Of a stretch of DNA of 64,000 nt, positions 1 through 64,000 are shown in pieces. The notes beneath the pieces are model-generated. The model was not told the DNA's origin. It searched no databases and worked only from the letters and a program-made list of their open reading frames with translations. Position numbers and translations under genes: made by a program. The stretch lies in the IMG/VR virus record IMGVR_UViG_3300047548_000985, positions 1 to 64,000 of that record; one strand, 5' to 3'. The stretch comes from a virus. How positions within the stretch are numbered: position 1 is the first letter of the stretch; each line of letters starts with the position of its first letter.

Positions 1-1
1 G

Positions 2-298
2 GGAGGGGGCGCTCGTTCTACTAATGCCACAAATATCTCTGGTGGAGCAGGAGGATCTCCAGGTGGAAGCGCCGGTGGAGCAGGTACAATTTCAAGCGCA
101 GGTTCAGGTGGAGCCGGAGGAAGTGGAGTAGGTGGCTCAGGTGGAGCAGGTGCAAACTTTGGCAGTGGTGGAACAGCAGGAAGCACTGGAACGGGCGGAT
201 CAGCTGGTGGAAGCGGTGGCACTGTAGGTGCCGCCGTAATAGGTAATACAATTCCATATTGGTATTCGACTGGCGAAAGATATGGCGGTATCTCATAA
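2..298 (+). CDS. Glycine-rich tail-fibre/adhesin protein, C-terminal part (5' end outside window)
   Basis: An open frame enters from the left edge and stops with TAA at 296-298. It has no ATG inside the window, so it is the tail of a longer gene. The 98 visible residues are almost entirely Gly, Ala, Ser and Thr in short GGAG/GGS/GSGG runs, ending in a distinct non-glycine cap containing PYWYSTGERYGGIS. Glycine-rich C-termini with an aromatic cap are typical of phage tail-fibre tips and adhesins, and the 4447-aa protein at 3691-17034 ends in a similar glycine-rich domain. The frame is sound (no internal stop, one strong compositional signature). The role in receptor binding is inferred from composition and from the tail-fibre neighbourhood. 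Confidence 0.7.
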   Translation, partial: GGGARSTNATNISGGAGGSPGGSAGGAGTISSAGSGGAGGSGVGGSGGAGANFGSGGTAGSTGTGGSAGGSGGTVGAAVIGNTIPYWYSTGERYGGIS

Positions 299-301
299 AC
301 A

Positions 302-309
302 ACTAAATA
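302..309 (+). promoter_or_regulatory. Weak T4-type late promoter-like box
   Basis: ACTAAATA lies 21 bases before the start codon at 331, one base away from the NATAAATA box seen repeatedly in this window. It is the only candidate promoter between the glycine-rich gene and the small-gene cassette. Position fits, but the mismatch makes it uncertain. Confidence 0.3.
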
Positions 310-330
310 AAAGCAACAAAAGAGGACAAA

Positions 331-708
331 ATGAGTAACGGAATAACATATAAAATTGTAAAAGCATTCGATGAAACCGGGCAACTGGAGGTTGAATACT
401 TTGACCCTAACAATATTTCATTAGGAAGATGGGCATACGATGTTCCTATCGTAGATGGTCACTTCATATCAACAACTGAACTTCACGAAGACATCATGAG
501 GCGAGCCCCAGTTTGGGTAATAACTCGTAAACAAGAAATTCAAACAGCAACAGGATTCGATCAAATAAAGGCTCTAATCCCACCTGAACCAGAACCAGCC
601 TCGGTTGCTGCCTCAGACGGACAAAATATGGTCGGGGATTTCAATGAAGAATACTTGAGAGCAGTTATATTTCAGGTACTAGAAGAAACTAAAGACTCTA
701 CAGTATAA
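331..708 (+). CDS. Hypothetical protein in tail-fibre region (125 aa)
   Basis: The ATG at 331 is preceded by a good ribosome site (AGAGGA, 321-326). The protein is 125 aa, soluble and acidic at the C-terminus, with a central Glu/Pro-rich linker (PPEPEPAS, near residue 90). The N-terminal half reads like a small beta-rich domain (ITYKIVKAFDETGQLEVEYF); the end is a helix (EEYLRAVIFQVLEETKD). I do not recognise a family. It is the first gene of a tight plus-strand cassette that continues into a cupin-like protein, a desaturase and an oxygenase, and it follows a fibre gene, so a virion-accessory role or cassette membership are both possible. Confidence 0.75.
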   Translation: MSNGITYKIVKAFDETGQLEVEYFDPNNISLGRWAYDVPIVDGHFISTTELHEDIMRRAPVWVITRKQEIQTATGFDQIKALIPPEPEPASVAASDGQNMVGDFNEEYLRAVIFQVLEETKDSTV

Positions 709-719
709 GGAGATATTAC

Positions 720-1238
720 ATGATCTCAGAACAACTTTTTAATTCAAACAATCAAGCAGTAGTAAGAGTAGGAAGAGCCTTTAAATGGGTAATTACTTTT
801 AGAGATTATCCAGCAGAAAGCTATCAGGTTATCCGCGGCAAAGAAATGATGTCTGAAGCTATTACTCTTTTTACAAAAGGACGAGCAGAATTTTTTCTTG
901 ATGACGTAAAAAGAGGAGATCGGGTTCCAGGTATACTTTCTACTGAGCATGAACTCGTAGGTGAAGATGGTACTTTTAAACTTGTTTACACTGAACCAAC
1001 TACTCGTCTATGCATTTATGCAGGTAACAATAAAGACAAACTCCCGATTGTCAACAAACTAGAAATTAATGCAGGCGAATCTGTAATTTTACAGCCTGGA
1101 TTTAAGGGTTTAGTTTGTTTAGGCTCAGTTACCATAAACGGAAAGGTGTTTGACGAAGAAAGAACCTTCATTGTAGGTTCTGTAGAACGTGAATGTGTAG
1201 CCAACAGTAAAGTGATTATACTAGAATTCTTATCATAA
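720..1238 (+). CDS. Cupin/jelly-roll-like small protein, paralogue of the 174-aa protein at 2766-3290
   Basis: 172 aa. The ribosome site AAGGAGAT (707-714) overlaps the previous stop codon, and the gene's own TAA overlaps the desaturase ATG (TAATG at 1236-1240), so translation is probably coupled. The middle and end read as alternating beta strands with a cupin-like pattern: an FFLDDVKRGD strand pair, TTRLCIYAGNNKDKLP, then LEINAGESVILQPGFKGLV. The minus-strand protein at 2766-3290 has the same order (MTFWCVENKP, then LKLAPGESITIPFDQGHKLF, then a loaded C-terminal strand). This points to two diverged copies of one fold. I see no metal-binding His set, so a structural or sugar-binding role is as likely as enzymatic activity. 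Confidence 0.75.
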   Translation: MISEQLFNSNNQAVVRVGRAFKWVITFRDYPAESYQVIRGKEMMSEAITLFTKGRAEFFLDDVKRGDRVPGILSTEHELVGEDGTFKLVYTEPTTRLCIYAGNNKDKLPIVNKLEINAGESVILQPGFKGLVCLGSVTINGKVFDEERTFIVGSVERECVANSKVIILEFLS

Positions 1239-1969
1239 TGAAAAGAACTGATAAACTGTTCGGTCATCGCTTGTTGATGACTCCAATCGCTTCCTATATA
1301 GGATACGGTTCTATGTTATACGGAGCATGGGCATTGTTAACGGGATCAGCAAGTCTTTGGTGGATTTTGCCCATGCTATTCTTTACATTCATGCTATTGA
1401 TGGGAGTTACAGTAGGGCTTCACCGACTCTTTTGTCACCAGTCTTTTCAAACTTCAAAAATTTGGCATGTGATCCTAGTGTATTTGGGAACACTTGGGGT
1501 GTATGGATCATCCGTACAATGGTGTGCTATGCATGTTTCTCATCACAAGTATAGTGACACTGAGAAAGATCCTCATTACACCGGAGTTCGTTACTTGTTC
1601 TGGAAAATGAACAACTATACAGAATTCCACAAGAAGACGCTAGTTAGGTTATACAAAGACCCAATGCACAGATTCTTTCATAATTACTATTTTCTTGTAA
1701 TCTTAGCAACTGTGTTTTTACTTTTGCTTATTAATCCATTGGCGTTAGTATTTTGTTACTTAATCCCATTAGGATGGTTACATTTTGTTGGATCTGCACA
1801 TCAAGTTTTTGCTCACAATAAAACTGGTCCTTTGGATCAACCTATTATGGAATTTTTGTTATTCACTGGTGGTGAATGGTTACACAAGCATCATCACATG
1901 AACGGCAGAGATCCAAAGTTTGGAACATTAGATGCCGGATATCATTTTATCAATCTGATAAAATCGTAA
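1238..1969 (+). CDS. Membrane fatty-acid desaturase (acyl-CoA/acyl-lipid Delta9 type)
   Basis: 243 aa. The three histidine boxes of the membrane-bound di-iron desaturase family are intact and in order: HRLFCH (HxxxxH, near residue 64), HVSHH followed by KYSDTEKDPH (HxxHH, near residue 101), and HKHHH within GGEWLHKHHHMNGRD (HxxHH, near residue 217). A further SAHQVFAHN segment matches the extra ligand region before the last box. Four hydrophobic segments fit the family topology (about residues 17-35, 42-60, 78-95, 145-180). Enzymes of this family introduce a double bond into an acyl chain using O2 and an electron donor; none is encoded nearby, so host ferredoxin or cytochrome would be needed. 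It is shorter than usual bacterial members (about 300 aa) but no motif is missing. TAATG overlaps at both ends tie it to its neighbours. Confidence 0.93.
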   Translation: MKRTDKLFGHRLLMTPIASYIGYGSMLYGAWALLTGSASLWWILPMLFFTFMLLMGVTVGLHRLFCHQSFQTSKIWHVILVYLGTLGVYGSSVQWCAMHVSHHKYSDTEKDPHYTGVRYLFWKMNNYTEFHKKTLVRLYKDPMHRFFHNYYFLVILATVFLLLLINPLALVFCYLIPLGWLHFVGSAHQVFAHNKTGPLDQPIMEFLLFTGGEWLHKHHHMNGRDPKFGTLDAGYHFINLIKS

Positions 1970-2560
1970 TGCAAAACTACTACAGACACATCAACTTACC
2001 ATTTGAAGTCGATCTTCTTGAATTTGCGAAGTTTGATTGCAACCTAAAGACGCTAAACTATAGTAAGAAACCTCACGATCTCCCGAAGATTTTAGTTGAT
2101 TTTTTTGGATAGTCGAGGTATGCAAATTGCCAATGTTGATTGTTTTTACACTCCTCCAAAAGGCATGTTGCCGTGTCATGTTGATTTAGATAGAATTTCA
2201 AATTACGGAAAATTGAATTTTTCATACGGTGCACCAAACAGCAGAATGTTTTGGTACGCACTAAAACCAGGATATGAGTTAGAAGTCGAAGTAAACTCAT
2301 CAACAGCAGGAGATTATACCTTGCCTCAAGGTTCAAGAGTATCGTATGTTCATATACCCTTGAATCAATGCATTCTTAAAGAGTCAACTAAAATAAGAAA
2401 ACCGACTCTTATAAATGCCGGACAGCCGCATAGTGTATTGAATTCAGACAACGAATCTAGATGGACTCTCTGTGTTTCTTTTTACGATGCAAGCAATTTA
2501 TCTAAGTTACTCGATTTCGAAGACATTGCTGATCGGTTGTCTGATTGTATCACTACTTAA
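1969..2560 (+). CDS. 2OG-Fe(II) oxygenase / Asp-Asn hydroxylase-like protein, interrupted by a frameshift
   Basis: The ATG at 1969 overlaps the desaturase stop (TAATG). The frame runs 47 codons and stops at 2110-2112 just after seven T (2100-2106). The rest of the protein continues in the next frame from about 2102 to 2560, so removing one T would give a single protein of about 196 aa. The downstream part holds a probable iron facial triad: HVD in LPCHVDLDRISNYGKLNF, a distal His in AGQPHSV, and an Arg in ESRWTLCVSF that would bind 2-oxoglutarate. The HxD...H...R spacing with an N-F-Y strand after HxD is that of the aspartyl/asparaginyl hydroxylase-like proteins common in T4-like aquatic phages. 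The break may be a sequencing error in the homopolymer, a true mutation, or programmed +1 slippage; the sequence alone cannot decide. Confidence 0.7.
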
Positions 2561-2757
2561 ACTTGATCCATCCTAATCACCATTTTTCCACCTGGCTTAA
2601 CATGTAAAGTAAGTAGACCTGCTTCTTTATCGGCCATTATTTGATCTATGATAATCTTAGGGTCATACATTGAAGCTCCGTTTACCTGATTAGTGTTTAC
2701 TTGAACGTCTTTGTAAAACCTGTCGTTAATATAGACTTTTATTGTTTTGGTTATCAT
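2557..2757 (-). CDS. Hypothetical protein (66 aa), last gene of the minus-strand tail module
   Basis: A small basic-then-hydrophobic protein with a beta-hairpin-like start (TIKVYINDRFYKDVQV) and a second pair at the end (LLTLHVKPGGKMVIRMD). It starts 8 bases after the stop of the cupin-like gene and ends overlapping, tail to tail by four bases, with the plus-strand oxygenase gene. I recognise no family. Its support is position, a plausible codon pattern, and the fact that it fills the gap exactly. Confidence 0.65.
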   Translation of the reverse strand: MITKTIKVYINDRFYKDVQVNTNQVNGASMYDPKIIIDQIMADKEAGLLTLHVKPGGKMVIRMDQV

Positions 2758-2765
2758 AATTCATT

Positions 2766-3290
2766 TTACCTTGGAATAAACACAAACCCATAGCATTGAG
2801 TAACTGCGGTTAATGTCTTTGGTGCAGTCGAGTTAACTTCAACCGGCCCACTTACTGAAGAGTTGCCAGATGCTAAAGTTCCATCGCATAAGAAAAGTTT
2901 ATGACCTTGATCAAAGGGTATTGTAATAGATTCCCCTGGTGCTAACTTCAGGGCAGAAACACTTTCTTTACTGATGCTACTAGGTTTATTTTCAACACAC
3001 CAAAAAGTCATATCCTCTTTAATAGTTACCATATACTTCCCTGCTTTTGTATCTCTATCAAGCGAGACAGAACCTGCTTCTAGCGTAAAATCAGGAACTC
3101 CTCCTGTAATAGAGTGGCAAAAAACTTTACCCTTCACAAACATATCAATCTGTGATCTTCGCTGCGGATCTACTATGTCGTTTTTAACGTCTACATAATA
3201 GATACCATTAACTGAACCCGAATGACGCATAATTCGTCTTCCACATGCAGTGAAGCCATCTGATTGTACATCATTTCCTAGGATATTCAT
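2766..3290 (-). CDS. Cupin/jelly-roll-like small structural protein (174 aa)
   Basis: The start at 3290 has a ribosome site (TGGAGAT) and follows the 127-aa gene with a one-base gap. The protein is mostly predicted beta strand. Its second half (TFWCVENKP, LKLAPGESITIPFDQGHKLFLCDG, then a strand before YGFVFIPR) lines up by eye with the 172-aa plus-strand protein at 720-1238, suggesting paralogues on both sides of the desaturase cassette. The N-terminal motif GRRIMRHSGSVNGIYYVDV is unlike its paralogue. No enzyme residues are evident. Likely a virion or fibre-associated beta protein; this is inference from fold and neighbours. Confidence 0.7.
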   Translation of the reverse strand: MNILGNDVQSDGFTACGRRIMRHSGSVNGIYYVDVKNDIVDPQRRSQIDMFVKGKVFCHSITGGVPDFTLEAGSVSLDRDTKAGKYMVTIKEDMTFWCVENKPSSISKESVSALKLAPGESITIPFDQGHKLFLCDGTLASGNSSVSGPVEVNSTAPKTLTAVTQCYGFVFIPR

Positions 3291-3291
3291 A

Positions 3292-3675
3292 TTAGATCTC
3301 CACTGATGTTACTTCACCAAATACTACCGTCATCGGCTGCGGAGTTTGTGTTGGTGCAGTTACAGTAGCCCAAGGAACAGGCAATTGAGTGATAAGTGGG
3401 GCAGCTTCATTCAATGCTTGATCGATCCAATCCTTAATAGCCTGCATATCTGCCTGTGTTTCTACCCAACCTACTACCTGCGCTTCAGTTAACTGTTCGT
3501 ATTGAACAAATTCACCTTCTGGTAAAGGAGGAGTGATATTTCCGATATATTCTACAGTCTCGCCTGTTTCGGAAGTACCTATCACTTTGAAGTGAATCAA
3601 AACAACCAAATTAGGATACTGTTGGTTATTTTGATCACATGCTATCGAAGTTATAACTGTTGTGTATTGATTCAT
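3292..3675 (-). CDS. Small conserved tail-region protein (DUF7936-like, 127 aa)
   Basis: 127 aa with an N-terminal beta sheet (VVLIHFKVIGTSETGETVEY), a middle FVQYEQLTEAQVVGWVE segment and a helical C-terminal part. Small proteins with the pattern of a one-strand-per-clause start plus an LTEEQV-W helix are common beside tail genes of T4-like cyanophages; I match it to that group from memory only. The ribosome site AAGGATAG precedes the ATG. It lies directly downstream of the giant adhesin, 15 bases after its stop. A role in fibre attachment or assembly would fit the position but is not shown. Confidence 0.7.
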   Translation of the reverse strand: MNQYTTVITSIACDQNNQQYPNLVVLIHFKVIGTSETGETVEYIGNITPPLPEGEFVQYEQLTEAQVVGWVETQADMQAIKDWIDQALNEAAPLITQLPVPWATVTAPTQTPQPMTVVFGEVTSVEI

Positions 3676-3690
3676 TTTCTATCCTTATTT

Positions 3691-6600
3691 TTAAACTGCC
3701 GGTGGTGCAGGGATTTCAGTCAAATCTGTTGTCCATGCAAACGTTGCGACACCTGAAACTCCTGCATTTTGATCATTTGAATTGTTTGCAAGTGCACCAA
3801 CCCCGTATGTTGTTCCCATTGCAGGTATCCTGCCAGTTGACCTACCTGCTACTGGTTTTATTCTTGACGTTTCCCAAGATATTGCATTGTTGAAATAATG
3901 ATATCCCATTAAACCACCTGTTCCTGCTTCTTCAGGGGCAACAATATAAATACCGGGCACTGGGTTTCCATCTTTGTCTACAGAAGAAGTCTGTATGACT
4001 TCTACCTTTCCACCAAGACCGCCTGCTCCGCCACCACCGCCACCACCGCCACCATCATATATACTTGATCCAAGTATTGGGTATCTTGCTACAATATTTT
4101 GCTGTCCGTCTCCCTCTTGTCCAGCTTGTATTAGTGTTAATGTATTTTGCAACGCTGAGTTTGCATCGGTGTAATTGCCGTTCTTGTTTAGGTCTAGTGC
4201 AATACGAGCCGAATTTCCTGCGCCACCTCCACCGCCGCCTCCAGGGGCGATTAGCATTGGTTGCCATGTCAAACCATTATCAGTCGAGTATTCTACTGAT
4301 GTTGATCCGCCACCTGCTCCACCTCCACCAGAGCTTGCACCTGAAGTATCCCCCGGAGCACCTCCCCTGCCACCTATGTTATATCCGCCTGCAACTGGGA
4401 CGCCTGCATGAACATACTCACGGCCAGTTTTGCCACCGCCACCGCCTTGACCAACTTTCATTCTTATTCGCTTGGTGTTTGCTGTTGCAGGAAGCTTTGC
4501 CATTGCATACCATGTACCGCCAGCGCCACCGTTACCACCAAACCATCCACCGTCTTGGCTTCCAGCGCCACCTCCTGCACCAACTAAATTAAACGCTATG
4601 TTAACTGCTTCAGTAGTCAAGGTGAATTCTTGCCCAGTTGGAGAAACAGATGTTCCTTGACCTCGGTATATAGTTATCGAAGTGTCCGATATGATAACGG
4701 TCGAGCTTACTGCGATTATAGGTCCAGTAATATTGTTCTTTCTAATGTAGATAAAGAAGTTTTCGCCACCTTCAGTCGTTCTATCTGCGGCAATTGTTCT
4801 TGTTATTGTACCTAGACCATTTACGATTGATACTTCCCCATTTATATTTTTGTCACCAAAGTCGTCCTTGTCTACACCAGTTGACGTAGACCAATATAGT
4901 GTACCGGAGTATGCAGGAGATCCATATACGTTTACAGTAAATACAACCGAACTTCCTTCGCTCACAAAGTCAACAGAAGGTGTAACTGTTGTGTAAGAAG
5001 TATCAACGATTGTCTTAGTTGAAGTAAACGCAGATGTAATTGGGACTGTCATCGCAGCATCCAAATACAACTGAATCTTGAAGCTTTCTAATCTAGTATC
5101 ATAAGTTGTGTCGTCACCTACTATATCATTAACCAATGCCAAAGTACCTGTGAATGTCTGATTGTTTATAGCAATCTTACCAGACAGCACGTTTCCTGCA
5201 ATATCATCGATTGTAGGAGCGGCATATGCTCCGTCTGGTAAAATTCTCCAATAATACTCAGTCGCATTAGGAACGTTAGAAGTAGTTATCGTGACGTTAA
5301 CTGTTTCGCCCTCATTATAAACATCCTTATCCGTCGCAATAGTTACATGCACATCAAGGATCGTGACTTCCGCTGAAGTAGCTACAACCGGGTTAGAGTC
5401 AGAGCCAAGTCTGAAGTCAACCACAAACTTTCTATCTCCTGCTGCCTTTACCCAATCGTAAGGTAAACTAAACGTTAGACTACCTGATGTACCAGAAGTA
5501 ACAAGAGTTCCTTTCAAGCTAGATAATCCCAATGTAGCTGGTGTAACAGTTCCTGCACCAGTAGTTGGTCGTACAGTATAGTATACAGTTGTCCCAGAAG
5601 GTATATTAGTTGTAGTTAATCCAAATGTAATTGACTGCCCTTCTCTTACTGAAGTTGGGCTTCCAACTAACATACTAACATCCTGTATTGAAGTTACTGC
5701 GAACGAAGGAGGAGTAGAGTATGTTATACCATCGACTGTTGCGGATGCCACAAATCTATATACCTCTGGTATTTCTACTTGATTATCGTAAGCTAGATTA
5801 ACTGTAACTGAGGCTGCGTTTGAATTCACGACTGTAGTACCGCTAAGTGTAGCTGGAGAAAAATCAGCACTGTTTAGTGTAGTTGTCCCTGGTGTAATTA
5901 CCCAGTTAACCGTAGTTCCATTTGGAATGTTAGTGGTTGCCAAATTGTATGTTGCTGTTTCGCCCTCTTTTGCTGTTGCAGTGTATGACGTAACTTTGAT
6001 CTCTCTATTCTTAACTGTTACTAGCGGACTAGTACCAATCAATGTCCCAGATGCATTGTTTAATTTAACATTTAAATACAAAGTCTCATCAACTTCTGTG
6101 TCCAAGTCAGTCGCAATTACCTTAGTAAGAGTGAAGGCCCCGGATGAGTTAACGTTGAATGTTCCTGCCATGACTCCATCAAACAGATCAGCGCCAGAAG
6201 TAGTACCAGTTATGTACCAATAGAGAGGAGTACTAGTATCTATGTTACTGGTTTGAATACCAAACGATATGGTTTGTCCTTCGTATATGGTGTTCACTGA
6301 AGGAGTGATTGCACAAGTAACATCCAATATTGTTATTGGTGTTATCGAACGAATCAACGTACCACCTTGACTAGTGTACAAGTTAACTGCTAAAGTTTCT
6401 GAACCTTCAATTAAGCTGTCATTCAATGCAGTCAACGTAAACGACGCTGCTTTATTTGTGAAGTTTAACGTTCCTGAGGTTGGTGTTACATCAGTAGTAT
6501 TTGTGGATTCCCAATACCAGCTAGAAGCATAGGAATTTCTTACTGTTATAGTTGCAGAGTTTCCTTCTTTTATCGAAGGTACTGTTGCTGGCTCAACAAT

Positions 6601-9600
6601 AATCGTAGTATCTTTAACCGTTATAACTCCACTAGTCAATTCAGGTAACATTACAACTGACTGTGCATTGTTGGCTGTTACTCTTAACTGAACCTGCATA
6701 TCACCTTCAATTACTGTATCAGTTTTGAATGTGATTGGAATGTTCACTGTTGCAGGAGTTCCACTAAACGTCCCGCTTCCACTTATCGCACCAGTAACGT
6801 GTTCAGTTAAATTCAATGATGCATCAGTAGAGCCAGTTTTTATTAGACTCCAAGAATAAGTAGTCGCATTACAGTTGGTTGCAGTCAACTGGAATGTTAC
6901 TGTGTCACCTTCGTTAACAGTTGTAGCAGTGTTAGGTGTGATTGCGATTGACCTGTCTGCGATTGTTATGTCTGAAGAACTTCCAATAACAGTACCTGAA
7001 GCACTACCTATTCTAACATCAACTCTAAATCTTTCATTACCCTCAAGATCATTATCAAACTTGATTTGTCTAGTCAATGCGACCGTTGAGCTAGTAGTCA
7101 CGTTAAATGTACCTTCTAGCCCTTCGATGACATAATCAAATTTGTCCAATGATCCGAATGTTGGTTCAATTTTCCAATACAATGTAGTTCCTGCTGCAAT
7201 ACCAAACGTGTCAAATGTAAGAGTGAATGAATCTCCCTCTGCGACAGTCGTTGGTACTGGTTGTTTCTCAACAACGTTGACATCAGAAATTGTAACCGTT
7301 GGGCAAGGAGCGCTCAACGGTATCAATGTTCCTGATCCAGCTGGATTGCTAGTGTACAAGTCAATCACAAAGCTTTCCGTATTCTCTCTGGATGAATCAT
7401 ATGCTGAAGTTAACGTAAACGCCCCTGTTCCATTTGTTAGACTTAGGGTTCCCTCAATTGCTGTCGAGAAATCGCCAGAATTGACTGTACCGGATACTGT
7501 TCTAACTTTCCAATACACGCTTGCTAATGTTGTATCAGCAGTTACAGTAAACGTAACTGATTCATTTTCAGCAATTGCAGTTTTGTTGGTTTGAATAAGT
7601 ATAGACTTGTTCTTAACCGTGATAACACCGCTATTTACAGTAGGTGAAACTGTAGTTCCTTGTGTATTCTTTACTGTTACTGCAAGTTGAACTTGCATAT
7701 CCCCTTCATTGATTGAGTCTGCCTTAAATTGCACAGGGACGTTGACAGTAGCTGAATTACCACTAAATGTTCCGCTTCCACTTACTGCACCAGTAACATG
7801 ATCAACAAGATTCAAGGTAGAACTAGTAGATCCTGTTTTTACAAGTGACCAATTATATCCAAGTCCGTCACAATTAGCAGCAGAAATTTGGAATGTTACT
7901 GTGTCACCTTCGTTAACGGTTGTTGCAGAACTTGGAGTTACACTGAACGATCTATCTGTCATAGTAACTTCAGGTGAACTTCCAATAACAGTGCCTGAGG
8001 CACTACCTATTCTAACATCAACTCTAAACTTATCGTTATTATCTGACTGGTTATCAAATGCAATCTGTTTAGTCCAAGTGCAAGTTAAGTCGGATGCGAC
8101 AGTAAATGTACCCGCTAATGTATTTGGAACAAAGTCAGAACCGTTGACTGTGCCTGATGTAGGAACTACTTCCCAATATAATGTTGTTCCAGCAGTTAAG
8201 CCAAACGTATTGAATTTTACGTTCAATGGCTCGCCTTCAGCAACAGTGATTGCAGATATTGGATCAGCCACTACATTGACATCAGAAATTGTAACTGTTG
8301 GACAAGGAGCATTCAAGGTTATTAATGTACCTGATCCTGCCGGGTTACTTGTATACAAATCGATCACGAAGCTCTCAGTGTTTTCTCTTGACGAATCATA
8401 TATTGAGGTTAGTGTAATTGTACCACTACCTGATGTTAAGTTTAGTGTGCCTTCAACTGCTCCGGCAAAATCGTTTCCATCGACTGTACCAGATACTGAT
8501 CTTAACTTCCAATATACACTACTAACACTAGTTCCTGTTGTCACAGTAAAGGTTACTGATTCATTTTCTTTGATTGCAGTCTTGTTAGATGTAATAGTGT
8601 AGTTTACATCAGTGATTGATATTGTTCCAGTAGAAGCATTTATCACAGTACCTGCAATTGTAGTTGTTGCGTCTACTACAAACGTCTCTGTGCCTTCGAA
8701 TGAATAATCTGAGGCAATTGGAAGATTAAATGTTGCAGCGTTACTGTTGATCTGAACATTACCTGTTGATCCATTTCCAAAGTCAGCAGAAGTGATTCCG
8801 GTAGAAATTCCTCTAACCGACCAGTCTACTACCGTTCCATTTGGTATGTTTTGGCTAGCCAATGTAAAGGTTAGAGTGCCACCTTCTGATACGGTTGTGC
8901 TGCTTGGTGTAATTGTCAACCAACGATTTAGGATAGTTACTGCCTCTGTTGTGTGCAACAATGTTCCAGTTGCTGATCCTAAATAAAAGCTAACAGTAAA
9001 TGTCTCAGAAGTCTCGCTATTGCTATTATCAAGTGCTGCTCTTCTTGAGAAAGTTCCGATGTTATTATTTACTGTAATTGATCCTGATAGTTTTCCATCT
9101 GTAAAATCAGAGCCAGTGATGTTTCCGCCATTTGCTACCCAAAATAGTGTAGTTGGAGATGGCAAGTTGGTAGTAGTTATATCAAATACGACTTCATCAC
9201 CCTCTAGAATTGTAGTTGCAGATGCGACAGAACTAACAGTTACATCACCTATTGTTACTTCTTGACTTGAAACTAATAAAGTTCCACCTGATGAATTAAA
9301 CAAGTCAACTACAAATTTATTATCTACTTCATTTGTTGCAGTATCAACGACTGGTGTTAGAGTAAACGAACCTGTGCCTGCAACCAATGTTATACTACCA
9401 GTCATCGAAGAACTAAAGTCAGCCGAAGTAACTGCGTTTGCACCAGTTGATCTTACTGACCAAAAGTAGGTAGAAGTAGGATTAGAACTTGAATTAACTG
9501 TAAACTTTACGTTTTCACCTTCTCTTACCAAATTCTTATCAGCAATAATGCTAACGGCAAGATCAGTTATGCTTATAACTGGGCTTGTTGCAATAACAGG

Positions 9601-12600
9601 TCCTGTACTTGGATCAACTAATCTTACGTCAACGACAAATTGTTCTAATCCTTCAGAATTAGAATCAACTTTCATTTGTAGAGAAAACGATGCAGTTGTA
9701 TTAGTTGTTACTGCGATAGTTCCTGATACTGGTCCAGTAAAGTCGTTTGAATCGACTGAGTTACCAGTTATTGATCTAACTGCCCAATACAAGTTAGTAT
9801 TGCTTATGTTACCTAATGCTAAGTTAAAGACAATAGGAGTTGTATCATTCTCAGATATTGATGTCACTGACGGTGTAATTACAACAGTTACATCACTTAA
9901 TGTGAATGAAGGTCCTGTTGCGACTTTGTTTGTAAACCCAGAATCAGTGAACAACTCGACCACATAAACTTCTGCGCCCTCTAGCGGAGAAGTAGTCTTA
10001 TCATATGAAGAAGTTATGGTAAGTTTATCTGAGCCAGTTGTTACAAATGACCCACTTGTCTGTGTAAAATCGCTGGTAGCAAGAGTACCAGTGGTTGCTC
10101 TTAGTCTCCAATATATAGTTGTTCCGTTATTGACCCCAGCAAGAGCGACATTATATCTAATCCATTCACCTTCTTTTATTGTAGAAGTTCCAGATGAAGA
10201 TGTGTCGAATGTTAGAGCATAAACCACATCAGTTATTGTAACTTGACTACTTTCTGCAAGCAACGTTCCGCCTTTTGCAGTATACAATTCGATCTTGAAT
10301 CTTTCGTCACCTTCTACGTTTTGTGCTGTTAAGTCTCTTACAATTGATCTAGTCAACGTATAAGTTGAGGAAGATAATGTGAATGTACCCTCTATTGCAC
10401 CGTCACTAAAGTCTGCACCATTGACTGTTCCTAAAGTAGGTACTAATCTCCAATATACGGATGTCCCAATAGAAACGCCAGATGTTGCTATCTCAAAGTC
10501 TACAGATTCACCTTCCTTAACTGTAAGTGTACTTGGAGTAATAGAATAGGTAACATCTGTTATTGACACTGGACTAGAAGTTACTAACACAAATCCGTCT
10601 TGTGTTTTAATATCCATCACAAACTGCTCGGTACCCTCTGAAGAAAGATCATATGCAATTGTCTTGTTCACAACACCAGTACTATTCGAAATAGTTACAT
10701 TACCTGTCAATATTCCGTCAGTAAAGTCAGAAGATGTAATTGAACTTCCATTGTGGCCTCTTATTTCCCAAATAAGATTTGCACCAGTTGTTATATTAGT
10801 TGCAGAAATGTCAAATCTAACATTTGCACCTTCCTTTACAGTCAAAGTAGAAGGAGTTACTGTCGCAACAACGTCCTTGATAGTAATGACCGCCGAATTC
10901 GCAAAAACTGTACCTGAAGTACTTCCAGTTCTGATCTGCACTCTAAAGGTTTCATCATTTTCAACTAACAAATCATTTGCCATATTGATTGTGAACGTAC
11001 CCATTCCTGAGTTAGCCCAGAATGAACCAGAGTTTATTCCATTTCTAAAATCAGATGAATCGACGTTTGCACCAATTACAGTCCAATACAACTGAGTATT
11101 TGCTAAGTTGGTTGCGTTAACAGTACAGTTAAAGCTGCTTCCTTCTGCTACCGTGATAGGTGTAGTTGGTGATACAACAATGCTTGACGTATCGAGTATG
11201 GTGACAACCGTGTTTGCAAGAACCGAATTTGCAAGGTTCTTCAATCTAAAGTTAATCTGTTCAGTCCCTTCTAACTGTGCATCGTTAGATATGGTTTTGA
11301 GAACTGTTCCAGTTCCTCCATTGATCGTAACATTACCTGACAGTCCACCTACCACATCATTAATGTCACCACCTGGATATAAGCTGTTGAACGGTTCTAT
11401 ATCCCAGTTTAGCACTGTGCCATTCGCTACATTAGTTGCAGTTATATTAAATGTTAAGACGTTACCTTCTGTGACAGGATTTGGAGTACCCACTACCGAA
11501 TAAGAAGAGGCACTCTGTGAAGTATCATTAATGGTTATCTCGACAGATTGACCTATAATCTGAACATCACTCTCATTTCTTCTGAGTTCAACTTTAAATT
11601 TCTCTGTAGTTGGTTCAGTTAGATTATCCGCAGTCACAGTAACTGAGAAAGTTCCTGTATTATTGCTTACACTCACTGTGCCCTGAGTTGCTGAAAAGTC
11701 TCCGGGTAAAATGTTATCAGTTGTCCCTACTACTTTCCAATATAAGGTAGTTGCGGGTGATGCTGCCAAGCCAGTTGTAGTAACAGTAAATGTAACTGCG
11801 TTGCCTTCATCAACAGCATTGCCTACCGCATTGTGTGTAATAGCACAAGTAAATGCATCAGTGATGGTAATAGTATTTGTTGATGTTATACCAGTCGTTG
11901 CACTTGCAGTTGCCTTTAATCTTACCTTAAACGTTTCTGCGCCTTCAGTTAACAACTCATCTCTAATTGTCAATGTGATTGGGGTAACTGCCGAGTTTGA
12001 TTGTATTGTGACTGAACCACTTGTTGCAGTAGTGAAGTCATAATTTACAAGACCAGTTGATGCGTCTGTGATATCCCAATAATAAACAGTACCATCTGCT
12101 ACGTTAGTCGTTGTAACTGCTACTGTTAAGGTTTGGCCCTCTGCAATAGTAGTTGCACTTGGTGTGAGTGTAAAAGAAATATCACGCAGTGTTACTTCTG
12201 CACTTTCTGCAAGTGGGTTATTCGAAGAATCTTTCAGAATGAGTTTAAAAGTTTTATCACCTTCAACCGCATTGTTAATTGAGGCAATCTTTGTTACTCT
12301 GCCCTGATCTCCTACTACCTTTACTGTTCCTGTCAATGCAGTTTCAGTAAAATCAGATCCTATGGCAGTCCCTGTAATCTCCCAATTAAAGGTAGTATTA
12401 TCAGGAACATTAGTGGTGAACACATCAAAATTGACTGTTTCACCTTCTTTGATTGTTAGCGCACTTGGCACAACTGAGTAACCAACGTCTCTAATAGAAA
12501 CGTATTCACTAGTTGCAATAACCGGACCTGAATGACTTCCTGTCCTTATTTGAATTGCAAAGTTCTCTGTTCCTTCAGCCGATCCGCCATCAACCACCGC

Positions 12601-15600
12601 AGTTCTATCAATGTAGAAAATATTAGTTGATGTAAATGTGAATGTCCCAGTTAATGTGTTGTCCGTAAAGTCTGCATCCGCAGTTGTACCTATTGTTGTC
12701 CAATATAAAGTCGGAGTTGTTGCAAAGTTTGTTGTCCTTACTGTAAATCTAACAACTTCACCTTCTCGTATAACACTCTTATTGGCTGTAATCGTAACTG
12801 CACTAGTGTCGGCGACATTAATCTTTGGACTAGTGTAGATAATTCCGCCATTTTGAACTGGCCTTAAGTTAATGTAGAAATGTTCTTGACCTTCTTCAAT
12901 CAAGTCGTTAAGAATTGGAACAGAGAACGTTGCAGTACCCGAACCATTAATAGTTATACTTCCCGATAATACAGAGGGTGAAAAATCATTTGCTATTGTA
13001 GTTCCAACGACATCCCAGTAATAAACTCTTCCAGCAGGTACGTTAGTAGTTGTAACAGTTGCAACAATAGTGTCACCTTCGTTGACGCTAATTGTACCGT
13101 CTGCTCCTGTTCCCTTGTCCAAACTAACAACCACAACCTCTGGGTAAACAGAAGTATCTATTATTGAGACTAACGAACTGGTTCTAAGGATTGGACCAGT
13201 TCTTGAATCTCTTCTTACCTGTAGGAAAAATGTCTCAGTTCCCTCAGTTCTAAGGTCAGAAACTACAGCTAAGGTAACCTTTCCTTTATTTCCTAAAATT
13301 TCTACTTCACCTGCAGGTTCTTGCAAACCAAAGTCAGCAATATCAACCATCCCACCTAATGTCCAATAGAAAATAGTTCTATCTGCTACACCAGTTGTGG
13401 TGATATCAAATGTAATAGAACTTCCTTCTGAAACAGTAGTCGGATTTGCAATCAACGTAGTTGTACTGTCTGTTATAAAAATCTCTGGTGATGTTGCTAA
13501 ACTGATCGTGTCCGTCGGGGCAGCAAGAAGATTCAAGAAAAATGACTCTGATCCTTCTTGGATATAGTCCTTAAACGTAGTTAGATTAATTGTACCTTTG
13601 TTATTTGAAACTAGTACACTTCCTGAAATTGCACTAGAAAAGTCATTCGCATCAACAGTGCCTGTAGCCGCAGTTATTTTCCAGTAAAATGTAGTTGGAA
13701 TAGTCAGGTTTGTAGTATTAACTGTAAATGTTATTACGTCACCTTCATTAACTGTAGTAGCCGAAGGAACAATTTGATATGTTGGGCTGGAAAGTGAAGT
13801 ATCATTGACTGTAACTTCTTGACTTGTAGCCAAAACTGTCTTAGACAAGGCAGAAGCTGTCAATTCAATTACAAATTTTTCAACTCCTTCTGTTAGCGAG
13901 TCAGGTCTGACAGTAAGTTGAAATGAACCTGCACCTTCATAAGTAGGCGCATTAGTGTACTCAATCAAAACTTCACCTGAATCAACGTTCTCTACGAAAT
14001 CTGCTTTGTCAACCGATCCTTGTACTGAACGTATCTTCCAATATAGATTTCCTTCAGGTACATATTGAGTAACTACATTGAAAGTAATAGTTGAAGTGCT
14101 TTCGTTGAATGAGGTCGCCGATGCAGCAATGGAGTAAAAAGGATCATTGACTGAAGAATCAACGATAGAAACAATTGTACTTGATAACACTAAGCTTCCA
14201 ATTGAATATGTCGGAGAGGTATAAATCTTCAATACAAACCTTTCAACTCCTTCAGTAGTTCCATCTGCCTTAATAGCGCGAACAATTGATGCTTTATCAC
14301 CAATTACGTTTACTGTTCCAGTTAGTGTATCGTCACTAAAGTCGCCAGCTAGCGGAGTCTTATCATTAATATTTCCAGTCGCTTCGACTCTCCAATACAA
14401 TGGAGTTTGATCTGCTACGAATGCTGTCAATACGTTGAAGGTTACCGTTGCTCCCTCATTCACAACTGTAACGTTTGGAGTAACAGAAATGTAATTTGGC
14501 AAATTCTTGGATGTATCAACAACTGTAATTTCTTGACTTGTTGCAACTACTGGACCAGACACTGAACCTGTTCTAAGTTGAACTGTAAATGTTTCAGTAC
14601 CTTCAGTTTTTAAGTCAGTTAGTAGTTGTCTAGTAAACGTACCTGTGTTATTAGTAATAGAAACATTTCCAGATGCCGATTGATCTGTAAAGTCATCTGC
14701 ACCTGCTGTACCTAATACAGTCCAATATAATGTTCCGCTTCCAAAGTTGGTGGTTGTTACGTTAAAGTTTACTGTTCCTCCCTCATTTACAGAAACAATA
14801 TCTGCGACTACTGCATAAGTCGGAGGTGTCAACGAAGTATCTACAACTGTGACGTTTGTGGAATATGCTTTTACCTGAGCAGATGGATTTACATTAGGAT
14901 CTTCTGCATACAGATTTACTCTGAAAATCTCTGTCCCTTCAGAGCTAAGGTCTCTTGATAGAGTTCTTGAGAACGTTCCTTTTCCTAATGTATCAATTAC
15001 AACTGTCCCAGTTAAAGTAGAATCAACGAAGTCCGCAGCTTCGATTGTTCCGCTTACTGGAATAACAGTCCAATATAATGTAGTACCTGCAAGAACTTGT
15101 GTAGTTGTCACTTCAAAGATTGCGGTACTTCCTTCATTCATACTAGTCAATATTGGACCACCCAAACTGCCAGAGACACGAAGGTCATATGTCGCAGGAG
15201 TAAGAGAAGTATCGTTTATAACAATTGGACTGGAGGTTGCAACTATTCTCCCCGAGATTGAACCAGTTCTAACTTGAATTCTAAAGTTTTCATTTCCCTC
15301 AGTAGTAACGTCTGCATTAGTTGTTATGGTAAAACTACATTGATTGTTGATAACCGATGAAGTGTATCCAGTTGAAAAGTCTGCATTTGATACAGTTCCC
15401 AAAGGTGTCCAATACAATGCAGTTCCATTCTCAAGATTAGTTGTGTTAACTTCTGCAATGATTGTCGATCCTTCATCCATCTCAACAATACCATAGGCTT
15501 TGCCAGTCATTGATCCTGAGGCAGTTGTGAGTGTTTTTACTGATCCACCTTGTGTATCAGAAATCTTGAATTTTGTTTCTGAGACGATGGAATGGACATA

Positions 15601-17034
15601 ATAAGTGGTAGCTAATAGTACTCCACCAAACACAGTTCCAGTAAATTCTATAGGACCATTTTCTACCATGTTCGCAGTAGAACTACAGGTAAATGTATGG
15701 TCGGATGAGCTTGATGCAGTAATTGTAAGTGGTTTGTATACAAATAGCTGGAAAGTCGGTTCGACTGCTGCACCTGCTGTAATAGTTTGTGCAGAAGTTA
15801 ACGGATTAACAGTTACGTTCGTACTAATTGGTCTTAGCTGAGAAATTTTGCTAGTAAGAATTCCAGTATTGTTCTCATCTGGCAATCCTCCCACTGGCAT
15901 TACATAATCGTCAATCGCACTAATAGTAAGAATTACTTGGGTATTATCTGCACTCTTTCTTGCGTAAACTTCAAACCTATTACCTGGATAAAATCCAGTT
16001 GGATCTTCTGTCTTTAGGAAAAGCTGGTTACTAGTTGTTAAATCTTCCCAACCCAAACCATATACTGTTACGTTTGGATCTGATACATTTGCATATGTAG
16101 TGTCGGAGTAATTTATAGAAATAACACCGGTCGCATCATACATTGCGTTCCATGCGTCATTTTTTGGTCTTTCATCATTACCAGTTCTAGATACATCAAT
16201 TAAAAGTTTCCCGCCTGCATTAAAAAAGTATCTTAGATTCTGTGCTGACCCATCGCCTAACGTGCTTCCAGTAATTGTTACAGTATGTGTTAGTGTACCG
16301 TTCCATGCAAGATTTTGAGTTGCTACTGCAAGTAACTCTGACTGCAATTCAGTAGGATCGGCATCTAACCTATCTTGGTCTAAGAAGTCTGCAAAGCTTT
16401 GATATTGTGCTAGGATCTCATCAGAAACTTCAATTCCTGAAGAAATCACTGCTAGATCCTGTCCTGTGTTTCCTGTACCGCTTCCAATAGTTATACCTAT
16501 TTGATGCTGTCTGGCTTTAACCATGTCAGATCGCAAATTATTCCATTGCAAACTGCTAATGTTTGAATTTTGTGCTAATGGTGCTGATCTTACTGTTTGA
16601 CCGTATCCCCTGCTACCTGAACCTTGTCCTAAGACTGCTCCTACTTTAATTGCAATTGCGTTAAAGTCTTCAACTGCGATTGCATCCACTGTCGAAACAT
16701 ACTTAACTTGAAGTATTGCTCCAGCAACTGGCAACGTACCAGACACATAAGTTACTGGTACAGTATAATATGTAGTGTTATTAACTGCAGGACCAGACAA
16801 TTCAAACAATATAATGTTTGTTCCGTCTGTTATGTATACCTTTCCATAATCTGGTGGTGTACCTGTTGCCCCAAAAGTAGCAAGAACAGAACCATTCGAA
16901 AGTCCAGTGTTATCTTTCTCATTTATGTACAAAGATGTAACATCTGCAATCGTTGTATCATCGAATCTTAGTGATCCATTTGTTCCTATTCCTGCTGCTG
17001 TTGATGCGCTAAAAGTATATTTTAATACGGCCAT
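3691..17034 (-). CDS. Giant tail-fibre adhesin (4447 aa) with about 33 Calx-beta-like repeats and a glycine-rich tip
   Basis: Residues 1 to about 450 resemble the N-terminal attachment region of cyanophage-type virion proteins (FNAIAIKVGAVLGQGSGSRGYGQ, then a W-rich stretch). At about 450-510 sits a module shared with the 5574-aa giant. From about residue 518 to 4100 there are about 33 tandem Calx-beta-like domains of 100-115 aa, each opening with an xNEGxxVxFxV strand, then YWxV, then ADF, then EGxExFxVxLRxGSxSGxxVATS and a xVxDTS junction. The C-terminal 320 residues are glycine-rich (VGAGGGAGSQDGG, a run of 7 to 9 Gly, YSTDNGLTWQPM), like phage adhesin tips. Calx-beta domains bind Ca2+ in other proteins and form rods in bacterial adhesins. 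The protein is probably a very long side or central fibre that reaches the receptor. The full frame of 13.3 kb has no stop, so the repeats are under selection. Confidence 0.9.
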   Translation of the reverse strand: MAVLKYTFSASTAAGIGTNGSLRFDDTTIADVTSLYINEKDNTGLSNGSVLATFGATGTPPDYGKVYITDGTNIILFELSGPAVNNTTYYTVPVTYVSGTLPVAGAILQVKYVSTVDAIAVEDFNAIAIKVGAVLGQGSGSRGYGQTVRSAPLAQNSNISSLQWNNLRSDMVKARQHQIGITIGSGTGNTGQDLAVISSGIEVSDEILAQYQSFADFLDQDRLDADPTELQSELLAVATQNLAWNGTLTHTVTITGSTLGDGSAQNLRYFFNAGGKLLIDVSRTGNDERPKNDAWNAMYDATGVISINYSDTTYANVSDPNVTVYGLGWEDLTTSNQLFLKTEDPTGFYPGNRFEVYARKSADNTQVILTISAIDDYVMPVGGLPDENNTGILTSKISQLRPISTNVTVNPLTSAQTITAGAAVEPTFQLFVYKPLTITASSSSDHTFTCSSTANMVENGPIEFTGTVFGGVLLATTYYVHSIVSETKFKISDTQGGSVKTLTTASGSMTGKAYGIVEMDEGSTIIAEVNTTNLENGTALYWTPLGTVSNADFSTGYTSSVINNQCSFTITTNADVTTEGNENFRIQVRTGSISGRIVATSSPIVINDTSLTPATYDLRVSGSLGGPILTSMNEGSTAIFEVTTTQVLAGTTLYWTVIPVSGTIEAADFVDSTLTGTVVIDTLGKGTFSRTLSRDLSSEGTEIFRVNLYAEDPNVNPSAQVKAYSTNVTVVDTSLTPPTYAVVADIVSVNEGGTVNFNVTTTNFGSGTLYWTVLGTAGADDFTDQSASGNVSITNNTGTFTRQLLTDLKTEGTETFTVQLRTGSVSGPVVATSQEITVVDTSKNLPNYISVTPNVTVVNEGATVTFNVLTAFVADQTPLYWRVEATGNINDKTPLAGDFSDDTLTGTVNVIGDKASIVRAIKADGTTEGVERFVLKIYTSPTYSIGSLVLSSTIVSIVDSSVNDPFYSIAASATSFNESTSTITFNVVTQYVPEGNLYWKIRSVQGSVDKADFVENVDSGEVLIEYTNAPTYEGAGSFQLTVRPDSLTEGVEKFVIELTASALSKTVLATSQEVTVNDTSLSSPTYQIVPSATTVNEGDVITFTVNTTNLTIPTTFYWKITAATGTVDANDFSSAISGSVLVSNNKGTINLTTFKDYIQEGSESFFLNLLAAPTDTISLATSPEIFITDSTTTLIANPTTVSEGSSITFDITTTGVADRTIFYWTLGGMVDIADFGLQEPAGEVEILGNKGKVTLAVVSDLRTEGTETFFLQVRRDSRTGPILRTSSLVSIIDTSVYPEVVVVSLDKGTGADGTISVNEGDTIVATVTTTNVPAGRVYYWDVVGTTIANDFSPSVLSGSITINGSGTATFSVPILNDLIEEGQEHFYINLRPVQNGGIIYTSPKINVADTSAVTITANKSVIREGEVVRFTVRTTNFATTPTLYWTTIGTTADADFTDNTLTGTFTFTSTNIFYIDRTAVVDGGSAEGTENFAIQIRTGSHSGPVIATSEYVSIRDVGYSVVPSALTIKEGETVNFDVFTTNVPDNTTFNWEITGTAIGSDFTETALTGTVKVVGDQGRVTKIASINNAVEGDKTFKLILKDSSNNPLAESAEVTLRDISFTLTPSATTIAEGQTLTVAVTTTNVADGTVYYWDITDASTGLVNYDFTTATSGSVTIQSNSAVTPITLTIRDELLTEGAETFKVRLKATASATTGITSTNTITITDAFTCAITHNAVGNAVDEGNAVTFTVTTTGLAASPATTLYWKVVGTTDNILPGDFSATQGTVSVSNNTGTFSVTVTADNLTEPTTEKFKVELRRNESDVQIIGQSVEITINDTSQSASSYSVVGTPNPVTEGNVLTFNITATNVANGTVLNWDIEPFNSLYPGGDINDVVGGLSGNVTINGGTGTVLKTISNDAQLEGTEQINFRLKNLANSVLANTVVTILDTSSIVVSPTTPITVAEGSSFNCTVNATNLANTQLYWTVIGANVDSSDFRNGINSGSFWANSGMGTFTINMANDLLVENDETFRVQIRTGSTSGTVFANSAVITIKDVVATVTPSTLTVKEGANVRFDISATNITTGANLIWEIRGHNGSSITSSDFTDGILTGNVTISNSTGVVNKTIAYDLSSEGTEQFVMDIKTQDGFVLVTSSPVSITDVTYSITPSTLTVKEGESVDFEIATSGVSIGTSVYWRLVPTLGTVNGADFSDGAIEGTFTLSSSTYTLTRSIVRDLTAQNVEGDERFKIELYTAKGGTLLAESSQVTITDVVYALTFDTSSSGTSTIKEGEWIRYNVALAGVNNGTTIYWRLRATTGTLATSDFTQTSGSFVTTGSDKLTITSSYDKTTSPLEGAEVYVVELFTDSGFTNKVATGPSFTLSDVTVVITPSVTSISENDTTPIVFNLALGNISNTNLYWAVRSITGNSVDSNDFTGPVSGTIAVTTNTTASFSLQMKVDSNSEGLEQFVVDVRLVDPSTGPVIATSPVISITDLAVSIIADKNLVREGENVKFTVNSSSNPTSTYFWSVRSTGANAVTSADFSSSMTGSITLVAGTGSFTLTPVVDTATNEVDNKFVVDLFNSSGGTLLVSSQEVTIGDVTVSSVASATTILEGDEVVFDITTTNLPSPTTLFWVANGGNITGSDFTDGKLSGSITVNNNIGTFSRRAALDNSNSETSETFTVSFYLGSATGTLLHTTEAVTILNRWLTITPSSTTVSEGGTLTFTLASQNIPNGTVVDWSVRGISTGITSADFGNGSTGNVQINSNAATFNLPIASDYSFEGTETFVVDATTTIAGTVINASTGTISITDVNYTITSNKTAIKENESVTFTVTTGTSVSSVYWKLRSVSGTVDGNDFAGAVEGTLNLTSGSGTITLTSIYDSSRENTESFVIDLYTSNPAGSGTLITLNAPCPTVTISDVNVVADPISAITVAEGEPLNVKFNTFGLTAGTTLYWEVVPTSGTVNGSDFVPNTLAGTFTVASDLTCTWTKQIAFDNQSDNNDKFRVDVRIGSASGTVIGSSPEVTMTDRSFSVTPSSATTVNEGDTVTFQISAANCDGLGYNWSLVKTGSTSSTLNLVDHVTGAVSGSGTFSGNSATVNVPVQFKADSINEGDMQVQLAVTVKNTQGTTVSPTVNSGVITVKNKSILIQTNKTAIAENESVTFTVTADTTLASVYWKVRTVSGTVNSGDFSTAIEGTLSLTNGTGAFTLTSAYDSSRENTESFVIDLYTSNPAGSGTLIPLSAPCPTVTISDVNVVEKQPVPTTVAEGDSFTLTFDTFGIAAGTTLYWKIEPTFGSLDKFDYVIEGLEGTFNVTTSSTVALTRQIKFDNDLEGNERFRVDVRIGSASGTVIGSSSDITIADRSIAITPNTATTVNEGDTVTFQLTATNCNATTYSWSLIKTGSTDASLNLTEHVTGAISGSGTFSGTPATVNIPITFKTDTVIEGDMQVQLRVTANNAQSVVMLPELTSGVITVKDTTIIVEPATVPSIKEGNSATITVRNSYASSWYWESTNTTDVTPTSGTLNFTNKAASFTLTALNDSLIEGSETLAVNLYTSQGGTLIRSITPITILDVTCAITPSVNTIYEGQTISFGIQTSNIDTSTPLYWYITGTTSGADLFDGVMAGTFNVNSSGAFTLTKVIATDLDTEVDETLYLNVKLNNASGTLIGTSPLVTVKNREIKVTSYTATAKEGETATYNLATTNIPNGTTVNWVITPGTTTLNSADFSPATLSGTTVVNSNAASVTVNLAYDNQVEIPEVYRFVASATVDGITYSTPPSFAVTSIQDVSMLVGSPTSVREGQSITFGLTTTNIPSGTTVYYTVRPTTGAGTVTPATLGLSSLKGTLVTSGTSGSLTFSLPYDWVKAAGDRKFVVDFRLGSDSNPVVATSAEVTILDVHVTIATDKDVYNEGETVNVTITTSNVPNATEYYWRILPDGAYAAPTIDDIAGNVLSGKIAINNQTFTGTLALVNDIVGDDTTYDTRLESFKIQLYLDAAMTVPITSAFTSTKTIVDTSYTTVTPSVDFVSEGSSVVFTVNVYGSPAYSGTLYWSTSTGVDKDDFGDKNINGEVSIVNGLGTITRTIAADRTTEGGENFFIYIRKNNITGPIIAVSSTVIISDTSITIYRGQGTSVSPTGQEFTLTTEAVNIAFNLVGAGGGAGSQDGGWFGGNGGAGGTWYAMAKLPATANTKRIRMKVGQGGGGGKTGREYVHAGVPVAGGYNIGGRGGAPGDTSGASSGGGGAGGGSTSVEYSTDNGLTWQPMLIAPGGGGGGGAGNSARIALDLNKNGNYTDANSALQNTLTLIQAGQEGDGQQNIVARYPILGSSIYDGGGGGGGGGAGGLGGKVEVIQTSSVDKDGNPVPGIYIVAPEEAGTGGLMGYHYFNNAISWETSRIKPVAGRSTGRIPAMGTTYGVGALANNSNDQNAGVSGVATFAWTTDLTEIPAPPAV
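6580..8600 (-). repeat. Tandem duplication of a three-domain block (period 999 bp) inside the giant adhesin
   Basis: Two neighbouring blocks of three Calx-beta-like domains match at both DNA and protein level. For example, the segment starting GACATCAGAAATTGTAAC occurs at 7279 and again at 8278, an offset of exactly 999 bases (333 codons). Shared protein landmarks are KENESVTFTV/AENESVTFTV, DSSRENTESFVIDLYTSNPA, APCPTVTISDVNVV, and VRIGSASGTVIGSS. Divergence between copies is mostly at third positions, so the duplication is fairly recent compared with the other repeats and has been kept in frame. Confidence 0.85.
15500..15695 (-). repeat. GG-YYV module in the adhesin, also found four times in the 5574-aa giant
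   Basis: The residues from HTFTCSSTANMVENGPIEF through FGGVLLATTYYVHSIVS to FKISDTQGGSVKTLT follow the same strand order and key residues as four segments in the other giant gene: a C/N-s-T start, a PIxFSG strand, FGG, YYVxxI, F-T/K-IS, then GG and L. It is a small beta module of about 65-70 aa that seems to have moved between tail genes. Confidence 0.75.
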
Positions 17035-17046
17035 GGTAATTTTTCT

Positions 17047-18261
17047 TTAGTGAATGATAACTATTGCTTCGACGGTGCCTTCCTCAGTTGAAAGTTTATC
17101 TGCCAAAGCACGACCTATTGAATTGAATGCATTTGCTTCGCCCTTGGCTGCTGCCCTAGCAAAGCCATTGCCTGCACTCACCAGGCGGTCACCCTTCTTA
17201 ATTGTTCCCTTAACTTTGACTTTGACTCGTCCACTGACTGCAACTGCTGGGTGAGTCTCATCTGTTCCTGCTCCACTGTTCATTAAGTAAGCAGCAGTAT
17301 TACTAATGACCCCAAACACATTATCACTAAGGTCATCAACCACCGCGGTGATTTCTTTCTCACCACCAAGCTCGACTACTGTGCCCGGTTCATATATTGC
17401 ATCAGATTCAAAACGTTCTGCTAAGTCAGCGTATGTTGCAGTTAGTCGTGATCCAGGAGTCAATCCCCAAATACCAGAAATACTACCGCCGCCAGTGAGT
17501 AGACTGGTTGTAACGCTAGTTGCTGTAATGTTTCCATTGAAACGCTGTCCCGCAGAATAACCTGTGCTGTTGCCGTTCAAATAAACATAAACATTTGAAT
17601 CACTGTAATTTGATGGGTTATATGGTTGACCGTTTGCGTAGTAATAGTTTGGAGCAAACACACCACTTGGTGTTAGTCGAACATTTGACGTACCACCGGC
17701 AGTATTTGCAATCTGAATTGTATTGTTAACTGTCCATGTTCCAGTTAACGTGCCTGGTGTACCAACTGCGCCTGTTGAAATAATTGCAGTTTCAACTGCA
17801 CCGATTACTGCATTAGTTGTAATATTCGCTGCATTTGCAACTAAACTTTCTGTTACTGTTGCAATTCTAACAGTAATTGTGTCACCATTAAATGCATTCA
17901 GAGATCGAATATTATTCCCAGTGATATTTCCACTGACAATAATATTACCAAAGTTTGTGTCAGAGTATGCGTTTGTTGTAGTTACAACTAACCAAGACCC
18001 TGGATCAGTAGTACCATCAGCAGGACAAACTCTAAGCGTTCCATCGTTTGAGTTAAACCAAAGTTGTCCCTTTAATGGATTTGAGGGGACATTTGCTCCT
18101 GCAAAATTTTCAAGGAGATGAACAAAGTTTGTGTCCAAAACTTGACCATAGCCTGCATAGTTTCTTCCAGGAAGACCTAATGCTGTGCTTGTAGTGTCGA
18201 TAGTACCGTCTTGTATCGTTGTTAACGTTGTACCATCGCTTCTAATTATCGTATACGCCAT
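17047..18261 (-). CDS. Tail-fibre protein with C-terminal Peptidase_G2-like domain (404 aa)
   Basis: The N-terminal 90 residues (GLPGRNYAGYGQVLDTNFVHLLENFA, then PLKGQLWFNSNDGTLRVC) are the type found at the start of cyanophage and pelagiphage fibre proteins. The middle is Thr/Asn-rich and probably trimeric beta. The C-terminal part from about residue 275 (TYADLAERFESDAIYEPGT, FGVISNTAAYLMNSG, VAVSGRVKVKVKGTIKKGD, LVSAGNGFARAA) matches the Peptidase_G2/IMC-type autocleaving end domain seen on many virion proteins. Whether it cleaves itself here cannot be told. It sits between the giant adhesin and the 206-aa protein and has its own late promoter 30 bases upstream. Likely a fibre or fibre-attachment subunit. 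Confidence 0.85.
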   Translation of the reverse strand: MAYTIIRSDGTTLTTIQDGTIDTTSTALGLPGRNYAGYGQVLDTNFVHLLENFAGANVPSNPLKGQLWFNSNDGTLRVCPADGTTDPGSWLVVTTTNAYSDTNFGNIIVSGNITGNNIRSLNAFNGDTITVRIATVTESLVANAANITTNAVIGAVETAIISTGAVGTPGTLTGTWTVNNTIQIANTAGGTSNVRLTPSGVFAPNYYYANGQPYNPSNYSDSNVYVYLNGNSTGYSAGQRFNGNITATSVTTSLLTGGGSISGIWGLTPGSRLTATYADLAERFESDAIYEPGTVVELGGEKEITAVVDDLSDNVFGVISNTAAYLMNSGAGTDETHPAVAVSGRVKVKVKGTIKKGDRLVSAGNGFARAAAKGEANAFNSIGRALADKLSTEEGTVEAIVIIH

Positions 18262-18290
18262 TTTAAGTTTGCTCCGCTAAGTGCTTTCAG

Positions 18291-18298
18291 TATTTATC
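18291..18298 (-). promoter_or_regulatory. T4-type late promoter (GATAAATA) for the 404-aa fibre gene
   Basis: On the minus strand the box reads GATAAATA, 29 bases before the start codon at 18261, leaving room for a leader and ribosome site. It matches the NATAAATA consensus recognised by gp55-type late sigma factors; gp55 is encoded at 47676-48590. Confidence 0.7.
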
Positions 18299-18304
18299 AC
18301 TACA

Positions 18305-18925
18305 TTACAATGTAACCAAGTTGGTCAATGATTGGATGCGGATTGTATAGTCGATTTGAAGTTGTCTGTTCAAGCTTTTTTGAACAGGATGAAAAACTGC
18401 ATGACTAATTAGCCTTAGTTGTTCTCCACCTGCTGCATCTAATCCATAACTAACTAACAATCCAAGTTCATCAAAAATATAATCAGATTCCATTTGAGTA
18501 GCATTGTCGAATGCTGCCTGTCCTGAAGGCTCACCATAATCTAAAAGACATTGAATGAGAATGTCAGTATAAACTTTTCCCACAGTGTGAGAAATAAGCA
18601 TCTTGTTTCTAGTGGGGTCTAGATTCAAAACACTGGTATCGTCAATAACTTTTGAATAAGTTTGGTTATATAATGAGGCATTTTGCCCTATTGTATTTGT
18701 TGGCAAGTAAGTTATAATACCCGTTTCGTCTACACTTGATCCCCCATTACCAAATGCCATTCTGAATAGCTGCCCATATCCTCTACTACTAAACGTAGAT
18801 GCGATAGCTTCGCTTATATTCTCATAGTGAATGCCGTTATGTTGGTCAACAAAGACCTCATTGGTGTTAGGATCGCTGATTTTAAAGAATCCCTCGACCC
18901 CTAGTTTTATTGTGGAATTGCTCAC
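18305..18925 (-). CDS. Conserved virion structural protein (206 aa), baseplate/fibre region
   Basis: GTG start at 18925 with a strong ribosome site (AAGAGGAA) placed within the end of the preceding 47-aa gene. The N-terminus LGVEGFFKISDPNTNEVFVDQHNGIHYENISEAIA is a signature I associate with a conserved virion protein of T4-like marine phages that follows the large gp7-position protein. The rest is mixed alpha/beta (FRMAFGNGGSSVDETG; YTDILIQCLLDYGEPSGQ; FDELGLLVSYG) and ends DYTIRIQSLTNL. The family function is unknown to me; its constant place beside gp6 and the giant suggests a peripheral baseplate part. Confidence 0.8.
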   Translation of the reverse strand: MSNSTIKLGVEGFFKISDPNTNEVFVDQHNGIHYENISEAIASTFSSRGYGQLFRMAFGNGGSSVDETGIITYLPTNTIGQNASLYNQTYSKVIDDTSVLNLDPTRNKMLISHTVGKVYTDILIQCLLDYGEPSGQAAFDNATQMESDYIFDELGLLVSYGLDAAGGEQLRLISHAVFHPVQKSLNRQLQIDYTIRIQSLTNLVTL

Positions 18926-18937
18926 GAATGTTCCTCT

Positions 18938-19081
18938 TTATTCATCACCTCGGATTTGAACGTACACTTCTTCATTATTAGGATCAAAAATCTTGATTGC
19001 TGAAGAAAAATGTACGCCCGAAATCTCGTTTGGTTTAGTGTTTTGTACGTCTTTTGACTGCTGTTCAGGTTGATTTTCCAT
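18938..19081 (-). CDS. 47-aa mini-protein sharing the N-terminal motif of the 206-aa structural protein
   Basis: Read from ATG at 19081 to TAA at 18938-18940 on the minus strand: MENQPEQQSKDVQ, a short linker, then SGVHFSSAIKIFDPNNEEVY and VQIRGDE. The core GVxxxxxIKIFDPNxxEVYV is the same motif as LGVEGFFKISDPNTNEVFV in the next gene, so this is either a small paralogue or a split-off N-terminal module. It fills the gap between the 5574-aa giant and the 206-aa gene, carries that gene's ribosome site in its last codons, and has a late promoter only 6 bases before its ATG. The motif match supports it as a real gene despite its size. Confidence 0.8.
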   Translation of the reverse strand: MENQPEQQSKDVQNTKPNEISGVHFSSAIKIFDPNNEEVYVQIRGDE

Positions 19082-19087
19082 ATTAAT

Positions 19088-19095
19088 TATTTATC
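19088..19095 (-). promoter_or_regulatory. T4-type late promoter (GATAAATA) 6 bases before an ATG
   Basis: GATAAATA on the minus strand is followed by ATTAAT and the ATG of the 47-aa gene. With the usual late spacing, transcription would start about at the A of the ATG, giving a leaderless message; no Shine-Dalgarno sequence is present. The same geometry occurs before the portal gene. Confidence 0.65.
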
Positions 19096-19099
19096 AATT

Positions 19100-22000
19100 T
19101 CATTGTGGTGGATATTTAGTTAATGACGAAAGATCCGCAATCTCATCTGCCTCTAGCAAACTAAACACAGTAGTAAACGAAGGAATAAATTCTTGCGCTC
19201 CTGTTCCATTTACGCCCCTGGTCAATCCAGAAAGTGTGTTAAGCGCAATCACTGTACCAGTTGCTTGTCCTAAAGTATCACCATTTGCAGTTGCAGTAAA
19301 CGTCACGCCAACTGTATTTGAACTTGCTCCCAGCGATGTAAAATCTGCGTTACCAAGCGTTTGTATAGTGTATTTTCTTCCTATTCGTATTTCTGATACA
19401 TTTTGGGTAGGATTTATAATAGAGAATCGAATCTCTTCTCCATTCACTAATATAAAATTACCAAAGTCTATATCAACTTGAATAACGTCACCGGCTTGTA
19501 CTTTTGCAAAAACAGTATTTTCATCCTCTAATGGAACAAGCATATGGACTTCGATTGCTAGATTTTCTCTTGTCCAATAGAAGTCATTTCTTTGAGTCGT
19601 TGTGCTTTGTACCAAAGTTATTCCTTTTGTCAAGTTGCGAAGAGTCATGTTTTTTATTTCAGTAGTAATACCCGGCAAGTTCAACTCATAAAGTCTATAA
19701 CCCAGTTTTTCATAATACAAGTAGTCATAATCACCGTCATCATCTTCTCTTGCAAGAGTAGTATAGGTTTCGGAGGTAGTTACTCTTGTTACATCGTTAA
19801 GAATAACTTGATTATCGGTTATGAACAAAGGTTCTACTAACCAAGTTTTATTGAATACATTGATGTTATAAGCAGTTGTATTGTTGAGCCTATCAATAAA
19901 CAATCTGTACTCTTGCTGATTTGGAACAACGAACGGGGTCATTGCATTAATAAGAATCTGCTCTGTAGAAGCTACCCCTGTTAATAACCCAACATAGTTT
20001 GTACCTCGATAGTCATAGAAGAAAACCTTGTCTGAGTTTATCCTATTACCGTCTACAGTAACCCACAATCTGTTTGGATCAATCATTGCCCCAAGTTTAG
20101 TATTATTGAGTAGAATTCCTTTTATAGTTTCCCCTGACTTAACTCCCCATATCACCCCATCTGACGAAGTACCAGATGCTAATAGAGGAATATTTACAGT
20201 GTTATCAATATACACTTGATATAATCTTACAGTTTGACTGTCAACAACTTCCACTTGAAGAGGGGTTAAGTTAATCTCAGTAGCGCCTGAAACTCCATTC
20301 AACAAGACAACATCTCCTGTTGTTAAATCATGTGGAGTCTTTGTAGTTACAACTGATACCGAGTTAATACTCTCAAGCGTAGCAATCTCAGCAAAGGTTG
20401 CAGTTGCCGCATCCAATGTCATGTATTGTCCTGTCAAGTTACTAAACGTAATAACTCCTATCTTGTCGCCTACTACTAAAGGAACAGAGTTATCTATGAC
20501 AAGAGTATTACCAGCAAGAGAATACTTAGTATTAGATAAACGCACACCATTAACACTAACGATCAATGTAGAAATTGCATTGGAATCTAAGAAGTTAGTC
20601 AATACAAAATTTCTTGTTGATGTAAACGTGAATACTTCGGCTTCGGGAATGGAATAAACTCCATTTGCATCAGAGTAGATAACGTAAGAAATATAGGTAG
20701 TCTCAGGGTCATATAAACTATTAAATCTGAGAATTGTTCTATTATCCGATGACTTTTCTAAACCAAAAGAACTAGTGGTTAACCGTTGCCCATTAACAAA
20801 AACATAGGTAGCTCCTTGACTTGTTTCGCTGAATAGTTGATCTATATAAATGATAGAATCCCCACTATCTTCTCGAAGAGGTGTATCATCTGTAGTTGAT
20901 CGTACTAACTGCGGGCCATTACCAAGCTCGTAAAGTTCTACCATTATTGAATAAGATGAATCTAATGGGCTTGTGAGAGTGATCTCCTTTGTTACCCAGT
21001 TAATTGTATAATCAATATCTAAGTAGAGCCTTGGACCCCTGTTTGTAGTATCAAGTATCTTGAATATATTAATGCTAGTTGGTGTTTGTATAACGCCACG
21101 GAATGATATTTGATTTGACGCATTAGGTTTAGTAACAAACGAAGTCATCTCAAACCCTAGATATTCATAAGTCTCAGGGTCCCAACCTGCCGATGGTTTT
21201 GTTCTAACGTACATACTAATAGTGTCAGTTATAACGCCAGACATCATTTCCTCAGGGCTGTAACCAGCAGTAAATGTATCGCCAGTTACATTGTACAGGC
21301 TTTCATCGGCAGTGGAAAGAATTCTTCGTTCGGTCCAGTTCAATCCATCTGCACTTACGAACACTACACCATTCGATGATCCAATTAAATATTCTGTTCC
21401 AGACCAAGTAATTGCATATAGGTCGTTTGTAGTATCTATCCCAGTAACATTTGCCCAAGTCATACCGTCAACCGAGGAAATAATTTTTCCATTGTTTCCA
21501 ATCGCAATAAAATTACCATTTTGGTAGATTACGTCTCTCAATGTCTCTGTTGTACCAGAACTAGTAGCTAACCAGTTGTATCCGTTAGTACTGTAAATGA
21601 TAGTGCCTTCTTCACCAACTGCGACAATAACAGAAGAGTTATTTGCTATTGCATTTAAAGAAAGATTTGTCACTGGTGAAATTCTAGTCCAAGTGTTTCC
21701 TTGGTCATTACTTACCGCAATCAAGTCTGTATTTTGAATAGAATAAACACCATCCGTAACGACAGATGTCTGTCCTTTTCCTACCGCAACAAATCCTTCA
21801 AAGAATGAAACATCGATATACTTGACTGCATTAAATTCATTTAACAAATCAACTGCGTTTGAGAATGTAAACACAGGATTCCAGTCCACACCATTAATAC
21901 TTTTGAATATCTCGTATCCAACTGAGATATAAACCCCATCAAAGTAATCGACGGAATTCAATTGAGTAGTTTCAATAGCCAATGCAGAACTATCATACCC

Positions 22001-25000
22001 TTGATCACCATATTCACCTTCATCAAATGAACTTAGCGGTCCTTGTGATATCCAACTTACTGCATCATATGACACTAGCATCGGTGTCGATGAGTTCTTC
22101 ACAGTTACATAGTATTCACGCTTTCGTTGACCCACTAACTCAAATGTTAAATAACCAATACCATCAGTCAAATCTTTGGTCGGACCAGCTAATGTTTCTG
22201 AGATTGTAAACTGAGTTTCATTTTCAATCGACTTAACATAATAAGTTTGACCCACTATGATACCACCAAATGGGACATTACCACTAAAGACGATTGGTTT
22301 ATCAAGTTCAAGATACAAAGTACTTGCACAGGTAATGAAGTCTGAGGTAGCAGAGGATCTTGTTATAGGAATGATTAGATTTTGAGTTTCGCCAGAATAA
22401 AATATGCTACTAACATCAAACTTTTGTGTAGATATCGATTGAATAGACCAATTGATACCGTCTTCACTTATGCAGGTTGACGCGGTAGTCTCTGAGTTTA
22501 AGATAGCGACATACCTATTTCCATCCCAAACTACATCTCTAACAACCTGTTCGATACCATAAAATGGTTTATCTTTTAGAATTGTATCCAGCGGGTATTG
22601 TTCTTCTGGAGCAAATGGATTTCCATAGTAAATGTTGTATGGGTAGGTAAGACCATTAATCAACTGAGTCAAATCTTTTCCTGGCATGTTTACAGTTGGC
22701 CCATAAAATGCAGTAATTCGATCAAGAGCATTTAGGCTAACATCATCACTCTTTACTTCTCTCCATTTATCATAATCAAATTCAACATCACTGTTGCTTT
22801 CAATACATTCATATAAAGAACCGTTGAACATTACTCGACTAGCATCAAAGTTAAATATTTCAGGAATGAATAGATAGGCTTGATTAGTCTCGTAATCGCC
22901 AGTAACAACTTTAGTTGTTAACGTTGGGTTCTCGTACAATGCAAATGAATTTTGATTTTTTTGTACTGCTGTCATCCAAATATTGGAACTACCAGGTAAA
23001 ACACCCATTACACCTTCAGTAATTTCTCCCCAATAATCAGTTTCAGTTGGCAAAGTATTGTTTGGAACTGGTTGAGACGGAGTATAATACTTTCCATCAT
23101 ACCTAACAATGTCACCTAAGGTATACGCTGTATCTAACTCCCAATCACCTAAGTGACTCAATGCATATTGCTGTCCTTCAAAACTTACAATCTGACCGTA
23201 GTAATATGTGGTATTAGCATTCCATTCTCCGATATAATTATTCAGATGCTTAACGTAAAATACCCTTAATGACTCTCTCAGCGGTGCTCCAGTAACGTTC
23301 AATGAGTAAACCACATCTTCAATCGCTGTTTCTGTGTTTTGATCGAAATCCTCATAAGTTTTCATCACAGTAATTGTTACATCGTTTACACCGCTTACTC
23401 CACCAAACTCAGACCCATCGACTTGAACTTGATGTCCAACAGGGAAACCCGAACCTCCATCGGTTACAATCGCACCAAACTTGTTGTAAACATTTCCATT
23501 TGAGAAAAATGGGTAAACAATGTTAACAACCATTGGTGTTCCACCTGGTGTAGGTGATGCGAACGTTTTCGTAACTGAAACTTCCTCAGGTACACCAATT
23601 ACTCTTGCCCCGTCTATCTGTTTAGGACTGAGAGTTGTTCTTGTCAAGTCAACTGACCAAACTAACCCATCATCTTGTATGAATTTTCCTATTAAGAACA
23701 ATAGGTTATTGCTCAGTGAAGAGAACCCGCTAGATGATGCAGTTTCTTCTTGCGTACTCGCCAAAGCGTTAGTTTGATCTATCGCACCAGAGTAAAAAGC
23801 ACCAGACACCCAATCTGTAATATTGGTAGTGAAGGAAGTTCTGTCAAATTTTATCTTTGGCTTAATCTGCTTTGCAGGAGAAGAAGAAACTATAGGAACA
23901 ACCTTAGCAGTCAATGAAAGAGACCCTAACTCCAGCCCTGTTAGCGCGATGCGATGAGTATCGACTGATGCATCGAACTCATAAAAATACAGAGAAATTT
24001 TATTAATACCAACTACACGAACATAATAGTAGTAGTCGTTTATCAATTCACTACCTGGAATTGGATCTTCATTCGTTGAAAACTTAACTAAATCACCATT
24101 AATAAATGAATGATTTTCAATAGTAATAACGTTTTTGCTTGAATCAACGTCATCCGCAACAAAGTTAAATGTCAATGAGGGTTCTATTGTGAGCGTAGGC
24201 TGAACTGCATATCCGTCGCCTGAATCAACTACAACTATATTTGAAACTCGGTCACCTTTCATTTCAACTCTAAACTTCGCTTCCCTTCTAGGTGCGGGAT
24301 ACCTAGTAGTGTCAATTGAAGCAAATACTTTTGGAGTAAATGAATAGAGCCTACCTGAGTTCAAAACAACGACACCAGGTAAATTAGTAATAATTGGCGT
24401 GCCAGGCAAATGAACCGCCGGTTCTGATTCAAATGCTCCTCTAGTTACTCCTTGTAGTTTTCCTGTTATTCGATTGATGCTTGTGTATCCAATCAACTCG
24501 TTTTCAACTTTAATAATACCTGACTCAGGGAAACTATATCCGTTATCAACGAACAACTCAGTAGCAGTAATTGAAACGTATGAAGCTAAAGTTGATACTT
24601 GGAAGTCGTTTACCCCTTCGATTCTTAGACCATAGTTATTGAACCAAGACTGGTAAATTCCACTTTGCCAAATATCTTCGTTAATATTGAAACTGTCACC
24701 AAATGAAGTACCGTACGTTAGCTGCGGCGAAACAAATCTGTCAATGTTTTCGTCGTAGTACGCTGGCAAGTCAAAGTCAGAAATATCACCAAAGTATGGT
24801 TCAAGTTTCTTATACTTTAATTGGAAGTCCTTTATCACAACGTGATAAGGTTTAACTTCATTAATGTACCCAGACAATAATGTTTGATCTGCAAGTTGGT
24901 ATTTTGGAGAGCTTTCTAATTCGCTAACTGTCTGAGTTACATCAACGAACGAGGTTTTGTTTAACCAATTGCTGTATGAGTTTACCAAGTTATTTTCGGA

Positions 25001-28000
25001 CTTGATGTACTCAAACATGAGGATTAAACTCTTATTTCTATGAATGATTAGATCATTGACAAAAATCTCTTCATTCAAAGACCGTATGATGTTCTTTGTT
25101 TCTTCTACTGGAATTTGGTTAAAGGTTTCAGAACCAAAATACCCATCACCAAATCCCTCATTTGTAGATGAATAATCCCATAGCGAAGATTTAAATTGGA
25201 TAGTTCCTTTTTCTAATCCAATTCTAACCCAATTACCTTGAGTAAAAATGTGCGTTTCTCTTAAGCCATTGCCATTCCTTGCAACTGCTGCAATTAGGCC
25301 TTCATATGCTTCAAGCGTATAAAGATCGCTAAATCTTGCAACTTCGACAGTAGGTTTAGTAGTATCGGAATATCCACTTGCCCACCAATTGGTTAATTCC
25401 CAATAAGACGGGGTGTCAACAACTAGATAAGCTTCCCCTCCTTGCTCACTAAATTCTGTTTTGAAGATTAACTGAGGATTTCTAGTCTCAGTGATTGGGA
25501 ACTGCGATAATACCGAGTTTGCATACGTCAAGTAATTCTTCAACGCCTGCAATCTATCAACGAAAAATCCCTGTCTTGGACGAACAAGAACGCCATATTT
25601 TAATGACTCAGGTAATCTATGGTCAGGAACAGTTTGACCGTTACTATCCATTCCTGCCAAGCTGTCAATAAACTTAGCATAAAGTTGAGTCGGTTCTTGT
25701 TGTATTCTTCTAGGCAACCCTGACAAGAAGTCATCCGCATTGCCCTCTCTTATTAGAGAAAACTTCTGATAACTTGTATCGTCTGAAGATCCATTTGCAA
25801 CACCAACGTGAAGAATAGAATCATCCTTTATAAACTCAGCGCAGTTATACAATCCAAATTTATCACTTGAATAGCCTGCAAAATAAGCGATTCCTGAATT
25901 TTGAGGATTCAATATATAAAAGGCGATAATAACATCAGACAATGTTTTGCCCATGTTTTCAAATACAAGCCCGGTGTTTCTAACCCAAAAGTAATATCTT
26001 GGAGAAAGAATATTAGCTGCATTTGTTTCATATCTTGTAACAAAATCAGTTGTATTCTTTGGAACACCTGGTCCTGCATAAGCTTCTGGCTTAACTGTGC
26101 TTTCAATCCATGTATAGACTGCAATATCACTACCAGGGAAAATTGTTCCCCAATATTTACTGTTATAAACTGTATCGTTTTGATGATAATCGACAAATCT
26201 TACGTTAGTTGTGTCAAACCAAATGCGACCAACATAGTGTTTGTCCCAAACTAAATTGCCATTAAGAATCTCTCCGTCTCTGTTATATCCAGCCGGATCA
26301 GTCGAAGTAATGAAGTCAATATTTTGTTGCACTGCACCTAGCAACTTACCTTGTAATGGATCAATGTAGTCTATCAAGCCATACGTTTCTTTTGTATTGC
26401 TACTGAATATTTGTATGTCTTGAAGTTTGTTGACATCAACAATTTCAGACGGGCTTCTGAATACTGACCAGTTTGCCTTGTTGAGAGCATTTTCAAAATG
26501 GAACGCTTTTCCATTAGTTTCACTTACGTTTTCGTAGTCAGGTACACCAACCATAACGTTGTAGTAACTAAAGTCTAGCGATCTACCAAAGTTAGGATAG
26601 ATTCCATTGTGTTCTCTAAAGTCAACAATACTCTGTGCAAATGCAAATTGACCTGGATCATCAATTGATTCATTTACATTTTGTAGGTAATCGTACATGT
26701 AAACGCTTCCTGCATTTACAGTACCATCAACAAACTTAGTAAAGTCATTATCAAAGTAAGTGTCGTTATCCTTACTATCATCAAAGAAGTCAAATGTTGT
26801 GCTTGTAAATCTAGTATCAGCCGGAGCACTTACGATGAACGATCCATATTGATTAAACTTAATGTTATCACCAAATTGACTTGATCCAAGTTTGTGAACT
26901 GAAGTTATTTCCTGAGTCTTTTGGTAAAGAGTAAATCCTAGTGATGTCAAAACACTTGCATCAAAAACACTTACGTTTAACTTATTATGAACTGGATTTA
27001 GGCTTTCGTTTATTAGAGTAATAACTAGTTTGTTTTCTAATGCATAAGCATTTACGTTATTAATTCCACTAGTGTTTATACTGTTAACTACGGTTGCCAA
27101 ATCACCTTGAATCGTCAATCTAAACCCATTGATTAAAATGTCAACTGGGCTACCAATTGTTTGAAAATCAGATGTGGCTTTAATTAGTCCATACTTTTTG
27201 CCACCATTGGTAAAACGATAAACAACTCCTTCCTTTCCGTCAGATGAAATTCTGAACGGAGCACCTGCTAGTAATTCATCACCCGCATAACTTGTGTCCA
27301 GTCCCTTTCCAAATCTAATGTGAGGTCTTCCGTCATTTATTTCAGAGGAGTTAATAGTCTGTATTCTGACAAATTTATTTGTATGAACAGTTATGATATC
27401 TCCCGCGCTTAACTCAAGCCCTTCAATCACTGAAGCATTTACAGAGTAGTCATCTACTTGACGAAGTGGTTCAAAGTTCTTAAGAACTCGCGTAACTGTA
27501 TTAGGTGTCCATCCTAAGTCAACAGAAGTTTCGTTGCTATCTTGAATTTCAAATGTTTGAACTATTCTATCAAAGATATGAACAGTTCCAGTTTCTATCA
27601 AAACCGAAGACTCGTTTGTTTCTGGTGCTGAAACAAATATCTTTGATCCATCATCATTCGTGCTTATTCTATATCCAAATTTATCAGTTGGGATAGAGGT
27701 AGCAGGAACAATGAAATCATCGTCAACCAAATAATAATTATGTTTAGCGAAATAAATTGTTCCAATTGCATGTGGTTGAGTCAATGTAGAAGTAAATGAT
27801 ATCCTTGAGTTTGTCCCATCAAAAGAAACACCGCTAACAAGATAAGTTTCATTTCCACTATTACTAAATGATAGTCTTGTGCCAGGTAGGATCGTAGCAG
27901 TTTGATTTCCAGTAACCGTTACGAATCCTTGACCTACTAGAGTAGCGGAAGTCATTACAAGACCAGTGCTTGAAAATGCCCAATCTTGATTCTTAGCGTA

Positions 28001-31000
28001 AGCATAAACTTTGTTATTTGCAGTTGATCCGACATAAATCCATTGGTTATCTTTAGATATTGCTAGACCAGTTCCCCAATCTGTATCTGACAAATTCGGT
28101 GCATCAATTGTCTGCTGTAATCTAAGTTCCTTTAACCCATTCGAAGTTATTGCTTGATACACATATATTTTTCTATCTGTATCTAACGTACCATTTGGCT
28201 GAGAGATCAACACCATATCATCACTATGGGCAATAGTTGTTCCAAATGTTTCTGAATTAACAATTTCTTCAGGAGATTCCAATTGACCAATCTTGTACAA
28301 GAACGCTTTACCTACGTTCGCTACTGTACCGTCTTTTGGTTCAGTTACAATGAATCCCAAGTTTGGAATGTATGCAACTGCTTCTCCAAATGTTGTATTG
28401 GAATCTTTTTCTAGCGAAAGTACTTCTTTGTAATTCAAAGTTTTTCTATAAACGGCCCACGCTCCTGAAACATCTTCATCAACCCAAACGTCAGTTGAAT
28501 TAAATGCGGTGTTGGTTAACGGCAAACTTGCAATTTCACTTCCCTTGCTCACTCTATGTGGTTGGAACTTAAATGCAAGTCCAGCGCCCCTTACGTTAAG
28601 CATAGAGAATGCAAGTGACTTTGCAACTCTTACTGTGTTAACAGCAGGTGTAGACAATACTGTATAATACCCATCCATCTCAGGCGAGAAGTAGATTAAT
28701 CCAAATGGATCGTCTATTGCTAATCCATGCGGTGCATTAAATACGAGGTTCACTGTACCATCAAGATTATTATTACACTCAACTACGAGAACTCCATTAT
28801 TACAACTTGTACCATCATATGCACCCAAAGATATAGGTGAGTACACTCTCCATGTACCTTTGTAATCTGCTAACCAAACATAGTCATTATGGTACAACGT
28901 AGAAATTGATTCTGTGTTTGATGTTAGGCTTGTCAAGTTGTATGCATTAACTTTAATATCATCAAAATTAACATAACCAGCATACGGAAGTTTTGAGCTT
29001 TCATAGTTGGTTGTGGGCAAGACATTTGCATTTGGAAGCTGTCTATCAAAATTATATACATCGTACAATGGAACTGACTGTTGAACATCCGTCAAGCTAT
29101 TGTTAAAGATCATTCCAATGATATTTGGATTACTAATTAACTTTGACTGATCCAATTTAACATCAAAAAAGCTTGCGTTTAAAACTCCACCGTACTCTCC
29201 AGATTTAATTGCCCAGTTTTCAAAGATATCATAATCGATTGATCCCTGTTGTAAAGTGACTCCATTAAAGTTGTTAGCAGCATTAAATGTTCCCTTTGTT
29301 TTTATCATGTTCTTGTAAACATTAACTTGGGAAACATCAGTCAGATTAGCGTCTGACAAATACTGCCTTGGTCGATAACCAATAGAAGAGAATCCTAGCA
29401 AGTTTGTATCATACTCTAAGTTTGTTCTATTGATATCATAGAAAATAGTACTTTCATATGCCGCTAAACTTGGATTAGGCAACAGGCCCTTTTGAACAGT
29501 ATTATAATCTGTTTTTACCCAATCAGTATCACTAAACGAACTGCTTGGCTGAACTACCTTTGTTGCGACCCAGTAATTGTTTTTGTACTTTACAATCACT
29601 CCCTTAGTGTAACCAATGTTTGGTTTCCATTCTTCAATGTTGTCTTGATTAAGAATGAATCCATAAGCATTTACACTACCATCCCAATCAGCAGTCTTAG
29701 AACCCTTAACCAATATTCGTTGCTGACGTAACCCAGTCGTTAAGTTGTAAATCCTATCATTGAATATCGTAGTGTTATTGAAAACTACCACGTGTTCCAT
29801 ATTAAATAGGTTTGCCTTGAAGAAGCAAAGACTATCACCTTCGTTTAATGCCCTAACATTGAATTCTGTTCCATCTCGGTAAACACAAAGGTCTTTAAGT
29901 TCAATTGGAAGCAGATTCTGATTTAGAACAATATTCTCTTTCAATGTTAAAGGTTGTACGATTGAACTTTCTTTGTTGATTGTTATTACCTTCGCAGATG
30001 GATTGACGTTTATAGTTGCGCCCTCTTCCCAACCAGATTGTGTCCAATACAATACTTCCAGAATCATTTGATTCCAACTTATTGCGTTACCGGATTCAAT
30101 TTGATTAAATTGCATTCCGGCATTTTCTAAATAAACACCATATGATTTCAAGAACTCTGCAACTGCCTGAATTGTGAAGAATTCTGTCCCGTATGGAACA
30201 GCTACAATTTCATCCGTGTACTCTTTGCTTACCTTTACTGTTCTGTTTCCTAGAGTCAAGATTTCAAAAATGCCATTGTTTTTAGGAACGGCAGTCTTAA
30301 AATAAGCTTTGTTTTGCGAATTACCCCAAATCTTATGTCCAGTCCTAGTCTTTTGTATTATGATTGAAGAGTATTCAATATTTTCAAATGGTTGATTATC
30401 ATAAAGCAATACTGAATAACTAGCATCAGGAATCAATAATGATGTATTCTTAGTAGTTGGTGTACTCTTTTCAACATAAAACTTTAACAAGTCTTTGTCA
30501 CTAAAACCAGCCAGTCTATATGCAAGCCTAACATCCAAGTTGTCCTTGACATCAGTCAACATTTCGACCGCATTTATTCCAAACTGCTTTTCGTAATCAA
30601 CGATCCAGTTGATGTAACTATGCTTAGGAATTCCTGACCCGTATATTTCCAAATCAGAAACACGATAATGTCTCCTGTTGTTAAGCAGAAACTGGTTAAA
30701 TTCTTCGTTTAATCTGTATTTGTCAGTATCAATAAACAAGCCAAAGAACTTTGCAGGTTCAGTTAATACAAACAACTTCATCAAGTCAAACGGCCAAGTG
30801 CTACTCTTAATATAAGATGCCTCAGTTGGTCCAACATCACCTACTTCCCATTCATTTTTAAATATTACATCGTTGTAGTTACCTACTATTGTATAAAATG
30901 GAGAGATTAGTTTCCCTTGACTGTCAACTGGAATAATTTTTAGTAAGTCAGGTCTTTTTCTAGTTTCTATAACTCTTGGCGATCCATTGTTCCAATCAAT

Positions 31001-34000
31001 ACCATTTGCTAAGTCATTCCACAAAACCAAGTTATCACTCGTGTATGGTGCAGATCCGTAGCGAGAATCCCACCATACTGGTTTGTTTGAAAAGCCTAGC
31101 ATTTCCCACGGAGCAACGTGAGGTCTATCAGTGTCATACAACCACAAGTAAACTCCTCTCCAACCACCTTGTTCAATTGGAGTTTTTAGTAATCGATTTT
31201 CACTATCAGTATAGTTCCAAGTAAATGGATTATCTTGATCGTAAAATCTAGTTTTAAAGTCTAATCTGTTTTGACCTACCCAGTTTAAGAATCCTAACGA
31301 GTACATTTCATTTAGATCGTGCAAGGGAATAGCTGATCTAAATTGCCCAGGTTTAATGTCATCAGATGACATTGCAGGTTTGACTGGTACTTTAAGGTTA
31401 TTGTAAATTCTCTTTTCAAATTCAAATAATACCTTGTCTCGTATGTCTTGTAGTAAGCCATCGTTATACTCACCATATAACTTGGTTAAGCTACCGTCAT
31501 GCCCTTTTAAGAAATATGTTGGTTGAAGGTAAGTGTCATCAAGATAAACAGTAGGTTCAAATGATTGGTACAATCCTAGTTTAGTTGGTGTGTTTGGAAC
31601 AAAACTTCCATAGGTTTGGTTGTATTCCTTGATTGTGATCACATCACCAATCTGCAAGTCTACATTAACTGTAATAGAAGGACTGTTATCACTTATAACA
31701 TAGTCCTTGTCCTTTACTAGCAGAGTTCTATATGTTAAACCGTCTTGGGTTCTGGTCAAGTAAACCAATACTCCATTGTAGTTTGCAACTCCAAAGTTAT
31801 AAACTCTACTTAAGTTAAATTGACTAGTATCAGTAAAGTTATTAAAGTTGTAACTGTTTATAATATACGGAGTACCCAAAGGCACCATGTCACTCCAAAA
31901 GAATGCACTATCGCTATCTTTTGTGGATGCAATCAGTTCAAGGATAGAATCAAGCATCTCATCAGGTGCATAGATGTTTCCAAAGTTAACTTTTGTAGTG
32001 GTATCAACAATTAATGATTTGAATTTTACATACTCATTTGCATTGTATGTTAGCGCATTAAATATATTGTGGCTAGTGTTTCTTAAGAACATCGCCGAAA
32101 ATACCATAGAGGCACTATGCTGAACTATTTTAGTTCCGTAGTTAATTAGCTTCCCTTGATCTCTGTAGTTATTTGAACCTAGTGAACTTCCAGATATATA
32201 AGGAAAGTTTTTGAAAATTGTTTGATAGTGACCTCTTATCTCACCTATGCTAACAGAGTTTATATCTTCGTTGAATGGGTTATTACTTAAATTAAGAGGA
32301 ATATCAAAATACGCCTGCTTACTAACCATTTCACTCAACAAAAGAACTTGCACTGGAGTGCCTGCACTTACAAGTTGTGAAGTCGTAATAAAGGTGTTAT
32401 TGCCCTCTATCAAAACCGTAAATTGACTAGGTGTTAATCTTGCGTTATCAACGTAAACTTGCACAGGAGCCCAAGGAGTTTGAGTCACTGATTTTGCAGG
32501 AATGTCACAAACAAAAGAGTTAGTAGTTGAAGTCGGGACAATGTTAAAGATTTGATATTGAAAAGAAGGTCCTGCTGCTGTTTCCCAGCCAAGCAACTTT
32601 TTATAATCGTTTAAGGTTTGAAACTCTTGAACATATCCTTCATTAACATTCTTAGTTATTACCTGTCTATTTTGAACATAGGTAAACTTATCCGAATTAA
32701 AATTCGTATCAAAGCTAATGTCACCTAAGTTATAAACAGCACTGTATTTGATTGGGAACCCTAACACTGTATCATTCGCTCCAGTGCCTTCTCCATATGA
32801 GAATAACTTTGTACCTAAGAAAGAACTACTTGGATATACTGTTTGATCAGATAAACTAACTCCGTTTATGTCGATAACATCAAACAAAGGTGGCTGATTT
32901 AGCGTAAGCTTTTCTTGCGAAGTTTCCCACTCAGTACCAGTAAAATAGAAAGCTTTTCCATACTGAGAAACCATGCTAGGAGTATTTGGATATCTAACTA
33001 GTATTTGTTCTCCTACTTGTATGGGCTCTTCGTTCGTCTCTGACAATGTTATGATTGGATTTATCTTCAATGTCCCAATCATAACACCAGTGTCTGCGTC
33101 ACCTGACGAGATATCAATTATAGTCCCTGAACTGTCCTTTAATTTTATAGAAGTTTCATCTATAATTTCAGCAATGTAATAGTTGATAGGTGATAATCCA
33201 CCAAACGGTGTTCCAGACAGGCTAAGCATTGCATCCACTACTAAATCAGCGGTATTGCTAACTGTGATGACATCCGACGCTTCTGTTTTTGTAACAGCAA
33301 CCTTTACTTCTTTTATCTTTTCGATGTTAACAGTATAGATTGTTTTTCTTCTGACACTATCCTCTTCATTTGCAAAGATTACTCTTGCACCATCGAATAG
33401 TGGAACGGCTGCTAAACGAGTTGGATCTTCAGTTGCAGTACCTCTGTTAGTTTGATCACTTGTAAAAAAGAAAACATTGTTTTCAGAATCAACCTCAAAG
33501 CCCGCCACTCTCAATGGACCACTGGATTCAAATGCGTTTCTTACAGAAAAATCTATAAAGTCAACTATGCCTTTGCTTTGAATGCCAGAGTCGAATAATT
33601 TTAGATTTGGATAGAATTCAATAATTGGTCTTTTTGCTCTTGCAGTTTCAGAGTTTAAAACGCCAAGAATAGTTGGATCATTATTATATCGAGCGGTCGC
33701 AGCAATTACGTCATAGTGAAACCAACGATTACTTCTTGACCATGGATTTGCGTCAATGCTTGAACGATTTATAGTAATATAATCCGGGGTGAGCGGGACT
33801 TCTTCCGTTAATTCATAATTCTGTGTATCAAAGGATAAGATGTCAAAAGGAGAATAGACTCCTTGACTAAACTTTTCTAGCACAACTAAAGATTTCACAT
33901 CTATTAGTTTTATCCCAGTTCCTACTCCTTCAACGTAAAACTCTCTGTTTCTATATTGAGGGCTAAATGTATCACCAAAAAAGATTACTTTTAAACCATT

Positions 34001-35824
34001 TGTAAATACTACCCCGTTTGGACTGGTGTAATATCTTTCACCTAGTATGTCTCTTTCAACATCAATAATAGTTTGGAATGTATCATCGACAAGTCTAATT
34101 TTCCCTACTTTATCTGGGTTACTTGAGTCCTGATAATATAAAGTATCTAGTTCTGCTGCTAAGTAAGGTACGAGTGTAATAACACCGTTTGGTGATCGAA
34201 TAAAGTTTCTGTTTATCCACTGTTTACCAAATAATGCTGTTATCTTTTGATCAGTAGGTAATGTTCCTGCTACGGTTAAGTAAATGACTGGATCTTCATC
34301 ACCAAGTAAATTCACTTGGAATAAAGTATTATTCACTACAACGTTTGCGCCATCTTCATAAACACCAGTGTTGGTTGACGCAACCATGAACCCGCTTGAT
34401 ATAGGAAGATTTAATTTACTGCCACCAGGAACAGCAGAAATAGTAAAGCGTGTTTGATCTATTATGTCTTTGATAAAGTATTCGGTATCAGTTGATAGAT
34501 CACCAAAAGAAATTCCGCTAAACGAAATCGACTCGTCTGGTTGGAATCCCACGGTTGAGTTACAAACAAGAACACCAGTTGTAAACGTAGAGAGCGTCAT
34601 TGACCCAACATCAGGTGTAAGCGTAAGTTTAACACCACCTGGAGTTGCCGAAACAGTAAAAGAAGTATCGCTTAGAATTTCTTTTATGTAGTAAGTAGCC
34701 GAAGAAGAAATGCCTCCAAACTCTGTTCCACTAAATGTAATTTCTTCGTTTTCAACAAACCCAGCAGTTGATTGGCAGATGATCGAACTATCACCGTAAA
34801 CTTCAAAAGCAGTATTGGTTAAGGTAGTGGTAGTTATTTCAGTTATATTTGCTGAGATTGGAGTATTGAAAACGGGATCATTTTCACCAAACTCCCCGTA
34901 ACCAAAGAACTTACTTACATATGCTTTAACACCAGGTTCTGTTCCGTAGAACATCAATGACTTGCCGTTTAGTGCTAGCACACTGTCGATTCCGTTTACT
35001 TCACTTATTCTTTTTCCGTTGATTTGTTCGAATGGCAACGAGGAAACAAGGTCTACAGTAAAAGTCCCCGGCACTTTAAATGCTTGCTGTGCGTCTCTGA
35101 AGGGAACGTCAAAGTAAATAACACCGTTGGAAACTCCATTGTTTGAAACACCTAGAATTTCTCTAGTGTTTACGTTTACTTGTATAGGATCATAACCAGT
35201 GACCCCAGGTACACCTTGAATCCACAGTGGGTTTTCTTGGTTTACTCTAAATGAGTAAGTTGATCCCCTCAATAAAAATATAGTAGGATTTATACCTTCG
35301 ATTTCGGAAGAATCACCTGTGATTCGATATCCCAAATTAGTATCAGTAATTGTAAAATCTATGTCACTGGATGCAAGTTCCGTTGTAACTTGAACTGCGC
35401 TAGGACCGGATGGAAGCCAATAATACTGAGAATAGTTAATTAGCTTGTCCAAACAAACAAACGAATCCCATGAATAGAATTGATTTGAAAACAATTTCTC
35501 ATGATTTTCTACGTTGCTGCCCTCGATCTTAACTGAATCTATAAACCCTGGATAGGTTAATAGATCCCTTGCAACGTCTGTATCTTTCTTCAAAAAGACA
35601 ACGGCTGGATCAAGTTGGTAGTCATTTCTTGATTTATTAAACTCAATGACATACTTATCCGATGCGTTGACACCGTACCCAAATTTACTACCAATAAATC
35701 CTTCAATTTTAGTAGTATTACCTGGTTGAACCAGTTGATCAAGCGTGGCGCTTAAAAACTGTTTGTTGTCTTTTGTTCTGAAGATTTCAGGAAGAAAATC
35801 AATAGTGCGAATTTTGGAAATCAT
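19100..35824 (-). CDS. Giant baseplate/tail structural protein (5574 aa) in the gp7 position
   Basis: The first 150 residues (SKIRTIDFLPEIFRT, NKQFLSATLDQLVQPGNTTK, INYSQYYWLPSGP) are the signature of the very large virion protein found after gp6 in cyanophages and related T4-like phages, where T4 has wedge protein gp7. Here it is exceptionally long. By eye: GG-YYV modules near residues 340-480, 850-920 and 4490-4560; carbohydrate-binding-5/12-like W-Y segments near 2065-2100 (EEWKPNIGYTKGVIV) and 4198-4245 (GEWNANTTYYYGQIV, DWELDTAYTLGDIV); FG-GAP/propeller-like blades between about 2475 and 3115 (FVSAPETNES, FIVSAPADTR); BNR-like repeats near 4440-4860 (SEDGINW, SNDQGNTW, STNGYNW, SVDGMTW); and a YTIQTLGNADFTSLGA element common in phage proteins near 5480. 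It probably both builds the baseplate rim and displays sugar-binding domains. The role as gp7 equivalent is by position and N-terminal similarity only. Confidence 0.85.
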   Translation of the reverse strand: MISKIRTIDFLPEIFRTKDNKQFLSATLDQLVQPGNTTKIEGFIGSKFGYGVNASDKYVIEFNKSRNDYQLDPAVVFLKKDTDVARDLLTYPGFIDSVKIEGSNVENHEKLFSNQFYSWDSFVCLDKLINYSQYYWLPSGPSAVQVTTELASSDIDFTITDTNLGYRITGDSSEIEGINPTIFLLRGSTYSFRVNQENPLWIQGVPGVTGYDPIQVNVNTREILGVSNNGVSNGVIYFDVPFRDAQQAFKVPGTFTVDLVSSLPFEQINGKRISEVNGIDSVLALNGKSLMFYGTEPGVKAYVSKFFGYGEFGENDPVFNTPISANITEITTTTLTNTAFEVYGDSSIICQSTAGFVENEEITFSGTEFGGISSSATYYIKEILSDTSFTVSATPGGVKLTLTPDVGSMTLSTFTTGVLVCNSTVGFQPDESISFSGISFGDLSTDTEYFIKDIIDQTRFTISAVPGGSKLNLPISSGFMVASTNTGVYEDGANVVVNNTLFQVNLLGDEDPVIYLTVAGTLPTDQKITALFGKQWINRNFIRSPNGVITLVPYLAAELDTLYYQDSSNPDKVGKIRLVDDTFQTIIDVERDILGERYYTSPNGVVFTNGLKVIFFGDTFSPQYRNREFYVEGVGTGIKLIDVKSLVVLEKFSQGVYSPFDILSFDTQNYELTEEVPLTPDYITINRSSIDANPWSRSNRWFHYDVIAATARYNNDPTILGVLNSETARAKRPIIEFYPNLKLFDSGIQSKGIVDFIDFSVRNAFESSGPLRVAGFEVDSENNVFFFTSDQTNRGTATEDPTRLAAVPLFDGARVIFANEEDSVRRKTIYTVNIEKIKEVKVAVTKTEASDVITVSNTADLVVDAMLSLSGTPFGGLSPINYYIAEIIDETSIKLKDSSGTIIDISSGDADTGVMIGTLKINPIITLSETNEEPIQVGEQILVRYPNTPSMVSQYGKAFYFTGTEWETSQEKLTLNQPPLFDVIDINGVSLSDQTVYPSSSFLGTKLFSYGEGTGANDTVLGFPIKYSAVYNLGDISFDTNFNSDKFTYVQNRQVITKNVNEGYVQEFQTLNDYKKLLGWETAAGPSFQYQIFNIVPTSTTNSFVCDIPAKSVTQTPWAPVQVYVDNARLTPSQFTVLIEGNNTFITTSQLVSAGTPVQVLLLSEMVSKQAYFDIPLNLSNNPFNEDINSVSIGEIRGHYQTIFKNFPYISGSSLGSNNYRDQGKLINYGTKIVQHSASMVFSAMFLRNTSHNIFNALTYNANEYVKFKSLIVDTTTKVNFGNIYAPDEMLDSILELIASTKDSDSAFFWSDMVPLGTPYIINSYNFNNFTDTSQFNLSRVYNFGVANYNGVLVYLTRTQDGLTYRTLLVKDKDYVISDNSPSITVNVDLQIGDVITIKEYNQTYGSFVPNTPTKLGLYQSFEPTVYLDDTYLQPTYFLKGHDGSLTKLYGEYNDGLLQDIRDKVLFEFEKRIYNNLKVPVKPAMSSDDIKPGQFRSAIPLHDLNEMYSLGFLNWVGQNRLDFKTRFYDQDNPFTWNYTDSENRLLKTPIEQGGWRGVYLWLYDTDRPHVAPWEMLGFSNKPVWWDSRYGSAPYTSDNLVLWNDLANGIDWNNGSPRVIETRKRPDLLKIIPVDSQGKLISPFYTIVGNYNDVIFKNEWEVGDVGPTEASYIKSSTWPFDLMKLFVLTEPAKFFGLFIDTDKYRLNEEFNQFLLNNRRHYRVSDLEIYGSGIPKHSYINWIVDYEKQFGINAVEMLTDVKDNLDVRLAYRLAGFSDKDLLKFYVEKSTPTTKNTSLLIPDASYSVLLYDNQPFENIEYSSIIIQKTRTGHKIWGNSQNKAYFKTAVPKNNGIFEILTLGNRTVKVSKEYTDEIVAVPYGTEFFTIQAVAEFLKSYGVYLENAGMQFNQIESGNAISWNQMILEVLYWTQSGWEEGATINVNPSAKVITINKESSIVQPLTLKENIVLNQNLLPIELKDLCVYRDGTEFNVRALNEGDSLCFFKANLFNMEHVVVFNNTTIFNDRIYNLTTGLRQQRILVKGSKTADWDGSVNAYGFILNQDNIEEWKPNIGYTKGVIVKYKNNYWVATKVVQPSSSFSDTDWVKTDYNTVQKGLLPNPSLAAYESTIFYDINRTNLEYDTNLLGFSSIGYRPRQYLSDANLTDVSQVNVYKNMIKTKGTFNAANNFNGVTLQQGSIDYDIFENWAIKSGEYGGVLNASFFDVKLDQSKLISNPNIIGMIFNNSLTDVQQSVPLYDVYNFDRQLPNANVLPTTNYESSKLPYAGYVNFDDIKVNAYNLTSLTSNTESISTLYHNDYVWLADYKGTWRVYSPISLGAYDGTSCNNGVLVVECNNNLDGTVNLVFNAPHGLAIDDPFGLIYFSPEMDGYYTVLSTPAVNTVRVAKSLAFSMLNVRGAGLAFKFQPHRVSKGSEIASLPLTNTAFNSTDVWVDEDVSGAWAVYRKTLNYKEVLSLEKDSNTTFGEAVAYIPNLGFIVTEPKDGTVANVGKAFLYKIGQLESPEEIVNSETFGTTIAHSDDMVLISQPNGTLDTDRKIYVYQAITSNGLKELRLQQTIDAPNLSDTDWGTGLAISKDNQWIYVGSTANNKVYAYAKNQDWAFSSTGLVMTSATLVGQGFVTVTGNQTATILPGTRLSFSNSGNETYLVSGVSFDGTNSRISFTSTLTQPHAIGTIYFAKHNYYLVDDDFIVPATSIPTDKFGYRISTNDDGSKIFVSAPETNESSVLIETGTVHIFDRIVQTFEIQDSNETSVDLGWTPNTVTRVLKNFEPLRQVDDYSVNASVIEGLELSAGDIITVHTNKFVRIQTINSSEINDGRPHIRFGKGLDTSYAGDELLAGAPFRISSDGKEGVVYRFTNGGKKYGLIKATSDFQTIGSPVDILINGFRLTIQGDLATVVNSINTSGINNVNAYALENKLVITLINESLNPVHNKLNVSVFDASVLTSLGFTLYQKTQEITSVHKLGSSQFGDNIKFNQYGSFIVSAPADTRFTSTTFDFFDDSKDNDTYFDNDFTKFVDGTVNAGSVYMYDYLQNVNESIDDPGQFAFAQSIVDFREHNGIYPNFGRSLDFSYYNVMVGVPDYENVSETNGKAFHFENALNKANWSVFRSPSEIVDVNKLQDIQIFSSNTKETYGLIDYIDPLQGKLLGAVQQNIDFITSTDPAGYNRDGEILNGNLVWDKHYVGRIWFDTTNVRFVDYHQNDTVYNSKYWGTIFPGSDIAVYTWIESTVKPEAYAGPGVPKNTTDFVTRYETNAANILSPRYYFWVRNTGLVFENMGKTLSDVIIAFYILNPQNSGIAYFAGYSSDKFGLYNCAEFIKDDSILHVGVANGSSDDTSYQKFSLIREGNADDFLSGLPRRIQQEPTQLYAKFIDSLAGMDSNGQTVPDHRLPESLKYGVLVRPRQGFFVDRLQALKNYLTYANSVLSQFPITETRNPQLIFKTEFSEQGGEAYLVVDTPSYWELTNWWASGYSDTTKPTVEVARFSDLYTLEAYEGLIAAVARNGNGLRETHIFTQGNWVRIGLEKGTIQFKSSLWDYSSTNEGFGDGYFGSETFNQIPVEETKNIIRSLNEEIFVNDLIIHRNKSLILMFEYIKSENNLVNSYSNWLNKTSFVDVTQTVSELESSPKYQLADQTLLSGYINEVKPYHVVIKDFQLKYKKLEPYFGDISDFDLPAYYDENIDRFVSPQLTYGTSFGDSFNINEDIWQSGIYQSWFNNYGLRIEGVNDFQVSTLASYVSITATELFVDNGYSFPESGIIKVENELIGYTSINRITGKLQGVTRGAFESEPAVHLPGTPIITNLPGVVVLNSGRLYSFTPKVFASIDTTRYPAPRREAKFRVEMKGDRVSNIVVVDSGDGYAVQPTLTIEPSLTFNFVADDVDSSKNVITIENHSFINGDLVKFSTNEDPIPGSELINDYYYYVRVVGINKISLYFYEFDASVDTHRIALTGLELGSLSLTAKVVPIVSSSPAKQIKPKIKFDRTSFTTNITDWVSGAFYSGAIDQTNALASTQEETASSSGFSSLSNNLLFLIGKFIQDDGLVWSVDLTRTTLSPKQIDGARVIGVPEEVSVTKTFASPTPGGTPMVVNIVYPFFSNGNVYNKFGAIVTDGGSGFPVGHQVQVDGSEFGGVSGVNDVTITVMKTYEDFDQNTETAIEDVVYSLNVTGAPLRESLRVFYVKHLNNYIGEWNANTTYYYGQIVSFEGQQYALSHLGDWELDTAYTLGDIVRYDGKYYTPSQPVPNNTLPTETDYWGEITEGVMGVLPGSSNIWMTAVQKNQNSFALYENPTLTTKVVTGDYETNQAYLFIPEIFNFDASRVMFNGSLYECIESNSDVEFDYDKWREVKSDDVSLNALDRITAFYGPTVNMPGKDLTQLINGLTYPYNIYYGNPFAPEEQYPLDTILKDKPFYGIEQVVRDVVWDGNRYVAILNSETTASTCISEDGINWSIQSISTQKFDVSSIFYSGETQNLIIPITRSSATSDFITCASTLYLELDKPIVFSGNVPFGGIIVGQTYYVKSIENETQFTISETLAGPTKDLTDGIGYLTFELVGQRKREYYVTVKNSSTPMLVSYDAVSWISQGPLSSFDEGEYGDQGYDSSALAIETTQLNSVDYFDGVYISVGYEIFKSINGVDWNPVFTFSNAVDLLNEFNAVKYIDVSFFEGFVAVGKGQTSVVTDGVYSIQNTDLIAVSNDQGNTWTRISPVTNLSLNAIANNSSVIVAVGEEGTIIYSTNGYNWLATSSGTTETLRDVIYQNGNFIAIGNNGKIISSVDGMTWANVTGIDTTNDLYAITWSGTEYLIGSSNGVVFVSADGLNWTERRILSTADESLYNVTGDTFTAGYSPEEMMSGVITDTISMYVRTKPSAGWDPETYEYLGFEMTSFVTKPNASNQISFRGVIQTPTSINIFKILDTTNRGPRLYLDIDYTINWVTKEITLTSPLDSSYSIMVELYELGNGPQLVRSTTDDTPLREDSGDSIIYIDQLFSETSQGATYVFVNGQRLTTSSFGLEKSSDNRTILRFNSLYDPETTYISYVIYSDANGVYSIPEAEVFTFTSTRNFVLTNFLDSNAISTLIVSVNGVRLSNTKYSLAGNTLVIDNSVPLVVGDKIGVITFSNLTGQYMTLDAATATFAEIATLESINSVSVVTTKTPHDLTTGDVVLLNGVSGATEINLTPLQVEVVDSQTVRLYQVYIDNTVNIPLLASGTSSDGVIWGVKSGETIKGILLNNTKLGAMIDPNRLWVTVDGNRINSDKVFFYDYRGTNYVGLLTGVASTEQILINAMTPFVVPNQQEYRLFIDRLNNTTAYNINVFNKTWLVEPLFITDNQVILNDVTRVTTSETYTTLAREDDDGDYDYLYYEKLGYRLYELNLPGITTEIKNMTLRNLTKGITLVQSTTTQRNDFYWTRENLAIEVHMLVPLEDENTVFAKVQAGDVIQVDIDFGNFILVNGEEIRFSIINPTQNVSEIRIGRKYTIQTLGNADFTSLGASSNTVGVTFTATANGDTLGQATGTVIALNTLSGLTRGVNGTGAQEFIPSFTTVFSLLEADEIADLSSLTKYPPQ
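22140..22355 (-). repeat. GG-YYV module, copy 4 in the 5574-aa giant
   Basis: The segment from SDFITCASTLYLELDKPIVF through FGGIIVGQTYYVKSIENET to FTISETLAGPTKDL repeats the module seen at 33060-33275, 34385-34590, 34595-34810 and in the adhesin gene at 15500-15695. It lies 10 kb from the other three copies of this gene, inserted within the BNR-like repeat region. Confidence 0.7.
33060..33275 (-). repeat. GG-YYV module, copy 3 in the 5574-aa giant
   Basis: DVITVSNTADLV, MLSLSGTPFGGLSP, NYYIAEIIDETSIKL and GVMIG follow the same strand plan as the other copies, though this is the most diverged. Confidence 0.6.
34385..34810 (-). repeat. Two tandem GG-YYV modules near the N-terminus of the 5574-aa giant
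   Basis: Copy 1 has SSIICQSTAGFVENEEITF, SGTEFGGISSSATYYIKEI, FTVSATPGGVKLTL. Copy 2 has GVLVCNSTVGFQPDESISF, SGISFGDLSTDTEYFIKDI, FTISAVPGGSKLNL. They are adjacent and about 70 residues each, which defines the repeat unit for the copies found elsewhere. Confidence 0.8.
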
Positions 35825-35852
35825 ATGGTATAATCACTTAAGGTTATACTCA

Positions 35853-35860
35853 TATTTATT
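35853..35860 (-). promoter_or_regulatory. T4-type late promoter (AATAAATA) for the 5574-aa giant
   Basis: AATAAATA on the minus strand, 28 bases before the ATG at 35824, in the short gap after gp6. The box fits the consensus shared by the other structural-gene promoters in the window. Confidence 0.65.
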
Positions 35861-35903
35861 GCCGCATAAAACTACTATTATTTAGGATCTTCTTCCTTTT
35901 ATC

Positions 35904-38900
35904 TTACGAAGGTAACAATTCTGCGTTTGTAAGCGCGGATACAACAACTATATCAGTTGCTTGTGCAGCGTTGACAAATATTTCATACGGAGCGCATCGT
36001 ATTTCATATAGAGCACCAAACGACAACGTTGGATCTTTTGGAACGATAACAACCGAACTTACATAGTCACCTAACTCTTTATGAAGATATGCAGATAGCT
36101 CAGAGAAGTAGAAAGTGTCTCCGAAGTTCCAATTATCAATATTGAAATATTCGTTGATTGTATCTAACACTGCTGAACGGATTTCTGAGTCGCTTGCTCT
36201 CGTAGAAGAGGATTTTATTACCTTTATGGTAGCTTGCAACTTAGGAGCTGCTTTATTTCCAAACAAAGGTTTAAACTTTACACTGTTAAGAATTACGCTG
36301 TCACTCATCATCTTATAATCGTTGATTTTGCTATATGCGTCAGTTAGCTGATTTATTGTAGGTATCTCTGGCTCAATTAACGTGTCAGTTGTATCCTTGA
36401 TCCAATTGTTATAACTATTGTAATAGGCCTGTGTTACCAAATACAAATCAATGATGTTGGTTGTACCTGGATTAATTCTAGATGTGTTATTTGAATTGTG
36501 CCTATATTGGAAGAAGAATCCTTGTCTACCAGTACTTAGTGTATAGTTCGAAAGTTCAACCACATTCATCAGATTTAAAATAGTATTATCTTTTTCAATT
36601 GTGAAAAACTTATCCATCGCATAAGCGTAGAATACTTGACCTTCAGGGTATTCATACTTTACTGTCTCTATTTGAGATTGATTAGCATAAGTGAAAACTA
36701 CATCCGAAGTTGGTACTACTTGCACTCTGTCTAAGAGGTATGCATCTGTTACTTTTTGGAAGAACGTATACTTTCCAAAAGTCGAGCCACCTTGTTCATA
36801 CCCAGTTAAAGAAGCAAAAAAGTCTGGATCAACGGTGATGTTGCTATTGTCTTGATGAGTGCAAGTAACTTCAACTGAATAGTCATCTGCGTATCCATCA
36901 GCTTGCACTGGTTGTCCAATGATGTTAAGAATATAATCTCTGCCCAATGCGTTTAATGAGTTAGGCTTTGTATTTGTTTTCAGCACGTTGATGTGATCTT
37001 TGAGAATCTTCCCACTCTTTGGATCATACACAAGCTTGTCAGTTTCAAATACAAATCTAGTATCAGCAACGCTTCCAAAGAAGTAAGATATGGATTTGTA
37101 TGTCATGCCATATCTATTGTTTCCTAAACTTGTAAATTTTATAAATGCATTTGGGTCATTGATTTCTGCGATTGACCATCTTTCCTGAACAGTGGTCAAT
37201 GTATTGTCGAATACCAATGAAAAATTTTGTCCAAGTTCAATTCTTCTGATACACTCTTGAATTAGTGATGATGATAAGCTATTACTGAATGATGGTATGA
37301 TTAAAGACATCTTACAACCATCGCTGATTATTCCTTTAAGTGTAATTGGTCCAGTGTTGTCTGACATTGCACCATTGCCAATATTATAACCATCACCAAT
37401 AACATTTAAAATACTTGTCCAATATGAAGTAGTTTGATCTGGGTTTGTTCCTAACGGGACAAGTTTATTCTTTTCGTTAAACGTAAATCCAATAGGCGCT
37501 TCAATTTTAAGAAGGGCGCCCACTGTTGCATATGCAAGGTTCGTCGTAGAATAGATACCAATTGGTACAGGAATCTCAACTGGTTGACCGCTTATAGTTT
37601 CTTTGACATAAAAATATCCAGTGCAATCACTACCATTAACTGAGAGTTGTTTCCAATAAACTGCGGTGGTGTACGGAGTAGCATTTCCAGGAACAAATTT
37701 TGGATCAAATCTTGAAAAAATCTTTTCGTAGTAATGTCTAACCCTTCTACTTCCTAATATGGAAACAAAATCTTCAGTTAAGAACTGAACAACGTCGTTG
37801 ACGCTGTTAACTGTAAAGGAAACGCTACCATCTGAATCGTCTTGAAACAATGCACCATCCGAACTAAAGCTATTTGTACTTGAATACTTGCTAGTAGGAT
37901 CGAGTAGGTCAAAGTTTCTGGCTACTCCAATACTGGTTCTATTAACTGCCTTACTTTTGATTATTGAACTGAAAAGTGTAAACGGAAAACTATTATAATC
38001 TTCTCCGTTTACCATTCTGTTTTGCGTATAGAATCTAGAAGGAGCACGTTCTTTTATATTTGTCAGACTTTCTCTTGCTTGAGCATTAGTTACAGGCAGC
38101 TGCAAGTCTAGTGTCATTGTAAGAGTTTCCACTCGTCCATATCTACTTTGATAAGACAACGAAACTGAAATATTTCTAAGTTCGTTAATCTGAATTGTAT
38201 AGGTAAGTGCGTTGCTCGATCTTAAATAAGCCCTAAACGTTCCAATAGGTATCTCACCAAATACACCGTCACCAAATATAAAACTAATTACATCGTTTGC
38301 ACCTGAATTGACTGAAAATACTTTCTTCTCAGCCGTTGACTTTCGCATAGAGTTATCGTAGATATTCTCTACTTGTGTCCATTGTGTTCTATCACCAGTT
38401 GTATTGTCAACTTGAAACAACCAAGTATCATCGTTATTGATTCCTTCTACGTTAACATCAACTACTTGATTTGAAACCTGCTGGCTGATAGTAAAGTCAT
38501 AGTTGATCAATGAACCTTGTTTGAAATAACAGAAGAACCCAGTGTTTGGAGAACCATAGCCAAGCTTATCATTTCTGTACAGAATATTAAACTTACCATT
38601 AGGTGAAGGAGGTATTTCGTATACAAAATCTTCGTCTAAACTAGTAACACTAACTAGTTCAAAGTTCATAGGTGTTCCGCTTACTGTTCCACTGAAGGGA
38701 ACGATCGGCAAACTATTGCCCGGCAAGCTAATAGAATACTCATCTGTTTTTACATTTTGAATAGTATTGGAATTACCAGGTCTTCCAACACGCTGTGAAT
38801 CAATCAAGGAAGCATTAATGATCGAATGAAACTGCTCAAGCCATTGTGGATTTGCAGGATCATTCCATATGACAGGTACACCACTTAGATTTAAACCATT

Positions 38901-39296
38901 GATGTCTGTTATATTTTCAGTTGTTTGTATGCTTGTTATTTTTATAAATCCGCGAGCGGCTAGATTTCGTTTTGGTGTATAGTTGATTAAGTTGGCTAAC
39001 TTAATTACGCTGTCTCTTCGTTCAGCAGTATCGATGAAATTTTCTCTTGCATTCAAGTCTCCTCTAAATGCAAGTGCTTGTCCCATAAATGCAATTATAT
39101 CTAAAAGAGCAATGTACTCACTACTTTCAGTATAGTCGTTAAAAGTTTCTGGATAGTACAATCGCAAGTAATCAACGAAACTTTTTCTTAACGTTTCGTA
39201 ATCGTAACTTTGAAAATCAGCTTGCCTAAATGTTTGGTAAAGGGTCTTCCAATCATTTGCGCCAAAAATTGCAGACTGTCTTGAACTAGTAGCCAT
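35904..39296 (-). CDS. 6: Baseplate wedge protein gp6
   Basis: 1130 aa. The N-terminus (FGANDWKTLYQTFRQADFQSYDYETLRKSF, YLRLYYPETFNDYTESSEYIALLDIIAFMGQALAFRGDLNARENF) is the highly conserved gp6 start of T4-like phages, and the following SVIKLANLINYTPKRN is also diagnostic. gp6 dimers tie the six wedges into the ring of the baseplate and belong to the Baseplate_J-like superfamily. It is longer than T4 gp6 (660 aa), with extra sequence in the middle. The C-terminal part (TLSFGALYEIRCAPYEIFVN) agrees with cyanophage gp6. It lies between gp25 and the giant gp7-position gene, as in related phages, with a late promoter upstream. Confidence 0.93.
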   Translation of the reverse strand: MATSSRQSAIFGANDWKTLYQTFRQADFQSYDYETLRKSFVDYLRLYYPETFNDYTESSEYIALLDIIAFMGQALAFRGDLNARENFIDTAERRDSVIKLANLINYTPKRNLAARGFIKITSIQTTENITDINGLNLSGVPVIWNDPANPQWLEQFHSIINASLIDSQRVGRPGNSNTIQNVKTDEYSISLPGNSLPIVPFSGTVSGTPMNFELVSVTSLDEDFVYEIPPSPNGKFNILYRNDKLGYGSPNTGFFCYFKQGSLINYDFTISQQVSNQVVDVNVEGINNDDTWLFQVDNTTGDRTQWTQVENIYDNSMRKSTAEKKVFSVNSGANDVISFIFGDGVFGEIPIGTFRAYLRSSNALTYTIQINELRNISVSLSYQSRYGRVETLTMTLDLQLPVTNAQARESLTNIKERAPSRFYTQNRMVNGEDYNSFPFTLFSSIIKSKAVNRTSIGVARNFDLLDPTSKYSSTNSFSSDGALFQDDSDGSVSFTVNSVNDVVQFLTEDFVSILGSRRVRHYYEKIFSRFDPKFVPGNATPYTTAVYWKQLSVNGSDCTGYFYVKETISGQPVEIPVPIGIYSTTNLAYATVGALLKIEAPIGFTFNEKNKLVPLGTNPDQTTSYWTSILNVIGDGYNIGNGAMSDNTGPITLKGIISDGCKMSLIIPSFSNSLSSSLIQECIRRIELGQNFSLVFDNTLTTVQERWSIAEINDPNAFIKFTSLGNNRYGMTYKSISYFFGSVADTRFVFETDKLVYDPKSGKILKDHINVLKTNTKPNSLNALGRDYILNIIGQPVQADGYADDYSVEVTCTHQDNSNITVDPDFFASLTGYEQGGSTFGKYTFFQKVTDAYLLDRVQVVPTSDVVFTYANQSQIETVKYEYPEGQVFYAYAMDKFFTIEKDNTILNLMNVVELSNYTLSTGRQGFFFQYRHNSNNTSRINPGTTNIIDLYLVTQAYYNSYNNWIKDTTDTLIEPEIPTINQLTDAYSKINDYKMMSDSVILNSVKFKPLFGNKAAPKLQATIKVIKSSSTRASDSEIRSAVLDTINEYFNIDNWNFGDTFYFSELSAYLHKELGDYVSSVVIVPKDPTLSFGALYEIRCAPYEIFVNAAQATDIVVVSALTNAELLPS

Positions 39297-39318
39297 AATT
39301 ATACTCTCAGATGTAGTA

Positions 39319-39326
39319 TATTTATC
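39319..39326 (-). promoter_or_regulatory. T4-type late promoter (GATAAATA) for gp6
   Basis: GATAAATA on the minus strand, 22 bases upstream of the gp6 ATG at 39296, followed by GAGAG as a probable ribosome site. It lies in the 47-base gap after gp25. Confidence 0.7.
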
Positions 39327-39343
39327 GTCGGAAAAATTAGAGG

Positions 39344-39823
39344 TTACGCAAGTGTAGCGATCCCTGCAGCCTGATCAAAAATAAACTGCAAGTTTAAAAC
39401 TTCGTTGTTTGGTGAGATTGCGATTTCGACTTGTACCAAAATTGTATTGTTGTCGAATGAAACCTCAATGATGTTTGGAATGATCCTAGGATCTTGCTCA
39501 ATGATTCTTCTTACTTCTTGTTCGACTTGATTTTGAACAATAGTTGTATTGGGCTCAAATAAAAGACCCCACAAAGAAGTTCCATACGATGGGTTGCCTG
39601 GTTTTGATCCTTGTGGAATATTAAATGCATTGATTAAATCTTGCACCACTGCTTCATTATCCACTACTGTAAACTTTTTATTGTTAACAACTGGGATTAC
39701 TCCGCCATTGACGCCTCCGTAAACGCCAGTTGTAACTATTCCCATTTCTGAGCTAGTAGAGTTCACGCTCCTGTTTGTTGTTTTACAAGAATTTAACGTA
39801 GAAAACCCAATGTACGTTGGCAT
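39344..39823 (-). CDS. 25: Baseplate wedge protein gp25 (GPW/gp25 family)
   Basis: 159 aa. The family core is clear: AVVQDLINAFNIPQGSKPGNPSYGTSLWGLLFEPNT, then VEQEVRRIIEQDPRI, then strands ILVQVEIAIS. gp25 is part of the central wedge complex with gp6 and gp53 and is shared with type VI secretion and contractile injection systems, where it helps start sheath assembly. The N-terminal 50 residues are a low-complexity extension compared with minimal gp25. The start is two bases after the previous stop, with the ribosome site (CTGGAG) inside the end of that gene. Confidence 0.93.
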   Translation of the reverse strand: MPTYIGFSTLNSCKTTNRSVNSTSSEMGIVTTGVYGGVNGGVIPVVNNKKFTVVDNEAVVQDLINAFNIPQGSKPGNPSYGTSLWGLLFEPNTTIVQNQVEQEVRRIIEQDPRIIPNIIEVSFDNNTILVQVEIAISPNNEVLNLQFIFDQAAGIATLA

Positions 39824-39825
39824 AA

Positions 39826-40677
39826 TTATTTAACTCCAGGAATTTGAACTCTTGGGTCAAACATAAGTGCAGCGTCGTAAGCATTTATAGTAGGTACTGA
39901 TGTGACTGTCTTGACTGCTTTAGTTGAAGCCAATACAGGAACTTCTGCACCAAATCCTAATGCGGCTGCTGCGGCTGCTAATCCTGCCATCACTCCAGAT
40001 GGTATAACGGAACTTATTGCATTCATTAAACTACTCCCTGCTGAACTTAATGCACTCGACACTTGACCAGCGATATTTCCTACTGCACTTGTAACACTTG
40101 AAATTGCACCATTTACCATATTACTAATTGATGAAATTCCACCGGTGAGATTATTCAGCCCTGCTGCCAATGACCCGGTTATGTTACTAACCGCGCTTGT
40201 GACTCCAGCGATTGCCTCGCTTGCAGCACCGGCAATCTGACTTCCTATTGCCCCAGCTGCTCCTGCTACCTGTGTAACTGCTCCTTGTACCGCAGATGCA
40301 GCTTGCCCAGCGATTGCAGTTGCTGCGTTTTGTAGCGAAGAAGCCGATCCCGTTACACCACCCAATGCAGATGTAACCGAGTTTATTGCACCAGATACTG
40401 CTCCTTGTGCTTGTGCGGCTGCACCAGACAACGAGTTAACAACGCCTGAAACTTGTGATGAAACTTGCGATACTGCGCTTGACACCGCAGACGTACCTGA
40501 AGAAATCAAATTGGACGCTGACGCAGCAACCCCTGCGACTGGATCAAGAGACCCAACTGCTTGTAGTGAGGCGGAAAGTCCTGCCATACCAGAAAGAGTT
40601 TGGTCTGCTAGATTTGCAGCAAATGTTCCTACGCTGCTTAAACTAGATAGTGATGATACATTAGGTGCGATTGCCAT
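39826..40677 (-). CDS. Ala/Ser/Gly-rich structural protein (283 aa)
   Basis: The protein is a long string of small residues with V/I/L at regular spacing (SAVSSAVSQVSSQVSGVVNSL, GAAGAIGSQIAGAASEAIAGV), which would make amphipathic helices or a surface-seeking rod, and ends with a short ordered tail (VTSVPTINAYDAALMFDPRV). It has no Cys and hardly any charge. I do not recognise a family. The place between gp5 and gp25 and the tight packing (2-base gaps on both sides) put it in the baseplate/hub set. The composition resembles the first 80 residues of the 810-aa hub protein (SGLTGALAKAQNSIQ, GGIQGISSAVNNTVNS). Confidence 0.75.
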   Translation of the reverse strand: MAIAPNVSSLSSLSSVGTFAANLADQTLSGMAGLSASLQAVGSLDPVAGVAASASNLISSGTSAVSSAVSQVSSQVSGVVNSLSGAAAQAQGAVSGAINSVTSALGGVTGSASSLQNAATAIAGQAASAVQGAVTQVAGAAGAIGSQIAGAASEAIAGVTSAVSNITGSLAAGLNNLTGGISSISNMVNGAISSVTSAVGNIAGQVSSALSSAGSSLMNAISSVIPSGVMAGLAAAAAALGFGAEVPVLASTKAVKTVTSVPTINAYDAALMFDPRVQIPGVK

Positions 40678-40678
40678 A

Positions 40679-41233
40679 TTAAATTATCCCATTTTTTCTT
40701 GCTTCTATTGCATGATCCACACTTGTGGTTGCTGCAACGTTTAAAATTCCTGCTACTTTACCCGGTGGATCATCTTCTTGAATGATGTTTCTCATTATCA
40801 ATTGCTTTCGTGTAAATGAAAAAACATCAATCCTAGCATTTACTTGTGCAGTCTTGTTTAACAAAAACTGTGTTACATTATTTATGTAGTATTTACCAGT
40901 GAAAAGATTGGGAGGGATCATAGTTTCTAAACTTTTAGATTCGTCTATTCTTGCGTTAACAATGACATCTGACCCGTTCTTTAGTACACCTGCTATTACT
41001 AACTGAGTAGGTGTTTGCCCAAGATCACCGATTGCTAAAGTAACTTTGCCATCATAGTTATAGAATATTTCAAAGCCTTTTGTTTTTAAATTAGGGAAAG
41101 ACGCAGCAGCAGTTACTGCATTTTGTCCAATTAAAGCAGATGTGACGGTTGAATCAAATGCTCCCCCAATTGCGTTTGGCATAGGAACAGTTGAGATGAC
41201 TGCCTTAGTGACCAAAGCGTCTTTAATTTCCAT
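40679..41233 (-). CDS. Baseplate-associated structural protein (184 aa)
   Basis: 184 aa of mixed beta and helix with central strands (FEIFYNYDGKVTLAIGDLG, QLVIAGVLKNGSDVIVNARID) and a FTGKYYINNVTQFLL segment. Its ATG overlaps the gp5 stop (TAATG at 41231-41235 read on the minus strand), so it is probably translated together with gp5. That coupling argues for a hub or needle partner. No known family could be assigned from reading. Confidence 0.75.
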   Translation of the reverse strand: MEIKDALVTKAVISTVPMPNAIGGAFDSTVTSALIGQNAVTAAASFPNLKTKGFEIFYNYDGKVTLAIGDLGQTPTQLVIAGVLKNGSDVIVNARIDESKSLETMIPPNLFTGKYYINNVTQFLLNKTAQVNARIDVFSFTRKQLIMRNIIQEDDPPGKVAGILNVAATTSVDHAIEARKNGII

Positions 41234-42657
41234 TATCTTACCTCAAAGTTAACTTTTACGTCAACACCAAAATTAGCACCAGTCCAAGGTGAGTGTGCTG
41301 GACATCTCGATGTAATGCTTGGTAATTTTAGTGGCAATGGCCAAAATCCTGTGGGTTTTAGAATAGTCTCGTCGTGCAATTTAATTGGTATAGCCGGGAC
41401 TTTTTGTGGAACAAGACATGTGCTTCCGGAGTTAATATTTACGGGTGATCCATTTATATATGTGGTCGCGCTACTTGCATACGATGCGTCACCACCAGAC
41501 AACATGCTCATGCCTCCATCCACTTTAACGGTGAAACTACTGATCACATACTGGTTAAACGTAGTTCCAACTCTAAAGTTCATATCTTTTTTAGTAGTGA
41601 CATTTAATTGTTCTGCGTAAATGTTCATTTTTTTCTTCGCATGGAAGTTAATGTCTCTATCAGCATGTAAATTGACATCTCCTTCAGAACGAACATTAAA
41701 ACTGTTTGCGGTGTACATGTCAATTGTACCTTCGAGGCCCATTTCTATCCAAGACTTACCACTTGAATGCATAATGAAAATTGATTGAATTGTATCATTC
41801 ATCATAATCATATGACCAGTGGTTGTACGCAAACGCATCAATTGATCCGCACCGCCAGCATCACCATCATCCATTGTAAACGTGTGGCCACCTCGCCTTG
41901 CATCAACGTTTAATGAGGGATCTGATCCTCCAATCCTCGGAGCATCTTTTTGTCCGCCCATATAAACAGGTCGACCTGGAGTACTTATACCAAATACTCT
42001 ACTAGGTGATTCTCTCATTGCACTTGATCCGATTACTCCTCGATCTGGATCACGAATTAATCCTTGATGAAACAGAACCGCTGCATGATATGAATGAACT
42101 GGTTTAATTTCTGTTTCGTAAAAAATTGATCCAGCGATGCTAGGGTCATTATCGTTTATTTCAGTAACAGGAAATCTAGGCACATCTACATATTTCTGTG
42201 CTTCAACTGGATTCAATGTTGCCTCGCTTGGAGGGACAGATCCAATTGCAGGAATCATTTGATTAAATGCAGGTTGCGGGATGCATCCAATATAGTACCC
42301 AAAGTTAATATCACCACGCAAGAAAATACAAACTACATGCGTCTCTAAGTCAGGCGGGGTATACCAAAATCCATAAGAATGGGGATCGTTAATATATTTA
42401 CCTACCCCGGACCTTGGTGAAGGACCGTTTGTTTGTCCATAAAAAGGGGACATATAACTTACTGTTACCCAACTGTTTCTATCATCAGGATCAGATGCAC
42501 CAAACTCGGAGATATAAACTTGTAGTCGACCACTCTTAAGAGAATCGACATTGTTTTTTACAATCCCCAAAACTGGATAATTGACAACCTTTTGACCAGG
42601 TTTATCGGGACTAAACCCTGATGTTACACCCCTAACTTTTGAAACGTCATCTGCCAT
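41233..42657 (-). CDS. 5: Baseplate hub/needle protein gp5, without lysozyme domain
   Basis: 474 aa. An N-terminal OB-fold-like part (VVNYPVLGIVKNNVDSLKSGRLQVYI, VTVSYMSPFYGQTNG, SYGFWYTPPDLETHVVCIFLRGD, FGYYIGCIP) corresponds to T4 gp5/VgrG. The region at about residues 285-385 shows the regular short-strand pattern of the gp5 triple beta-helix needle (TIDMYTANSFNVRSEGDVNLHADRDINFHAKKKMNIYAEQ in pieces of eight to ten residues). T4 gp5 carries a lysozyme domain between these parts; here there is none, and a lysozyme-like domain is instead found in the tape-measure protein. The hub trimer forms the piercing needle under the tail tube. Confidence 0.88.
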   Translation of the reverse strand: MADDVSKVRGVTSGFSPDKPGQKVVNYPVLGIVKNNVDSLKSGRLQVYISEFGASDPDDRNSWVTVSYMSPFYGQTNGPSPRSGVGKYINDPHSYGFWYTPPDLETHVVCIFLRGDINFGYYIGCIPQPAFNQMIPAIGSVPPSEATLNPVEAQKYVDVPRFPVTEINDNDPSIAGSIFYETEIKPVHSYHAAVLFHQGLIRDPDRGVIGSSAMRESPSRVFGISTPGRPVYMGGQKDAPRIGGSDPSLNVDARRGGHTFTMDDGDAGGADQLMRLRTTTGHMIMMNDTIQSIFIMHSSGKSWIEMGLEGTIDMYTANSFNVRSEGDVNLHADRDINFHAKKKMNIYAEQLNVTTKKDMNFRVGTTFNQYVISSFTVKVDGGMSMLSGGDASYASSATTYINGSPVNINSGSTCLVPQKVPAIPIKLHDETILKPTGFWPLPLKLPSITSRCPAHSPWTGANFGVDVKVNFEVR

Positions 42658-42661
42658 TTAT

Positions 42662-45094
42662 TTATCCTTGATATTCGAATTGCCCCGCATCTTCATCCTG
42701 ACCTGCGGGAGTTGGTTTGATTTCTTGTTCGATTGGAGTAGGTGCTGATACTGGTGTATCTTGTACATTTGCACCTGCATTTGCCGGGGCTGCAGGAGCA
42801 GACTGATTTGGTGGAGGATTATTAGAAATCACAAAGCCTCCACCGTATACATTGTTTAATCGATCATCTAAAACTAGAAATGCATCCAAATTCTGTGTAA
42901 ATTTTCCTTTACTAAACGAACTTTTAACAGAACGTAGTTGATAAACAAATCCAGTAGGTGCTTCAGTTTTGGCTGAAGCATAGAATCTAATGTCACGGTT
43001 AACATCCATAGTTCCATCATCTTTTTTAAAGTCGGTTACTTGTTGGAAAATAATTTCAACAAAAACCTGTCCTCCTGTTGGATTAATCGTAAAATTATCC
43101 ATACCATAAAACGATTCGAACAGTTTATTTAACCCTGCACTGGTGGAGTAAATTATATAATCTGGATCTCCTGTTATTTGAATGTTAGTTTCTATCGTAT
43201 CACCCGGTGAATAAAGGTCCGTCATAACACCCTCGACTGGAATAGCCGACCTAGCCGATCTATTTGCTTGCATGGCGTCTGGTGCAGCGGTGGTATCAGT
43301 AATACCACCGTATGCTGGATTCCCTACATTATCTGGAGCTGATTTAACGTAATACAAGTTATTAAAATTTTGCTCATAACTTAAAATGTTTGTATTTTTT
43401 CCAGTGTACCAATACTCATATACCTTGTGAGGACCTAAGTATTGAGATGGATTGCCAAATGCTGAACGAAGGTACGGAACTTTATATGTTTGAACCATGT
43501 AGGTTATTTTATAGGTAAAAGTATTTCTTTCTTTTGAAAACCCCTTTACTTCTACCTTTGGAGTAATAGTAAACCATTTCATCGGTTCTGCTGACTTATT
43601 TTCATCATAGCTATTGCCGTTTGGGTTTTGCTCACTACCTGTTCTATTTGTCTTTAAGACTTTCACCATTTTTTCTGGGAAAGAGCTGACTGCAATCATT
43701 TGTTCTATTGTTTGAATAATAGATTGCCCCTCTGGTATTGTAAACGTTTTTGTATTTTTATTAGGAGCTGCTACCTGAGTTAGGTTTTGACTAGAGTTTA
43801 CAGTTTGGTTAATTTTACCTAAATTATTACCGTCTAGTTCTTTTACTCTGTCAAACTCTTTTTTTAGTTTTGAGTTTACTAACAAAGCGTTTTTAATTTC
43901 GGTGATAGCGTCAGGTGAGTATTCAATTTTGTAATCAGTCGTTATAGTAAGCTTTGCATTTTCACCATTTTTTCTAGGTTTTAGAAATTTTTGCTGCTCA
44001 TCATTCATATGATCGATAAAACTTTGAATAGCATCACCCACTGTAATTGCGCTAACTTCACAGTTAGATTTAACTCGACCATCGATTTGTCCTATGCCTA
44101 TTAATTCATTCACGTTTGCGGCTGTTACTTTATAACAAGTGACTCTTCCGTCCAATTTAAATTCTATTTTTGTTATTTTTATTGCAAACACTCGTTCAAA
44201 TAACCCATTCTTATCAACCAAGGAAACATCATTTCCTCCTTTATAAGTATCTCCAGTTACAACATTTCCGTCTTTGTCATACCCAAAGAATCTTATTGCA
44301 ATTGCGTAGTGTTGATTTATTGCGCTTTGACTTTGTGAAATTCCAGGTATTTTTGATTTAGCTAATATGGTTTTGGCCGCAGTTGTAAGTCTATTAACAA
44401 AAGAAATACTATAAGGCTCATAAATATTAAACTCAAAGTCAATCGATGAGGTTGTTGCTGGGTTATTTTCAATCGCAGTTTTTGTATCAAACTTTAAGTC
44501 ATCAATATAAACATCTAACTTTTCAAACCCAGGAGCTCTCTTTACTTTGTCAGGAGTTGGTTGCCCACTACTACCACTTTGACAAACTAAAACTGCTTCC
44601 CCTCTTTCTATCGCTCTAGCTAAACCAGGACCACCTTCTGCTACTAAACTATTTTGTGCTTCCGGGGTAAGCATATAAAGACTAATTTGATATGTAAAAC
44701 TAGAAAAGTCATCAAGCGGATTGCTTTTTCTCCTACCGACTGGTCCAGTTGACGTAGATTTTTTTGGGCTATCTGTTTTATTTACCCCAGTGTTTGTGTT
44801 AGATCGTGAAAGTAAATTAGAAGCGATCTTATTTCTATTTGTAACTGGGGAAAGTAAATTCGTAACTGCTGTTTTGGCCTGACCGGGTGCTGATGAAGCC
44901 AATCTACTGAGTGAAGAAACCCCTGAAGTCACAGAATTAACTGTATTGTTTACAGCACTAGAAATACCTTGAATGCCACCAGTGAGTGAACCGAATGGCA
45001 CTCCTATATCTTCTTGTATTGAATTCTGAGCTTTTGCTAATGCACCAGTTAGTCCGCTTATAAACGGAGGGTCAGTTAGATTGAAAAATGACAT
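42662..45094 (-). CDS. Baseplate hub protein, gp27-like (810 aa)
   Basis: It lies directly upstream of gp5, the place of the hub trimer gene in many T4-like phages. The first 80 residues are low-complexity small residues, followed by a basic linker (KTDSPKKSTSTGPVGRRKSNP). The body has VFAIKITKIEFKLDGRVTCYKVTAANVNE and WFTITPKVEVKGF, ITYMVQTYKVPYLRSAF, YEYWYTGKNTNILSYEQNFNNLYY: beta-rich hub-type sequence with the Y-Y-W signature of large gp27-like hubs. It is twice the length of T4 gp27 (391 aa). The C-terminus is Pro/Ala-rich. Assignment is by position and general pattern, so it could be another hub component. Confidence 0.7.
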   Translation of the reverse strand: MSFFNLTDPPFISGLTGALAKAQNSIQEDIGVPFGSLTGGIQGISSAVNNTVNSVTSGVSSLSRLASSAPGQAKTAVTNLLSPVTNRNKIASNLLSRSNTNTGVNKTDSPKKSTSTGPVGRRKSNPLDDFSSFTYQISLYMLTPEAQNSLVAEGGPGLARAIERGEAVLVCQSGSSGQPTPDKVKRAPGFEKLDVYIDDLKFDTKTAIENNPATTSSIDFEFNIYEPYSISFVNRLTTAAKTILAKSKIPGISQSQSAINQHYAIAIRFFGYDKDGNVVTGDTYKGGNDVSLVDKNGLFERVFAIKITKIEFKLDGRVTCYKVTAANVNELIGIGQIDGRVKSNCEVSAITVGDAIQSFIDHMNDEQQKFLKPRKNGENAKLTITTDYKIEYSPDAITEIKNALLVNSKLKKEFDRVKELDGNNLGKINQTVNSSQNLTQVAAPNKNTKTFTIPEGQSIIQTIEQMIAVSSFPEKMVKVLKTNRTGSEQNPNGNSYDENKSAEPMKWFTITPKVEVKGFSKERNTFTYKITYMVQTYKVPYLRSAFGNPSQYLGPHKVYEYWYTGKNTNILSYEQNFNNLYYVKSAPDNVGNPAYGGITDTTAAPDAMQANRSARSAIPVEGVMTDLYSPGDTIETNIQITGDPDYIIYSTSAGLNKLFESFYGMDNFTINPTGGQVFVEIIFQQVTDFKKDDGTMDVNRDIRFYASAKTEAPTGFVYQLRSVKSSFSKGKFTQNLDAFLVLDDRLNNVYGGGFVISNNPPPNQSAPAAPANAGANVQDTPVSAPTPIEQEIKPTPAGQDEDAGQFEYQG

Positions 45095-45394
45095 TTAGAA
45101 TCCTAATGTTGATTTTAAATTAGTAAGTTTAGGTAAATAGATGTTTGTCCCTGCGACAAAATCAAAAAGAGGATCTTTGAGACGATTGGGATTTCTCTGT
45201 GCAAAGACCCACCATAACCTACTTTCATTATAAAGATCATGAGCCAGTAAATCTGGTCTTAGATGATAAACTTGGTTTATTGTCCATAGCTGATCTGTTG
45301 CATCCATAGGAACTTTTCTGTTTTCCATTACATCGAGGTAAAGATTGTCTACAACTGATGTAAAAAAGTAAGGGCTTACCTTAGAATATGACAT
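45095..45394 (-). CDS. 53: Baseplate wedge protein gp53-like (99 aa)
   Basis: I take the ATG at 45394, which overlaps the previous stop (TAATG), rather than the TTG two codons upstream. The sequence MSYSKVSPYFFTSV, LDVMENRKVPMDATDQLWTINQVYHLRPDLLAHDLYNESRLWWVFAQRNPNRLKDPLFDF, GTNIYLPK fits the gp53/LysM-like tail protein pattern: a Y-xRPDLLAxDLY start, a WWVFAxxN core and a G-xxIYLP end. gp53 binds gp6 and gp25 in the wedge; LysM-like tail-X proteins have the same end. The fit is good but the protein is short compared with T4 gp53 (196 aa). Confidence 0.75.
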   Translation of the reverse strand: MSYSKVSPYFFTSVVDNLYLDVMENRKVPMDATDQLWTINQVYHLRPDLLAHDLYNESRLWWVFAQRNPNRLKDPLFDFVAGTNIYLPKLTNLKSTLGF

Positions 45395-46803
45395 TACCAA
45401 ATTCCTCTTAGTTTTCCTTGTGCGTATTTCTCAACGCTAAAGTTATTGCTGATATCACTTCTAGTGACAATAGGTATGCAAGTTAAGTTAATTTGCATTT
45501 TCGTAGGAACATAAGTTGCATCTGTTCTAGTCAACGATGTGAACTTAGGAGGTGAGGTCGCAGCACCAGGTCGAAGATTAGAAGAAAACAATCTGTTAAG
45601 TCCAGGTACGTTGACATTTTGTTTATACTTGTAGGGATCTAAGGTTACTCCTGTTGTAGCTTTAGGTCCAGTTCTAATATAGTCAACATCATCCGGTAAA
45701 TTATACTGAAATGTATTAACTAACAAAGGATGATTATCAAATTGATACGGACCTAATCCCGTCAAGAAACACAGCGGCGGAGGTGTACCCCTAACTGGAT
45801 TTGCATCCTGTCCATAAAACATTTTTGTTACACTTCTAAAAAAGTGTATCACTGCTAATAAGTAGTTTGCTTCTTCTAAATCTTGGGCTGTAAAATAAGC
45901 AGTTATGTTAATTTGACTTACTTCGCTGTTCTTGTATTGATAGAATTTGTAATTCGTATGTGCTAAGTCAGCCGGTTCATAATTCGCCTGATAAGAAAAT
46001 CCTATTTGAGGTAAGTAAGGGAAAATTACACCATCTGTTTCTTTTAGTGGAAATAAAGGATCATTTGGCTGCGCTGCTCTGTAAAGATAAGTTGCACTCT
46101 TTGCAAGAGACAACTTAACTCTCCAATCACCATTTGCTTTGCTTGTAGGTTCTTCGGATGCTATCTTAGCTGTGTTCGCTCTGTTTAGGTCTGTATTGAT
46201 TCCCAATTCACCTAATGCAGCATCAGTAGGTAAATCAGTATTGATACCCAGTTCTCCGACATCAGCAACCCCATCTGGCACTGGTGGTTCAGTTAATGCT
46301 GTATTGATTCCCAATTCACCTAATGCAGCATCAGTAGGTAAATCAGTATTGATACCCAGTTCTCCGACATCAGCGACCCCATCTGGCACAGGTGGATCTT
46401 CTAACGGTACAGGAGGAGAAGAGGTTTCTTGCAGACTTAATGAGATTCGATTTGTAACTTCATCAATACTGACAGGTGCCCACCCTCTAGCAACAAAAAA
46501 GTTATCTTCTGTTCCGGTGAGTCGTTGATCGGTTACACTCGTGCTGGTTGCGCTTATACCACTAACTATGCCCCTTAGCCCTACACCACCACCTCCTCCT
46601 GCTCCCTCTTGCTCTAATTGTCTTGCTAAGCCGGTAACTATATTATCTAAATTTGTGTTTGTATAACCGAAACTTACGATTTGAGATGCTACTTGCCCCG
46701 TCGGGGCCGTAACAGTAATAGTCTGCTCGTTGGTCACAGTGTCCAAAACACTAGTAGTAACTGTCCCATCAGTGGCTGTGTAAGTACTCGTATATTGTGG
46801 CAT
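45394..46803 (-). CDS. Tail-tube cap/baseplate protein (gp48/gp54-like), 469 aa
   Basis: The C-terminal 230 residues look like the tube-initiator class: LPQIGFSYQANYEPADLAHTNYKFYQYKNSEVSQINITAYFTAQDLEEANYLLAVIHFFRSVTKMFYG (in pieces), LGPYQFDNHPLLVNTFQYNLP, then PTKMQINLTCIPIVTRSD and a short basic end. The N-terminal half is low complexity and holds a 36-residue tandem repeat. It is the first gene of the minus-strand module, with its own late promoter. gp48 and gp54 sit on top of the hub and start tube polymerisation. I cannot tell which of the two it resembles more. Confidence 0.65.
   Translation of the reverse strand: MPQYTSTYTATDGTVTTSVLDTVTNEQTITVTAPTGQVASQIVSFGYTNTNLDNIVTGLARQLEQEGAGGGGGVGLRGIVSGISATSTSVTDQRLTGTEDNFFVARGWAPVSIDEVTNRISLSLQETSSPPVPLEDPPVPDGVADVGELGINTDLPTDAALGELGINTALTEPPVPDGVADVGELGINTDLPTDAALGELGINTDLNRANTAKIASEEPTSKANGDWRVKLSLAKSATYLYRAAQPNDPLFPLKETDGVIFPYLPQIGFSYQANYEPADLAHTNYKFYQYKNSEVSQINITAYFTAQDLEEANYLLAVIHFFRSVTKMFYGQDANPVRGTPPPLCFLTGLGPYQFDNHPLLVNTFQYNLPDDVDYIRTGPKATTGVTLDPYKYKQNVNVPGLNRLFSSNLRPGAATSPPKFTSLTRTDATYVPTKMQINLTCIPIVTRSDISNNFSVEKYAQGKLRGIW
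46192..46407 (-). repeat. 108-bp in-frame tandem repeat in the tail-cap gene
   Basis: Two near-identical units start at about 46201 and 46309 (TCCCAATTCACCTAATGCAG in both), an offset of 108 bases or 36 codons. Each encodes GELGINTDLPTDAALGELGI plus PPVPDGVADV. The motif GELGINTxL also recurs within the unit. Only a few bases differ, so the duplication is recent. Confidence 0.9.
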
Positions 46804-46825
46804 ATTAAACTTTAATCCTCAGTTA

Positions 46826-46833
46826 TATTTATC
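46826..46833 (-). promoter_or_regulatory. T4-type late promoter (GATAAATA) heading the tail module
   Basis: GATAAATA on the minus strand, 22 bases before the ATG at 46803. It is the first late promoter of the long minus-strand tail operon and lies after the homing endonuclease gene. Confidence 0.7.
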
Positions 46834-46867
46834 AGATAAATAAAGTACTATTTTTACCTTTCCCTCT

Positions 46868-46892
46868 TAGGATTGCTTTCTCCTATCAATCC
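46868..46892 (-). terminator. Hairpin between homing endonuclease and tail-cap gene
   Basis: AGGATTG at 46868-46874 pairs with CAATCCT at 46886-46892, a 7-bp stem with an 11-base loop, placed 20 bases after the endonuclease stop on the minus strand. There is no clear T-run, so it may end transcription weakly, protect a 3' end, or mark the border of the inserted gene. Confidence 0.4.
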
Positions 46893-46910
46893 TGTTAAAG
46901 TCTTACACAT

Positions 46911-47546
46911 TCACAAAAGGATTTTAAACTTGCAATTATCAAAATGATACCTATTCATGTTTGTTACCCCACCCTCTTTTCCACAGTGGGTGCATATTAC
47001 AGTTCTTTGGGGACCTCTAGGTACACCTAATTTTTTTGCACTCAATTCAGGTCTTTTTTTACCTTTTAACTTACTAGGTTTACCAGTCTTTCCAGCACTA
47101 ATTGCAGGATTCTTTTTGCCCTTTCTTGCCCTATTTGACTCTGCTAACTTTGCTGCATGAGACGGAGATTTAGGTTTTCCTTTTAACGGACTAGGTATCC
47201 CTTTCTTAGCATCACTCATCCTTTTTCTAGTCTCTTCACTCCTGATACAACCTGATGCACCTTCACCGCCGTCCGTTTTATTTCTTAAAATTCCTTTGTT
47301 TAGGTCTTTCCTGCCATACCACCTAATCATTCTACGTTCGACGGCAAGAGCACCTAATTCAGTTAAATTGGATTCAAGAATTACAATTCTTTCATTGTTA
47401 TTTGGTGCGCTAATGGGTTCGCATTTCATTTTTATCCAGGCGCGGTGACCTTTGCCCTTCCCAATATAATACGGTGAGCCGTCTTTTCTAAGATAGGCGT
47501 ATACATAAAAACCAAATGGTGGATTTTTTCTTGAATAAATAGACAT
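46911..47546 (-). CDS. GIY-YIG homing endonuclease with NUMOD3 motifs (Seg-like, free-standing)
   Basis: 211 aa. The catalytic GIY-YIG core is at the N-terminus: FYVYAYLRKDGSPYYIGKGKGHRA with the usual Y-Y-G and Arg, then Glu in LAVERRMIRWYGR near residue 75, then KTDGGEGASG. It is followed by NUMOD3-type DNA-binding repeats (RSEETRKRMSDAKKGI; SPSHAAKLAESNRARKG) and basic KGKK linkers, and ends with a CTHC...HFDNC zinc-finger-like pair. Such enzymes cut phage genomes lacking the gene and spread it by repair. It stands between the tail module and gp55. The ribosome site AAGGAG is strong, and a leader hairpin and late promoter precede it. All core residues appear intact. Confidence 0.92.
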   Translation of the reverse strand: MSIYSRKNPPFGFYVYAYLRKDGSPYYIGKGKGHRAWIKMKCEPISAPNNNERIVILESNLTELGALAVERRMIRWYGRKDLNKGILRNKTDGGEGASGCIRSEETRKRMSDAKKGIPSPLKGKPKSPSHAAKLAESNRARKGKKNPAISAGKTGKPSKLKGKKRPELSAKKLGVPRGPQRTVICTHCGKEGGVTNMNRYHFDNCKFKILL

Positions 47547-47570
47547 GCTGATGCTCCTTCATAGCGTTAG

Positions 47571-47601
47571 AGTAGTTGGGAATTCCCGTTCCGCGAACTA
47601 C
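47571..47601 (-). promoter_or_regulatory. Leader hairpin of the homing endonuclease mRNA
   Basis: GTAGTT at 47571-47576 pairs with AACTAC at 47596-47601 and encloses the palindrome GGGAATTCCC. It lies between the late promoter box and the ribosome site, about 25 bases from the ATG. T4 homing endonuclease messages are often held back by leader structure; here that is only an inference. Confidence 0.45.
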
Positions 47602-47606
47602 ATTCT

Positions 47607-47614
47607 TATTTATG
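47607..47614 (-). promoter_or_regulatory. T4-type late promoter (CATAAATA) for the homing endonuclease
   Basis: CATAAATA on the minus strand, 60 bases before the ATG at 47546 and just upstream of the leader hairpin. It lies a few bases from the oppositely directed sigma70-type promoter of gp55. Confidence 0.55.
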
Positions 47615-47622
47615 CAAAATAT

Positions 47623-47651
47623 TTGATATTTTGCCGTATCTATATTATACT
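47623..47651 (+). promoter_or_regulatory. Sigma70-type promoter for gp55
   Basis: TTGATA (47623-47628), a 17-base spacer, and TATACT (47646-47651): four of six and five of six matches to consensus at ideal spacing. Start of transcription would be near 47658, so the first usable start codon is the ATG at 47676 with AAAAGG as ribosome site. This shows that the late sigma gene itself is read by host-type polymerase. Confidence 0.75.
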
Positions 47652-47675
47652 TTCCATACTAAAAGGCAACCATCA

Positions 47676-48590
47676 ATGACCATACAATCCTCCCTACCAC
47701 CTGCAAAAAAAGTAAACTATTTAAATAATAAAGACATCTTGAAAGAGATTCATCTAAGCAAGAACTCATACTGTTCATTCAAGACAGAAGAGGATAACAA
47801 ATATGACCTAATCATAGATTTTCCGCATGAACCTCTAGAGAGGTCGTTTGAATATATGTTAAAAGAAGACACCCTTGAAAAGGCAAAGGAAAAAAGGGCT
47901 GCTAGGATTTTTGTTGAGACTGGAGAAAAAGTCGATTGCTCAACTATCCAAACGTCCGACTTAGTATTCAGAGTCATGACATGGGATCATATTCCACTTT
48001 CAAATAAAAAGCCAAAGAAAGTCGAAGCAAAGAAATCCGTAAAGGAAATATTTGCATTCGAGGAAGACGATAGCGAACCCTCATTTGAAGATTTAGAAGA
48101 TGTCGCAACTAAAGGGGAGGTTGACGACATGGTGCATGTTAAAGTAAACTTTCCTCCATTCCAGCATTTCAAGATTGACAAAAACAACTCAGTCGAGTGT
48201 GTGGGTAAGAGTCATTGGAAAGGTACAATCAACGACGGTGAATTTTGTAAAGATCATGGTCAGATCACCGACAAACTTGCCCGAATATACATTATGATGT
48301 GTGAAAAGTACGCAATGAAATACAACTGGCGAGGGTATACTTATAATGACGAAATGAGAAACAGCGGAATTCTTCAGCTAACTTATGTAGGACTTAGATT
48401 CAACGAAGCCAAAAGTGTAAACCCGTTTTCGTATTTTACACAAGTAATAACAAATAGCTTCTTACGCATTCTTAATTTGGAGAAGAAAGGTCAGAATCTG
48501 CGAGATGATATTCTAGAGATGAATGGGCTAAACCCATCATATACTAGACAGTTTAATAACTCTAGATCGCTGTCATCAGACGGTGACTGA
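47676..48590 (+). CDS. 55: Late-transcription sigma factor gp55
   Basis: 304 aa from ATG 47676; a longer TTG start at 47631 would lie inside the promoter and is rejected. The C-terminal 110 residues match gp55: QITDKLARIYIMMCEKYAMKYNWRGYTYNDEMRNSGILQLTYVGLRFNEAKSVNPFSYFTQVITNSFLRILNLEKK (read in pieces), which is the sigma region 2-like core that binds polymerase and melts the TATAAATA box. The N-terminal 190 residues are an extra acidic and lysine-rich extension (FAFEEDDSEPSFEDLEDVATKGEVDD) absent from T4 gp55 (185 aa in total). It would act with the sliding clamp gp45 on the NATAAATA promoters found through this window. Confidence 0.9.
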   Translation: MTIQSSLPPAKKVNYLNNKDILKEIHLSKNSYCSFKTEEDNKYDLIIDFPHEPLERSFEYMLKEDTLEKAKEKRAARIFVETGEKVDCSTIQTSDLVFRVMTWDHIPLSNKKPKKVEAKKSVKEIFAFEEDDSEPSFEDLEDVATKGEVDDMVHVKVNFPPFQHFKIDKNNSVECVGKSHWKGTINDGEFCKDHGQITDKLARIYIMMCEKYAMKYNWRGYTYNDEMRNSGILQLTYVGLRFNEAKSVNPFSYFTQVITNSFLRILNLEKKGQNLRDDILEMNGLNPSYTRQFNNSRSLSSDGD

Positions 48591-48604
48591 TTCTTCCAAC
48601 CAAT

Positions 48605-48633
48605 TTGCATCTTTCATTCAATTACAGTAAAAT
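48605..48633 (+). promoter_or_regulatory. Possible sigma70-type promoter before gp47
   Basis: TTGCAT, 17 bases, TAAAAT. The -10 box is good and the -35 box is partial. It ends 6 bases before the ATG of gp47, so a transcript from it would be almost leaderless; it may instead help a longer message. Uncertain. Confidence 0.35.
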
Positions 48634-48639
48634 ACTACC

Positions 48640-49650
48640 ATGAGCAATTTATTTAAAAAAGCGGCAGTTCTTACTGACCTACACGTTGGACTAAAAAACA
48701 ATAGTGTAGTTCATAACGAAGATTGTATTCAATTCGTTGAATGGTTTATTGAATCTGCAAAAAAGGAAGGATGTGATGTTTGTCTTTGTTTAGGTGATTG
48801 GCACAATCATAGGGCTACAATTAACATTCTTAGCCTAAACTACTCTATGCGGTGTTTGGAAAAGCTGAACGCAGGATTTTCCAAAGTCTATTTTATTACT
48901 GGTAATCATGATCTTTTTTATCGTGAGAACAGAACCGTTCATAGCGTAGCTTGGGCAGCGTATCTGCCAAACGTTGAAGTAATTAATGACATTTGGTCAG
49001 AGGGAGATGTTACATTGTGCCCTTGGCTCGTCGGTGACGAGAACAAAAAGTTAAAGAAGATCAAGACCAAATATACATTTGGGCACTTTGAACTTCCCAA
49101 TTTTTACATGAACGCACAAATCTTGATGCCTGATCACGGACAATATACTGAAGATATGTTTAATGGAACTGAACATGTCTTCAGTGGTCACTTTCATAAG
49201 CGTCAAACTAACAAGAATATTACTTACATCGGGAACGCATTCCCACACAACTATTCAGATGTTGGTGATAAAGAACGTGGAATGATGATTTTGGAATGGG
49301 GGAAAGCACCAAAATTTTATTCTTGGCCTAATCAACCATTGTATAATGTGTTTTCACTTAGTGAAATCCTAGACAAGCCAGAAGATTTACTCATACCAAA
49401 AAGTCATGTAAAAGTAAATCTTGATATTCCGATTAGTTACGAGGAAGCAAACTTCATTAGAGAGACTCTGATCCCGCAATACAATTTGCGAGAAATGGCT
49501 CTTATTCCTGCAAAATCAGAGGAGTTATTTGATACTGCATCTGAAACGAAATTTGAAAGTGTAGACAAGACTGTTATTGATCAAATCAATTCCATCGACA
49601 GTAAAACATACGACAAGAAGATTCTATTGGAAATTTATAATTCTCTATGA
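48640..49650 (+). CDS. 47: Recombination endonuclease subunit gp47 (SbcD/Mre11 family)
   Basis: 336 aa. The calcineurin-like phosphoesterase motifs are in order: TDLHVGL (motif I DxH), CLGDWHNHR (GDxxH), ITGNHDLFYR (GNHD), and near residue 180 FSGHFHKRQ (GHxH), followed by YIGNAFPHNYSD. These bind two Mn ions for the 3'-5' exonuclease and endonuclease action on dsDNA ends. gp47 works with ATPase gp46 in recombination-dependent replication and host DNA breakdown. The last codons overlap gp46 (ATGA at 49647-49650), so the two subunits are translationally coupled. Confidence 0.95.
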   Translation: MSNLFKKAAVLTDLHVGLKNNSVVHNEDCIQFVEWFIESAKKEGCDVCLCLGDWHNHRATINILSLNYSMRCLEKLNAGFSKVYFITGNHDLFYRENRTVHSVAWAAYLPNVEVINDIWSEGDVTLCPWLVGDENKKLKKIKTKYTFGHFELPNFYMNAQILMPDHGQYTEDMFNGTEHVFSGHFHKRQTNKNITYIGNAFPHNYSDVGDKERGMMILEWGKAPKFYSWPNQPLYNVFSLSEILDKPEDLLIPKSHVKVNLDIPISYEEANFIRETLIPQYNLREMALIPAKSEELFDTASETKFESVDKTVIDQINSIDSKTYDKKILLEIYNSL

Positions 49651-51713
49651 TTCAAATCAAACACGTTACGCTAAAAAACTTCCTAAGCATTGGACAAGCA
49701 ACACAATCTGTAAATTTTGACAGCAAAGATTTAACTCTCATCTTAGGTGAAAATTTGGATTTGGGTGGTGACGGTGCTCGTAACGGCACTGGGAAAACCT
49801 CTCTGATCCAAGCATTGTGTTATGGATTGTTTGGTCAACCAATTAACAATATTCGAAAGGATAATCTAATCAATCGTACAAATGGCAAAGCAATGCTTGT
49901 AACGGTTGATTTTAGTGTTGGGAAAAAGAACTACCGAATTGAACGGGGAAGGAAGCCAAACATCCTTAGGTTTTATGTTGACAACGAACAACAAAAAACC
50001 CAGGATGATGCTCAGGGTGAGAACAAAGAGACACAAGCAGCAATTGAAAAAATTCTTTGCATGTCACCTGACCTCTTTAGACACATTGTTGCCTTAAACA
50101 CCTATAGCGAACCTTTTCTGGCCATGAAAACAAATGATCAGAGAATGATTAGCGAACAATTGCTGGGCGTTACTCTACTAAGCGAAAAGGCAGAAAACCT
50201 AAAGACGCTAATCAAAGAAACTAAGGATTCAATCCAATCAGAAGAGTTCAGAATCAAAGCCATTGCGGAAGCAAACAAACGGGTATCTGAACAAATTGAA
50301 AGCCTAAAACGTAGAGAAAAACTTTGGATTGCCAAGCACAATGAAGACCTGAATAAACTTATCACCGAATACGATGAGCTATCCAAAATTGACATTGTAA
50401 CAGAATTGCAGGCGCACAAAGATTTAATGGTTTGGGTCGATGCAAAGAAACACAACGATGATTATGAATCGTTGTTGGCTCGCCAATCTGCTTGGAAACA
50501 AAAGCAACAAACGGATATCCAAACACTAGAAAAAAAGCTTGCGAAACTAAACAACGTTGATATTCTTTCAGAGCTAAAGGCGCATAAGGAGTTGGCGTTA
50601 TACAACCAACTTGTCAAAGATGCTGCAAACCAAGCGACGGAGAAAAAACGCATCATAAAGGATTTGGAGAAAGCCAAATCGCAAGTTACCAAATTCACCG
50701 AAGAGGTACAAACTCTTCTTGATCACAAATGTTATGCATGTGGTCAAGAATTTCATGATGCTAGTCATACTGAAGTACTTGCAAAGAAACAACAGTCCCT
50801 AGCAGAAGCAGAAAGTGATGCTACTCAATTGCAGAGTAAACTATCAGAACTGAATAATTCTGAGATTGTTGTAGGTGAAAAACCCGAAACTCATTATAAG
50901 CTTGAATCAGAGGCGTTTCAACATTCTGGATTGATTCAACAAGTCGAAGGACAAATCCGAGACAAAAAGAATGAGATTGATCCATATGCAGAACAAATTT
51001 CAGAAATGACTCTAATTGAGTTAGGAGAAAAACCCAAAACCCATTATACTACAGAGGCAGAGGCAGTAAAACATAGTTCTCGTGTAGATACTTTGGGATC
51101 GGAAATTTTAAAGAAAACCGAGGAGTCTGATCCATACTCAGAACAAATTTCAGAGATGGAGCAGAATGCAATCCAAGAAGTCAACTTTGATACTATAAAT
51201 GACCTGAATGCAAAATTAGATCATCAAAAGTTCATTCTTGATCTTCTAACCAGTAAGGATAGCTTTGTCAGAAAGAAAATTATTGACCAAAATTTATCAT
51301 ACTTGAATCGAAGGCTTACACATTATCTTGACAAAATGGGACTACCGCATCAAGTTGTTTTCAAAAACGACCTATCAGTCGAGATTACCGAACTAGGTAG
51401 AGACTTAGACTTTCATAATCTTTCCCGTGGAGAAATGTCCCGAGTGATTCTATCGCTATCATGGGCGTTCTTGGACGTTTGGGAATGCCTATACCAACCA
51501 ATTAACCTACTGTTAATTGATGAATTGCTTGATGGTGGCATGGATTCAATTGGAGTAGAAAATGCAATGAGCATTCTAAAAGAAATGAATCGCGGACGTA
51601 AGAAGTCGGTTTGGCTAATTTCTCATCGTGAAGAACTAGTTAGTCGTGTAGGTAGCGTTCTAAAGGTTGTAAAAGAAAATGGTTTTTCTACCTATCAAAG
51701 TGACGAGACATAA
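49647..51713 (+). CDS. 46: Recombination endonuclease ATPase subunit gp46 (SbcC/Rad50 family)
   Basis: 688 aa. Walker A GARNGTGKTSLIQALCYGLFG (residues about 43-63), long coiled coils (about 180-330 and 380-560), a zinc hook CYAC near residue 363 (DHKCYACGQEF), ABC signature LSRGEMSRVILSLSWAF near 590, Walker B LLLIDELLD, and a switch His in WLISHREEL. This is the complete Rad50-type ABC ATPase layout with a single CxxC hook for dimer bridging. Within the second coiled coil, two segments repeat (VGEKPETHY...DPYAEQISEM and LGEKPKTHY...DPYSEQISEM), a small internal duplication of about 45 residues. Confidence 0.95.
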   Translation: MIQIKHVTLKNFLSIGQATQSVNFDSKDLTLILGENLDLGGDGARNGTGKTSLIQALCYGLFGQPINNIRKDNLINRTNGKAMLVTVDFSVGKKNYRIERGRKPNILRFYVDNEQQKTQDDAQGENKETQAAIEKILCMSPDLFRHIVALNTYSEPFLAMKTNDQRMISEQLLGVTLLSEKAENLKTLIKETKDSIQSEEFRIKAIAEANKRVSEQIESLKRREKLWIAKHNEDLNKLITEYDELSKIDIVTELQAHKDLMVWVDAKKHNDDYESLLARQSAWKQKQQTDIQTLEKKLAKLNNVDILSELKAHKELALYNQLVKDAANQATEKKRIIKDLEKAKSQVTKFTEEVQTLLDHKCYACGQEFHDASHTEVLAKKQQSLAEAESDATQLQSKLSELNNSEIVVGEKPETHYKLESEAFQHSGLIQQVEGQIRDKKNEIDPYAEQISEMTLIELGEKPKTHYTTEAEAVKHSSRVDTLGSEILKKTEESDPYSEQISEMEQNAIQEVNFDTINDLNAKLDHQKFILDLLTSKDSFVRKKIIDQNLSYLNRRLTHYLDKMGLPHQVVFKNDLSVEITELGRDLDFHNLSRGEMSRVILSLSWAFLDVWECLYQPINLLLIDELLDGGMDSIGVENAMSILKEMNRGRKKSVWLISHREELVSRVGSVLKVVKENGFSTYQSDET

Positions 51714-51734
51714 AAAATATCGTATCATTAGACA

Positions 51735-52319
51735 ATGATAAGTAGTTGTATGCCATCAGCGTCAAAAATTAAAGGATCAGGATTTGAAAGGGAAATTGCA
51801 AAGTACCTTTCAGACCTTTACGGAGAAAGTTTCGTAAGGGCCGCACATTCAGGAGCTTTCGTTGGTGGCACTAACCAGACTCGCAAGGAGTCATTATCTG
51901 AATCACAGATCAGAGGTTTTAAAGGCGACATTATCCCGGGTGACAGTTTCTCTCTGCTAAACGTAGAGTGTAAATTCTACGGAGATTTCGCATTCCATAG
52001 TTTGTTTACTGGAAAACACAGCCAGTTAGACAAATGGCTTGAACAACTTCTTGATGCTGCTGATGAAGGTGATCTATCTGTACTTTTCATGAAGTTCAAT
52101 CGCCGCGGTCGTTATGTTGCAGTTCAAGCTGCATTGACTTGGGTGACTGACTTTTTCTTCTTCTACGGAAGCAAAAAGTACGGAGATTGGTATATTATGG
52201 AAATGGAAACATTCTTTAGGCTCAACAAAGACTTATTTAAGGCATATTCAGGCACCACGCCACAACTCAATACTGACTCAAATAATAGCTCAACTGATAC
52301 CAAATCTAACCCAACATAA
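51735..52319 (+). CDS. PD-(D/E)XK nuclease, Holliday-junction-resolvase-like
   Basis: 194 aa from ATG 51735; the ATG at 51750 (MPSASKIKGSGFERE) is an equally good start since neither has a strong ribosome site. The pattern is that of small phage resolvases: GSGFEREIAKYL (first Glu), VRAAHSGAFVGG, FKGDIIPGD (metal Asp), LNVECKFY (ExK), then WLEQLLDAADEGDLSVLFMKFNRRGRYVAV. Such enzymes cut branched DNA or act as structure-specific nucleases. Position after gp46/gp47 supports a recombination role. The last 20 residues are a disordered Ser/Asn/Thr tail. Confidence 0.8.
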   Translation: MISSCMPSASKIKGSGFEREIAKYLSDLYGESFVRAAHSGAFVGGTNQTRKESLSESQIRGFKGDIIPGDSFSLLNVECKFYGDFAFHSLFTGKHSQLDKWLEQLLDAADEGDLSVLFMKFNRRGRYVAVQAALTWVTDFFFFYGSKKYGDWYIMEMETFFRLNKDLFKAYSGTTPQLNTDSNNSSTDTKSNPT

Positions 52320-52321
52320 AA

Positions 52322-52905
52322 CTCAAAATGAGGGCCTTTGCAGTTCTAGTCCGATGAAGAAGTAGAGAACTGAGACAATTTGTTTGATCGGGGCTTGCTC
52401 GATCCTCCTTGAGATTGTACAGGTTGTGCTGTGCCGTCAGATTCTGGAGAAGGCGATGTTGCGAAGATAAAGCAACATTCGGAATACCGACAGGGCTCTC
52501 GTTATGAGTGCGAACCCTGAATGAGTCTATAGCTTACTCTGTTTATTGCGGCTATAGAACATGCGTCGATTTCAACTAGTAAACCGTATCACATAAAAAC
52601 TGGTATAGGTTGAAGCTTGAACTGCGGCCCCTATGAATACCTTACAGGTCGACCGGTGGCGGTGCATCAGCCAGATAATAGCTATTTGCATCGAGGGGAT
52701 AAACAGCAAAGGAGGAAACGAAAGTATCTTAACCTTTGGTAGTGCTGAAACAGCACTACCATGGATTCCTCGAAAGTGAGTAAAAGAAAGACAGATTAAA
52801 TATTACTCCTAATCACTTAAAGAATTATTAAGAATAAAAAAGAATCCTGAATGATTGCGAACGTAGTGAGCAAGAATGAAGGATTATTGACCGAAGGTCA
52901 ATTAC
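52322..52905 (+). ncRNA. Candidate large structured non-coding RNA (about 450-580 nt)
   Basis: No convincing gene lies here, yet nested complementary stems fill it. Examples: 52341-52347/52366-52372 (7 bp); 52455-52462/52472-52479 (8 bp, one GU); 52491-52495/52515-52519; 52526-52533/52551-52558 (8 bp); 52571-52576/52609-52614; 52628-52632/52694-52698 stacked on 52660-52666/52687-52693 (5+7 bp, one GU) with an inner hairpin at 52639-52649; 52712-52717/52766-52771 enclosing the perfect 10-bp hairpin 52738-52747/52751-52760 with an AAA loop; 52843-52848/52880-52885; and 52886-52892/52896-52902. Unpaired parts are A/G-rich on the plus strand, which favours that strand. GC is raised (29 of 60 in 52441-52500, 33 of 60 in 52621-52680) in an AT-rich genome. 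Size and ornate folding recall phage RNAs such as GOLLD or ROOL, but I cannot assign a class. Confidence 0.55.
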
Positions 52906-52932
52906 CTACTAAGAGAAATGAATAGCTATGGC

Positions 52933-55900
52933 TTAAGCTCTTGCGTAGTCCAACGACTTCCCTTGTAGTCTTGTCGATCTCTCTAGCAGATCAATCACCT
53001 CATCTAACTTACTTAAAATCTCACCTCCCATCTTTAAATTACTAGAATCATCAGGTCTTGCTTGTGCATTTACAGCGGAGATCAATTGATCTAGTTTTCC
53101 TGAAAGAGCGGTTACACCAGACATATCTCCTTGTGATAATTTTTGTTCATTTGCAATGTTCATAGGAGCAGGTGCTCTTGCCATTTGAACTCCAGCTGCT
53201 GTTGCTTGAGGAGGTTCAGTTGGTGGGGTCGGAGCAACTATTGGGGCAGTCGTAGGTGCTGTTGTCGGGGCAGATGCGACTTTAGGTTCAGGTACAGTTA
53301 CAGGCTTGTTTATGTCAGCAGGTATTGAACCAAACTGCGCTCTGTATTCATCCGCAAACGCCTGTGCCGCAGTCGTTGGTTTTTTCCTAGAGTTTGCAGG
53401 TGAAGCAGCCGATGCAACTGCGGTTGATCCAGTTGGTTGTGCTGGAGAGGTTGGAGCAGAGATTGAGCCGTCTAACTGTGCGTGTATATGACCACCGGTT
53501 GCGTTTCTACTGGGGTTATTATACTCATCAATTGCCCCACTGAATCCCATTTGTTTAAGCGCAGCAACAATTTGCTTGCCTTCTTCAACTGTTGGAGGCT
53601 TTGTCAAGGTAAAATCGACTGCTTTACCTTGAGTATGCATACTGTTTGGAGTTTCTCTGATATGGAAACGATCATTAAATCCAGTGAATGCATGGAATCC
53701 AGGAATAGAGGATTGAATCTGTTGGGCTAGCCCTATCATTCTGCTATCTAATGACGCATTAGGTGCCTGAACATCTCCTTGCTTTATTTTCAATCCGGCT
53801 GCTCTTAGCATTTCTTCGCTTGAAGTTATGCTTGAAGCAGCAGAAGCTACGGATGGTGTTGCAGGAGATGAACCTAGAAGAGCCAACGCATTATTTTTTC
53901 TGTTTGCAACTTCAGTCCCGGCTGATCGCTCGTACTTTTTATCTACTACGGCAGCGGCATCTTCTGCGGTTCTTGTTTGACGCAGAGAATCACCTGCTTG
54001 TTTCTCAGTGTTTTTTAGTTCCCAATCAACATATGCAAGTTGTTCTTCAAGGGTGGCAGATTTGACTTCTTTTCCGTACATCTGACGAAACCGTTCAAGT
54101 CTATCATTTCTCCATTGAGCGATTCCTTGTGCATTTTCTTTTTTGTTAAATGCAGTTGTTGACAGATCCTTACCAGATTCTTGTTGGAGATTACCAACAA
54201 TGCCCGCTGCTTGCTCTCTTGTCCATCCCTGTTTGATAAAGAACTCCATTGCTTTAGTAGCGTTTGGAGTTGCGCCTAACCCTGCTGCTGCATTCCCACC
54301 TTGTGTTGCAGCGGGTAACCCGCCTAGTTCCTTCATTCGGGATTGGGCAGCCGCAGTTTCTTTAGCAACACCTAAGTCTACAGCACCCTTCATTCCCATT
54401 GATGAAAGGAAGGTGTTGAATGCTTCGTTGTTTTGTTTAAACTTTAATGGGTCAATCTTTAAATTGGCAAACTCTTCGAATTTTTCGGTTATGGTCTTGC
54501 CGTCAAACTTCTTAGAAAGATTATCTGATATTGTGTTTGCTAACGTTGATCCCTTAACAGCCTTTACGTTAGAGAAGGCTTCCATGCCTTCAGCAAATGC
54601 TTTGAAACCTTCAGCCTTAGTTTTGAAGTCTTCAATGCTGCCCGTGATTTTTATCTCACTGAATTTCAAAAGTTTCTTAGCAAGATCATCAATGTTAATA
54701 CCAGCACCAAAAAAGTCGGCTATCTTGGAGAGCAAGGTACTTGAACCTGTTCCTGCTCCTTGATACGAACTTAATGCTTGATCGAATGCAGCCAATGCTT
54801 CTGCGTTTCTAGTAACTATCTCTTTGCTTACGTTGATAGAGTTAAATGTTTCTATTTTTTTCTTCAATGAGGCAAGATCAACGTTTAGGAAGTCAAAGTT
54901 ATTTAACCAAGCTCCTGCACCTGCACCTGCACCTTGGTAAGAGCTTAACGCTTGATCAAAAGTTTTTAGTATGTCTGCATTTACTATAATCTTTTCCTTA
55001 CTATTAGGACTAAATTGTGCAAATTCATCAATAAAACTTTTTATTCTCTTTGCTAAAGCTTCAAAGTCTACATTCAACGAATCGAAGTTATTTAACCAAG
55101 TACCTACTCCTGCTCCTGCTCCTTTGTATTCACCTATCGCAGAGTCAAACGCCTTTAAAATGTCAGCGTTCGATATTATTATGTCTTTCTTAGATGAGTC
55201 AATCTTTTGATTTTCAAATGATTTAATGAAGCTGTTTATTCTCTTTGCTAAAGCTTCAAAGTCTACATTCAACGAATCGAAATTTCCAAGCCAATTACTA
55301 ATGCTTCCGCCCTTGTAGCCACTCATTGCATCGTTAAATGCCTTCAGAGCGTTTGCATTTTTTGTAATTTTATCAGTGTCACCTAGTTCAAGCTTGCTAA
55401 AATCAATAAATCTATCCCAAGGTGTTTTGACTTCGAAGAACTTCGACAACCCTTCTGCGATTCCGATAGAAATAGTTGTACCACCTTTAAGTTTAGACAT
55501 TGCTTCGGCAAATGCTCTTAATGCTTCAGCGTTAGTTTTTACCTTGGGTGCATTTTCTATTGGTAACTTAGAAAACTCTACAAATCTGTCCCATGGGGTC
55601 TTGACTTCAAAGAAGTTTGCTAATCCTTCTGCAAGAACACCCGAAATTGTTATCCCACTCTTAAGGGCACTCAATCCTTCAGCAAAAGCTCTTAATGCCT
55701 CTGCATTGTTTTTCACCTTGGCAGAATCATCTATTGGTAACTTAGAAAACTCTACAAATCTGTCCCACGGAGTTTTAACGTCAAAAATAGAGAAAAGTTT
55801 TTCTGCTATTGCACCTGTAATTGAAGCACTTCCGTTACTTAGGGCAGCCATAGCTTCCCCGAATGCTAGTAATGCTTCTGCGTTTGTTTTTAGTTTAGGT

Positions 55901-58900
55901 CCGTCTATTGGAAGATTTGAAAAATCTGCAATCTTCTCAAATGGTGTCTTTCCGCCAAAGAACCCAACTAGCCCGTCGACGATACTCGATGCTACATTAG
56001 CAAAGCTTGCTGCCACACCACCGGCAGCAAATACAGCTAATCCACCGCCTAATGCGGTAATTCCTAATCCAACATCAACTAGGTTGTCACCATCGATTCC
56101 TGAGAATGCTGCCACTCCTTCGGCAAATGTTGGAAGTGCCTTGCCTATTAACCACATTGATGCAGCAGCTCCTGCAGAAATCAATGCGATTGCACCGGAG
56201 AAGATTGCGGCTCCTTTAAGTATTAATGGATTAGCGAACGCAGTAAGACCACCTGCAATTCCTTGTAAAATGCCTTGAATTGCTCCACCTGCTCCTGCTC
56301 CAATGCCTTGGATGAATCCTCCTAGTCCCTTTCCTAAGTCAGTTATCTTACTACCAAAGCTAGGTCCGGTGCGTTCTGAAAGAGAGGATAAATTATCCAT
56401 TCCCTTTGCTGACGTAGTAGGTAGATTTCCTGCAATACCTTCTCCGGCTTTTGCTGCTCGCAAGTCTTCAAAGAATTTTTTACGAGCGGCTTTCCCAGCT
56501 TCAGTTGATGCCCTGTTCCTGTATCTGATACTGCCACGTGTTTCCTTGAATGTTTTCAAAAATGCAGCATTATCTGCATCTCTTGCTTGTCGTTTTATAG
56601 AATCTCCTGTCCAACGAGGAGTTCCAATTCCTGTTGCAGCAGTGCTGACTGCCTTAGTAGCATTACCTGCTGTTGCTGCGGTATTTTCGGATAAGGTTGA
56701 TCCTAACTTTCCAGCAGCATCACCTAGTGGTTTTAATAGCTTCTTACTAAGGACAGTGGTAAGAACACCTGCTATTGCTATGCCAGCATAAGACCAGTCT
56801 AGTAACTTATTGGAATCTAATTCAATTCCAGTTTTATCTTTAATCCAATCTCTAAATGTATCTACTGCGGTACTAAATTTGTCAACACCACTATTAAATT
56901 GAGAAGCATTAGTTGCGTATCTTTCAATTGCTGCACCCAATTGAGTAAACACCATAGCTTGAAGCTTTGCTTGTGATTGTCGATCATTCTCAACTGCCCC
57001 AATGTATTTTTCTACATTTGGATCTAATTTTTCACCTCTCTTTTGAGCCTCTCTTTGATCTTCTACAAATTTGGCTATTGTCTCAGCGTCATCTTTTCCA
57101 GTTTTTTCTTTGACTGTTCTTCTCAACCCCTCTTGGGCACGGGTAAAATCATTTGCCGCTGCAAATGTGTCACCAAACAGAGAAGTAAATATGCCGCTAT
57201 CGATCTTAACTCCACCGGCGTATATTTTTTGTTGTTTGGTAAGTTGCTCACCTACCGTTAGCATCGCTTGTGCAGTATCCTGCTTCTCTACTGCCTGCAA
57301 TCCTCCTTGACCCATCATTGTTTGATAGGCTGCTGAATTCTTGTCAACCGCTCCACCTGCGGCGTAGTATCTAGCAGCACCTGCGGCTAGGTTAGTAAGC
57401 CCCTTTGCTTGTAGCTGAGTAGCAATATCTTCCGCTTTTTTTAGTCTAGCTGCCTTTTCGAAATCACCGCTTGCTTCTGCTTCGACTTGTGCAGCTCGCA
57501 ATTCGCTTATAGATTGAATTGCTTTTCGCGCTTCTTCTTGCTCTTTTCTAGTTGCACCTGTTATTGCTGCAAGTTTGTCAAGCTCCTCCATATAAGCATA
57601 TGCGCCTTTTGTAAGGTCTGCTTGTGACTTGTTTGCTAACGTTCCGCGTTTAGCTTCAGCAGCCATGTACTGCACAATATGCTCATTTTGCTCTTCAGTT
57701 GTAATACCTAAGCGTAATAAGCTTTTTCCTAATTCATTTGTGGGGCTCGTTATCGAACTAGCAACAGAAACAAACTTGTCAGCGCCATCCCCAACTGAGG
57801 CACCGAACAATTTCATTTCTTTTGCGTTATTGGTTATTAACGAAGTGTATTGTTCAGTGGAAATACCTAGCTTTTGTTGATTTCTAAAGATATTCTCAAA
57901 ACCGCCGCTAGTTGTTCCAGATACTTTTCCAAGCTCATTGAATGATTTGTATAAATCCTCGCCTTGTTTAGACGCAAGCTCGTTTAACTTTGCACCTGCT
58001 TTTGCCGTAGTACCAAATAATGCAAGCGCACCGCCTGCAAATCTTGCTGCTAGTCCTAATCCAGGAATGAGCATTAATGCGAAGCCGATTCCTTGTGCAG
58101 CACTTCCTAGTGTGTCTGCAAACTTGGTAGTGGCTTCGGCACTAACCATTGCACCTCGTCTACCCTCATAAATTGCAGAGGTGTAGCTCTTTATAGCAAG
58201 AACGCTTCCGCTTATTGCAGCCGTAAGCAGTTGTGTGGTTGCACTAAGGCCTATGTTCTGTTTATTTGTCTCTAAAAACTGCTCTGAAAGCTTTGATGAT
58301 GCTTCTCCTAACGAATTAATTCTCTTTGATGCGTATTGGAATCCTTCTAGGTCTAAATTCTTTTGTCGTTCTATTCTTTCTAAAACTTTTTCTAGCTTGT
58401 CAGTATCAACTTCCGCGCCTTTTCCGATCTGTTCGGCGCCCCTTGGTATTTTTAAACTTTGTCTTTCGGCTTTAGTTAAACCTAGTTCATTTAGCTTTGC
58501 TAGCTGGTCATTATCAAGTTTTACAGTAGATCTACCTTCAACTTTAGCCTTTTCTAAAACGTCGTTTAGGTCAATATCCTTTTCAAGAAGGCCTTTTCTT
58601 TGATTGGATCTAAGATCGTTTACAGGAGATGCAGCAGAGGTAGTAGCTCCTGTTATTTCTACTAACTTTGCCTGAAGATCACCAAATATATCAATCAACG
58701 CTTCTACTTGATTGTTGTATTCCTTTTGAAGAGGTATTGTCTTCTCTTTGGTTAACTTTTCCTCCTCTTCACGAAGCGGAATGGTCTTTTCTTTTGTATG
58801 TTGATCTACTGCTTCAAGAGTTGTGTCGCCTTTGACTGTGGTTTTTAATTCAGGTAGTTTAAATAAAGCAAGTTGGTTTCTAAACAGGTCAAATGCGTTT

Positions 58901-59499
58901 TTTGTTTCTAAAATGGATGCGTTCAATCCACTAGTGTCGATGCTCTTTATTTTTGGTAACGCAAGACTGGCTATCTTTCCTTTAAACTCTTCAAGATCAG
59001 TTTGAATTTTGCCAATTGATTCTGTTAACCCACTGGTATCGATTGATCCAATAGCAGGTAATTCAAACCCTTTTATTAAGTTATTGAAGTTGTCAATCGA
59101 TGATTGTATATCACCTATTGAGCGATTAACTGAAGACGTATCAAACGTAATATTTTCTAGTTTACTTTTGAATGTGGTGGTAGAGGCAAGGATGTCATTA
59201 AAAAATGGATCTAATCTTTTGGCATCAAGAGACGTAACAAACATGTCAAAGACAGTTTTGACATCAGTTAAGCTTTTGTTGAAGTTATTCAGAATAGCCG
59301 CAGTTCTACCTTGAGTAGAAGCTAGCATGCCGAGATTAACTGAAATTTGCCTAAAGTTGTTTTGAAGGTCGCCTTTGGAGCTGTTTAAGTTGTTGTTTAT
59401 CTGTGATATTTCACCTGATGTACCAAGTAATGTATCTCGCATGCCTATTGTAGCGGCACGAAACTCTTCCAACAGTGCATTTAGTTCTTGATCATCCAT
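52933..59499 (-). CDS. Tail tape-measure protein with C-terminal lysozyme and M15-type peptidase domains (2188 aa)
   Basis: N-terminal coiled coils (IGMRDTLLGTSGEISQINNN) with three SIDTSGLxxSI repeats, a helical middle, and a hydrophobic stretch near residues 1070-1127 (IFSGAIALISAGAAASMWLIG) typical of tape measures. Residues about 1210-1690 hold tandem repeats: 58-aa units with EVKTPWDRFVEFSKLPI, then 65-aa units with NFDSLNVDFEALAKRI. Near 1749-1873 is a phage-tail-lysozyme-type domain (GWTREQAAGIVGNLQQES, AQGIAQWRNDRLERF). Near 1919-2005 is a zinc D,D-peptidase (M15/VanY-like) with HTQGKAVDF and GGHIHAQL, giving the H-x6-D...H-x-H metal set. The two domains would cut glycan strands and peptide cross-links as the tail tip crosses the wall, which fits gp5 having lost its own lysozyme domain. 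The protein sets tail length. Confidence 0.85.
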   Translation of the reverse strand: MDDQELNALLEEFRAATIGMRDTLLGTSGEISQINNNLNSSKGDLQNNFRQISVNLGMLASTQGRTAAILNNFNKSLTDVKTVFDMFVTSLDAKRLDPFFNDILASTTTFKSKLENITFDTSSVNRSIGDIQSSIDNFNNLIKGFELPAIGSIDTSGLTESIGKIQTDLEEFKGKIASLALPKIKSIDTSGLNASILETKNAFDLFRNQLALFKLPELKTTVKGDTTLEAVDQHTKEKTIPLREEEEKLTKEKTIPLQKEYNNQVEALIDIFGDLQAKLVEITGATTSAASPVNDLRSNQRKGLLEKDIDLNDVLEKAKVEGRSTVKLDNDQLAKLNELGLTKAERQSLKIPRGAEQIGKGAEVDTDKLEKVLERIERQKNLDLEGFQYASKRINSLGEASSKLSEQFLETNKQNIGLSATTQLLTAAISGSVLAIKSYTSAIYEGRRGAMVSAEATTKFADTLGSAAQGIGFALMLIPGLGLAARFAGGALALFGTTAKAGAKLNELASKQGEDLYKSFNELGKVSGTTSGGFENIFRNQQKLGISTEQYTSLITNNAKEMKLFGASVGDGADKFVSVASSITSPTNELGKSLLRLGITTEEQNEHIVQYMAAEAKRGTLANKSQADLTKGAYAYMEELDKLAAITGATRKEQEEARKAIQSISELRAAQVEAEASGDFEKAARLKKAEDIATQLQAKGLTNLAAGAARYYAAGGAVDKNSAAYQTMMGQGGLQAVEKQDTAQAMLTVGEQLTKQQKIYAGGVKIDSGIFTSLFGDTFAAANDFTRAQEGLRRTVKEKTGKDDAETIAKFVEDQREAQKRGEKLDPNVEKYIGAVENDRQSQAKLQAMVFTQLGAAIERYATNASQFNSGVDKFSTAVDTFRDWIKDKTGIELDSNKLLDWSYAGIAIAGVLTTVLSKKLLKPLGDAAGKLGSTLSENTAATAGNATKAVSTAATGIGTPRWTGDSIKRQARDADNAAFLKTFKETRGSIRYRNRASTEAGKAARKKFFEDLRAAKAGEGIAGNLPTTSAKGMDNLSSLSERTGPSFGSKITDLGKGLGGFIQGIGAGAGGAIQGILQGIAGGLTAFANPLILKGAAIFSGAIALISAGAAASMWLIGKALPTFAEGVAAFSGIDGDNLVDVGLGITALGGGLAVFAAGGVAASFANVASSIVDGLVGFFGGKTPFEKIADFSNLPIDGPKLKTNAEALLAFGEAMAALSNGSASITGAIAEKLFSIFDVKTPWDRFVEFSKLPIDDSAKVKNNAEALRAFAEGLSALKSGITISGVLAEGLANFFEVKTPWDRFVEFSKLPIENAPKVKTNAEALRAFAEAMSKLKGGTTISIGIAEGLSKFFEVKTPWDRFIDFSKLELGDTDKITKNANALKAFNDAMSGYKGGSISNWLGNFDSLNVDFEALAKRINSFIKSFENQKIDSSKKDIIISNADILKAFDSAIGEYKGAGAGVGTWLNNFDSLNVDFEALAKRIKSFIDEFAQFSPNSKEKIIVNADILKTFDQALSSYQGAGAGAGAWLNNFDFLNVDLASLKKKIETFNSINVSKEIVTRNAEALAAFDQALSSYQGAGTGSSTLLSKIADFFGAGINIDDLAKKLLKFSEIKITGSIEDFKTKAEGFKAFAEGMEAFSNVKAVKGSTLANTISDNLSKKFDGKTITEKFEEFANLKIDPLKFKQNNEAFNTFLSSMGMKGAVDLGVAKETAAAQSRMKELGGLPAATQGGNAAAGLGATPNATKAMEFFIKQGWTREQAAGIVGNLQQESGKDLSTTAFNKKENAQGIAQWRNDRLERFRQMYGKEVKSATLEEQLAYVDWELKNTEKQAGDSLRQTRTAEDAAAVVDKKYERSAGTEVANRKNNALALLGSSPATPSVASAASSITSSEEMLRAAGLKIKQGDVQAPNASLDSRMIGLAQQIQSSIPGFHAFTGFNDRFHIRETPNSMHTQGKAVDFTLTKPPTVEEGKQIVAALKQMGFSGAIDEYNNPSRNATGGHIHAQLDGSISAPTSPAQPTGSTAVASAASPANSRKKPTTAAQAFADEYRAQFGSIPADINKPVTVPEPKVASAPTTAPTTAPIVAPTPPTEPPQATAAGVQMARAPAPMNIANEQKLSQGDMSGVTALSGKLDQLISAVNAQARPDDSSNLKMGGEILSKLDEVIDLLERSTRLQGKSLDYARA
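55246..55875 (-). repeat. 174-bp tandem repeats in the tape-measure gene
   Basis: The segment TCTRTCCCANGG (reading KTPWDRF on the minus strand) occurs at 55411, 55585 and 55759, exactly 174 bases (58 codons) apart. A second repeat type of 195 bases follows toward the 3' end of the gene (TGCTAAAGCTTCAAAGTCTA at 55051 and 55246). Both keep the frame. Confidence 0.85.
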
Positions 59500-59525
59500 T
59501 TTTTATTTTCTGCCTATTTTTAGCC

Positions 59526-59533
59526 TATAAATA
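59526..59533 (+). promoter_or_regulatory. T4-type late promoter (TATAAATA) for the gp26-portal operon
   Basis: A perfect TATAAATA 53 bases before the ATG at 59587; the ribosome site AACAGGAGC precedes the start. It is 9 bases from an oppositely directed late box for the tape-measure gene. Confidence 0.8.
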
Positions 59534-59542
59534 CGCTCAGTA

Positions 59543-59550
59543 TATTTATG
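59543..59550 (-). promoter_or_regulatory. T4-type late promoter (CATAAATA) for the tape-measure gene
   Basis: CATAAATA on the minus strand, 43 bases before the ATG at 59499. The two boxes are convergent on each other's upstream DNA, so the two promoters overlap back to back. Confidence 0.7.
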
Positions 59551-59586
59551 ACCGTTTCGTGCGGTAAAATCTAAACAGGAGCACTT

Positions 59587-60417
59587 ATGCTAGATAATAA
59601 CCCATTAAAACAATATTTTCGTAGACCGGCCCTTTACGTTAAGCTTCCAAGTGAAGGAAAGTACTACAACGCAAATATTGTCGATATGCCTGAAAATGGC
59701 GAACTTCCAGTTTATCCAATGACTGCGATTGATGAGATAACAAGTAAAACACCTGACGCCCTTTATAACGGAATGGCAATTGTCGAGATCATCAAGAGTT
59801 GTATTCCTTGCATCAAAGATCCTTGGCAGATTTCAAGTATGGATTTGGACGCATTGCTAATTGCTATTCGAATGGCTACAAATGGCAACGAAATGGATTT
59901 AGAAAGCACTTGCCCTAGTTGTACAGAAGAAAACAAGTATGGCTTAAACCTATCGCTTATTTTAGGAAGTTTGAAGCCTGGTGACTATACAGCAGAATTA
60001 AAGGTTGATGGATTGTCTATCAAGTATAGACCATTGACATATAAAGAAGCAAATCAGGGAAATACGGCTCAGATTGAAATGCAGCGAGTTCTCAACAATC
60101 TGGCAACTCTTCAGGACGAAGATCAACGTACTAAGGCAAGTAGTGATGGTTTAAAAAAGATTAGTAAAATTAGTATGGAAATCGTTGCGAATACAGTTGA
60201 ATCTATTACATTGCCGGATGGTGTAAAAGTTGAAGACAAGAAGTATATTCTTGAGTTCTTAACCAACTGTGACAAAAAGACCTATGCTGCGGTTAGGGAC
60301 TTTAGCGTTAAGCTAAGAGAAAGTACAGAAATAAAACCTTTACATTTCAAGTGTGCAGACTGCGGGCATGAGTATGATCAACCATTCACGTTGAATATTT
60401 CTGATTTTTTCGAATGA
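59587..60417 (+). CDS. 26: Baseplate hub assembly protein, gp26/gp51 family (T4_baseplate)
   Basis: 276 aa with the conserved start LPSEGKYYNANIVDMPENGELPVYPMTAIDEITSKTPDALYNGMAIVEIIKSCIP and then DPWQISSMDLDALLIAIRMATNGNEMD, the signature of the T4-like base plate protein usually named gp26 in cyanophages. Two zinc-ribbon-like CxxC pairs are visible (CPSC near residue 115; CADC near 261), probably one metal site. In T4 the gp26 and gp51 proteins help hub assembly without staying in the virion. The gene overlaps the next by ATGA, and a late promoter lies upstream. Confidence 0.85.
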   Translation: MLDNNPLKQYFRRPALYVKLPSEGKYYNANIVDMPENGELPVYPMTAIDEITSKTPDALYNGMAIVEIIKSCIPCIKDPWQISSMDLDALLIAIRMATNGNEMDLESTCPSCTEENKYGLNLSLILGSLKPGDYTAELKVDGLSIKYRPLTYKEANQGNTAQIEMQRVLNNLATLQDEDQRTKASSDGLKKISKISMEIVANTVESITLPDGVKVEDKKYILEFLTNCDKKTYAAVRDFSVKLRESTEIKPLHFKCADCGHEYDQPFTLNISDFFE

Positions 60418-60641
60418 GGCTTCTACACCTTGACAGCGAAGGTATTCAGAAGCTAATTTCAAGTATGGAAAAAGATTGTGAAATCATCAAGAGGACCGCA
60501 CTAAAGTTCTCTTGGTATATGCGAGGTGGCGTATCCTATGAGGACATAATGAATATGTCTGCGTTTGAAAGGGAAGAAATAGGAAGAATCATAGATTCTA
60601 ATATAGAAACTACCAAAAAGTCTGGGTTAAATTTCTTCTAA
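60414..60641 (+). CDS. Small hub/tape-measure assembly protein following gp26 (75 aa)
   Basis: Its ATG overlaps the gp26 stop (ATGA, 60414-60417). Helical throughout, with WYMRGGVSYEDIMNMSAFEREEIGRIIDSNIETTKKSGLNFF; the ending ETTKKSGLxFF is a recurrent feature of the small protein coded after gp26 in T4-like phages. By gene order and coupling it likely acts with gp26 as an assembly chaperone, perhaps for the tape measure that is read divergently next door. Precise function unknown. Confidence 0.8.
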   Translation: MRLLHLDSEGIQKLISSMEKDCEIIKRTALKFSWYMRGGVSYEDIMNMSAFEREEIGRIIDSNIETTKKSGLNFF

Positions 60642-60648
60642 AGTACAA

Positions 60649-60656
60649 CATAAATA
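60649..60656 (+). promoter_or_regulatory. T4-type late promoter (CATAAATA) 6 bases before the portal ATG
   Basis: CATAAATA is followed by CTGATT and then the ATG at 60663. No Shine-Dalgarno is seen. With standard late spacing the transcript would begin at or one base before the ATG, as for the 47-aa gene at 19081. Confidence 0.65.
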
Positions 60657-60662
60657 CTGATT

Positions 60663-62462
60663 ATGACATATAAGAAACAGTTTAGAAACCCAAATCCTTC
60701 GGGAACTATGAGTCCCATATCAGGCTCTAATTCCAATTCTGGTGCTTGGAACAGCGCGGGAATGAACAACGAAGTAACTGGTGGTTGGAAAAATTACGAG
60801 TTTGGTTATAAAAATTATCAGTCAAGATTGCCTGAGGTTTATACTGGACACCCCAACAGGATTACTCGTTATAATCAATATGAAATGATGGATGTTGATG
60901 CAGAGATATGCGCCTGCCTAGATATTATCGCTGAGTTTAGTACACAAACTAACGAACAAAATAATACTCCTTTTGAGATAAATTGGCATGAACAGCCAAC
61001 TCCAAATGAAGTTGAGTTAGTAAAAAAGCAATTGCAACAATGGTGTAAACTTAATGAATTAGATACAAGAACGTTTAAGATTTTTAGAAATGTTTTAAAG
61101 TACGGTGATCAAGTGTTCATTCGTGATCCAGAAAACTTTAAGCTTTATTGGGTTGATATGACAAAGGTAACAAAGGTCATTGTCAACGAAAGTAAAGGTA
61201 AAGAACCAGAGCAATATGTTATTAAAGATATTAACATAAATTTAGAAAACTTGAGCGTGGCAGAAAAAACTACTACAGATTTCCAAGCTCAACCTCCCAC
61301 AGCAGGCTATTCTGCACCTTACAGTTATACTGTTCCTAATGAACCATATGGAACTACTGGCAGTAGATTTAGCTTAGGCGTAAATGAAGCAGCAATCGAT
61401 GCAAAACATATTGTTCATCTAAGTCTTACTGAGGGATTAGATAGATATTGGCCCTTTGGACAATCGATCTTAGAAAACATTTTCAAAGTATACAAGCAAA
61501 AAGAACTACTAGAAGATGCAATTCTGATTTATCGTGTACAACGTGCCCCGGAGCGAAGAATATTTAAGATCGACGTTGGCAACATGCCTACTCATATGGC
61601 AATGGCATTTGTTGACAGAATTAAAAATGAAATTCATCAACGAAGGATTCCAAGTGTTCAAGGCGGGCAAAGTGTTTTGGATGCAACATATAATCCTTTG
61701 TCTATTATGGAAGATTACTTTTTCCCTCAGAATTCTGAAGGAAAAGGTTCGACAGTTGATGTGCTGCCAGGTGGACAAAATCTAGGTGAGATTGACGATC
61801 TGAAGTACTTCAACAATAGGCTAGCAAGAGGATTAAGAGTACCTAGCTCATATCTACCGACTGGTCCAGACGATGCACAAACTCCTTTGAGTGATGGGCG
61901 TGTTGGTACAGCGATGATACAGGAATTTAGATTCAATCAGTATTGCGAGCGTCTACAGAAGTATGTTTGTCAAAAGTTAGATGACGAATTTAAGTTGTTC
62001 ATGAGATGGAGAGGATTAAATGTCGATTCAAGTTTATTCGATATTAAATTTAACCCTCCTCAAAATTTTGCAGCTTACAGACAGAGTGAATTAGATAAAG
62101 ATCGCGTTTCAACCTTTCAAGCAATTGAAGCATTGCCTTACATTAGTAAAAGATTTGCAATGAAAAGGTTCTTGGGATTAACTGAAGAAGAGATTGAAGA
62201 AAACTCAACTCTTTGGCATGAAGAACGTTCTGAACCTGAAGATTCTCAAGTTACCGGCAGTGATCTTAGAAACGTCGGTATTGGTATCGGTGATCTTGAA
62301 TCAGATATCCAAGCTGGTGAAGAAATTCCACCTGAAGGGGCGGAAGGTATGGAAGGAATGCCTCCTGAAATGACAGCACCTGTTGCAGGTCCTGAAGGAG
62401 GAGCTGGTATGCCGGCGCCTGGTGGAGGAGCACCGGCAGGTGGTCCAGGATTGGGAATGTAA
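60663..62462 (+). CDS. 20: Portal vertex protein gp20
   Basis: 599 aa. Hallmarks of T4-like gp20: RLPEVYTGHPNRITRYNQYEMMDVDAEICACLDIIAEFSTQ, FKIFRNVLKYGDQVFIRD, HIVHLSLTEGLDRYWPFGQSILENIFKVYKQKELLEDAILIYRVQRAPERRIFKIDVGNMP, and DYFFPQNSEGKGSTVDVLPGGQNLGEIDDLKYF (read in pieces). It forms the dodecameric ring through which DNA enters and on which the tail docks, and it nucleates prohead assembly. Compared with T4 (524 aa) it carries a C-terminal extension of about 60 residues that is acidic and then Gly/Pro/Met-rich. It opens the head gene cluster 20-core-core-21. Confidence 0.96.
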   Translation: MTYKKQFRNPNPSGTMSPISGSNSNSGAWNSAGMNNEVTGGWKNYEFGYKNYQSRLPEVYTGHPNRITRYNQYEMMDVDAEICACLDIIAEFSTQTNEQNNTPFEINWHEQPTPNEVELVKKQLQQWCKLNELDTRTFKIFRNVLKYGDQVFIRDPENFKLYWVDMTKVTKVIVNESKGKEPEQYVIKDININLENLSVAEKTTTDFQAQPPTAGYSAPYSYTVPNEPYGTTGSRFSLGVNEAAIDAKHIVHLSLTEGLDRYWPFGQSILENIFKVYKQKELLEDAILIYRVQRAPERRIFKIDVGNMPTHMAMAFVDRIKNEIHQRRIPSVQGGQSVLDATYNPLSIMEDYFFPQNSEGKGSTVDVLPGGQNLGEIDDLKYFNNRLARGLRVPSSYLPTGPDDAQTPLSDGRVGTAMIQEFRFNQYCERLQKYVCQKLDDEFKLFMRWRGLNVDSSLFDIKFNPPQNFAAYRQSELDKDRVSTFQAIEALPYISKRFAMKRFLGLTEEEIEENSTLWHEERSEPEDSQVTGSDLRNVGIGIGDLESDIQAGEEIPPEGAEGMEGMPPEMTAPVAGPEGGAGMPAPGGGAPAGGPGLGM

Positions 62463-62464
62463 AG

Positions 62465-62472
62465 AATAAATA
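62465..62472 (+). promoter_or_regulatory. T4-type late promoter-like box (AATAAATA) before the 74-aa gene
   Basis: AATAAATA begins 3 bases after the portal stop and 18 bases before the GTG start at 62491. It would give separate late expression of the small basic protein. Confidence 0.5.
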
Positions 62473-62490
62473 GTTAATAGGAATAAAATC

Positions 62491-62715
62491 GTGAAACTAT
62501 TTGAACTTTATGATCGAGCTATCCCTGGTTATCAAGACTTGGAAGATGATAACAGTAAACCAACTTGGAGAGAACTTAGAAAAACCAAGTTGACTTTGCG
62601 TCAAATAAGAAAGCTTCGAAAAATGCAGGATGTAAGATCGTTTGAAAAAGCAGAAAATCTCAAACGGGTTCGAAAACAATACAAGCCTGCTGATCAATCA
62701 CAACCAATGATGTAA
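62491..62715 (+). CDS. Small basic prohead-region protein after the portal gene (74 aa)
   Basis: GTG start at 62491 (MKLFELYDRAIPGYQDLEDDNSKP). The rest is strongly basic and helical: RELRKTKLTLRQIRKLRKMQDV and then EKAENLKRVRKQY. I know this type as a conserved small protein between portal and prohead core genes of T4-like marine phages; position equals T4 gp67/gp68. Its basic charge complements the very acidic core protein that follows, so a scaffold partner role is a reasonable inference. Confidence 0.8.
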   Translation: MKLFELYDRAIPGYQDLEDDNSKPTWRELRKTKLTLRQIRKLRKMQDVRSFEKAENLKRVRKQYKPADQSQPMM

Positions 62716-62718
62716 TCT

Positions 62719-62737
62719 CTAGCATTTTTGATGCTAG
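62719..62737 (+). terminator. Short hairpin after the 74-aa gene
   Basis: CTAGCAT (62719-62725) pairs with ATGCTAG (62731-62737), loop of five bases, three bases after the stop codon. There is no T-run after it; it probably works together with the longer hairpin at 62750-62784. Confidence 0.45.
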
Positions 62738-62749
62738 CTTGTCAAAACA

Positions 62750-62784
62750 CGCAAAAAATAGCACTTATTTGGCTATTTTTTGCG
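62750..62784. terminator. Perfect 13-bp inverted repeat, likely (bidirectional) terminator
   Basis: CGCAAAAAATAGC (62750-62762) and GCTATTTTTTGCG (62772-62784) are perfect complements with a 9-base loop. The A6/T6 arms would give a U-run in either direction. It lies between the 74-aa gene and the late promoter of the prohead core gene, separating two transcription units. Confidence 0.7.
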
Positions 62785-62790
62785 GTGCCA

Positions 62791-62798
62791 TATAAATA
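62791..62798 (+). promoter_or_regulatory. T4-type late promoter (TATAAATA) for the prohead core gene
   Basis: A perfect TATAAATA directly after the terminator hairpin and 36 bases before the ATG at 62835, with AGGAGA (62821-62826) as ribosome site. It is the best example of the late box in the window. Confidence 0.85.
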
Positions 62799-62834
62799 AC
62801 TCTATAAAGCCATTTACATTTAGGAGAAATCACA

Positions 62835-63749
62835 ATGGATAACAGGAAATTTGAAAAGCTTATTGATTTAATTATCAATGAGAATGAAGAACAAGCCCGT
62901 GAACTTTTTCACGAAATCGTGGTAGAAAAGTCAAGACAAATCTATGAATCATTGATGGACGAAGAAGATGAATCAATGAGTATGCTTGATGAAATTGGAG
63001 CAGACTTAGATGTCGAGCAAAGTGGCGGAACATTTGAGGATGACGAAGACATGGATATGCCTTTGAGTGATGAGGACGATGGATTTGCTGATGATGAAGA
63101 AATTGATCTTGACGCAGATGAGTTAGATGACATGTCTGATGATGAGGAACTCGAGGATCGTGTTGTTGATCTAGAAGAAAAACTTGATCAACTTATGGCT
63201 GAATTTGAAGAGCTAATGGATCAAGATGATGACATGGGCGACGAAGACATGGACGACGAAGACATGGACATGGGCGACGAAGACATGGAAGACGAAGACA
63301 TGGAAGACGAAGACATGGACATGGACATGGACGACGAAGACATGGACATGGAAGACGAAGACATGGAAGACGATGAAGATTCGTTAGATGAATCTGTTCA
63401 ACTTCAAACAGTAAAGAAAGTTTCACACGGTGACAATGGTGCTTATACAACAAGTCCAACACTAACCAAGCCAAGAGTCGTTGCAACTGGCGCAAAGCCA
63501 ACTGCAATGGGGCAAGCAGGTGAATCTGTTCCAACTTCAGCTAAAGCTGCTAACAACTATGCAACTAAAGGGCAAGGTCAACTTAAGGGTGCAGGACAAT
63601 TTAAAAACGCACCAGGACATAAAGGGCAAGACTTGTCAGCCGCTCCAAAGGCAAAGACTTCACAAGAGTCAGGTGTAAATACTAAGAGCCCTGTTGCAGA
63701 GTCTAGAAGAAGAGCACTTAAGCAACAGTTTGGTGCAAAGAGAAAATAA
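62835..63749 (+). CDS. Acidic prohead core/scaffold protein (304 aa)
   Basis: The first 45 residues (RKFEKLIDLIINENEEQARELFHEIVVEKSRQIYESLMDEED) are the conserved helical start of T4-like prohead core proteins that lie between gp20 and gp21. Residues about 45-190 are extremely acidic, ending in repeats of DMDDED/DMEDED; the last 110 residues are a basic, Gly/Lys/Gln-rich tail (GQLKGAGQFKNAPGHKGQDL). Core proteins fill the prohead and are cut by gp21 during maturation. It is longer than T4 gp67 (80 aa) and gp68 (141 aa), so it may stand for one or both. Strong late promoter and ribosome site upstream. Confidence 0.8.
   Translation: MDNRKFEKLIDLIINENEEQARELFHEIVVEKSRQIYESLMDEEDESMSMLDEIGADLDVEQSGGTFEDDEDMDMPLSDEDDGFADDEEIDLDADELDDMSDDEELEDRVVDLEEKLDQLMAEFEELMDQDDDMGDEDMDDEDMDMGDEDMEDEDMEDEDMDMDMDDEDMDMEDEDMEDDEDSLDESVQLQTVKKVSHGDNGAYTTSPTLTKPRVVATGAKPTAMGQAGESVPTSAKAANNYATKGQGQLKGAGQFKNAPGHKGQDLSAAPKAKTSQESGVNTKSPVAESRRRALKQQFGAKRK
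63217..63378 (+). repeat. 12-bp-based acidic repeats in the prohead core gene
   Basis: The unit GACGAAGACATG, with variants GGCGACGAAGACATG and GAAGACGAAGACATG, is repeated about a dozen times, coding DEDMD/DEDME. The DNA copies are nearly identical, so repeat number probably varies by slippage. Confidence 0.9.
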
Positions 63750-63809
63750 GGTTTCCGAGGTAAATGGCTTTTATTTTTGTGAATATAGAGATAACGGGGG
63801 ATTTTGAAA

Positions 63810-64000
63810 ATGTATAATAAACGAGTATTGTGTGAGTTCATAAGCCCCCGTGTTTTCTCCGGCATTACCGAGTCTGAAGAAATAGAAGTCAATGGTAAAA
63901 AAGAGAAAAATCTCTATCTAAAGGGAATCTTTATTCAAGGCGATGTTTTAAATGCAAATCAAAGAATATACCCGTCAAGGGAAATTGAAAAAGCAGTTCA
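63810..64000 (+). CDS. 21: Prohead protease gp21, N-terminal part (runs off window end)
   Basis: ATG at 63810 with a GGGGGA ribosome site. The frame is open to the window end: MYNKRVLCEFISPRVF, then ESEEIEVNGKKEKNLYLKGI, then FIQGDVLNANQRIYPSREIE. The LYLKGIFxQxxVxNxNxRIYP pattern is the start of the T4-like prohead core protease, which cleaves the scaffold and capsid precursors before DNA packaging. Order portal, core proteins, gp21 agrees with T4. Catalytic residues lie outside the window. Confidence 0.88.
   Translation, partial: MYNKRVLCEFISPRVFSGITESEEIEVNGKKEKNLYLKGIFIQGDVLNANQRIYPSREIEKAV

What the first reader, a model, noticed from the sequence alone, without database searches (positions are those of the whole stretch)
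52322..52905. Large, highly structured gene-free region: candidate new phage RNA
Nearly 600 bases between the recombination operon and the tape-measure gene hold at least a dozen stems that nest consistently, including a 5+7-bp stack enclosing a junction at 52628-52698 and a perfect 10-bp hairpin at 52738-52760. GC is well above the surrounding AT-rich DNA, and unpaired segments are purine-rich on the plus strand. No other gap in this densely packed window exceeds 150 bases. It may be a GOLLD/ROOL-like ornate RNA or an unnamed class, made from the gp55-gp46-resolvase transcript or its own promoter.
Basis: partly seen in the sequence, partly recalled or inferred. Interest (0 to 1): 0.85.

Follow-up and report, generated by a model that had tools for sequence, protein, structure and literature searches.

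The report
Large pseudoknotted RNA of uncultured phages
Between a DNA-repair gene and a tail gene, a large group of uncultured bacterial viruses carries an intricately folded RNA of about 400-530 letters that makes no protein; evolution has preserved its shape, only a fragment of a distant relative was previously catalogued, and its job is unknown.

Summary
The 613-nt gap holds a conserved structured RNA (about 52377-52903, + strand) starting near the stop codon of a PDDEXK (Hjc-like) resolvase gene. I collected it from at least 120 IMG/VR contigs. In 59 diverse copies a 95-pair model is 89.8% paired, against 32-41% when partners are slid; 65 pairs carry two-sided changes. The core is a four-way junction locked by two pseudoknot helices; one (P7) forms all six pairs in 57 of 59 sequences with about 19 sequence combinations. 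The RNA is absent from the nearest cultured phages and from Rfam, so it is not GOLLD or ROOL.

A sister branch of uncultured phages has, in the same slot (gp46 - nuclease - RNA - baseplate hub), an RNA with the same core order and covarying pseudoknot; its 5' part is Rfam's Polynucleobacter-1 motif (RF01718). Bridging sequences support common descent, though only transitively. The window RNA is thus a divergent, undescribed branch of a phage RNA superfamily of which Rfam holds one domain.

Most likely it is the processed 3' end of the recombination-operon mRNA acting as a stable RNA; the adjacent nuclease is the leading candidate partner. Function is untested; there are no transcription data.

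The parts
51735..52319 (+). PDDEXK_15 nuclease, Hjc-like Holliday-junction resolvase, directly 5' of the RNA
   Evidence: Pfam PF24608 E 3.7e-26; PHROG 244; AlphaFold model, top 10 PDB hits are archaeal Hjc, best E 7.8e-4; catalytic-type E18, D65, E78, K80 invariant
52377..52903 (+). The conserved structured RNA, whole extent
   Evidence: nhmmer/blastn homology in 201 of 207 early loci; R1 covariance model finds the window at E 1e-29 although the window was not in the model
52386..52404 (+). P1 hairpin; in some relatives its 5' arm overlaps the resolvase stop codon
   Evidence: covariation E<0.05 at 5 pairs; overlap in L160, L173
52405..52449 (+). P2a (52405-08/52446-49) enclosing P2b (52413-22/52429-38)
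   Evidence: pair counts
52454..52481 (+). P3 variable hairpin
   Evidence: covariation scan, counts
52485..52658 (+). P4 long-range helix 52485-89/52654-58; closes the four-way junction
   Evidence: 98% of cells paired
52491..52519 (+). P5 hairpin, 52491-95/52515-19, with P5b 52499-501/52511-13
   Evidence: 100% paired, 3 covarying pairs
52521..52562 (+). P6 hairpin whose loop forms the pseudoknot P7
   Evidence: 99.4% paired, 10 of 11 pairs covary
52539..52706 (+). P7 pseudoknot: P6 loop (52539-46) with AAACAG (52701-06)
   Evidence: 97.7% paired, 5 of 6 pairs covary; 57 of 59 sequences form all 6 pairs
52565..52653 (+). P8 long-range helix 52565-69/52649-53; its 3' strand runs directly into that of P4
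   Evidence: 100% paired, 3 covarying pairs
52570..52621 (+). P9, variable peripheral arm that tolerates insertions
   Evidence: 66.7% paired; about 170-nt insertion in L162
52628..52697 (+). P10 second pseudoknot helix 52628-31/52694-97
   Evidence: 93.7% paired, one-sided changes in the aligned columns; two-sided swaps such as UCCC/GGGG to CUCC/GGAG or CCUC/GAGG read by eye
52660..52693 (+). P11 hairpin
   Evidence: 92.9% paired, 9 of 10 pairs covary; significant pairs
52707..52760 (+). P12a (52707-12/52733-38) and the near-invariant hairpin P12 (52739-60)
   Evidence: P12 99.8% paired, P12a 76%
52855..52903 (+). two 3'-terminal hairpins incl. P13 (52887-52903), probable 3' end or terminator between convergent genes
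   Evidence: covarying pairs in P13; no T-run terminator
47631..51713 (+). rest of the upstream operon: late sigma factor gp55 (47631-48590), gp47 (48640-49650), gp46 (49647-51713)
   Evidence: PHROG matches
52933..59499 (-). convergent tape-measure-like gene
   Evidence: tblastn to tape-measure/tail lysin proteins over about 6% of the protein

Best explanation
A conserved noncoding RNA forms the 3' end of the phage recombination-operon transcript (gp55-gp47-gp46-resolvase-RNA). Shown: it is conserved as a folded + strand RNA, made of a 5' arm (P1-P3), a four-way junction (P4, P5, P6, P8) locked by two pseudoknot helices (P7, P10), and 3' hairpins; it does not code for protein; there is one copy per genome examined; it always directly follows a nuclease gene in this clade; a sister branch has the same core in the same slot. 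Inferred: it is cut out of, or protected at, the 3' end of the mRNA and acts as a stable RNA during infection. The most plausible partner is the neighbouring structure-specific nuclease (Hjc-like here, SegE-type GIY-YIG in most of the sister branch), with the four-way-junction core as binding site, controlling or assisting DNA-junction processing; I give that specific step about 0.25-0.3.
For: 95-pair model: 89.8% of cells paired against 32-41% slid; 806 double-change cells against 96-207 slid and 271 shuffled. R-scape-like tree-based null: 25 column pairs at E<0.05, about 20 of them compatible with base pairing. P7 forms in 57 of 59. G-U 354 against A-C 145 cells marks the + strand. About 7 stops per + frame, no shared ORF. 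Resolvase and RNA never split by more than 250 nt in 171 distinct RNAs, while gp46 and resolvase are split in 62 of 152 (Fisher p 1e-24; one later locus, L348, has about 190 nt extra). RNA starts at the stop codon in many loci. One copy in each of six contigs of 155-525 kb. Sister RNA: P7' 94.2% paired, all 7 pairs covary; P8' 98%. Nuclease-RNA adjacency persists through a change of nuclease family in the sister branch. Precedent for a junction resolvase binding structured RNA: Mrs1 (PMC2813881).
Against: No transcript data. The fixed position may only reflect conserved gene order, since the baseplate-hub gene is also always downstream in relatives. The same resolvase family occurs without detected RNA in PA5oct, SCTP-2 and Phosso, and RNA-linked resolvases show no clear clade-specific basic patch. 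Some sister loci (L353 type) have no nuclease gene found just upstream. Four-way junctions are common in RNAs that have nothing to do with DNA junctions.
Confidence: 0.6

Rival explanations
1. A cis-acting 3' UTR: the fold stabilises the recombination-operon mRNA, regulates resolvase output or ends transcription between convergent genes, with no free RNA acting in trans.
For: RNA abuts or overlaps the resolvase stop codon, is never separated from it, lies between convergent genes, ends in hairpins; Polynucleobacter-1 appears to have been rated likely cis-regulatory in its discoverers' table (PMC2864571).
Against: Far larger and more conserved than a terminator or exonuclease block needs: two pseudoknots and 28 invariant unpaired columns. 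In the sister branch the upstream gene changes family while the core RNA stays.
Confidence: 0.27
2. A self-assembling ornate RNA working like GOLLD/ROOL, forming a homo-oligomer.
For: Similar size class, multiple pseudoknots, phage-borne, unknown function (compare PMC12286853).
Against: No Rfam match; fixed next to a nuclease rather than tRNA islands; no conserved palindromic kissing loop was noticed, though none was systematically tested.
Confidence: 0.08
3. A ribozyme, intron or mobile element relic.
For: Large pseudoknotted RNAs are often catalytic; insertions, some of them homing endonucleases, are common in this operon.
Against: It interrupts no gene, occurs once per genome, goes with a monophyletic group of resolvases and matches no ribozyme family at permissive thresholds.
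Confidence: 0.04
4. Chance folding, decayed gene or assembly artefact.
For: Single-sequence folding alone is weak evidence.
Against: At least 120 contigs with compensatory changes.
Confidence: 0.01

Closest known systems
Polynucleobacter-1 RNA (Rfam RF01718; Weinberg et al. 2010, PMC2864571)
   Same: Found in the same genomic slot in the sister branch (9 loci: L295, L297, L350, L356, L361, L371, L377, L381, L384), directly followed by a core with the same order P5-P6-P8 and the same P6-loop pseudoknot as the window RNA.
   Different: RF01718 covers only a 141-nt 5' domain; the window genome has no RF01718 match, and the shared core is not in the Rfam model.
GOLLD and ROOL RNAs
   Same: Large, pseudoknotted, phage-borne, function unknown.
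   Different: No sequence or covariance-model match; not near tRNAs; fixed between nuclease and baseplate genes.
Mrs1 resolvase-derived RNA cofactor (PMC2813881)
   Same: Precedent for a Holliday-junction-resolvase fold binding structured RNA.
   Different: RuvC-type protein and a group I intron; no relation in sequence; binding here untested.
IS110 bridge RNA / TnpB reRNA systems (PMC11208160, PMC11061315)
   Same: A structured RNA beside a nuclease or recombinase gene.
   Different: No variable guide segment and no mobility seen here; only a resemblance of layout.

Membership tests
Polynucleobacter-1 (RF01718) | match to the RF01718 covariance model | tested here: not met
   no match in the window or its genome nor in 18 close relatives
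Polynucleobacter-1-containing phage RNA superfamily (defined here) | same genomic slot: gp46 upstream, baseplate hub convergent downstream | tested here: met
   window-type loci; 106 of 120 sister-motif loci have gp46 and/or hub gene. The window itself has the tape-measure gene, not the hub gene, next to the RNA.
Polynucleobacter-1-containing phage RNA superfamily (defined here) | P6-type hairpin whose loop pairs 3' of the P8 3' strand, plus GUUG/CAAC P8 | tested here: met
   window type; sister type
Polynucleobacter-1-containing phage RNA superfamily (defined here) | statistical sequence-structure similarity | tested here: inconclusive
   Bridging only: R1 hits L468 E 6e-9 and L353 E 0.13; R2 hits L353, L360, L299 E 1e-4 to 3e-6 and L468 E 0.75 but not window-type loci; R3 hits L402, L439, L383 at the motif, E 0.02-0.4; HMM 5' part in L360 E 3e-5
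GOLLD / ROOL | Rfam covariance-model match | tested here: not met
GOLLD / ROOL | homo-oligomeric cage | not testable with these tools
   needs cryo-EM or native mass measurement

The most novel reading that the evidence does not exclude
A widespread phage RNA superfamily whose four-way-junction, double-pseudoknot core is a dedicated partner of phage structure-specific nucleases: an RNA-protein junction-processing or regulatory complex of the recombination operon, kept while the nuclease itself is swapped between unrelated families.
Probability: 0.2. Interest if true: 0.95.

Novelty: new variant of a known kind. Interest (0 to 1): 0.83.

Why it matters
It defines a large phage RNA class with clear conserved tertiary architecture in common uncultured phages, explains an orphan Rfam motif (Polynucleobacter-1) as one domain of a bigger phage RNA, and offers a concrete, testable question: what does an elaborate RNA do at the end of a DNA-recombination operon, beside a Holliday-junction-type nuclease? 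Very few large phage RNAs are known and none in this setting that I could find.

Tried and rejected
Rfam at gathering and permissive thresholds for the window and 20 relatives: no family. An 18-nt exact pattern from the window (GGTGGCGGTGCATCAGCC) gave only chance hits L002-L007. Genome contigs pattern hits L208-L211 are chance. Named phages: no credible blastn match for five representative RNAs, no covariance-model match in the whole genomes of SCTP-2, PA5oct and Phosso. The conserved CCUCCUU looked like an anti-Shine-Dalgarno mimic, but CUCC is half of helix P2a and changes with its partner in L018 and L198. Own-promoter idea: AT-rich TATAAAATA before the RNA in some relatives, but others start at the stop codon, and there is no TATAAATA near it in the window. 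Strict tie to the PDDEXK resolvase: weakened when most sister loci proved to have a GIY-YIG gene or no nuclease there. P4 in the sister group is not supported by the counts (53%). The first distance-based P7 test in sister loci was uninformative and was replaced by aligned counts.

Full report
Observation. The interval lies in a 613-nt stretch (52320-52932) without any ORF of 60 aa, between a PDDEXK resolvase gene and a convergent tape-measure-like gene; the next longest ORF-free stretch is 174 nt. The + strand folds at -169.4 kcal/mol, z = -4.43, no shuffle in 100 as good. GC is only slightly raised. There is no tRNA or tmRNA and no Rfam family.

Homologues. Searching viral contigs with the resolvase gave 80 loci. 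Aligning the DNA after the resolvase stop in 60 distinct sequences showed strongly conserved blocks, at about 60-65% overall identity. A second RNA pattern gave the same locus type. A second resolvase search gave 80 loci, all with the RNA. Six contigs of 155-525 kb each hold exactly one copy, so at least some of these are jumbo phages. The nearest named phages by portal and resolvase proteins (PA5oct, Phosso, SCTP-2) lack a detectable copy.

Structure. From 98 sequences under 95% identity (mean pairwise 59%) a tree-based null, modelled on R-scape, left 25 column pairs at E<0.05; about 20 are base-pair compatible and fall in helices, the rest being neighbours or non-pairing columns. A full model of 95 pairs was counted on 59 sequences: 89.8% paired against 32-41% when partners are slid by 1-3 columns; 65 pairs with two-sided changes; covariation score 0.395 against 0.06-0.09. 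The 3' strands of P8 and P4 are contiguous, and P4, P5, P6 and P8 meet in a four-way junction with linkers of at most two bases. P7 joins the P6 loop to 52701-06 and P10 joins 52628-31 to 52694-97; both cross P4/P8. P7 is the clearest single proof: all six pairs in 57 of 59 sequences, with pairs such as CUGUUU/AAACAG, UUGUCU/AGACAA, UCACUU/AAGUGA. G-U cells outnumber A-C cells 354 to 145, so the + strand is the functional one. Every + frame has about seven stops, so it is not coding. The structure string was built by me from one sequence and the covariation scan, so the slid control favours it somewhat; the shuffles and the two-sided changes do not depend on that choice to the same degree.

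Setting. The RNA begins within tens of bases of the resolvase stop, sometimes overlapping it, always on the same strand. Among distinct RNAs, none of 171 has more than 250 nt between resolvase and RNA, while 62 of 152 have insertions between gp46 and the resolvase (p = 1e-24). One later locus (L348) has about 190 nt extra there and a 170-nt insertion in P9. Downstream the baseplate-hub gene is present in all 162 loci with enough sequence and convergent in those examined. The resolvase resembles archaeal Hjc by fold, weakly (best E 7.8e-4), with PD-(D/E)XK-type residues invariant.

A sister branch and a known motif. Resolvase relatives without this RNA (L295-L299) also have long gaps in the same slot in four of the five loci. 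Rfam's Polynucleobacter-1 RNA (RF01718) matches right after the resolvase in L295 and L297. A motif there, GGTACMGSMCAACCGCC, resembles our UACAGRGCAACCG block, and scanning for it returned 120 contigs, of which 106 carry gp46 and/or the hub gene. RF01718 matches 7 of 17 of those tested, in each case just 5' of the motif. Aligned, the sister core has a P5-like hairpin, a P6 hairpin, a P6-loop pseudoknot (94.2% paired, all seven pairs covarying) and a GUUG/CAAC P8, in the order seen in the window type. Direct model-to-model matches are weak, but bridges exist: L468, which carries the sister motif, is hit by the window-type model at E 6e-9; L353, L360, L299 and others are hit by the sister model; L402, L439 and L383 are hit by the third model at the right place with E 0.02-0.4. 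I take common descent as likely (about 0.85) but not proved for every branch. In most sister loci the gene before the RNA is a SegE-type GIY-YIG nuclease rather than the PDDEXK enzyme (at least 58 of 94), and in a few no nuclease was found.

Interpretation. Shown: a real, conserved, pseudoknotted phage RNA, not a protein gene, not a match to any Rfam model in the window branch, sharing its slot and core with RNAs that contain the orphan Polynucleobacter-1 motif. Inferred: co-transcription from the recombination operon, release as a stable RNA, and action with the adjacent structure-specific nuclease. The four-way junction beside a junction resolvase is suggestive, and a junction resolvase has been recruited to structured RNA before (Mrs1, PMC2813881), but this is untested. 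The literature library searched holds open-access papers only; the term Polynucleobacter-1 occurs in one of them, and no paper describing this RNA was found.

Verdict. The finding is confirmed. It is best called a new, divergent branch of a phage RNA superfamily of which one domain was catalogued in 2010 without a function. Confidence that it is a functional RNA is about 0.97; confidence in any specific function is low.

Noticed in passing
window 52933-60641: Compared with relatives, the block of 75-aa ORF, baseplate hub and tape-measure gene appears inverted in the window, with one breakpoint just 3' of the RNA.
   Followed up: partly
window 59526-59533 and 62791-62798: Exact TATAAATA (T4-type late promoter consensus) lies 54 and 37 nt upstream of + strand ORFs at 59587 and 62835; the count of 3 in the window is not above chance.
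   Followed up: no
window 46911-47546 (-): Homing-endonuclease-like gene (NUMOD3; PHROG homing endonuclease) beside the late sigma gene.
   Followed up: no
L349-L468, gene just 5' of the RNA motif: The nuclease before the sister RNA is usually a SegE-type GIY-YIG protein, elsewhere PDDEXK: apparent exchange of nuclease family beside a conserved RNA.
   Followed up: partly
L353, L363, L387 and similar: A group with a 63-aa Hc1 histone-like gene after gp46 and about 700 nt without a longer ORF before the RNA motif; the RNA or a second RNA may be longer there.
   Followed up: no
L347 (resolvase of L167's contig): The resolvase match spans two in-frame TAA codons, and the RNA match in L167 is weaker than usual.
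   Followed up: no
window 18926-19099: Second longest ORF-free stretch (174 nt), not examined.
   Followed up: no
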